IMG/VR virus record: IMGVR_UViG_3300021425_000131
Coordinates: 1 to 28,478 of that record
DNA length: 28,478 nt
Direction: 5' to 3' (one strand)
Source: a virus
This document shows positions 1-28,478 of this stretch, piece after piece (position 1 is the stretch's first letter; each line of letters starts with the position of its first letter). The translations under genes were made by a program, and so were the position numbers. The notes beneath the pieces are model-generated. The model was given only the letters and a program-made list of their open reading frames with translations, was not told where the DNA came from and searched no databases.

Positions 1-332
1 TGGGCGGATTGTTGAACGACGAGAAGGCAACTTCTAGCGACTATCAAAACATCAAGGCGCTTGTATCTGGCGAAGTTAACACTCTGTGTGGCTTCCAGTT
101 CATCGTCATCGAAACTCGTACTGAGGGTGGTTTGACTGAAGCGGCGAATGTTGTTGACTCATGGTTCTTCCAGCGTCCAGCTGTTGGCCTTGCTATCGGC
201 ATCGACATGAAGACCGAAATTAACTGGATTCCCGAGCGTACAGCTTGGCTTTCAAACGGTATGTTGAAGGCTGGTTCTGTTGTACGTGACGAGGGTGGTC
301 TCGTTAAAGTTCAATACGACAAGACTGCGTAA
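1..332 (+). CDS. Major capsid protein, C-terminal fragment (5' end outside window)
   Basis: The reading frame is open from the first base, so this is the 3' end (about 110 codons) of a longer gene. The fragment has the look of the C-terminus of podovirus capsid proteins of the HK97-fold/P22-coat-like type: a segment ending LVSGEVNTLCGFQFIVIE, then WFFQRPAVGLAIGIDMKTEI, an arginine/tryptophan stretch and a closing basic beta strand. Position supports this: it is followed by a small virion-type protein, a terminator and then the tail-tube gene, while portal lies at the other end of the window. The apparent TTG start at position 9 is only where the window is cut. Capsid family assignment is inferred from pattern and context. 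Confidence 0.75.
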   Translation, partial: GGLLNDEKATSSDYQNIKALVSGEVNTLCGFQFIVIETRTEGGLTEAANVVDSWFFQRPAVGLAIGIDMKTEINWIPERTAWLSNGMLKAGSVVRDEGGLVKVQYDKTA

Positions 333-346
333 GGAGAAGCTAAGTC

Positions 347-604
347 ATGGCATTTGATTACACAAAGCTATCCCGCATTGGCGGTATGGGCGATGCTCAG
401 AAGGTTTACGCTTATGCGTCAACTGATTCAATCGCTACTGTGACTGGCGCGGATTACTTCCTGCCAGCAATCAACGAACTCGAAGTCAACGACATCATTT
501 TCGTAAGCGACTCGGATGCAGCTGCTGTTACTATCACTTTTGTGAAGAGCAACAACGGCACTGCAATCGACTGCGCTTCCGGAACTGCACTCGGCGACGC
601 CTAA
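347..604 (+). CDS. Small virion-type protein, paralogue of the N-terminal domain of the gene at 1208
   Basis: 85-residue protein starting at ATG 347 with a good ribosome site (GGAGAAG about 8 bases upstream), 14 bases after the capsid stop. It begins MAFDYTKLSRIGG and contains a YF...A...L.VNDIIFV pattern; the first 75 residues of the protein at 1208 follow the same plan (MAFDFESFSRHGG ... GYFNRAYSSVNVNDYILV). The two are therefore related copies, one stand-alone and one fused to a jelly-roll domain. No catalytic motif is visible and the protein looks all-beta. Lying directly behind capsid and before a terminator, it is most likely a capsid-associated or head-fibre/decoration protein (inference). 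Confidence 0.8.
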   Translation: MAFDYTKLSRIGGMGDAQKVYAYASTDSIATVTGADYFLPAINELEVNDIIFVSDSDAAAVTITFVKSNNGTAIDCASGTALGDA

Positions 605-611
605 GTTCCTC

Positions 612-636
612 GGCCCCTTCGGGGGCCATTCTATTT
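612..636 (+). terminator. Rho-independent terminator behind capsid genes
   Basis: Perfect 6-bp G/C stem GGCCCC (612-617) and GGGGCC (622-627) closed by a TTCG tetraloop, followed by a T-rich run (ATTCTATTTCT). It lies 8 bases after the stop of the small capsid-associated gene and just before the tail genes. It probably reduces read-through so that capsid is made in excess over tail proteins. Confidence 0.85.
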
Positions 637-647
637 CTAGGTGAGTT

Positions 648-1208
648 ATGGCGAGTAAGATCGACTTAATTAGCAATGCGCTTATTCTGATCGGGGATAC
701 TCCGATTAATTCACTAACTGGTGGGACCAGGCGCGAGACTGTTGCTAGTAAACTTTACGACAACATAGTCCAGAACGAGCTGACAAAGCATCGCTGGGGC
801 TTTGCACGTAGGAAGGCGCAGATATCTCGCTTGACGGAAACGCCAGTTGACCCCAATGGCTGGCGCAGCATCTACCAGCTACCCACTGACATGCTGTTCT
901 TGATCACTGTAACGCCTGATTCCAACTATCAGATATACGGTGACAAGGTATACAGCAACTCTACCCAAGCCCTATACGCTGACTACATTGCGAACACGCC
1001 AGAAGATGAGTGGCCTGTGTACTTTGCAAAGATGATCGAGTACGCATTGGCTATGGACTTCGCTGCGAGCATTAGAGACAGCTCTGCGGCTCGAGGTGAG
1101 ATGGCATCAGCGTACGTTAATGCGTCCCGTATGGCGCGATTCACGGACTCTCAGCAGTATCCTACGGAGCAAATCAGAAGTAACCCATTCGTTAACGTGA
1201 GGTTCTAA
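648..1208 (+). CDS. Tail tubular protein A-like adaptor (T7 gp11-like)
   Basis: 186-residue protein, close to T7 gp11 (196 aa). It has the family layout: an N-terminal helix with KIDLISNALILIGDTPI, a conserved KHRWGFARRKAQI stretch at about residues 45-57, a WRSIYQLPTDML strand pair near 70, and a helical C-terminus rich in A and R ending in NPFVNVRF. In T7-like virions this protein forms the dodecameric ring joining portal to nozzle. The ribosome site AGGTGAG (640-646) lies just upstream. The stop overlaps the next start by one base (TAATG at 1206-1210), so the two genes are translationally coupled. Assignment rests on motif pattern and gene order. Confidence 0.88.
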   Translation: MASKIDLISNALILIGDTPINSLTGGTRRETVASKLYDNIVQNELTKHRWGFARRKAQISRLTETPVDPNGWRSIYQLPTDMLFLITVTPDSNYQIYGDKVYSNSTQALYADYIANTPEDEWPVYFAKMIEYALAMDFAASIRDSSAARGEMASAYVNASRMARFTDSQQYPTEQIRSNPFVNVRF

Positions 1209-1909
1209 TGGCTTTTGATTTCGAGTCATTTAGTCGCCACGGGGGAACTACTCCGGCACCATCTTGGTGGACCTATCAAACCGATGACACCTGGGATGTT
1301 GTCATGGGTACTGGTTACTTTAATCGCGCCTACTCATCGGTCAACGTAAACGACTACATCCTCGTAAGAGCCTCTGTAACCACGTTTATGTGTCGCGTTA
1401 CTGTGGTAGGCATTAGGACTGTAACAGTCGTTAGAGAGGATCTGGTGGCCGCTACAGGCATTGGAAGCGGAACATTTGGCTCTAATGTGGATGTTACTGC
1501 TACAAATCCAAATACTGCCTACCAAGTGCCGTTTAATTTTTCGGTGACCAATGGTGGAGGCATACAGTTAGACCCGTTAGACAATACGAAGATTGAGTTC
1601 ACTGAGGCTGGCACCTATTTGATTGCAGGGAATATCCAATTATTAAGTAACAGCGCGTCGGCTAAGACGTTTTATTTCTGGCCTACTATTAATGGTAACG
1701 ATACAGGCGCTAAGTCTGTGCGCACGACCATCAAAGAGAACAGCGCGTACTTAAGTGTTGGTGTGTCTGCTTCTCTTACTCTTGCGGCAGGTCAATATAT
1801 TCAAGCCAACTATGCAACAACTGACGTTGATGCGTGGATGGAAGCCAGTGCGGCAACAGCATTTGCACCGGCAGCAAACGCAATACAGATTTCGGTGATT
1901 AAATTCTGA
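1208..1909 (+). CDS. Two-domain virion protein: MAFD-type N-domain plus C1q/TNF-like jelly roll
   Basis: 233 residues. Residues 1-75 are a copy of the 85-aa protein at 347 (MAFDFESFSRHGG, GYFNRAYSSVNVNDYILV). From about residue 100 on the sequence has the strand pattern of a C1q/TNF-like jelly roll: YQVPFNFSV, then IEFTEAGTYLIAGNIQL (the FTEAGTYLI motif is typical), SLTLAAGQYIQANY and a final strand AIQISVIKF. Such trimeric domains occur in phage head and tail fibres and bind ligands or carbohydrates. The gene overlaps both neighbours by one base (TAATG upstream, TGATG downstream) and sits between the tail adaptor and nozzle genes. Probable role: surface fibre or decoration trimer anchored by the MAFD domain (inference). 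Confidence 0.75.
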   Translation: MAFDFESFSRHGGTTPAPSWWTYQTDDTWDVVMGTGYFNRAYSSVNVNDYILVRASVTTFMCRVTVVGIRTVTVVREDLVAATGIGSGTFGSNVDVTATNPNTAYQVPFNFSVTNGGGIQLDPLDNTKIEFTEAGTYLIAGNIQLLSNSASAKTFYFWPTINGNDTGAKSVRTTIKENSAYLSVGVSASLTLAAGQYIQANYATTDVDAWMEASAATAFAPAANAIQISVIKF

Positions 1910-4407
1910 TGGCTAAGTCTCGATTTATTCAGAACAACTTTGTAAGTGGCGAGCTGTCACCGCTGCTGCGTGGGCGAACCGATCTGCAACAGTATTACCA
2001 GGCTTGTGAGACGGCAGATAACGTAGTCATCGTTCCCCAGGGTGGCTTGCGTCGTCGTCCTGGCACTGAGTTCATCGGCGAGTGCGTCAAGGGCATTTCG
2101 AAGATGTCGCCTACGTACACAATGCCAAACGGCGGAACTACATCGGTATTAAATGACGGTGACGACACTACAACGACATCGACGACTGCGGGGATTGGCA
2201 CAACTAACCCATATGTTGTGGCGAAGATGGATCTGCTATCGGCACTGGCAATTGAGTTTGTTGATGTCCGTCGTATTAGCTTGTCTAGCGGAACCAGTAC
2301 GCAGTTCAAGGTGCAGTATTCATCGGATGATGTGACGTATACCGATGCAGCTACTATCTCTTTGATTGGCACGAATCCACAGGACTTCAGGCTTACTGTG
2401 TCACAAACCGCCCGGTACTGGCGCTTGGCACGTATTGGAGCGACTGACTTGGGCGCAGCTACGGTGACCCTTGCAGGGCTTTCGTTATATCAAGAGTCAG
2501 CGATTCTAAGCACACCAAGGCTTGTCGATTTCAGCGTTGAGGATGACCGGCACTACCTCATTGAGTTTACCCGCGACAACATCCGCATCTATCGAACGCC
2601 AGATACTTTCGTGGTTGACATCAAGCCTATATATAGCGGATTGCCATCGGAACAAATAGAAAACATTCGCGTTGCTCAGATTGAAAACGTCATGCTCATT
2701 GTGGGCAACTTTGCGCCAATGCGATTGGTAAATTTAGGCACCGATACAGATTGGGTAATCGACAATATCCCGTTTACTAACGTCCCTCAGTACGATTTTG
2801 ACGATGCGCAAAGCCCTACTCCGGTCGATGACGTGCAAGTAATGACGTTGGGCGGCGGTAGTTTGGCAATAGGCGATAGATTCCAGGTCGACATTGAGTC
2901 AATTCAGTCAAAAAACATCACATTTGCCGGTGATAGTACGGCTGACGAGCAAGCTGCAACCGTCTTTAACATCCAAAAGAATTTGCAAGACATGCCAGTA
3001 TTTGGTGCGACCGGTGTGGCTGTAGCAAGGACAGGCGCATTGCAGTACACAATCACAGTATCGGGCGAATCAGCTAAAGATTTTGAGTTGTTTTCTGGCT
3101 TCTTTACTGAAGGCGATGCGAGTAATACGGTTTCATTTACGAAAACGGCGAACGGCTCACCAAGAAAGGAAGATGTTTGGTCGGCAACACGAGGTTGGCC
3201 CAATAGCGCTTGCTTTTATGAGGGCAGGTTAGTATTTGGCGGCACTCAGTCAAAGCCACAATCTGTATTTTTCTCTAAAGCCGGGGACTTTTTTAACTTT
3301 GATACCGAAGACACAGACGATGATGACGGAATCTTTGCGACGATTTCATCGAGAAATCTTACTGACATAGTTGATGTTTACCCAGGACGTAATTTGCAGA
3401 TATTTACGTCGGGATCTGAATTCGCTGTTACTAGTCGGCCTGTTACGCCGGCAAATGTTCAGATCACACCGCAGACTTCGCATGGTGCAAACAAGGTTGA
3501 GGTCGAAGACGTTGACGGTTCGACCCTGTTTGTGGACCGGCATGGAAAGTCTCTTCTGAGCTTCCTGTATTCGTTTAACGAGGACGCCTATACCACCGAT
3601 GATAGGTCGGTACTGGCCTCGCATTTGATTAATCAGCCGGTCGATATGGCGCTCCTAGCGGGTACTGCAAGTGATGACGCTAACTGGCTGTTCATTGTTA
3701 ACAGTGACGGCAATGCCACGATACTAAACACGCTGAGAAGCCAGGACATTAACGGTTTCACTACGTGGAAAACTAATGGCGACATCAAAAGTGTGTGTGT
3801 TGTAGACGATGAGCTGTATATCTCAGTAGAACGCAGCATAAACTCTGTCACCCGCCTCTATATTGAGCGCTGGGACTTTAACTATATGCTCGATTGTTCT
3901 ACTAAAGCGGCACGATCTGGATCAGATGTCACTGGGCTAGAGCATTTAAACGGCGAAGAAGTTAGTGTCTTAGTCGATACAGAGAATTACGTGCTGGATA
4001 AGCGCACTGTGTCGTCTAACAAGATTGTCTTAGATTCTAATGAAGAGTATTCCGGTGATTATGAGGTCGGCTTTGTGTTTGTCCCTACGATCAAGCCTAT
4101 GCCACTGAACACGAACATTGGATCAGGTGAAAATCAGATGCGCTTGAAGAAGATCATCCGCATGAACCTGCGCGTATATGAATCTTCTGGTGTTTATATC
4201 AACGGTTTGCCTGTGCCTATCCGCGCATTTGGCCTTGCGGGTGACACATCGCCATTAAGTCCTGAGCCTATTACGCCAGTAAGCGGAATCATAGAAGACA
4301 TTTACGATATTAACGGCTGGGCTAGAGAGCCTATACCGACGATTACTTGTCCTGACCCTACGCCATTGCATCTTCAGATGATTGAATACGAAGTGGAGAG
4401 CAGCTGA
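1909..4407 (+). CDS. Tail tubular protein B-like nozzle (T7 gp12-like) with inserted discoidin-like domain
   Basis: 832 residues (T7 gp12 is 794). The N-terminus is diagnostic: QNNFVSGELSPLLRGRTDL (8-26), then the GGLRRRPGTEFIGE block (45-58). In relatives this block leads directly to a strand of the LVDFSVEDDRHYLIEF kind, which here begins only at about residue 205. The intervening residues, about 62-197, resemble an F5/8 type C (discoidin) galactose-binding jelly roll: FKVQYSSDDVTYTDAATI, then ARYWRLARIG and a closing strand. The rest contains the beta-propeller-like platform repeats of nozzle proteins (for example RGWPNSACFYEGRLVFGGT). It forms the hexameric nozzle at the tail tip. The start overlaps the preceding stop, and the stop overlaps the next start. 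Confidence 0.9.
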   Translation: MAKSRFIQNNFVSGELSPLLRGRTDLQQYYQACETADNVVIVPQGGLRRRPGTEFIGECVKGISKMSPTYTMPNGGTTSVLNDGDDTTTTSTTAGIGTTNPYVVAKMDLLSALAIEFVDVRRISLSSGTSTQFKVQYSSDDVTYTDAATISLIGTNPQDFRLTVSQTARYWRLARIGATDLGAATVTLAGLSLYQESAILSTPRLVDFSVEDDRHYLIEFTRDNIRIYRTPDTFVVDIKPIYSGLPSEQIENIRVAQIENVMLIVGNFAPMRLVNLGTDTDWVIDNIPFTNVPQYDFDDAQSPTPVDDVQVMTLGGGSLAIGDRFQVDIESIQSKNITFAGDSTADEQAATVFNIQKNLQDMPVFGATGVAVARTGALQYTITVSGESAKDFELFSGFFTEGDASNTVSFTKTANGSPRKEDVWSATRGWPNSACFYEGRLVFGGTQSKPQSVFFSKAGDFFNFDTEDTDDDDGIFATISSRNLTDIVDVYPGRNLQIFTSGSEFAVTSRPVTPANVQITPQTSHGANKVEVEDVDGSTLFVDRHGKSLLSFLYSFNEDAYTTDDRSVLASHLINQPVDMALLAGTASDDANWLFIVNSDGNATILNTLRSQDINGFTTWKTNGDIKSVCVVDDELYISVERSINSVTRLYIERWDFNYMLDCSTKAARSGSDVTGLEHLNGEEVSVLVDTENYVLDKRTVSSNKIVLDSNEEYSGDYEVGFVFVPTIKPMPLNTNIGSGENQMRLKKIIRMNLRVYESSGVYINGLPVPIRAFGLAGDTSPLSPEPITPVSGIIEDIYDINGWAREPIPTITCPDPTPLHLQMIEYEVESS

Positions 4408-4778
4408 TGAACCTGGCACTTCAAGATGGCATCTACAAAGCGCAGGATTTATTACTGCAAATGCCCCAGGCTGATTGCGAAGTGGTACATCATTTCGCAA
4501 ATGGATTGTACGCCAGGGAGCTACAGATTCCCGCAGGAGTCGCGTTAGTCGGAGCGCTACATAGGACTAACCACGTCTTTACTGTGTCTCAGGGCGAATG
4601 CTACGCGGTCACACACGAGGGTAAAGAGCACATTGTCGCGCCATACACGGGACAGACACATCCTGGTATGAAGAGAGTAATATACGCAGTAACGGATACT
4701 GTTTGGACAACTTATCACCCGACAAATGAGACGGATGTCGATAAGATTGCACAGCAAATATTGGAGCTAGAGCAATGA
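4407..4778 (+). CDS. Small cupin-like virion-associated protein
   Basis: 123 residues. An N-terminal helix (residues 1-20) is followed by ADCEVVHHFANGLYARELQI, IPAGVALVGALHRTNHVFTV, GECYAVTHEGKEHIVAPYTG and GMKRVIYAVTDTVWTTYHPT. This strand order and the paired HH...LHRTNH histidines match a small single-domain cupin found next to tail genes in many podoviruses. The enzyme activity, if any, is unknown; His and Glu positions could bind a metal, but the set is not clearly complete. The start overlaps the nozzle stop (TGATG at 4405-4409) and the stop overlaps the next gene by four bases (ATGA at 4775). Probably a structural or assembly factor (inference). Confidence 0.7.
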   Translation: MNLALQDGIYKAQDLLLQMPQADCEVVHHFANGLYARELQIPAGVALVGALHRTNHVFTVSQGECYAVTHEGKEHIVAPYTGQTHPGMKRVIYAVTDTVWTTYHPTNETDVDKIAQQILELEQ

Positions 4779-5212
4779 GTTGGGTAATAGCAGCTGCGGT
4801 TGCAGTGTCTACAGGGGCGCAAATCTACGGCGCATCTGTCACTGCTAAGGCGCAACAAGCACAAATTAAAGATCAGATGAAGCAGGAAGAGTTAGCTGCG
4901 AAGTCTGAAGAGCTGGCACGTCGTGAAGAGTTGAACGCGGCACTGGCGGCTAACGCTATCGATGTCTCACAATCAGGTGTGGATGCCGCTACTTTCGCAT
5001 CGCTTAATTTGAACAGTGCACGACAAGCCGGACTTGCAGAGGGACAAGAGGAGCTTTCTCAAAGATTGCGCCAGGCTGCCCTACAGCGTAAATCTAAAAA
5101 CGTCGGTGCGATTAGAGATGCACAGATTGCCAGCTCGTTACTACAAGCTCCACTTCAGTATATGACCTTGAAAGGACCGGGCGATACAAATCCAGGCAAG
5201 GGTGAAACGTAA
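4775..5212 (+). CDS. Internal virion protein, T7 gp14-like
   Basis: 145 residues. A hydrophobic small-residue N-terminus (WVIAAAVAVSTGAQIYGASV) is followed by a long alanine-, glutamine- and glutamate-rich helix (about 22-65), an invariant-looking turn QSGVDAATFASLN, and a second basic helix. This arrangement (membrane-active N-terminus plus helical hairpin) and the position in front of two larger internal proteins match T7 gp14, which is ejected into the outer membrane to start the DNA channel. It is linked by ATGA and TAATG overlaps to both neighbours. Sequence identity with gp14 itself is likely low; assignment is by architecture and order. Confidence 0.7.
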   Translation: MSWVIAAAVAVSTGAQIYGASVTAKAQQAQIKDQMKQEELAAKSEELARREELNAALAANAIDVSQSGVDAATFASLNLNSARQAGLAEGQEELSQRLRQAALQRKSKNVGAIRDAQIASSLLQAPLQYMTLKGPGDTNPGKGET

Positions 5213-6918
5213 TGGCTCAACAGCGCATCAATTACTACGGCAGGATTAGACCTGCAAATATCGACGATCTGTCTGTACAGCGCGTACAGGCGGTTGCGGG
5301 TGTAATACAAGATGTTGCTGATATAGGAATAAAACTAGCGGGCGCAAAAGTAGAGCGAGAAGCTACTGAAGCGGCTGAAGCAGCTGCTGCAGAGGCGTTA
5401 GAGACTGGTGTTGCACCAGAAGAGCAAGACCGCGCATTCAGTGCCATCAACGTATACGACCAAACGTACAACGAGACTTTGAAGAAAGCGTACTTGGCCG
5501 GTGCTGAAACGCAGGTTAGAGAGAAGATCAACGCATTAGCAGTTGAGTTGCCCGACGATTACCAAACCTTTAACAATAAAGTTACTGGATTGCGTAATGG
5601 TGTGCTTGAAGGTATGCCCGAAGAGTACAAACCGGCAATGCAGCTGCAGATGGATTCTCTAATTGGTGCGCAACGATCCCGCGTACTGGCTGCAGAGAAG
5701 ACGCGTCGACTTACAGAAGCTGATGAGCAACTTGTATTGTCTACCAATGACGAGGTTAACAATGCAATCAGCGCATTAGGCAGAGGTGAATTTCTTCAAG
5801 CGATTCAATCTGTCGAGAAAGCCAATCAGCTGACAGATGATCGAGTTGCATCTAAAGCAATCACTCCCGCTGCGGGCGAAGTTATTAAACGAGAAAACAC
5901 CTTTAAGTTGCGTGTTGGTACTGCCAGGGCAACATTGCAAGGAATCCTAGACTCAGATGAGCCTGGCGCATTTACCAGAGCAATTAGTTATGTAAGTTCA
6001 TTGCAGGGCGCACCAGAATTTTCTGATCTTACTCAAGTAGAGCGAGATACATTGATTGATTCAGCGCGGTCTGATTTAAGTGCAGCTTTATCGCTTGATA
6101 CGCAAATAACAACGCGCAGAGATTACGACCGAAAGATAATGCAAGAGCAAAACTATATTGGCTTGGCTGCTGGCATTATTAGCGGCGATGTTGGTGCGGA
6201 TACCATCTTAACTGCGGCACAAGCGCGACTTATCTCTAGTGCGGATTACGATAAGCTGAACACTCAATTAACGTCAAAAGGCACTGGCACTGACGATTGG
6301 GATTTGGTTTACAACATTCAGCAGCTTACAGCGATTGATCCCGTTGGGGCGCAGCGCTTGATTGCACAAAACGACGGCACAAGTTTAACTCGAAAGACTG
6401 CACAAAGCCTTATGAATACGGCTTTAAACAAAGGTCCATTAACGACGGACAGATACAAAACCTATAAGCGCGAGTTGCAAAATAACCTTGGGCAAATTGA
6501 TTCCATCACTGGGAAGTGGACAGGCAAATCAACCAAGGAATTGGCATCAATAGCAATGATTCAATTCGATGAAAGAGTTTCGGCGGGGGAAGATCCACAA
6601 GCAGTGTTTAATGACTTGTATGACATTTCCGATATTACAGGTTATTCAACAGCTGCCGATGCGGAAAAAGCGCTTCAAGAGATTGACGCAGAAATAACAC
6701 AAGAAGTTAACGCGCTTATTAAAAATAATAAACTTAGCCCACAGGATGCTCAACGTGATTATGCAAAAACCAATGTGGGATCAACAAAGTTAGCCAAGAA
6801 AAAATCCTTAAATCAAATCATCATACGGCTAAAAGGATTTGAAAGCGTTAACTTAGGCATAGGAATTCAGCCCAAGAGAATTGGAGAGTCGCCAGAAGAG
6901 GTAGTTGATAATGGCTAG
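5212..6918 (+). CDS. Internal virion protein, T7 gp15-like (helical ejection protein)
   Basis: 568 residues, predicted almost wholly helical. It opens with QQRINYYGRIRPANIDDLSV, followed by an alanine/glutamate-rich coiled-coil stretch (about 40-70), then a series of helical repeats without catalytic motifs. Length and place between the gp14-like and very large gp16-like proteins fit T7 gp15, which lines the core and the periplasmic ejection conduit. The last stretch is lysine-rich. The stop (6916-6918) lies 8 bases inside the following gene. Function inferred from synteny and helical composition. Confidence 0.7.
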   Translation: MAQQRINYYGRIRPANIDDLSVQRVQAVAGVIQDVADIGIKLAGAKVEREATEAAEAAAAEALETGVAPEEQDRAFSAINVYDQTYNETLKKAYLAGAETQVREKINALAVELPDDYQTFNNKVTGLRNGVLEGMPEEYKPAMQLQMDSLIGAQRSRVLAAEKTRRLTEADEQLVLSTNDEVNNAISALGRGEFLQAIQSVEKANQLTDDRVASKAITPAAGEVIKRENTFKLRVGTARATLQGILDSDEPGAFTRAISYVSSLQGAPEFSDLTQVERDTLIDSARSDLSAALSLDTQITTRRDYDRKIMQEQNYIGLAAGIISGDVGADTILTAAQARLISSADYDKLNTQLTSKGTGTDDWDLVYNIQQLTAIDPVGAQRLIAQNDGTSLTRKTAQSLMNTALNKGPLTTDRYKTYKRELQNNLGQIDSITGKWTGKSTKELASIAMIQFDERVSAGEDPQAVFNDLYDISDITGYSTAADAEKALQEIDAEITQEVNALIKNNKLSPQDAQRDYAKTNVGSTKLAKKKSLNQIIIRLKGFESVNLGIGIQPKRIGESPEEVVDNG

Positions 6919-9900
6919 ACCAGGCAAAGAACTAATTGAAGCCATTGTTGCGAAGGTAAGCGAAACCCCAGAAAGTTTGCGTGAGGCTGGGTACTTAGGC
7001 AAAGACACCGAGGGTACGCCTCGAAACATGAAGTCTTCTGCAACTCGGTATCGTAAGGCGCTTGAGAAAGATGAGGGCTTTTTAGAGGCAGAACGTAAGC
7101 GCTTCGAAGGCCAGCTCAAGGTTGAAGACTCTCCGCAGCCAGAACGACCGATTGTAGATCCAGAAGAGCTGGAAGGCAGTGTGCTCATGGGGCACAAGGG
7201 CGATACAACAAAAACTCGTGCGACTGTTACTGAGTTTGATGGTGTAGAGCTTGATGAACCTGTTACCACATTCGGTGGCCCTAAGTTTGGTTTGCAATCT
7301 GATAACCAATCTAGACAGCTTTATTGGGCATCGATGGATAAAGCGGCCAGGCCATTCCAAAACAAAGCCGAAGCATTACAAGCTAAGTTTGAAATGCCAG
7401 TCAATGCGTTATATGTCGCAATGGGGAAGGAAGGAAACTACTTCAACCAAGCTTTTGCTGACGCAATGATCCAGGCTACGCGCAAAAACAAAAAGATTAG
7501 CGACAAAGCACTCGATGAATTTGACAAAGACCTTCGCAATTTCCGCGAAGATTGGGTAGGTATTAGGAGTCCTGACGCAAGAGCACAGTTGCTAGGCGTT
7601 GGTAAGTATCCAATGGACGGTGCTGGTAAGCTGCGAAGTGAATTTGTTAAGCGAATGAACAAAGCAGGATATCGTGAGCAAGGCTTCCCCTCGGTTGAGC
7701 GTTTACTGACTGCGTTTACGGAGCCTGATTTACTTGGCGCACAGCTTGGCGATGCTGGATATTCTATCGGCCAGGTCGGTATAGACTACGGTCTTGAGGA
7801 TATTACAACCCATCCTTCGTATAACACCGGCATTGGTGGCTTGTATCGTGGAGGTTTTGAGCGCTCAGTTCCGGCAAATATATTGTTCCCAGAAGCCTGG
7901 CAGAAACTTGCAACGGAATTAACAAAGCCCAAAAAGAAAACCACAAAACCTCGATTGTTAACTAATGCAGAAAAGATTGATGCGATTTCTAAGCGTAAAG
8001 ACTTGTACCAAATCGCCGATGCAAAGTGGGTAGATACTGTAAAGACCTGGCTGCGCAACAATCCTGGCAAGGATAATGGTGATGCGATTAAGGCGATTGG
8101 CCTACCGACTGCTGCCCTATTCCTACTTGATCCAGGTGAAGCGCAAGCAGCTGCTGCAAACGCTGTCTACGCAGGTGTAGAACGCGATCTGACGGAAGAT
8201 GAGCGCATTGCAATACGTGACTATGTCCGAATGCAGCAAGCCTTCAGTGCTGTGCAGGGTGTCACTCCTGGCATGGTCGCAGATCCCAACAATATTGCTC
8301 TCGATCAACAGCAACCTGACGCAGACATTTCGTTTGTTAACGATGATGTTGATCCTGGCTACTTAGCAGAACGCGAGCCCATGACTGATGACTTGTTACT
8401 TCAGTTTGAGGGGATGACGTTTGACGAGCCGTTCGTTGAAACAGACGCAAAGCCTAATCCATTTACTGAGATTCCTGCTGCGTTCCAAGATGTTTCGGTT
8501 CCGGCAGTAAAAGGCGCGGCTGCAGCGGCTGGTGACTTCTTGAAAGGCATTGTCGTCGAAGGTCCAACTGCTGTTGTGGCTGGATTCTTGGATGCGACGG
8601 CAGAGATGGCTAAAAACCTTGAGGCTATTATTCCTCTCGGAACGATTAGCGGCGCTGAACCAGAATATCTGCAAATAGAAACGCGCCCTGACACTGTGAC
8701 TGGTGAGTTCGTGCGCAATATGTCGCAGTTCATGACGGGCTTTATACCGGCGGCTAGAGCATTTAAGACAGCTGGATTGGGGAACATTGCATCCGGCATG
8801 GCAGGTGGCGCTGTTGCCGATGCATTTGTCTTCGATCCACAGGAAGAGCGATTCTCTAACATCATTCAAGGTACACCATTAGAAAACCCGTTTACTAATT
8901 ACCTGGCTGCTTCGCCTGACGACACGCGCGCGGAAGGTATGTTTAAGAATGCAGTTGAAGGTGTGTTCTTGGGCGGTGCTGTTGAAGCTGTCATGGCTCT
9001 CGCCAGATCAATTAAGCGTGCAAAAGCTGTTAGAGATACCGCTGCGGCAGAAGATATACCGCCAGAAAAGTTGGTTGATGATGGCTTAAATGAAATCGAA
9101 ACCAAAGGTGAGTTGGTTGAACTAGGAACAGAGCCAGCCGTACCAGGAACGGGTGAGGCCTCGGCAGAAATGCCTCCAGGCCAAGAGTTTATTCCATTCT
9201 CAGAGGCGCTCGAAACCGCGCAGGTAGAGTTTAAAGTTCCAGAATTTCAAACTGGCAGCACAAAAGCTGATCCAGATGCTGCGCGCAATATCAACTTAGG
9301 CAACTTAAACACCGTCGATGACGTTAAGAGGCTAATCGATGAAGTTGCTAAGGCTGATGCTGAAGATATTAACCAGGCTCGTCGTGAGAAAATTACTAAT
9401 GAAGAGCTAGAAGGCCTCGCTGATAACTTGGGCATGACGGTAGAAGACTTATTAAACCGTCGTCAAGGCGTAGCACCTACTGCTGAAGAGGCGTTGGCTG
9501 CGCGAAGGATTTTAGTCGCATCGGGTGAAAACCTAATTCGCATGGCTAAAGAGGCCAGGAATGGTAGCGAGCAAGATCTTGCTTTGTTTAAACGTGCAAT
9601 GGCGCAGCATCGAGCTATCCAAGCCCAGGTATCAGGCATGACTGCAGAAGCTGGTCGCGCTCTACAATCCTTCAACATCGCTGCAAAATCTGCAAAAGAA
9701 CAGGAGCTGCAAATTAAAGAGTTGTTGGCAGCGTCTGGTGGCGAATCACAATCTCGCCAAATGGCTTCAATGATTGCGGAGCTAAGTGATCCAGCACAAA
9801 TTGCGAAAGTAGTTAAAGATGGCTGGCAAACAAAAACCTTTGATGCAATTTATGAGGTTTGGATTAACGGACTTCTGTCTGGCCCAACTACTCACAGCGT

Positions 9901-11605
9901 AAACGTAATCTCTAACATTATGACATCAGCGCTGACTGTTAGTGAGCGTAAGATGGCGTCGGCGTTTGGGGATTCTGTTGCTCCAGATGAAGCAGATGCA
10001 ATGATTATGGGTGCGATTGAAGGTGCTAGGGATGGATTCCGACTGGCTTGGAACGCATTAAAAACTGGCGAACCTTCAGATCAACTTAATAAGCTTGAGG
10101 CTGGTGAAAAGCATCGCGCAATCTCTGCGGCGAACCTTGAGCTTTCGGGAAACCTGGGGCGCGCTGTTGACTTGATTGGCAATATTGTACGCATCCCAGG
10201 CAACTTACTTACAGCATCTGATGAATTCTTTAAATCGGTTGGCTATCGCATGGAGCTGCAAGCCCAGGCATATCGCACAGCATTTAATGAAGGCTTAACT
10301 GATGAGCGAGCTGCGTTGCGAGTGCAGCAGATTCTTGAAAATCCACCTGAGAATATCAAGCGCGAAGCAGTAAATGCCATGCGCTATAACACCTTTACTA
10401 ACTCTCTGGATGAGACAAAGATTGGTACGCTCGGTGAAATAGGTAAATATGCAGAACAGGCGCGTGGATCTCAAAGCCCGTTTCTCAGAATACCGGCTAA
10501 AGTTATTTTGCCATTCTTGCGTACACCTACGAACATTGCTTCGTTCACTTTGGAACGCACACCACTGGCGTTTGCATCAAGAGCTGTTAGAGCTGACATT
10601 GCAGCTGGCGGTGCCCGACGTGACCTGGCACTAGCGAAGATATCGCTTGGCTCATTGGCGATGGGCACATCGGCAAACCTGGCGCTTCAAGGACAGATTA
10701 CCGGCGGCGGTCCACAGAACCGCGATCTTAAAAACATGATGCGCGCTAGTGGATGGCAACCGTACTCTGTTTTAATTAACGGCAAGTATTACGCATACAA
10801 CCGGCTTGATCCTGTCGGCGCTTTACTTGGATTGGCGGCTGATATTACAGAAATATCAGGTGAGCTTGATGATCCTACGATGACAGATTTGGCGCTGGCC
10901 GCTACCGTTGCAGTCGCATCCAATATGTCTAGCAAAACTTACCTCAAAGGTCTTAGCGAATTTAACGATGTCATGGGCAGCATCCAGATTGGTGACGACA
11001 AATCCAATACGCGATTTATGAATTGGCTGAACCGCCAAGGCACATCATTAATGCCATTCTCGTCAACATTCCGATCTTATGTGCGCATGACTGACCCAAC
11101 ATTGCGATCTGCATTTACGTTTACTGAGAAGCTAAAGTCTCAGATACCAGGATATAGCGAAGACCTGCCTCCAAGACGCAACATATTTGGTGAGCCAATT
11201 GTGTTAAATGGTGGGTTTGGCCTGGATAACATGGCCGGTATCTATACATCGGAAGCCAAAGAAGACCCAGTTATTGATGAGATTGTGGCTCAAAAAGTTG
11301 GTGTCCCGATGCCTCGGAAAAGTATTGATGGCGTCGAATTAGATGTATATCAGTACGATCGTTATATACAATTGATGAGTGGGATGGACGGCGCTGTGCC
11401 ACCTGTTAAGCAGCAGTTAAGAGAGCTGTTCAGCAGACCTGAGTACCAGGGCTTAGGGCAGGAAGGTAAAGAAATTGAGATTCGTGCAATATTCCAGGAT
11501 GCGCAAAAGGCAGCAAGGGATCAACTTTTGGAAGAAGACGACAATTTAAGGACTGCGATTATACAGCAGGAGTATGAAGAGCAGCGCAAAAGGATGGGTA
11601 GATAA
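6911..11605 (+). CDS. Large internal virion/ejection protein (T7 gp16 position)
   Basis: About 1564 residues from ATG 6911; GAGG (6898-6901) stands 9 bases upstream, so this is preferred to the in-frame TTG at 6905. T7 gp16 (1318 aa) has the same position. Seen in order: a basic N-terminal helical domain (1-90); a segment with GDAGYSIGQVGIDYG and THPSYNTGIGGLYRGGF (about 290-315), known from very large phage polyvalent proteins; a hydrophobic stretch IGLPTAALFLL followed by an AQAAAAN run (about 395-415); alanine-rich amphipathic stretches near 535-640; and a C-terminal part starting about 980 with WINGLLSGPTTHSVNVISN. No lysozyme-type transglycosylase motif is evident at the N-terminus, unlike T7 gp16. 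Probably ejected with DNA. Confidence 0.72.
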   Translation: MARPGKELIEAIVAKVSETPESLREAGYLGKDTEGTPRNMKSSATRYRKALEKDEGFLEAERKRFEGQLKVEDSPQPERPIVDPEELEGSVLMGHKGDTTKTRATVTEFDGVELDEPVTTFGGPKFGLQSDNQSRQLYWASMDKAARPFQNKAEALQAKFEMPVNALYVAMGKEGNYFNQAFADAMIQATRKNKKISDKALDEFDKDLRNFREDWVGIRSPDARAQLLGVGKYPMDGAGKLRSEFVKRMNKAGYREQGFPSVERLLTAFTEPDLLGAQLGDAGYSIGQVGIDYGLEDITTHPSYNTGIGGLYRGGFERSVPANILFPEAWQKLATELTKPKKKTTKPRLLTNAEKIDAISKRKDLYQIADAKWVDTVKTWLRNNPGKDNGDAIKAIGLPTAALFLLDPGEAQAAAANAVYAGVERDLTEDERIAIRDYVRMQQAFSAVQGVTPGMVADPNNIALDQQQPDADISFVNDDVDPGYLAEREPMTDDLLLQFEGMTFDEPFVETDAKPNPFTEIPAAFQDVSVPAVKGAAAAAGDFLKGIVVEGPTAVVAGFLDATAEMAKNLEAIIPLGTISGAEPEYLQIETRPDTVTGEFVRNMSQFMTGFIPAARAFKTAGLGNIASGMAGGAVADAFVFDPQEERFSNIIQGTPLENPFTNYLAASPDDTRAEGMFKNAVEGVFLGGAVEAVMALARSIKRAKAVRDTAAAEDIPPEKLVDDGLNEIETKGELVELGTEPAVPGTGEASAEMPPGQEFIPFSEALETAQVEFKVPEFQTGSTKADPDAARNINLGNLNTVDDVKRLIDEVAKADAEDINQARREKITNEELEGLADNLGMTVEDLLNRRQGVAPTAEEALAARRILVASGENLIRMAKEARNGSEQDLALFKRAMAQHRAIQAQVSGMTAEAGRALQSFNIAAKSAKEQELQIKELLAASGGESQSRQMASMIAELSDPAQIAKVVKDGWQTKTFDAIYEVWINGLLSGPTTHSVNVISNIMTSALTVSERKMASAFGDSVAPDEADAMIMGAIEGARDGFRLAWNALKTGEPSDQLNKLEAGEKHRAISAANLELSGNLGRAVDLIGNIVRIPGNLLTASDEFFKSVGYRMELQAQAYRTAFNEGLTDERAALRVQQILENPPENIKREAVNAMRYNTFTNSLDETKIGTLGEIGKYAEQARGSQSPFLRIPAKVILPFLRTPTNIASFTLERTPLAFASRAVRADIAAGGARRDLALAKISLGSLAMGTSANLALQGQITGGGPQNRDLKNMMRASGWQPYSVLINGKYYAYNRLDPVGALLGLAADITEISGELDDPTMTDLALAATVAVASNMSSKTYLKGLSEFNDVMGSIQIGDDKSNTRFMNWLNRQGTSLMPFSSTFRSYVRMTDPTLRSAFTFTEKLKSQIPGYSEDLPPRRNIFGEPIVLNGGFGLDNMAGIYTSEAKEDPVIDEIVAQKVGVPMPRKSIDGVELDVYQYDRYIQLMSGMDGAVPPVKQQLRELFSRPEYQGLGQEGKEIEIRAIFQDAQKAARDQLLEEDDNLRTAIIQQEYEEQRKRMGR

Positions 11606-14161
11606 ATGACCGTTGAAGACAACACAAGCCGTAACCAATATTCCGCGACTTCTGGTCAGACGGTATTCGCGTATACGTTCGAGATCGTAGACAAGGGCGA
11701 TATTGTCGTATTGAAGAACGGCACTACCCTATCAGAGGGCACTAATTACACTGTGTCGGGCGTTGGCGCTGAGAACGGGGGAAACATAACCCTTACCGTG
11801 GGCGCTACTGCTGGCGATATTATGACCCTTTACAGGGACATGGCTTACGTCCGCACTCAGAACTATGCTGACTCTGGCGACTTCTTAGCCTCTGAGGTAA
11901 ATACTGACTTCGATAATCTATGGCTGGCAGGTGAGCAGACTAACCGATCATTCTCACAGTCTATCCGCAAGCCTATTACCGACTCTGACTCTATTTCGAT
12001 GGAGCTACCCGAGGCGGCTACTCGTGTTAATAGCTTCCTAACCTTTGATTCAACTGGCGCGGTAAGCGTTGAGTCATTGGCAAGCGGTAACAACCCAACA
12101 AACATTTTCAGACAGCAGTTCACGGGTAATGGCTCGACAACTGTGTTTACTCTTGCAACTGATCCCGGCTCTGCCGCGGCTGTCATGATCTACATTGATG
12201 GCGTATATCAACAGGAAGGCACATATACGGTTAGCGGCACGTCTCTGACATTCACAGAAGCGCCACCTGTAAACGCAAGTATTGAGGCTGTTCTTTATCG
12301 TGTGACCGATATCGGCACGACCGATGCTGGCTCTGTGACCTATCTACCCGCTGGCACTGGCGCAGTACAGACCACAGTACAGACCAAGCTACGAGAGAGC
12401 GTTAGCGTCAAGGACTTTGGTGCTGTTGGCGATGGCGTGACTGATGATACTGCGGCGATACAGGCGGCATTGGATTATGCGGCAGATAATAGAAAAACCC
12501 TAGTATTTACAGCAGGGACTTACTTGCATGATGAGATAACGCTGTCATCTAAGAATGACTTTTCTATTGTCGGAGAGAACGCAACAAGTTTGGGTAGTTC
12601 TAGCTATGGTGGCGGCTCTGCCTTTAGCTTTACAGATTGCTCAAACATTAAAATCGAGAAACTTCATTTTGATAGAAAGAACAGCTATGCGTCTGGATCA
12701 AGACAGAATGGAATTTCTTTGTATGGCTTACAAAACAGCATTATCAGTGAAAACATTTTTGAGGATTGCAACAGCGCGATTGTTATTGATGAAGGAACTT
12801 CAAGAGGCTCAAACAACAATCTAATCACTAACAATATTGGCGAGGAAGGACGGCTTGCGTATAGCTCGTCAAACGAAACTGACCTTCTACTCAATCAAAG
12901 TTTTGTGGCAATAGGTGTTGATGGCAATACGTATTATTGCGAAAACAACATTATTCAAAACAACACAATTAAGACCTATCGGGCTGTCTTGGCTAACTTT
13001 ACCAAGAGCCTGATTGTTCAAAGCAATGTATGTGAGAACGCAACCGACTCAGCAATTTATTTTGCAAACGACAACTTTGATTTTGTTTGTGATGGGAACA
13101 TTGTCGTTAAAGCTGGAAAGGATGGCATTAAAGCAATCAAAGGCTCTAGCTATGGGAGCATCTCAAGCAATACTGTTTATGGTGCAGGTCAAAACAAAAG
13201 CGACGGCAGAAATTGCATTTTAGTTGATGACGATGAAGGCGATAGCTCTGGGTTTATCTCTATCACAGGAAACTCGTGCAGACTTAATGATGATACTGGG
13301 AAAGCGGCCCCGGCTAGTCGAGGCATTTCTGTAAGAGCTTCAAACGTCGCTGTCTCAGGCAATTCAATTTATGCGTCAACTGCAAGAGCAGATGATGAGG
13401 GTATATCTATTGTTGCAGATGGCACCATAGCAATATCGAATATAAACATTGATGGTAACGTCTTAAAGAACATCTACTTAGTAGGTATTCAATTAACTGG
13501 CTCTGGCGGCTCTGCTGACCTATCAAACGTATCAATAACTGACAATGTGATTGTTGGTAATAGCAATGCACACTCAAATTCATACGGCATTTCGATTGAT
13601 GCAAGTGTATCGGGTGGTGGAACCATTGATGATGTTTTGATTAGCGGAAACACCATTGATACTTTCAAGCAAGCATTTGAGTTTGATGCCGTCACTAATG
13701 TCAGAATCGTGGATAACTTTGTAAAGAATATAAACTCTGGAGTCGCGGCGATTGCAAGTTCAAATTCTCCAAGCATTTATCTTGGCAACAACTTCCATGA
13801 TGAATCAGCGACACATTTCCTTGGACCATTTGGCGCTCTTTCATTCACTGCCAACACAACAAGTTTTACGGCAGACCATACGATTGTGAATGGCTATGGC
13901 TGGGATGTTTACGACAATGATGGCGCAACTGGCTCTGTTAGGTTTTATCTTCCAAGGGCCAACCCCGGCTGTAAATTGTCTTTTGTAAGATCGGCCGCAC
14001 AAGATATTATTTTGGATAGTGCTGGAGCGGAAAAGATAGAAAATACTGCGCCCGGTACAGGCACGTATTCTTCCAACCAAACAATGTCTACGACCGACGC
14101 GGCTTGCACTTTGGTATGTAGTAAAGCTGGTAGATGGGAACTTTCGGCGGGCGGCTACTAA
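11606..14161 (+). CDS. Tail fibre/tailspike: T7 gp17-like anchor plus pectate-lyase-type beta helix
   Basis: 851 residues. Residues 1-130 match the virion-anchoring domain of T7-like fibres (NQYSATSGQTVFAYTFEI, LWLAGEQTNRSFSQSIR). A related beta module repeats at about 166-235 (FTGNGSTTVFTLAT ... MIYIDGVYQQEGTYTVSG). At about 266 the pectate-lyase-3 start motif SVKDFGAVGDGVTDDTAAIQ begins a long right-handed parallel beta helix with asparagine-rich turns up to about 730. The C-terminus (TLVCSKAGRWELSAGGY) resembles the end of the second spike at 14564. The protein is a likely trimeric receptor-binding depolymerase; catalytic residues cannot be assigned by eye. The stop touches the start of the cysteine protease gene (TAATG at 14159). 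Confidence 0.88.
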   Translation: MTVEDNTSRNQYSATSGQTVFAYTFEIVDKGDIVVLKNGTTLSEGTNYTVSGVGAENGGNITLTVGATAGDIMTLYRDMAYVRTQNYADSGDFLASEVNTDFDNLWLAGEQTNRSFSQSIRKPITDSDSISMELPEAATRVNSFLTFDSTGAVSVESLASGNNPTNIFRQQFTGNGSTTVFTLATDPGSAAAVMIYIDGVYQQEGTYTVSGTSLTFTEAPPVNASIEAVLYRVTDIGTTDAGSVTYLPAGTGAVQTTVQTKLRESVSVKDFGAVGDGVTDDTAAIQAALDYAADNRKTLVFTAGTYLHDEITLSSKNDFSIVGENATSLGSSSYGGGSAFSFTDCSNIKIEKLHFDRKNSYASGSRQNGISLYGLQNSIISENIFEDCNSAIVIDEGTSRGSNNNLITNNIGEEGRLAYSSSNETDLLLNQSFVAIGVDGNTYYCENNIIQNNTIKTYRAVLANFTKSLIVQSNVCENATDSAIYFANDNFDFVCDGNIVVKAGKDGIKAIKGSSYGSISSNTVYGAGQNKSDGRNCILVDDDEGDSSGFISITGNSCRLNDDTGKAAPASRGISVRASNVAVSGNSIYASTARADDEGISIVADGTIAISNINIDGNVLKNIYLVGIQLTGSGGSADLSNVSITDNVIVGNSNAHSNSYGISIDASVSGGGTIDDVLISGNTIDTFKQAFEFDAVTNVRIVDNFVKNINSGVAAIASSNSPSIYLGNNFHDESATHFLGPFGALSFTANTTSFTADHTIVNGYGWDVYDNDGATGSVRFYLPRANPGCKLSFVRSAAQDIILDSAGAEKIENTAPGTGTYSSNQTMSTTDAACTLVCSKAGRWELSAGGY

Positions 14162-14562
14162 TGACCCTAACTAACTTCAACAATCTATACAGCTACAAGT
14201 ACGATGCCTTCGGTCGTGACTCATGGCGCGTGTTGAGGTTAGATGAGCTAGGCGAATACCACGGCGACTGCGAGGACTACTCACTATCCGTCCTGTACTA
14301 CGTGATCTGTCAGGAGTCATGGCTTAAGTTTTGGTGGCTACTAACTACCTTCCAGGCTGAGCTATGCGGCTGCGAGACTAAGACAGGCGGAGGCCATGCT
14401 GTACTTCGCTATGGTGATCAGTACATTGATAACTGGTCGAAGGCATGGGTTGGACGTGACGGCATGACCAAAGGCTTAGGCCATACATTCTGGCCGTGGT
14501 ACAAAACTATTCTCCCCACTACTGTCGCCATTAAGATGGTAATGGCAAAACTGAGAGGCTGA
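14161..14562 (+). CDS. Transglutaminase-like cysteine peptidase (BTLCP-type)
   Basis: 133 residues from ATG 14161, which overlaps the tailspike stop by one base; an in-frame upstream ATG at 14134 is inside the spike and less likely. The protein shows a complete candidate Cys-His-Asp triad with family spacing: HGDCEDYSL (Cys37), GGGHAVLRYG (His79) and YIDNW (Asp90). GDCEDY and GHAVL are hallmarks of bacterial transglutaminase-like cysteine peptidases. The region between is hydrophobic and tryptophan-rich (SWLKFWWLLTTF), perhaps membrane-associated. Being placed between two tailspikes suggests a role in spike maturation, cross-linking or host-surface processing, but a virion or lysis role is also possible. 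The triad is seen; the activity is inferred. Confidence 0.72.
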   Translation: MTLTNFNNLYSYKYDAFGRDSWRVLRLDELGEYHGDCEDYSLSVLYYVICQESWLKFWWLLTTFQAELCGCETKTGGGHAVLRYGDQYIDNWSKAWVGRDGMTKGLGHTFWPWYKTILPTTVAIKMVMAKLRG

Positions 14563-14563
14563 T

Positions 14564-16273
14564 ATGGCATTAACGAAAGTACACAATCGCATGATTGCTG
14601 GGGCATCCGTAGATGTTCGAGACTTTGGCGCGGTTGCCGATGGGACTACAGATGATAGCGCGGCCATCCAAGCCGCGATTGATTATGCAAGAGCCAATCA
14701 AATATCAACCGTTCGCGCTATTGGGGATTTCGCTTTAACCTCTGGAATCATTATTAAAGAAGGCGTAACGCTATTTGGTGGAGAGAATCCGCCTAATCCT
14801 AGATACCGAAATGGTACGGGCTGGGAGCAATTAGACACTGGTAGTGTAATCAATGTGAAGTTTGGTGGCGGATCATCTGCTGATACTTATGCAAGTGCCG
14901 CGCTTACCATGTATGACAATAGCGGAGTGCGCGGATTTGCGTTTGTTTATCCCGATCAGGATATGACTGCGACCACGCCAACAACATATCCGCCTACGGT
15001 TACGGTAGCGCCAACACGCAACGGAATAACTGTATCTGATTGTGCTTTTGTAAACTCATACAGCGCTATTGATGCAAGACGAGATCACGCTTTATTGCGA
15101 GTCTTAAACTGTAAAGGATACCCAATCCATTATGGTATTCGGCTTGGCTCAATGACTGACAATGATTACATTGATGGCGTTCACTTCCAGCCATTGCAAG
15201 CCTATCGGGGTAGTGTTAGTGCCGCCAATTCGTTGGTCGGTTATGTTGCTCAGAATGGAGTTGCTATAGATTTAGGCCGAGTAAGCTGGAGCGTATTGGA
15301 TAGTGTTTTTGCATATGGCTATAACACTGGCGTCAATATGTATTATCAAGCGGCGGGGACAGATGTTACTAATCCCGGCGGCGTTGAAACCTTGCATATG
15401 AACGATTGCGGATTTGATAGTTGCTACTATGGAATCTATGCAACACATGGCTCTCAGTCAGGCACAACCCACTTTGGCGTTCATGTAGAAAACACATTCT
15501 TTGCGCCAGTAGACCCATATAACTCTGGACGCAATAATTCCAGAGGTATCTATTGGGACATGGACGCCGCTACATCGGGCGATTCTGCATTGACTGTAAA
15601 CACTTGTCGTTTCTGGGGCGCTGACGATGTGGTTATCGAGTGCATAAACTCACGCGGTATCAACATAACAGATAGCACATTCTTCCAGTGGGGACAAAAT
15701 GCGGCTACAAGTTGCATACTGCTCAAGGGCGTAAACAACAGCAACATTACAAACTGCATATTTGATTGCCAAGCTGTAGTGAACAACGTAGGCATCACGC
15801 TAAACAATGATTGCACTCACACTGTTATAAGCAATAACTCGTTTTACGATCACAGAAACGAAGCAATCAAGGTTGCCGCCTCATCCAATGTTAGATATTT
15901 GATTAGCAACAATACGTTTGATGCGTCGTCCGGCACTCCCGATCCGATTGCAGATACCGCGCAAGATGCTAACTCGCTGATTCATAGCAACATTAGTGAG
16001 AATCTAGGAATCACAGTATCGACTGTAACTAGTAGCGTGTTGCAAATACCAGTTCAAGGCGAGTTTGTTGTCTATACCGGAACCACTGGATTCAATGACA
16101 TATCCAACAAAAAGGCTGGTCGCAGATTAACCATTAAGTTTGACGATGCCGCTACCGTAACAGATGGCACAGCATTGAAGATGGCGGGCAATTTCACAAG
16201 TACAGCAGATGACACACTGACTTTGGTTTGTGATGGCACTGCATGGTTTGAGGTGGCGCGAAGTGTTAATTAA
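14564..16273 (+). CDS. Second tailspike, pectate-lyase-type beta helix without anchor domain
   Basis: 569 residues. After a 16-residue lead (MALTKVHNRMIAGA) the pectate-lyase-3 motif VDVRDFGAVADGTTDD starts at about residue 17, followed by parallel beta-helix coils rich in N, D and G (for example NITNCIFDCQAVVNNVGIT) to about 470. The last 85 residues form a separate domain with LTIKFDDAATVTDGTAL and DTLTLVCDGTAWFEVARS, a common trimeric C-terminal cap of phage spikes. No T7 gp17-like anchor is present, so it must attach through the first spike or another protein. It starts one base after the protease stop. Its last 11 bases overlap the next gene. Confidence 0.85.
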   Translation: MALTKVHNRMIAGASVDVRDFGAVADGTTDDSAAIQAAIDYARANQISTVRAIGDFALTSGIIIKEGVTLFGGENPPNPRYRNGTGWEQLDTGSVINVKFGGGSSADTYASAALTMYDNSGVRGFAFVYPDQDMTATTPTTYPPTVTVAPTRNGITVSDCAFVNSYSAIDARRDHALLRVLNCKGYPIHYGIRLGSMTDNDYIDGVHFQPLQAYRGSVSAANSLVGYVAQNGVAIDLGRVSWSVLDSVFAYGYNTGVNMYYQAAGTDVTNPGGVETLHMNDCGFDSCYYGIYATHGSQSGTTHFGVHVENTFFAPVDPYNSGRNNSRGIYWDMDAATSGDSALTVNTCRFWGADDVVIECINSRGINITDSTFFQWGQNAATSCILLKGVNNSNITNCIFDCQAVVNNVGITLNNDCTHTVISNNSFYDHRNEAIKVAASSNVRYLISNNTFDASSGTPDPIADTAQDANSLIHSNISENLGITVSTVTSSVLQIPVQGEFVVYTGTTGFNDISNKKAGRRLTIKFDDAATVTDGTALKMAGNFTSTADDTLTLVCDGTAWFEVARSVN

Positions 16274-16685
16274 AAACCCCACAGGATTTGAAATCTGGAA
16301 CCCGCCAAATCTTGGTGCATGGGTTAATAATGGCGATGGCTCTTACACGTTAACAGGTGATGGATCATTTCAGCCTATATTGTGTAGTACCAGCGTTCCA
16401 GCTAACTCACTTGTTTACTATCAATTAACTGTTGACGCATTGAGTGGCGGCAATCTCAAAGTATTTTCTGGCAACACCGCATCCATTCTGACAACAACAG
16501 GCACGTTTACCGGACAGTTCATTGCGCCCGTTAGTACACAGATTGGCGTTGCGCGTCTTGTTGGATCAGTTAATGCAACCATATCGAACGTGGTGTTTTT
16601 GAAGAAGTCACCCTTTGACAGCATCATTAAGTCACCGTATTACACACCCGAAACTTTTAACGATGTTATTAGGACATTCACATAG
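16263..16685 (+). CDS. Small beta-sandwich protein, carbohydrate-binding-module-like
   Basis: 140 residues if started at GTG 16263, which has GAGGT (16250-16254) 8 bases upstream; an ATG at 16230 in the same frame lies deeper in the spike gene and lacks such a site. The sequence has the pattern of a carbohydrate-binding beta sandwich: NPPNLGAWVNNGDGSYTLTG, then VPANSLVYYQLTVDALSGGN, FIAPVSTQIGVARLVGSVNA and ATISNVVFLKK. It overlaps the tailspike end by 11 bases and so is coupled to it, which suggests an accessory glycan-binding or spike-tip protein. No catalytic residues seen. Fold assignment is inference. Confidence 0.6.
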   Translation: MLIKNPTGFEIWNPPNLGAWVNNGDGSYTLTGDGSFQPILCSTSVPANSLVYYQLTVDALSGGNLKVFSGNTASILTTTGTFTGQFIAPVSTQIGVARLVGSVNATISNVVFLKKSPFDSIIKSPYYTPETFNDVIRTFT

Positions 16686-16694
16686 GAGCCTAAC

Positions 16695-17000
16695 ATGGCA
16701 GGCGAAGTAACAAAGAGCATTACAGCTGAAAACACATTCAGCGATACGATCCAAGTACAGGGATACTTTAACGTCTCTGTCACTGGTATCGCTGGCGGCA
16801 CTGAAGTGACAGTGCAAAAAATCTCTGGAGTTGACGGCACCAACTACACAGACGTTGACTCATTCACGGCTGATACAGAGACCTATGGCTTTGAAGCGGA
16901 GCGCAAGACTTATCGCATTGGCGTTAAGACAGGCGACTTCGGATCAGGTACGTGCAAGGTCCGTATCGGTTGTAAATGGATTGACTATCTGTCGTCATGA
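16695..17000 (+). CDS. Small beta-rich virion-type protein
   Basis: 101 residues, ATG 16695 preceded by AGGAG (about 7 bases upstream). It is all-beta in pattern: FSDTIQVQGYFNVSVTGI, TEVTVQKISGVDGTNYTDVD, ERKTYRIGVKTGDF, CKVRIGCKW. The layout recalls small phage proteins with one immunoglobulin- or jelly-roll-like domain that measure or decorate virions. It overlaps the following gene by four bases (ATGA at 16997). The exact family is not recognised; a link to the spikes is suggested only by position. Confidence 0.65.
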   Translation: MAGEVTKSITAENTFSDTIQVQGYFNVSVTGIAGGTEVTVQKISGVDGTNYTDVDSFTADTETYGFEAERKTYRIGVKTGDFGSGTCKVRIGCKWIDYLSS

Positions 17001-17296
17001 AGACCCCTGCGTGGCAACGTAAGGCCGGGAAGAATCCCGAGGGCGGCTTGAACGAAGCGGGCAGACGTTCAGCCAAGGCCCAAGGGATGAACCTCAAGCG
17101 CCCAGTGAAGAGCGGTGACAACCCTAGACGGGCATCGTTCCTTGCTCGCATGGGTAACATGCCGGGGCCAGAACGTAAAGACGGCGAACCTACACGTTTA
17201 TTGTTATCATTACGGGCATGGGGCGCAGACTCAAAGGCAGAAGCCAGACGTATAGCGGCAAACATATCGAAGCGTAACAAGGCGAGGAACGCATGA
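16997..17296 (+). CDS. Small basic conserved phage protein (DUF6321-like)
   Basis: 99 residues, strongly basic. The opening TPAWQRKAGKNPEGGLNEAG and the later NPRRASFLARMGNMPGPE match a small family common in marine podoviruses, annotated from memory as DUF6321. No enzymatic motif is seen; the K/R-rich content and RIAANISKRNKARN tail suggest nucleic-acid or envelope-phosphate binding. It is coupled by overlapping stops and starts to the genes on both sides (16997 and 17293), in front of the lysis cassette. The family name should be treated as recollection; the resemblance of the GGLNE and ARMGNMPGP motifs is clear. Confidence 0.7.
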   Translation: MKTPAWQRKAGKNPEGGLNEAGRRSAKAQGMNLKRPVKSGDNPRRASFLARMGNMPGPERKDGEPTRLLLSLRAWGADSKAEARRIAANISKRNKARNA

Positions 17297-17448
17297 AAAA
17301 GCCAAAGAAAGGTTTGTACTACAACATCATGAAGAAGCGCGAGCGGATCGCAGCTGGCTCTGGCGAGCGTATGCGTAAGCCCGGCACTGCTGGTGCGCCT
17401 ACATCCCAGGCATTTAAAGATGCGGCTAAGACGGCTAAGAAGAGATAA
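17293..17448 (+). CDS. 51-aa basic microprotein
   Basis: ATG 17293 overlaps the preceding stop (ATGA) and TAA lies at 17446-17448. The product has a KKGLYYNIMKKRERIAAGSG core followed by MRKPGTAGAPTSQAF and a lysine-rich helix. This GLY.NI...R.RI..GSGE.MRKPG..GAPT pattern recurs as a tiny protein in marine phages next to the DUF6321-like gene, so it is a real gene despite its size. The function is unknown; composition suggests a nucleic-acid or membrane-surface binder. Confidence 0.75.
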   Translation: MKKPKKGLYYNIMKKRERIAAGSGERMRKPGTAGAPTSQAFKDAAKTAKKR

Positions 17449-17451
17449 GTC

Positions 17452-17724
17452 ATGGACGATCAAGCGGTACGTCTTAAGCGGATCGAGAACAAGCTCGACA
17501 AGCTCGCCGAAGCTATGACCATGATTGCTCGCGTCGATGAAAAGCTAACAGCAGGAAGTGCAAGGATTGACCGACTAGAGTACCGCCTTGATGAATACGA
17601 AGGCGACCTTGATAGCATCAAGCAGATCGTCGGATATAACGCTCAGTCAGTAAAGATCGCAGAGCGTTTCGTTTGGATTCTAATATCAGCAATTGTTGGC
17701 CTAGCGACTTACTATGTTAGATAA
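17452..17724 (+). CDS. Coiled-coil protein with C-terminal membrane segment (lysis-associated)
   Basis: 90 residues. Residues 1-65 form a heptad-like coiled coil (RLKRIENKLDKLAEAMTMI, then RIDRLEYRLDEYEGDLDSI); residues about 70-88 form a transmembrane helix (FVWILISAIVGLATYYV) with a short basic tail. The arrangement is like XhlA-type holin partners. It lies directly before a three-TM-type holin, which it overlaps by 11 bases. An alternative role as an inner-membrane spanin is less likely because the soluble part precedes the membrane segment. Probably helps the holin or endolysin. Confidence 0.7.
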   Translation: MDDQAVRLKRIENKLDKLAEAMTMIARVDEKLTAGSARIDRLEYRLDEYEGDLDSIKQIVGYNAQSVKIAERFVWILISAIVGLATYYVR

Positions 17725-18109
17725 GCTGATTGGCCCAATCTCTACCCTGCTTGATAAAATTATCCCCGATGCGGATGAGCGTAGTCGGTTAGCCCATGAG
17801 ATCGCAACACTAGCGGAGCGGCAGGCCCATGAGATTGCCAAGGCTCAAATTGCTGTCAATCGAGAAGAGGCTACAAGCCATTCGATTTTCGTTGCTGGAT
17901 GGCGTCCGGCTACTGGATGGATTTGTGCTATTGGCCTTGCGACTAACTACCTGTTTGTTCCTATTTGCAATTTTATACTTACTCTCACTGAGTCCCCTAT
18001 CACCGTTCCACCACTAGACCTGAGTGAGATGATGCCCGTGCTGCTTGGAATGCTCGGGCTTGGCGGTTTGCGTACCTACGAGAAGACAAAGAACGTGGCG
18101 CGCAAATGA
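17714..18109 (+). CDS. Holin, three-TM (GTA-holin-like) family
   Basis: 131 residues. An amphipathic N-terminal part (LIGPISTLLDKIIPDADE) and a charged helix with repeated AHEIA are followed by the block SIFVAGWRPATGWICAIGLA, characteristic of 3-TM phage holins. The hydrophobic segments are at about 68-92 and 108-122 (MMPVLLGMLGLGGLRTYEK ending). It would make the inner-membrane hole releasing the endopeptidase encoded next. Overlaps: 11 bases with the upstream coiled-coil gene and ATGA with the endolysin (18106). Confidence 0.85.
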   Translation: MLDKLIGPISTLLDKIIPDADERSRLAHEIATLAERQAHEIAKAQIAVNREEATSHSIFVAGWRPATGWICAIGLATNYLFVPICNFILTLTESPITVPPLDLSEMMPVLLGMLGLGGLRTYEKTKNVARK

Positions 18110-18462
18110 GCTTCAAATATTTCAGACTCGAAGAGTTCAACTGTACGCATACGAACCTCAACTCCATGGACCTGGCGTTCATCCATCGGCTCGATGAGCT
18201 GCGCGAGCGTGTTGGCTTCCCCATGATTGTGACCAGCGGGTACAGGGATGCAACCCATCCTGCCGAAGCGCGCAAAGCTGAACCAGGTACAGGCACACAT
18301 TGCCAGGGCATAGCTGCAGACATCGCAGTGTCCAATGGGTTCGAGCGTATGAACCTGGTGCATGAAGCACTCAAGATGTCGTTCGGCGGCATCGGGGTTT
18401 CCAAGTCATTTATCCATATTGATGACCGCAAGACTACTCCGGTCATGTGGACGTACTCTTAA
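18106..18462 (+). CDS. Endolysin: M15-family peptidoglycan peptidase
   Basis: 118 residues, the usual size for single-domain M15 phage endolysins. Zinc ligands and catalytic residues are visible: SGYRD (44-48), the H-x6-D motif THCQGIAADI (His65, Asp72) and FIHID (His104, Asp106). It should cleave the D-Ala-containing peptide of peptidoglycan. No signal peptide is present, so export depends on the holin just upstream, with which it shares ATGA. It is the last gene of the rightward late block; a promoter for the next operon begins 19 bases after its stop. I see no terminator between them. Confidence 0.9.
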   Translation: MSFKYFRLEEFNCTHTNLNSMDLAFIHRLDELRERVGFPMIVTSGYRDATHPAEARKAEPGTGTHCQGIAADIAVSNGFERMNLVHEALKMSFGGIGVSKSFIHIDDRKTTPVMWTYS

Positions 18463-18480
18463 AATAACTAACGAAACCTG

Positions 18481-18509
18481 TTGATTCTCCCTAGCAGTTA
18501 ACGTAGACT
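18481..18509 (+). promoter_or_regulatory. Sigma70-type promoter of the recombination/regulator operon
   Basis: TTGATT (18481-18486) and TAGACT (18504-18509) are separated by exactly 17 bases, each 4 of 6 to consensus. It lies in the only gap (18463-18553) between endolysin and the next operon. An 11-bp palindrome (18508-18518) overlaps the expected start site. Prediction only. Confidence 0.5.
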
Positions 18510-18518
18510 GTTTAACAG
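18508..18518. promoter_or_regulatory. Palindromic operator candidate
   Basis: Perfect inverted repeat CTGTT-T-AACAG placed just downstream of the putative -10 box. The site is a plausible target for the XRE repressor encoded at 19569 in the same operon (autoregulation, inferred). A related GTTAAC half-site lies at 18497-18502. Confidence 0.4.
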
Positions 18519-18536
18519 TTGGCGATAATGCCGCGC

Positions 18537-18548
18537 AACCAAGGGAGA
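18537..18548 (+). promoter_or_regulatory. 12-base leader repeat with Shine-Dalgarno, copy 1
   Basis: AACCAAGGGAGA stands 5 bases before ATG 18554. The identical 12-mer precedes two genes of the leftward operon (24084-24095 and 24369-24380, minus strand), and a shortened copy, CCAAGGGAG, lies at 20115-20123. The AGGGAGA core is a strong ribosome site; conservation of the AACC in front goes beyond that need. Confidence 0.75.
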
Positions 18549-18553
18549 GTAAT

Positions 18554-18700
18554 ATGAGTAAGATCGGATCTTACGTTTTAGATCAGCAAATCGCTGAAGA
18601 CGAGAAGTCTATTCCTCAAATCATGAAAGACATGGACGACCAGGTGACTGACCTGTTCGCTGCATGGGAGCGATTCTTGGAGGAAGCAGACGATGAGTGA
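18554..18700 (+). CDS. 48-aa acidic microprotein, first gene of the recombination operon
   Basis: ATG 18554 to TGA 18700, with the strong leader AACCAAGGGAGA upstream. The product is short and acidic, with an IAEDEKSIPQIMKDMDDQ helix and a WERFLEEADDE C-terminus, likely wholly helical. It overlaps the next gene by 8 bases. No family is recognised. Being the first gene after the promoter with a strong ribosome site suggests high early expression, as for small host-takeover or DNA-metabolism factors (inference). Confidence 0.7.
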   Translation: MSKIGSYVLDQQIAEDEKSIPQIMKDMDDQVTDLFAAWERFLEEADDE

Positions 18701-19316
18701 TATTCCACAGCCCGTCATTGACGTACTGAAAGAGATTGGCGAGACAGCAAAGACATCCACATGGGATTGCCATGGTACTCGCGTGATCCTGCACAAGGCG
18801 CTTGAAAAGATTGCAGCGCACAAGGGCATTGAGTTCGAGTTGCCTGTTCACTTAGTTACCGATCCAGCTAACAAACAGGTAGCTATTCAAGTCATTGGCT
18901 CTATGCAAGACGCGCAAGGTAAGTTTAGAGCAGAATGGTCAATTGGTGAAGTCTCACCGGCCAACTGCAAGAACGCCTACCCGTTTGCTATGGCAGAGAA
19001 GCGCGCCAAAGACCGCGTGATCCTAAAGCTGGCTGGCTTGCATGGATACGTATACTCAGAGGATGAGGCTGAAGACTTCAAAGATTCACCTCATGCCGAG
19101 CTGCTCGCGTATAACGAAGCAGTGCGCGAAAACATCGACTTTGTATTCCAGGTCAAAGAGGCAGTAGCCAATGAGGAATGGGATATGTTGCGAGCGATCA
19201 TCGAGGAAACACCAAACGATGTGAAGCTTGCACTCAATCGTGCCCCCAGTAAGGGCGGCATATTCACCACGCACGAAGTTAAGTGCATGAAGCAAAACCC
19301 AAAGGGAGATAATTAA
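18693..19316 (+). CDS. Probable single-strand annealing recombinase (ERF/Rad52-type), uncertain
   Basis: 207 residues. The middle part alternates strands and helices (ILHKALEKIAAHKGIEFELP, then VAIQVIGSM) and has the stretch YPFAMAEKRAKDRVILKLAG followed by YSEDEAEDF. A conserved A.aekrA.DR.ilkL.G motif followed by an acidic loop is typical of phage annealing proteins of the ERF/Rad52 type. The downstream gene ends in an SSB-type tail, which supports a recombination pair. The C-terminal 60 residues look like a separate helical domain. Enzyme identity is inferred; no ATPase motif is present, as expected for annealing proteins. Confidence 0.55.
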   Translation: MSDIPQPVIDVLKEIGETAKTSTWDCHGTRVILHKALEKIAAHKGIEFELPVHLVTDPANKQVAIQVIGSMQDAQGKFRAEWSIGEVSPANCKNAYPFAMAEKRAKDRVILKLAGLHGYVYSEDEAEDFKDSPHAELLAYNEAVRENIDFVFQVKEAVANEEWDMLRAIIEETPNDVKLALNRAPSKGGIFTTHEVKCMKQNPKGDN

Positions 19317-19585
19317 TGCAATACGATAACAGCAGCCGTGGCGTTCTATTTAAGAATGACCGCAAGGAAAAGGAAACGCACCCTGACTACAAGGGCAGCT
19401 ACACCGACGCCAATGGCGCGGAGTTTTGGCTATCAGCTTGGATAAAGAAAGACAAGAACGGTAACGCGTTTATGTCTCTTAGCACCACGGCAAAAGACGA
19501 GGCGCATAACAAGGGCATGCAGCAAGCTCGCCAGGCTATGGCACCGCAACCACAGGAGCCATTCTCGGATGACATCCCGTTTTAA
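19316..19585 (+). CDS. SSB-like single-stranded-DNA-binding protein
   Basis: 89 residues. The N-terminal two thirds is a compact beta domain (GVLFKNDRK, then EFWLSAWIKKD and NAFMSLSTTAKD), compatible with a short OB-like fold. The C-terminus is a flexible glutamine/proline-rich stretch ending SDDIPF, the acidic-hydrophobic tail by which SSBs recruit partner proteins. The ribosome site AAAGGGAGA lies before ATG 19316, which overlaps the previous stop. Size is about half that of standard SSB. Role: coats ssDNA for the annealing protein and replication. Confidence 0.75.
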   Translation: MQYDNSSRGVLFKNDRKEKETHPDYKGSYTDANGAEFWLSAWIKKDKNGNAFMSLSTTAKDEAHNKGMQQARQAMAPQPQEPFSDDIPF

Positions 19586-19853
19586 ACCAGGACGCGCCAT
19601 ACAAGTGGCGCAAACCCTTCTCGATATCGACAACCGCACCCTGGCTAAACAGTTGGGGTGTCACGAGATGACAGTGTGTCGGATGCGCGGAGCTGATGAC
19701 ATCAAGGTAAACAAGCTTGCAGAAGTGGCCGATGCATTTGGCATGTCACTGATGGAGCTGCTTAAGTTAGGAGACGACAATGAGTCAGAAAGATCGAGTG
19801 TTGCAGTATCTCAAACAAGGCAAGGTGCTCACCAGGTTGAACGCCTGGGATGA
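19569..19853 (+). CDS. XRE-type helix-turn-helix regulator
   Basis: 94 residues, ATG 19569 inside the SSB-like gene with AGGAG (19555-19559) upstream. Residues about 10-65 fit the XRE/Cro fold: AIQVAQTLLDIDNRTLAKQL, recognition helix near CHEMTVCRMRGAD, then VNKLAEVADAFGMSLMELL. The last 25 residues are polar and unstructured. Their codons are shared with the first part of the next gene (74-base overlap in another frame). Likely regulates the promoter at 18481 or the structured region at 20108. Confidence 0.8.
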   Translation: MTSRFKPGRAIQVAQTLLDIDNRTLAKQLGCHEMTVCRMRGADDIKVNKLAEVADAFGMSLMELLKLGDDNESERSSVAVSQTRQGAHQVERLG

Positions 19854-19998
19854 GCTTGGCGTTATCGAAGCCCCGGCTCGTATCTCAGAGTTGCGGTACG
19901 AAGGCCACACAATACTAACAACCATGAAGCCGGTTCTGAATCGCTATGGCGAATCGGTACGGATTGCAGAGTGGTTTATCAAAAGGGAGCAAGCATAA
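19780..19998 (+). CDS. Small winged-helix protein (HTH_39-like)
   Basis: 72 residues, with a strong ribosome site AGGAG (about 8 bases upstream of ATG 19780). It has the phage winged-helix pattern RVLQYLKQGKVLTRLNAWDE, APARISELRYEGHTI and a C-terminal wing AEWFIKREQA. This family commonly sits in early phage operons. Its first 74 bases are embedded in the end of the XRE gene. Its stop overlaps the start of the next gene (TAATG at 19996-20000). Confidence 0.8.
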   Translation: MSQKDRVLQYLKQGKVLTRLNAWDELGVIEAPARISELRYEGHTILTTMKPVLNRYGESVRIAEWFIKREQA

Positions 19999-20081
19999 TG
20001 CAGTGCCCTTGTGGAGGCGAGACTAGACCATCTGGCGATTACATAAAATGTAATGGCTGTGGTCGTATTTATAAGAGATAA
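19998..20081 (+). CDS. 27-aa zinc-ribbon microprotein
   Basis: ATG 19998 overlaps the preceding stop, and AAAGGGAG lies about 9 bases upstream. The product is only 27 residues: MQCPCGG (C-x-C) followed after 13 residues by CNGCG (C-x2-C) and a basic end. Four cysteines in this spacing match a minimal zinc ribbon. It is the last gene before a terminator, with no other reading frame covering the segment. Coding status rests on the tight coupling, the ribosome site and the four Cys; function unknown. Confidence 0.65.
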   Translation: MQCPCGGETRPSGDYIKCNGCGRIYKR

Positions 20082-20085
20082 AAAA

Positions 20086-20107
20086 AGCCCGGCTTTTACA
20101 CCGGGCT
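20086..20107. terminator. Bidirectional-looking terminator after the zinc-ribbon gene
   Basis: Stem AGCCCGG (20086-20092) and CCGGGCT (20101-20107), 7 bp, loop CTTTTACA. Six A bases precede it, so a U-tract follows the stem only on the minus strand; on the plus strand the following bases are AGGTTG. It sits 5 bases after the operon's last stop, so rightward termination is plausible but weaker. Confidence 0.7.
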
Positions 20108-20410
20108 AGGTTGTCCAAGGGAGTGGACGGTGGTATCTTCAAGGGGTCAAATCGTGAAGATGAATGTAGTATACACCTCTATAACATTTATTGTTATGCA
20201 TTCATCCTCATTTTGTCAGAGATTACTGGGCGTTAGGCCAGGGAATATGAAAACCCTGGAGACGGAGTTGACCCTCTCTATGATGCGCCCCGCTGGTCGA
20301 GAGCAGATCAAGCGGATAGATGTCAAGATTCGATACAGTAATCATAGCTCGCCATTATTAACTTCATTTCATTGTTGTCCGACAGGACATCAAAAGGGAA
20401 AGTGTGGATT
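20108..20410 (+). other. Structured intergenic region between early operons
   Basis: About 300 bases without a well-supported gene but with several stem-loops: GTCCA/TGGAC (20113-20117 with 20124-20128) holding AGGGAG in its loop; ATCTTCA/TGAAGAT (20135-20141 with 20155-20161) with AGGGG in its loop; ATAACA/TGTTAT (20181-20186 with 20192-20197), a possible operator; CCAGGG/CCCTGG (20238-20243 with 20254-20259); and TGTCC/GGACA near 20376-20389. The middle (20168-20215) is AT-rich. Candidates: untranslated leader, small RNA, operator or origin. No consensus promoter with correct spacing was found. Confidence 0.45.
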
Positions 20411-20423
20411 ATGTTTAAGTTAA
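20130..20423 (+). CDS. Doubtful 97-aa reading frame within the structured region
   Basis: A GTG at 20130 stands 6 bases after AGGGAG of the CCAAGGGAG leader copy, and the frame stays open until 20423, overlapping the next gene by 13 bases in a way typical of coupled genes. The product, however, is rich in serine and cysteine, shows no recognised motif or domain pattern, and is crossed by several inverted repeats. I keep it as a possible gene because of the leader spacing; a noncoding leader is equally likely. Confidence 0.25.
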   Translation: MVSSRGQIVKMNVVYTSITFIVMHSSSFCQRLLGVRPGNMKTLETELTLSMMRPAGREQIKRIDVKIRYSNHSSPLLTSFHCCPTGHQKGKCGLCLS

Positions 20424-20782
20424 AAACGAAAGCCGGGAACGATTGGGAACCATCGGAACCAAAGATCGATACGTGGAAAGAAACATTTCCTAACTGCGAT
20501 GTGGAAGCGGAGCTGCGCAAGATGGCGTTGTGGTTAGAGGATAACCCTGCCCGCAGGAAGACCGCCAAAGGATTACCAAGATTCTGCTCGAGCTGGCTAA
20601 CCAGGGCGAACGAAATGGGCGGCTCACCTCAGCTGACTGTAAACATGAAGCGCGCATTGCGGGAATGGTCTGCGCTGGATCACCTTACGCATGACTTCTT
20701 AAACTCAGAAGCCTATCGGCAGATGGCGCTGCGCAAGTACGGGCAGTACGTGACGTTCGATGGTGAAAGGGTTGAGGCATGA
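20411..20782 (+). CDS. Replication-initiator C-terminal-domain-like protein
   Basis: 123 residues from ATG 20411, with AAGGGAA (20394-20400) about 10 bases upstream; a longer in-frame version from 20372 is not preferred. The core IDTWKETFPNCDVEAELRKM followed by ALWLEDNPARRKTAKGLPRF and CSSWLTRA is the pattern found at the end of phage replication proteins (O/DnaD-like loaders): an EL.KM..WL..NP..R.T..G...F...WL motif. Only this module is present, without the usual N-terminal winged helix. It may recruit the host helicase to phage DNA. It is linked to the next gene by ATGA at 20779. Confidence 0.6.
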   Translation: MFKLKTKAGNDWEPSEPKIDTWKETFPNCDVEAELRKMALWLEDNPARRKTAKGLPRFCSSWLTRANEMGGSPQLTVNMKRALREWSALDHLTHDFLNSEAYRQMALRKYGQYVTFDGERVEA

Positions 20783-21075
20783 CATACTTTTATTACGATA
20801 GAATTGAAGTGCGTTATAAGTTTGATAAGGGAAGCAAGCATAAAGGCAAATGGGTAATGATCGGTGTTCGCCCTGATCGCGCTCATGAGAACCTTACGCC
20901 TCCAAGGTCTGAAAACTGGCATGGTGAATTCATGCGCGATGAAGCTTTTCAATACATTTTTCACCGGTCACATTTTGGTGAACCTGCATACACTAGAAGA
21001 GCGCGCATTGTGGTTTGGTTTACTAAAGAGGGAAAATTTTTTGGTGTGCGCGGAAACGAGGTAGATCCAGAATGA
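20779..21075 (+). CDS. Hypothetical 98-aa protein
   Basis: 98 residues, coupled to both neighbours by four-base overlaps (20779 and 21072). Aromatic- and basic-rich, with an N-terminal sheet (TYFYYDRIEVRYKFD), a central GKWVMIGVRPD and a second sheet RRARIVVWFTKEGKFFGVRG. No cysteine clusters, helix-turn-helix or catalytic motif. Not recognised. Its place between a replication-type protein and a NinB-like-position protein suggests early DNA metabolism. Confidence 0.7.
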   Translation: MTYFYYDRIEVRYKFDKGSKHKGKWVMIGVRPDRAHENLTPPRSENWHGEFMRDEAFQYIFHRSHFGEPAYTRRARIVVWFTKEGKFFGVRGNEVDPE

Positions 21076-21464
21076 GTCATCGGTGGACAGTCAAAACAAA
21101 ATTCCAAGCTGAAGAGCTGTGCAAGTTCATCATGGAGCACTGCGAAGATGGCAAGACCTACGAGATCCATGAGCCTACGTTGACCGGCCAACAGATCAAA
21201 GCTGTGCATGCCTACTGCGACCATGTAGCCAGGGATATGAACGCTACGGGTATCGACATGCAGCATGTGTTAAGCGGTGCTAAACTATCGATACCACCAA
21301 CAGGTAAGATGCTATATCACATAATGTGGAAGCCAATCCAAACCGCCATGCTACAAAAGGCAGAGTTACCTTCAGTCGGTAAGTATGAAGTAGATCAGAT
21401 ATATCAAGTCATGGCGCGTCACCTGGTTGAAGCTCACGATATTAATGTGAGGTTTGGCCGATAG
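21072..21464 (+). CDS. Conserved early phage protein, NinB-like position
   Basis: 130 residues. The central pattern TGQQIKAVHAYCDHVARDMN, then GIDMQHVLS and ending MWKPIQTAMLQKAELPSVG with YQVMARHLVEAHDI, fits a widespread phage family in which a Q..A.H.YC..la..lN..G.dm..vL segment is followed by a W.PIQ.AM box. These proteins occupy the place of NinB-type recombination factors in several phages, but I cannot assign an activity. It follows the 98-aa gene through ATGA. The next gene begins 13 bases after its stop. Confidence 0.65.
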   Translation: MSHRWTVKTKFQAEELCKFIMEHCEDGKTYEIHEPTLTGQQIKAVHAYCDHVARDMNATGIDMQHVLSGAKLSIPPTGKMLYHIMWKPIQTAMLQKAELPSVGKYEVDQIYQVMARHLVEAHDINVRFGR

Positions 21465-21477
21465 TTCTGGGGGAACT

Positions 21478-22629
21478 ATGGACCTGCTAGATTTTTGCAA
21501 CACTGAACGACAACGACAAATCGTAGAGCTACACGAGCAAGGTCTTGGCTACACTAAGATCGGCGAGCAAGTGGGATGCTCTCGCTATGCTGTCCGCGAC
21601 AGTCTTCAATCCGTAAAAGCTAGAGCTGCCACGCAAGGCTGGTCTCCACAGCATGACATGGTTCATACAGTCCCTGTTGGATTCAACGTCAAAGGTGTCT
21701 CGACCTACTATTCGGAGGACGGAAAACCTGTAGGCCAGTGGGTGAAATCTGTCGCTGACAAAGAAGTTCAATTCCAAATGATGATCGAGCGGATTGAGTT
21801 GGCGTGTGAAGGTATTACGCCGTGGAAGCCAGTCGAGAAGCCACAAGCCATAGATGATGATCTCCTCTCCCTCTTGGTGATTACGGACTTTCATCTGGGT
21901 AGCTACTGCTGGGGGCAGGAGACAAGCGAGGACTATGACACCAACATGGCTCGCGATTTATTCCTCTCTAGCATCAAAGAGATGATCGACAGCACTCCCA
22001 AAAGCAAGGTCGGCTTGCTGTGTAACCTCGGTGATTTTTTGCACTGGGACGGCCTGGACCAATTGACTCCGAGCGGAAAAAATTTGCTCGAAGGCGACTC
22101 AAGATACTCGCGCATTGTAGACATAGCCATGACGGTTATGAATGAAGCTGTTCGCATGATGCTGGAGAAATACGAGAAGGTTGTCTTTGTTTGCGCTGAA
22201 GGCAATCACGATATTGCCGGCTCTATTTGGTTGCGGAAGTTCATCAGAAAACTATATGCAAACGAGCCACGACTGGAGGTCATTGATAACGATTTTCCTT
22301 ACTACGCTTATCGGCATGGCGAAATCATGCTTTGCTTCCATCATGGTCACAAAGTAAAGATGGATCGGCTGCCCAAAGTGTTCTCAAGCGAGCCGCGCTT
22401 TAGAGAGGACTGGGGTAAGTCTAAGGTAGCCTATATCCATTCCGGCCATTATCACTCTGAGAGGGTTCTGGAGGACGCTGGAGCCATTATAGAGCAACAC
22501 CCTACCCTAGCCTCAAGGGACTCGTATGCGACCCGTCTGGGCCTTATGTCACAGCGTGGCGCTAAGGTGATTACCTATGACTCTACCGATGGCGAGGTTG
22601 CCCGCATAACTGTGAGGCCGAAAGCGTGA
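21478..22629 (+). CDS. HTH plus metallophosphoesterase protein
   Basis: 383 residues from ATG 21478 (GGGGGA just upstream; an in-frame TTG at 21454 is the alternative). Residues about 8-50 form a helix-turn-helix (LGYTKIGEQVGCSRYAVRDS). From 130 on lies a calcineurin-like phosphoesterase with all metal motifs: DFHLG (Asp137, His139), GDFLHWDG (Asp186), GNHD (242-245), HHGH (288-291) and GHYH (323-326). A dinuclear-metal nuclease or phosphatase acting on phage or host DNA is likely; the HTH would place it on DNA. Similar fusions occur in early regions of other podoviruses. The stop overlaps the next start (GTGA). Confidence 0.88.
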   Translation: MDLLDFCNTERQRQIVELHEQGLGYTKIGEQVGCSRYAVRDSLQSVKARAATQGWSPQHDMVHTVPVGFNVKGVSTYYSEDGKPVGQWVKSVADKEVQFQMMIERIELACEGITPWKPVEKPQAIDDDLLSLLVITDFHLGSYCWGQETSEDYDTNMARDLFLSSIKEMIDSTPKSKVGLLCNLGDFLHWDGLDQLTPSGKNLLEGDSRYSRIVDIAMTVMNEAVRMMLEKYEKVVFVCAEGNHDIAGSIWLRKFIRKLYANEPRLEVIDNDFPYYAYRHGEIMLCFHHGHKVKMDRLPKVFSSEPRFREDWGKSKVAYIHSGHYHSERVLEDAGAIIEQHPTLASRDSYATRLGLMSQRGAKVITYDSTDGEVARITVRPKA

Positions 22630-22871
22630 TCCCAATTATCAGCTGTCCGCTACCGGGCGGCGGTCAAGCACTCATCAAGACACAGGATATTGGCGGCGCA
22701 ACAACCGGCAAGAACCCGAAAGAGTGTGATGTGTACGTGCTAGGCTGGGCGGCGAATGGGATCACGATCGATTTAAGCCTGGATGACTTCGCGGAGATGT
22801 GGGTATCCGCTTTATTTGATGAGGGATCAAATGACATTGAGATCGTATTTACCGCAGATGAATTGCACTGA
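22626..22871 (+). CDS. Hypothetical 81-aa protein
   Basis: 81 residues from GTG 22626, overlapping the phosphoesterase stop by four bases. It is predicted alpha/beta: ISCPLPGGGQALIKTQDIGG, DVYVLGWAANGITIDLSLDD, then an acidic end with DIEIVFTADELH. No recognised motif. Its end overlaps the zinc-ribbon gene by 14 bases, which places it firmly in the operon. Confidence 0.65.
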   Translation: MIPIISCPLPGGGQALIKTQDIGGATTGKNPKECDVYVLGWAANGITIDLSLDDFAEMWVSALFDEGSNDIEIVFTADELH

Positions 22872-23037
22872 GTGCTACAAGACTATGGTGCCGCAGTTCA
22901 AGAAAGAATATCCCCATAAGCTGGAAGGCTGGTCGTGCGATTGCGGCAACAGCGAGAAGGCTATTCTACGAGAGCGTCAATACACGAGAGAGCAAGATGG
23001 CGACGATCAACAATGGGCCAGCGGACAGGGCATTTAG
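22858..23037 (+). CDS. 59-aa zinc-ribbon protein
   Basis: ATG 22858, inside the end of the 81-aa gene; no Shine-Dalgarno is visible, so translation is probably by coupling. Upstream codons in the same frame are the shadow of the previous gene. CTEC and CDC cysteine pairs about 20 residues apart (NCTECYK ... GWSCDCGNSEK) make a zinc ribbon, followed by a charged helix. It overlaps the HNH gene by 41 bases. Likely a nucleic-acid-binding accessory to the nuclease (inference). Confidence 0.65.
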   Translation: MNCTECYKTMVPQFKKEYPHKLEGWSCDCGNSEKAILRERQYTREQDGDDQQWASGQGI

Positions 23038-23383
23038 CAAGGCTGTAAGGCTACGCGATGGTAAGTGTTTGCACTGCCACAAGGAAGGGCGGCTTGAATG
23101 CTGTCACGTGTTTGGCCGCAGAAATAAGCGGTTGCGCTGGAGCATGTCAAACGCAGTTTCCATGTGCCACTATTGCCACCGGCATATGACCGAGCAGCCA
23201 ATAATCTTTCACGAGTGGTTGAGAGAGCTGTACGGGGATGAGCGCATGGATAAGCTGCGCCTGACGAGTAATGAGATTTATAAGACTACCGAAGCGGTAA
23301 GGAAGGAAATCGCGGCGCATTACCGCGATGAAGTCAGAAAAAAAGAAGCTGATCCAGATCACGAGATTCAGAGCTGGAACTAA
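22997..23383 (+). CDS. HNH endonuclease
   Basis: 128 residues. The zinc pairs CLHC (about 24-27) and CHYC (about 57-60) enclose the HNH core: ECCHVFGR (His), LRWSMSNAVSMC (Asn) and CHYCHRHM (His). This resembles the NinG-type recombination nuclease layout. Probable role: cleavage of branched or host DNA during replication and packaging. It starts inside the zinc-ribbon gene (41-base overlap). Its last 50 bases overlap the end of the leftward sigma-like gene, so the two transcripts converge here, and no terminator separates them. Confidence 0.85.
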   Translation: MATINNGPADRAFSKAVRLRDGKCLHCHKEGRLECCHVFGRRNKRLRWSMSNAVSMCHYCHRHMTEQPIIFHEWLRELYGDERMDKLRLTSNEIYKTTEAVRKEIAAHYRDEVRKKEADPDHEIQSWN

Positions 23384-23531
23384 AATCAGCCCAGGCTTTG
23401 TAATCTTCGTTCTCAAGTAGTTTGCGCATGGCGTTTTGTTCGATCTGTCGCACACGTTGACGAGAAACTCCGAGCACCTCAGCGATCTCGGAGTATGTCA
23501 TGTGGTAATCAGGATTGGTTGCAGCTGTCAT
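23334..23531 (-). CDS. Stand-alone sigma70 region 4-like protein
   Basis: 65 residues. The segment MTYSEIAEVLGVSRQRVRQI followed by EQNAMRKLLE closely follows the sigma70 region 4.2 consensus (T..EIg..fgVtReRIRQIe..AlrKLr) that contacts the -35 element and the RNA polymerase beta flap. No region 1, 2 or 3 is present; after the domain there is only a short serine/acidic tail. Ribosome site GAGGGAGA lies just before ATG (23531-23529), which overlaps the preceding leftward gene by four bases. Likely an anti-/co-sigma or replacement of host sigma region 4 that redirects host polymerase; the phage has no visible RNA polymerase of its own. Confidence 0.82.
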   Translation of the reverse strand: MTAATNPDYHMTYSEIAEVLGVSRQRVRQIEQNAMRKLLENEDYKAWADFSSSSESRDLDQLLFF

Positions 23532-23674
23532 TGGTCTCCCTCATAGGGATCATGTGTGCCAGGATACTTCAGCAGCCAGGTGCCTTGCAGATTCTCCATG
23601 TACTTAGTGCTGACATCATGACTTTTACACCAGCGCAAAGCACTCTCCAAGCTGTTGAAAACAATCGTTGTCAT
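23528..23674 (-). CDS. 48-aa microprotein of the leftward operon
   Basis: On the minus strand ATG 23674-23672 overlaps the preceding stop (ATGA) and TGA 23530-23528 overlaps the start of the sigma-like gene (ATGA). The product has an amphipathic helix (LESALRWCKSHDVSTKYM), a strand LQGTWLLKYPGTHD and a short acidic end. No family is recognised. Overlapping stops and starts on both sides leave little doubt that it is expressed with its neighbours. Confidence 0.7.
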   Translation of the reverse strand: MTTIVFNSLESALRWCKSHDVSTKYMENLQGTWLLKYPGTHDPYEGDQ

Positions 23675-23886
23675 GCCTTCCACCTTATGCAGCTCGCTGT
23701 GCTACATGCTTTAGGTTGAATGGTGTTCATTGGAATCCACCAGTTCTGACCTTCTGATTTAACAAGCACCTCGAGCAGCGCCAGGTTACCCTCGTGTGAA
23801 AGACGGGAACCGAAGACAACGGACTCTTCAGCCACGTCGCCCCCGATCATGAATTGAACTACCTTGCCTATTGTTTTTGGTCTCAT
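23671..23886 (-). CDS. 71-aa hypothetical protein of the leftward operon
   Basis: ATG 23886-23884 overlaps the preceding stop by four bases and the stop (23673-23671) overlaps the next start in the same way. The sequence has a beta-rich first half (IGKVVQFMIGGDVAEESVVF) and a helix NLALLEVLVKSEGQ followed by WWIPMNTIQP. It contains two late cysteines. Not recognised; could be a small DNA mimic or polymerase-binding partner of the sigma-like product (speculation from operon context). Confidence 0.65.
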   Translation of the reverse strand: MRPKTIGKVVQFMIGGDVAEESVVFGSRLSHEGNLALLEVLVKSEGQNWWIPMNTIQPKACSTASCIRWKA

Positions 23887-24077
23887 CGGTAGGCTCTCTC
23901 TTCTAGGTCCATGAGGTCATTCAGCATTTCGTCACGAATCTGATTTAGCTGGATGACAGACTGCCCCTGGATATCGGTGAGGGCGCAGTGTAGGTCAGCT
24001 CGAGTAAGCTCTGCGAGAGTCTCATCAAGTCTGTCGAGGATGCTATTGTACTGCTCGATACGGTCGTCTAGTCCCAT
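23883..24077 (-). CDS. 64-aa helical protein of the leftward operon
   Basis: Start ATG 24077-24075, chosen over a longer frame from 24134 because the exact leader repeat AACCAAGGGAGA stands 6 bases upstream. The product is almost wholly helical, acidic and amphipathic (DDRIEQYNSILDRLDETLAE ... IRDEMLNDLMDLEERAY), so a coiled coil or helical hairpin dimer is likely. No known family is recognised. It is coupled to the 71-aa gene by ATGA. Confidence 0.7.
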   Translation of the reverse strand: MGLDDRIEQYNSILDRLDETLAELTRADLHCALTDIQGQSVIQLNQIRDEMLNDLMDLEERAYR

Positions 24078-24083
24078 TGTACT

Positions 24084-24095
24084 TCTCCCTTGGTT
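24084..24095 (-). promoter_or_regulatory. 12-base leader repeat, copy 2
   Basis: AACCAAGGGAGA on the minus strand, 6 bases before ATG 24077; identical to the copies at 18537 and 24369. It lies inside the leftward operon, directly behind two small hairpins, suggesting an independent translation or processing unit. Confidence 0.75.
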
Positions 24096-24102
24096 TCTTG
24101 AG

Positions 24103-24140
24103 ACACCCCGAAGGGTGTTTCGCCTGGTCACCATCCAGGC
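24103..24140 (-). promoter_or_regulatory. Tandem stem-loops between leftward genes
   Basis: Two perfect 6-bp stems: GCCTGG/CCAGGC (24122-24127 with 24135-24140) and ACACCC/GGGTGT (24103-24108 with 24113-24118). The second carries a TTCG tetraloop when read on the minus strand. No U-tract follows, so an mRNA-stabilising or processing site, or an attenuator, is more likely than a simple terminator. Confidence 0.5.
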
Positions 24141-24153
24141 TCATCAGTCAAGA

Positions 24154-24363
24154 TTACAATTGGTTAATTAAGTAGCCGTTGCGGTCGGTGTCGTTGAAGC
24201 GGTAAACAAAATGATCGTAAACCTCTTCCATGTCGACGACCTCGAATCCGTATCCAGCCTCGCGTAATATTGTCCACGCCAGCTCTTGGATTTCTTTGGT
24301 GTGAGCGTCGTAACGTCCAGTTTTTTCAAAACACTCTAAAATGAATTTTGCTTGCTTAGTCAT
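24154..24363 (-). CDS. 69-aa hypothetical protein, first gene of the leftward operon
   Basis: ATG 24363-24361 with the leader AACCAAGGGAGA 5 bases upstream and a good promoter some 40 bases further. The sequence is helical then mixed: QAKFILECFEKTGRYDAHTK, ELAWTILREAGYGFEVVDME, then YDHFVYRFNDTDRNGY. Negatively charged overall. No family is recognised. As the first gene of the leftward early transcript it is likely made soon after infection. Confidence 0.7.
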   Translation of the reverse strand: MTKQAKFILECFEKTGRYDAHTKEIQELAWTILREAGYGFEVVDMEEVYDHFVYRFNDTDRNGYLINQL

Positions 24364-24368
24364 AGTTT

Positions 24369-24380
24369 TCTCCCTTGGTT
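24369..24380 (-). promoter_or_regulatory. 12-base leader repeat, copy 3
   Basis: AACCAAGGGAGA on the minus strand, 5 bases before the first leftward start codon (24363). Identical to copies at 18537-18548 and 24084-24095. Confidence 0.75.
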
Positions 24381-24408
24381 AGTGGCTGTGTTCCCAGCCG
24401 ATGAAAGC

Positions 24409-24437
24409 ATTAAACCACATCTAAAAATAAAGTTCAA
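24409..24437 (-). promoter_or_regulatory. Leftward sigma70-type promoter
   Basis: On the minus strand TTGAAC (24437-24432) and TTTAAT (24414-24409) are separated by exactly 17 bases, matching 4/6 and 5/6 of the -35 and -10 consensus. It would drive the five-gene leftward operon including the sigma-like gene. A T-rich spacer is present. Confidence 0.7.
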
Positions 24438-24461
24438 CACTTTTCGTGATCTTTTTTTGTA

Positions 24462-24492
24462 TTGGTTTAAGAATCACTGTTTGTGTTATACT
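24462..24492 (+). promoter_or_regulatory. Rightward sigma70-type promoter with extended -10
   Basis: TATACT (24487-24492, 5/6) is preceded by TGT (24484-24486), a full extended -10 element. A weak -35-like TTGGTT (24462-24467) lies 19 bases upstream. It is divergent to the leftward promoter and would start the early block that leads into terminase and portal. Confidence 0.65.
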
Positions 24493-24523
24493 AGGACACG
24501 TCATAGCTACGGGGATTAACCCA

Positions 24524-24715
24524 ATGTGTGAGACGGTAAAACGCGCCATGTTTTGTGCACGTAACAAAGAGCAGCACATCGAGAACCTGGAGGTGGTATG
24601 TACCCTGGTTGGTCGGTTGAAAGGATTGACGCAGAGTCAGTACCTGGATCTATGTGCGAAGGATAAGCTCGAGAATGCGCGCACACTGTACATGGCAAAA
24701 CATTATCCAGCATAG
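24524..24715 (+). CDS. 63-aa hypothetical early protein
   Basis: ATG 24524 with GGGGA (24511-24515) 8 bases upstream; the longer frame upstream would run through the promoter, so it is rejected. Helical, with four cysteines spread along the chain (MCETVKRAMFCARN, EVVCTLVGRLKGL, YLDLCAKDKLENA); not a clean zinc motif. Unknown family. First gene of the rightward early unit, 8 bases before a membrane microprotein. Confidence 0.6.
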   Translation: MCETVKRAMFCARNKEQHIENLEVVCTLVGRLKGLTQSQYLDLCAKDKLENARTLYMAKHYPA

Positions 24716-24723
24716 GGGGAGAT

Positions 24724-24795
24724 ATGGCTGATTCTTTCTGGGGCGTGATTCCATTCCTAATCGCGCTAGTCGTTTATGTATCATACGTTTTATGA
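24724..24795 (+). CDS. 23-aa single-span membrane microprotein
   Basis: ATG 24724 with AGGGGG about 4 bases upstream and TGA at 24793-24795 overlapping the next start (ATGA). After MADSFWG the remaining residues form one hydrophobic helix (VIPFLIALVVYVSYVL). Too short for standard gene finders but in a tightly packed position between two genes. Possible roles: modulation of host membrane proteins, superinfection exclusion or accessory lysis (all inference). Confidence 0.55.
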   Translation: MADSFWGVIPFLIALVVYVSYVL

Positions 24796-24986
24796 AGCTC
24801 TCGTATGAACAAGTCAAAGAAGCGCGCGATCTATACTACAATGGCGTATTACTTGATAGCCTGGGCACGATCTTTGATGTTAGCCCGTATATAATCTCTA
24901 AGTACATTCGCGCATACGATCGATACGGGAAATCCTTTTGGTCACCCTATCCAACTGAGGTGGAAGATGCCCGATCAGAGACATAA
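24792..24986 (+). CDS. Small helix-turn-helix protein
   Basis: 64 residues, ATGA overlap with the membrane microprotein. Residues 3-40 form a resolvase/recombinase-type helix-turn-helix (LSYEQVKEARDLYYNGVLLD, then IFDVSPYIISKYIRAY), followed by an unstructured tail. Likely a DNA-binding regulator or packaging cofactor. Its end overlaps the following gene by 20 bases. Confidence 0.7.
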   Translation: MKLSYEQVKEARDLYYNGVLLDSLGTIFDVSPYIISKYIRAYDRYGKSFWSPYPTEVEDARSET

Positions 24987-25122
24987 ACTCGACAAGGAAA
25001 CCAGGGACCGACACTTCCCTGAATACAATGGCGGCAAAGGCAGCAAGCCGCGCAACTCAACTGCTCAATCCAGACAAGCGTATAAGGATGGATGGGATAG
25101 GATATTCGGTAAGAAGAAATGA
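24967..25122 (+). CDS. 51-aa basic microprotein before terminase
   Basis: ATG 24967 with GAGG (24957-24960) 6 bases upstream; TGA at 25120-25122 overlaps the small-terminase start (ATGA). Highly basic and disordered, with FPEYNGGKGSKPRNSTAQSR and a C-terminal AYKDGWDRIFGKKK. The dense K/R content and contact with the terminase genes hint at DNA binding during packaging. Family not recognised. Confidence 0.65.
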   Translation: MPDQRHKLDKETRDRHFPEYNGGKGSKPRNSTAQSRQAYKDGWDRIFGKKK

Positions 25123-25412
25123 GTAATAACAGTGCAGCTCAACGTAACAGGAAGATTAGGCAGGATGCTCTCAGGGAGCAGTTAGCCCAGCAATGTCACG
25201 AACAGCATGTTATTGAAATCATTAATGAATTGAGTGATTCTGATTTGGAGTTTGACTCTCTCATGATTCGGCGCAAGGAAGTTGCACTCAATGCACACCT
25301 AAAGCTGATGGCTAAGTACATCCCGGACCTGAAATCACAAGAGCTAACAGGTGCCGATGGCGGTGACCTGGTGATTGCTGTACAGCGTAAGCGTTTCGAT
25401 GGCGACGATTGA
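25119..25412 (+). CDS. Terminase small subunit
   Basis: 97 residues. The N-terminal helices (AAQRNRKIRQDALREQLAQQ) are followed by SDLEFDSLMIRRKEVALNAH and a MAKYIPDLKSQELTGADGG end, a pattern well known from short podovirus small terminases with a helical core and flexible C-terminus. It recognises the phage DNA and hands it to the large subunit encoded next. The last 14 bases overlap the large-subunit start chosen here. Confidence 0.78.
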   Translation: MSNNSAAQRNRKIRQDALREQLAQQCHEQHVIEIINELSDSDLEFDSLMIRRKEVALNAHLKLMAKYIPDLKSQELTGADGGDLVIAVQRKRFDGDD

Positions 25413-26862
25413 ATACGTAATGAAGCCGCAAGGCAAAGTGCTCGAGGAGTTTGCTGACTGCCGATCACGTAACTCATTCATCATGGGGCCACTAGGCTCC
25501 GGCAAGACAGTCCAGGTTATCCTTAAGTTCCTAGAGTTGATGTGCGAGCAAGCGCCAGTCACTCGTGAGACGCATCCCAACTACGGGGTACGGTTATCAC
25601 GCATCATTGCAGCCAGGAATACGTACAGCGAACTATTCTCCACGACCATCAAAGACTGGCTCGAGGTACATGGTGACCTCGGCGAGTTTAAGCAGGGCAA
25701 CAAGGAACCGCCCACGCACCGCATCGAGTTTAAATTAGAGGATGGTACGACTGTGCGCAGCGAGGTCATCTTCATAGCCTTTGATCGACCCGATCACGTC
25801 AAGAAAGCACGAGGCATCCAGACTACATGGGTGTGGCTGAACGAGGCCAAGGAGCATTCAAAGAGCGTTGTGGACATGCTGGACCTGCGTTGTGGTCGTT
25901 ACCCGTCAATGAAGGAAGGTGTGCGCCCTACCCATTACGGAATGATAGGTGACTCCAATGCCCCGGATGAAGATCACTGGTATTACCGACTGGCCGAAGA
26001 AGATCGCCCGGAGGATTGGAAGTTCCATCGACAGCCTGGCGGCGTCTATCGCGAAGGGGATGGCTGGTACCTCAATGAGAAAGCAGAGAACCTGCATAAC
26101 TTGCCCGAGGATTACTATCGGCGCGGACTACAGGGGAAAACAGATGATTGGATCAAGGTTAATCTCGCGAATGAGTACGGCTTTGTCTCGAGCGGTAAGC
26201 CGGTTCATCCACTTTACACTGACTCTATACATTGTCTTGGCGATCATTATCAGCCTAATAGTGACACTCCCGTTGTGCTTGGCTTTGACTTTGGTCGCAC
26301 TCCCGCTTGCGCTTTTATACAGCGCGATGCGCTCGGTCGTTGGGTCTGTTTCGACGAATTCTGCATGACTGATTCCGGGGCTGTGGACTTTGCGCCCAGT
26401 CTCAAACGCTACATCGAGGCTAACTATCCGAAGTTCAAGTTTCGTGGTTGGGGCGATCCCTCGGGCGACAACAAGAACCAGGCTAACGCTGACACACCAT
26501 TCAAGATTATGCGCGCTGCTGGCATACCTTGTACTCCTACGCTGACTAATGACCCAGCATCACGGAGAGCAGCTCTCGAGCTACCCATGAAGGAGCTGTG
26601 CATGGATGGCAAACCTCGATTCCTAATTAGCCCGAAGGCGAAGATGATTCGCAAAGGCTTGCAAGGTGGGTTCTGTTACCGGCGCATACAGGTATCGGGC
26701 GACAAGTACACCGATGAACCTGACAAGAACGAATACTCTCACCCGGTCGAGGCGCTCGAGTACGCATTGCAGGGCGAAGGTGAGGGACGCCAGGCCATCA
26801 GAACACAGCATGTTCAGCGACAACCGAGGCGAGCGGAGATGGCATTCGATGTATGGCGATGA
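25399..26862 (+). CDS. Terminase large subunit (ATPase and nuclease)
   Basis: 487 residues from ATG 25399 (an upstream in-frame start at 25375 is within the small subunit and not preferred). Motifs: Walker A GPLGSGKT (30-37), Walker B VWLNE (145-149) with the catalytic Glu, adjacent coupling segment ending in GDSNAP (184-189); nuclease motifs GFDFGRTPA (Asp297), GDPSG (Asp353) and SHPVEALEY (Glu451 in place of the more usual Asp). It pumps DNA into the procapsid through the portal and cuts it at the end of packaging. The overlap with the next gene is 14 bases. Confidence 0.92.
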   Translation: MATIEYVMKPQGKVLEEFADCRSRNSFIMGPLGSGKTVQVILKFLELMCEQAPVTRETHPNYGVRLSRIIAARNTYSELFSTTIKDWLEVHGDLGEFKQGNKEPPTHRIEFKLEDGTTVRSEVIFIAFDRPDHVKKARGIQTTWVWLNEAKEHSKSVVDMLDLRCGRYPSMKEGVRPTHYGMIGDSNAPDEDHWYYRLAEEDRPEDWKFHRQPGGVYREGDGWYLNEKAENLHNLPEDYYRRGLQGKTDDWIKVNLANEYGFVSSGKPVHPLYTDSIHCLGDHYQPNSDTPVVLGFDFGRTPACAFIQRDALGRWVCFDEFCMTDSGAVDFAPSLKRYIEANYPKFKFRGWGDPSGDNKNQANADTPFKIMRAAGIPCTPTLTNDPASRRAALELPMKELCMDGKPRFLISPKAKMIRKGLQGGFCYRRIQVSGDKYTDEPDKNEYSHPVEALEYALQGEGEGRQAIRTQHVQRQPRRAEMAFDVWR

Positions 26863-27208
26863 TGTGTACGTTGCATTCTGTATGGATGACGGTCATTGGT
26901 GGTCATGGATGCTACATCCCACGATTAAGCACTGTTACACGGTCATGCCGCATCGAGGTGAATGGTATGCGTTCTCTAAGTCTACAGACGGGATCGAGCT
27001 GATGTTGGTCGAGAACATTTACGATGTAGTCGAGAACGATATTCTGGTAAAGTCTAGAGTACGCAAGCCTAGGCGCGGATTGTTTATGCTGAACACCTGC
27101 GTTGGGTACACGAAACAGATACTAGGAATCAACAAGCCGTTCATTTGGACACCGTATCAACTGTATCGGTATTTGGAGAAGCAAAATGAAATCACCAAAG
27201 GCACCTAA
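26849..27208 (+). CDS. Small conserved phage protein, candidate permuted papain-like fold
   Basis: 119 residues from ATG 26849, with GGAGA (26835-26839) 9 bases upstream and a 14-base overlap with the terminase end; the longer frame from 26666 is a shadow of terminase. A first part DDGHWWSWMLHPTIKHCYTV contains His28 in a strand after a turn; a second, RRGLFMLNTCVGYTKQILGI, has Cys84 at a helix start, followed by IWTPYQLYRYL. A His strand before a Cys helix is the order of circularly permuted NlpC/P60-like (YiiX/LRAT) domains. If active it could be a peptidase or acyl-transferring enzyme. Fold assignment is a hypothesis; the gene itself is well supported by position. Confidence 0.6.
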   Translation: MYGDDVYVAFCMDDGHWWSWMLHPTIKHCYTVMPHRGEWYAFSKSTDGIELMLVENIYDVVENDILVKSRVRKPRRGLFMLNTCVGYTKQILGINKPFIWTPYQLYRYLEKQNEITKGT

Positions 27209-27497
27209 GCCCACAGCACAGCAACTCGCTGTTGAACGTCGCCAATCATTGGCGCTGGACAAAGAGATCGAAGAGCAAGAGGAGCGTCAACGTGCCCTGG
27301 CTCGTGGTCAGCTTGGCACTCGCTCACTGTTAGGTGGAGTACCCCGTAGTCGTGCAGAGGCAGCGGGCGGTCGTGCAGGAGCGTCACCGGTTCGCACTAT
27401 GCTAGGCGCTGGACGCGGTGCTGGACGTGTTACACCTCGCGGTATTGGAGGCTCACGATCAGGTCCATATAACGGCTCTATGCCACAACTTCGATAG
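27186..27497 (+). CDS. Small basic protein between terminase block and portal
   Basis: 103 residues. An N-terminal KAPKPTAQQLAVERRQSLAL and an ALDKEIEEQEERQRALARG coiled stretch lead into a glycine/arginine-rich disordered C-terminus (AAGGRAGASPVRTMLGAGRG). The PKPTAQQLAVERRQ beginning is a pattern found just before portal in similar podoviruses. It overlaps the previous gene by 23 bases. Possibly a head-assembly or portal-associated factor, but no function is established. Confidence 0.65.
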   Translation: MKSPKAPKPTAQQLAVERRQSLALDKEIEEQEERQRALARGQLGTRSLLGGVPRSRAEAAGGRAGASPVRTMLGAGRGAGRVTPRGIGGSRSGPYNGSMPQLR

Positions 27498-27505
27498 GCA
27501 ATCCT

Positions 27506-28478
27506 ATGGCACTCCCTCCCCAGCTTGGTAACATCAAGGGTCTCAAAGATCGCGAAGCAAAAGCGTTCAAGTACGAGACCCAATGGCATGATCAGCTGAC
27601 AGATGCGTATGAGTATTTCTTACCGCAGCGTAACCTGTTCAACACCGAGAACACCGGTCAAAAGAAGATGGATCGTATCTTCGATGCGACCTCATTGATC
27701 GCTATTCAGCAAGGTGCGAGCAAGCTGCAAGAGAACATCGCTCCGATCTGGTCACGCTGGGCTACCTTTCAGCCTACTGATGACATCCTAAAGCTGTTGG
27801 AAACGGGTGAGTTTGGCGTATCCGAAGAGGACATCCGCGCTAACCTGGACGAGCAGTGCGACTTGGTCTTTGATTACATCAATCGATCTAACTTCCACAC
27901 ACAGTTCTATGAGTGCGCCCTGGATATCCTGATCGGCACCGGCACGATGAAGATCGAAGAGACCGATGACGACACAAACCCTCTCTGCTTCCGGGCTATC
28001 CCACAGAAAGGCATCGCATTCGAGGAAGGTCCATACGGCACAGTCGAATCACACTGGCGTCGGTTCCAGGTTAAGGCACGATTGCTCGAGCGCATGTGGC
28101 GAGGCTTCAAGGCATCGGAGAAGATCAAGAACATGATCGAAAACTCTCCCGATACTGAGGTAGGTGTAAGCGAAGGCGTTCTGTTTGACCCGAAGACCAG
28201 GAAGTATTACGGCGTTCTATGGGTGCAAAACGAGAACCGCATCTCATGGGAAGAGGATTTCGGAGAGACATCACCCTGGGTGACCGGTCGTTACACGAAA
28301 GTATCTGGCGAAGTGCGTGGTCGCGGTCCTGCAATGCAGTGTCTACCCGATGTGCGCTCACTGAACAAAGTAAAGGAATTTGTACTCAAGAAGACAGCGC
28401 TTGATGTCTCTGGAATGTATACTGCGACCGACGATGGGGTGACCAATCCCTACAACATGACCATTGCACCATGTGTTG
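27506..28478 (+). CDS. Portal (head-tail connector, T7 gp8-like), 3' end outside window
   Basis: Frame open from ATG 27506 to the last base (324 codons plus one base), so the gene is cut by the window end. It shows the connector-family signature: GLKDREAKAFKYETQWHDQL at 11-30, DRIFDATSLIAIQQGASKLQ at about 55-75, IAPIWSRWATFQP near 80-92, and a LIGTGTMKIEETDD strand near 145-158. The position after terminase also fits T7 gp8. It forms the dodecameric ring at the head vertex, through which DNA enters and leaves. Its missing part is expected to be followed by scaffold and capsid, whose 3' end opens this window. Confidence 0.9.
   Translation, partial: MALPPQLGNIKGLKDREAKAFKYETQWHDQLTDAYEYFLPQRNLFNTENTGQKKMDRIFDATSLIAIQQGASKLQENIAPIWSRWATFQPTDDILKLLETGEFGVSEEDIRANLDEQCDLVFDYINRSNFHTQFYECALDILIGTGTMKIEETDDDTNPLCFRAIPQKGIAFEEGPYGTVESHWRRFQVKARLLERMWRGFKASEKIKNMIENSPDTEVGVSEGVLFDPKTRKYYGVLWVQNENRISWEEDFGETSPWVTGRYTKVSGEVRGRGPAMQCLPDVRSLNKVKEFVLKKTALDVSGMYTATDDGVTNPYNMTIAPCV

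Follow-up and report, generated by a model that had tools for sequence, protein, structure and literature searches.

A phage locus resembling a swappable microgene array, headed by a conserved RNA leader and closed by a small sigma region 4.2 protein

T4-type mobile regulatory cassettes carry a repeated sequence ahead of the starts of genes from many families. The start-associated sequences of cluster K mycobacteriophages are repeats of a comparable kind (PMC3203893). In acr operons, helix-turn-helix (HTH) proteins of the Aca type (Aca1 to Aca10) act as autorepressors (PMC9410906), and in prophages, hammerhead ribozymes flank variable genes, ardA included (PMC3088659). Conserved regulatory sequences head anti-defense genes in archaeal viruses (PMC11065993). 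T7 Gp5.7 is a 7-kDa winged-HTH-like repressor of host RNA polymerase promoters on the phage genome (PMC5569994).

Here, we analyzed a leftward five-gene locus (p1 to p5; Table 1) in a 28,478-nt stretch of viral DNA, referred to as the window. The five minus-strand open reading frames of 69, 64, 71, 48, and 65 codons, and the ATGA overlaps joining the last four (p2 to p5), were confirmed as described in the initial annotation. The locus shares with acr-aca operons a strong host-type promoter, small variable genes, and a constant HTH protein within the operon (PMC9410906). However, the constant protein here, p5, consists of a sigma region 4.2 domain, matches no recognized Aca, and is also found without the variable genes (hereafter cassettes); searches of Pfam, PHROGs, and NCBIfam gave no homology to Acr or Aca families for p1 to p5 or for the cassette representatives. 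The cognate inverted repeat of acr-aca operons lies in the core promoter; here, candidate paired sites lie in both of two divergent promoters but are uncoupled from p5 type in two contigs (L007 and L044). As with the prophage hammerheads (PMC3088659), the genes lying next to a ribozyme, singly or in short blocks, vary in identity. In contrast to them, ribozymes and stop-codon hairpins take turns as linkers here, a single leader and a single terminal HTH gene are common to the arrays, and the phages are ones in which no tyrosine integrase was found. The repeated sequence stands ahead of the starts of many gene families, like the cluster K start-associated sequences (PMC3203893), and a conserved element precedes small, presumably early genes, like the promoter element of archaeal-virus anti-defense genes (PMC11065993); in contrast to the latter, the promoters here are of the bacterial sigma70 type and are followed by an RNA leader, and the genes have a putative anti-defense role. 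Compared with both the cluster K sequences and the T4-type cassettes, the repeat is a different sequence, tied to the transcript 5' end and complemented by a hairpin or ribozyme on the stop side. As a putative regulator, p5 would resemble T7 Gp5.7, but that protein is winged-HTH-like, in contrast to the sigma region 4.2 domain of p5. The individual elements of the locus are of known kinds, while their combination, in which an invariant leader and linkers of two sorts (stop hairpin or hammerhead) go with shared microgenes and a region 4.2 protein at the end, appears new, no description of it having been found in a literature search that ran mostly outside subscription journals.

Table 1. Features of the five-gene locus and the adjoining divergent promoter region (window coordinates)
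Feature	Position	Strand	Remarks
p5	23334-23531	-	65 aa; constant terminal gene; conserved domain, a sigma region 4.2 helix-turn-helix, at residues ~10-42
p4	23528-23674	-	48 aa; cassette gene; coupled to p3
p3	23671-23886	-	71 aa; cassette gene; coupled to p2
p2	23883-24077	-	64 aa; cassette gene
Hammerhead ribozyme linker	24092-24155	-	Abuts p1 stop codon
p1	24154-24363	-	69 aa; variable cassette gene; one other contig (L092/L197) has it
Invariant 5' leader ATCGGCTGGGAACACAGCCACTAACCAAGGGAG	24370-24402	-	5'-terminal stem-loop and ribosome site
Leftward array promoter, -10 TTTAAT	24409-24414	-	17 bp from -35
Leftward array promoter, -35 TTGAAC	24432-24437	-	Promoter comparison
Operator-like site AACACTTTTCGTGAT	24436-24450	+	Over leftward -35
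Operator-like site AACACAAACAGTGAT	24473-24487	-	Abuts -10 of rightward promoter
Extended -10 TGTTATACT, putative rightward promoter toward terminase genes	24484-24492	+	By eye
First rightward gene	24524-24715	+	63 aa; conserved partner of divergent pair

The window represents an incomplete genome, permuted and about 30 kb in size; terL lies at both ends of one contig (L056/L070), and the relatives are permuted genomes near 30 kb. The nearest match to TerL was that of Burkholderia phage BcepC6B (50%), and the tail and internal-virion genes were consistent with a podovirus. The lack of an RNA polymerase gene, noted in the initial annotation, was borne out by a search for T7-type RNA polymerase (PF00940), which found none in the window or in 17 related contigs (T7 positive control, 1e-109). 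Tyrosine integrase was not found in the window and the relatives searched, nor was family A DNA polymerase in the relatives, with positive controls matched in each case. Isolate phages showed no DNA similarity to the locus. The true start of the first rightward gene is probably the ATG at 24524. A candidate role of p5 as the terminase small subunit was rejected, because a 97-aa gene overlapping terL (25119 to 25412) looks like TerS, judging from its position and C terminus.

We compared the locus with 43 other contigs carrying the HNH gene, p5, and the rightward 63-aa gene, a set from which repeated contigs were removed by hand and for which p5 was itself a selection criterion. The complete five-gene set occurred in none of the 43 (p1 in 1, p2 in 12, p3 in 12, and p4 in 17). 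The five genes are therefore not conserved together, the very outcome that the initial annotation had named as contrary to its view of them as one set. Conversely, p5 was present without cassettes in at least five contigs (L026, L027, L059, L098, no leader; L152, leader then p5), so p5 is not merely a cassette repressor. Automatic calling placed the genes of 67 distinct arrays in 67 families, more than 50 of them array families, with some p4 copies missed and a few loci at which the calls ran into neighboring genes. The p5 family had 46 members and the next two had 13 each, while most had one to five. Some leader-headed arrays had no p5, and in another phage group, the unit from leader to p5 was reversed, pointing toward the terminase; both orientations occur.

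The cassette genes p1 to p4 were under purifying selection (dN/dS of 0.04 for p1 and of 0.02 to 0.17 for p4, in the pairs reported). Profile searches (Pfam, PHROGs, and NCBIfam) gave them no relation to sigma or anti-sigma factors, and their slots held dozens of unrelated families, which speaks against the earlier suggestion that p1 to p4 are appropriation or anti-sigma factors. Among 51 cassette representatives, the matches amounted to three function-less PHROGs, two domains of unknown function, and a coiled-coil with a weak score, and the cassette proteins matched no known anti-defense family in the same three databases. Between phages of the window type and phages with a diverged backbone, the leader plus cassette was the strongest DNA match (269 bp at 96% in L047/L157, 246 bp at 95% in L069/L141, and 288 bp at 91% in L031/L096). 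Other DNA pieces common to those phage pairs were shorter or weaker, and backbones were mostly diverged between phages sharing cassettes at 91 to 96% DNA identity.

Array starts carried the mRNA leader ATCGGCTGGGGACACAGCCA behind sigma70-type promoters, the start sequence reading ATCGGCTGGGGACACAGCCAC-TAACCAAGGGAGA. Across 22 distinct promoters, the 20-nt core of the leader was 99% identical, versus 41% for the 57 nt upstream, a statistic that is partly ascertained in that part of the promoter set came from an exact-match scan; loci fetched via TerL or p5 likewise had the leader, with a few variants. The window contained one copy and shuffled sequences none, and the two matches in bacterial genomes, neither followed by a ribosome site, were taken as chance. 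The leader is predicted to fold as a 5'-terminal stem-loop. Given that the -10 stands at a fixed distance from it (ending 6 nt upstream in 19 of 23 distinct promoters), the transcript is predicted to start at its first bases, at about 24402. The usual linker between cassettes was GGYCGC-(A)TAA-GCGGCCTTTACCAAGGGAGA, with the stop codon in the loop of a hairpin and the same ribosome site as in the leader. A crude pattern put the stop-codon hairpin at the end of 69 of 159 non-p5 genes and a hammerhead after 11.

A second, larger structured leader (CCGACAGCCAGCKGGCAAAGCACTGACAACCGAGAGG...GACTTA-hairpin-TAAGTC) was seen about 140 nt ahead of the first cassette in L006, L044, L050, L196, L193, and L195. 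Two phage types had it in common at 90% identity; four sequences included three compensatory pairs, and Rfam gave no match. Between L006 and the 50-kb phage contig L193, DNA sharing was limited to this leader type (122 bp at 90%) and to the ribozyme (63 bp at 89%). The first leader type also stood ahead of an unknown 312-aa gene in Aeromonas phage 59.1 (KY290950.1, 31111 to 31155; L198, 3001 to 3045), which has sheath and baseplate genes and was the only isolate found with the leader.

The hammerhead linker between p1 and p2, which the initial annotation had missed along with the overlap of p5 and the HNH gene, contained the catalytic core (CUGAUGA, GAAA, and a UH cleavage site) and matched the Rfam RAGATH-1-hammerhead model over its full length at 30.9 bits, below the gathering cutoff of 56.3. 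In eight aligned sequences, 7 of 17 stem pairs had changed on both sides and still paired; 94.7% of alignment cells were paired, and 0 of 500 shuffles were as good. The three hammerhead helices are thus maintained by compensatory change. A model built from these eight sequences found 13 copies in nine loci, several of which had two; the window sequence was among those used to build this model, so its score against the model is not independent. Cleavage is predicted between 24102 and 24101, 24 nt ahead of the p2 start, and would keep the p2 ribosome site whole, with 24 nt of leader upstream of the start codon. The ribozyme-bearing part of L193 (1000 to 2600) also had a weak DNA match in coliphage mEp515 (74% over 85 nt, 2910 to 2994), which falls under a gene annotated as hypothetical.

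Profile and fold searches agreed with the original description of p5 as a bare sigma region 4.2 HTH. It matched Pfam Sigma70_r4 (PF04545; E = 1.8e-11; 43.8 bits; gathering cutoff 24.1) and, by profile, region 4 of SigA in the PDB (1e-10), and Foldseek returned sigma region 4, with E values that are weak for so small a protein. The AlphaFold model was of moderate confidence (mean pLDDT of 73), and its HTH superposed on Thermus region 4 within 0.5 Å over 29 residues. The Pfam match covered just profile positions 20 to 48 of 50, with about 10 residues before the HTH, and p5 lacks region 4.1. In sigma factors, region 4.1 contributes to the beta-flap-binding surface. No sigma region 2 partner was seen among p1 to p4 in profile searches. 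Because the 3' end of p5 overlaps the convergent HNH gene (23334 to 23383), conservation of its SSSSESR tail may reflect the antisense overlap alone; relatives whose p5 points the opposite way have other tails. A search for p5 relatives in plasmids gave one weak match. We infer that p5 is most likely a small DNA-binding regulator of the array and terminase promoter pair, derived from a sigma region 4.2 domain.

The leftward promoter (TTGAAC-17 bp-TTTAAT) scored 9 of 12 and was rejected by a strict promoter scan. Nevertheless, 21 of 23 distinct array promoters scored at least 8 of 12, versus 31% of shuffles, and this comparison supports the 17-bp-spaced sigma70 promoter proposed earlier, imperfect as it is. 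Two AACAC-N5-GTGAT sites face each other between the leftward and rightward starts, one per promoter; the window has no further exact copies. The two sites were retained, with varying N5, in six related regions, and a looser form occurred 1.03 times per region versus 0.043 in shuffles (35 regions, related to each other). Generic inverted repeats were modestly enriched in array promoters (Fisher P = 0.004). The second half-site differed in other lineages (GTTTG, GTTTA, or GTGGC). Site type partly tracked p5 type, and p5 is a candidate ligand of the paired sites; however, L007 and L044 mix the types, so another protein may bind them. Because operator-like sites sit in both divergent promoters, it is plausible that the locus switches between array and terminase operon, by means of a DNA-binding regulator and not a sigma-appropriation complex.

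We favor, with a probability of roughly 55%, the interpretation that the locus is a swappable microgene array with an early accessory role, built of leader, hairpin or ribozyme linkers, and p5 as regulator of the divergent promoters. According to this model, host sigma70 RNA polymerase would initiate near 24402, which would place the fixed stem-loop leader, followed by a strong ribosome site, at the start of the mRNA. One to several cassettes would follow, each consisting of an open reading frame and a linker leading to the next ribosome site, the linker being either a hairpin whose loop contains the stop codon or a hammerhead ribozyme. Recombination at the repeated borders could exchange cassettes among phages, and the ribozyme would separate p1 from p2 by cutting their common message. 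The cassette products are probably early accessory proteins directed against host functions or defenses. For its part, p5 would most likely target the two divergent promoters by way of the paired AACAC-N5-GTGAT sites, so as to switch off the array promoter, to time the terminase operon, or both.

Several observations could also be accommodated if the microgenes were hypervariable phage ORFans without a common role, their leader and linkers being expression signals spread by homologous recombination. No cassette has a functional annotation, a similar ribosome site precedes other window genes, and in Aeromonas phage 59.1 the leader heads a larger gene. We nevertheless find this explanation rather doubtful, given a leader loop that is near-invariant over diverged promoters, purifying selection on p1 to p4, and the repeated association with one terminal regulator gene. 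A further alternative takes p5 as a late activator of the terminase operon that merely shares the promoter region of the array, in the manner of the RinA/ArpU regulators, which adjoin the terminase genes of Gram-positive phages. That p5 always neighbors the terminase operon (in some relatives upstream of it and in the same direction), that a paired site abuts the rightward -10, and that p5 is retained without cassettes are all consistent with activation, but the site overlaps the core promoter and is better suited to repression. Moreover, p5 is about half the size of such regulators, and of the 49 NCBIfam families listed for it, the best 25 did not include RinA/ArpU. We consider late activation unlikely.

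The initial annotation had itself proposed a takeover of the host polymerase. In such a takeover, p5 would be a partial sigma factor or mimic redirecting host RNA polymerase to phage promoters, with its partners as appropriation or anti-sigma factors. Parts of that proposal stand, namely, the genuine region 4.2 homology of p5 and a phage in which no RNA polymerase gene of the single-subunit kind was found; the fixed five-part set (0 of 43 contigs) does not. p5 comes without region 4.1 and without a region 2 partner, the partner genes are unrelated between phages or missing, and the array promoters resemble ordinary sigma70 promoters. Takeover thus appears very improbable; we leave it a small share of our credence, given that the sigma likeness of p5 is genuine and that the phage depends on host polymerase.

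Returning to the microgene array, we hold more tentatively, at a little under even odds, a broader version of it: that the invariant RNA leader and the linkers double as expression units and recombination borders, making up an exchangeable library of dozens of anti-host microproteins with one sigma-derived regulator, a library that extends across phage types and can be found by the leader alone. If true, the leader ATCGGCTGGGGACACAGCC would be a sequence handle for retrieving many unknown phage microproteins, as aca genes were for anti-CRISPRs; the small sample here already contains more than 50 families. Phage hammerhead ribozymes would gain a concrete role in keeping exchanged cassettes apart on the mRNA, and a domain of sigma region 4.2 would have been reused as a minimal stand-alone regulator.

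Additional features were observed outside the locus. Some genomes had two leader-headed arrays at separate sites (L141/L159 on one contig and L145/L190 on another), the second lying near an endolysin gene with no p5 seen. Within the window, a metallophosphoesterase (21454 to 22629) has an N-terminal HTH with weak similarity to Sigma70_r4_2, and a 94-aa protein (19569 to 19853) has a weak Cro/C1-type HTH, which makes it a further candidate for regulating the divergent promoters. Finally, four AAGGGAR-ATG starts resembling the ribosome site of the arrays occurred in the rightward small-gene block (18541 to 20394, plus strand), at 18541, 19302, 19983, and 20394.
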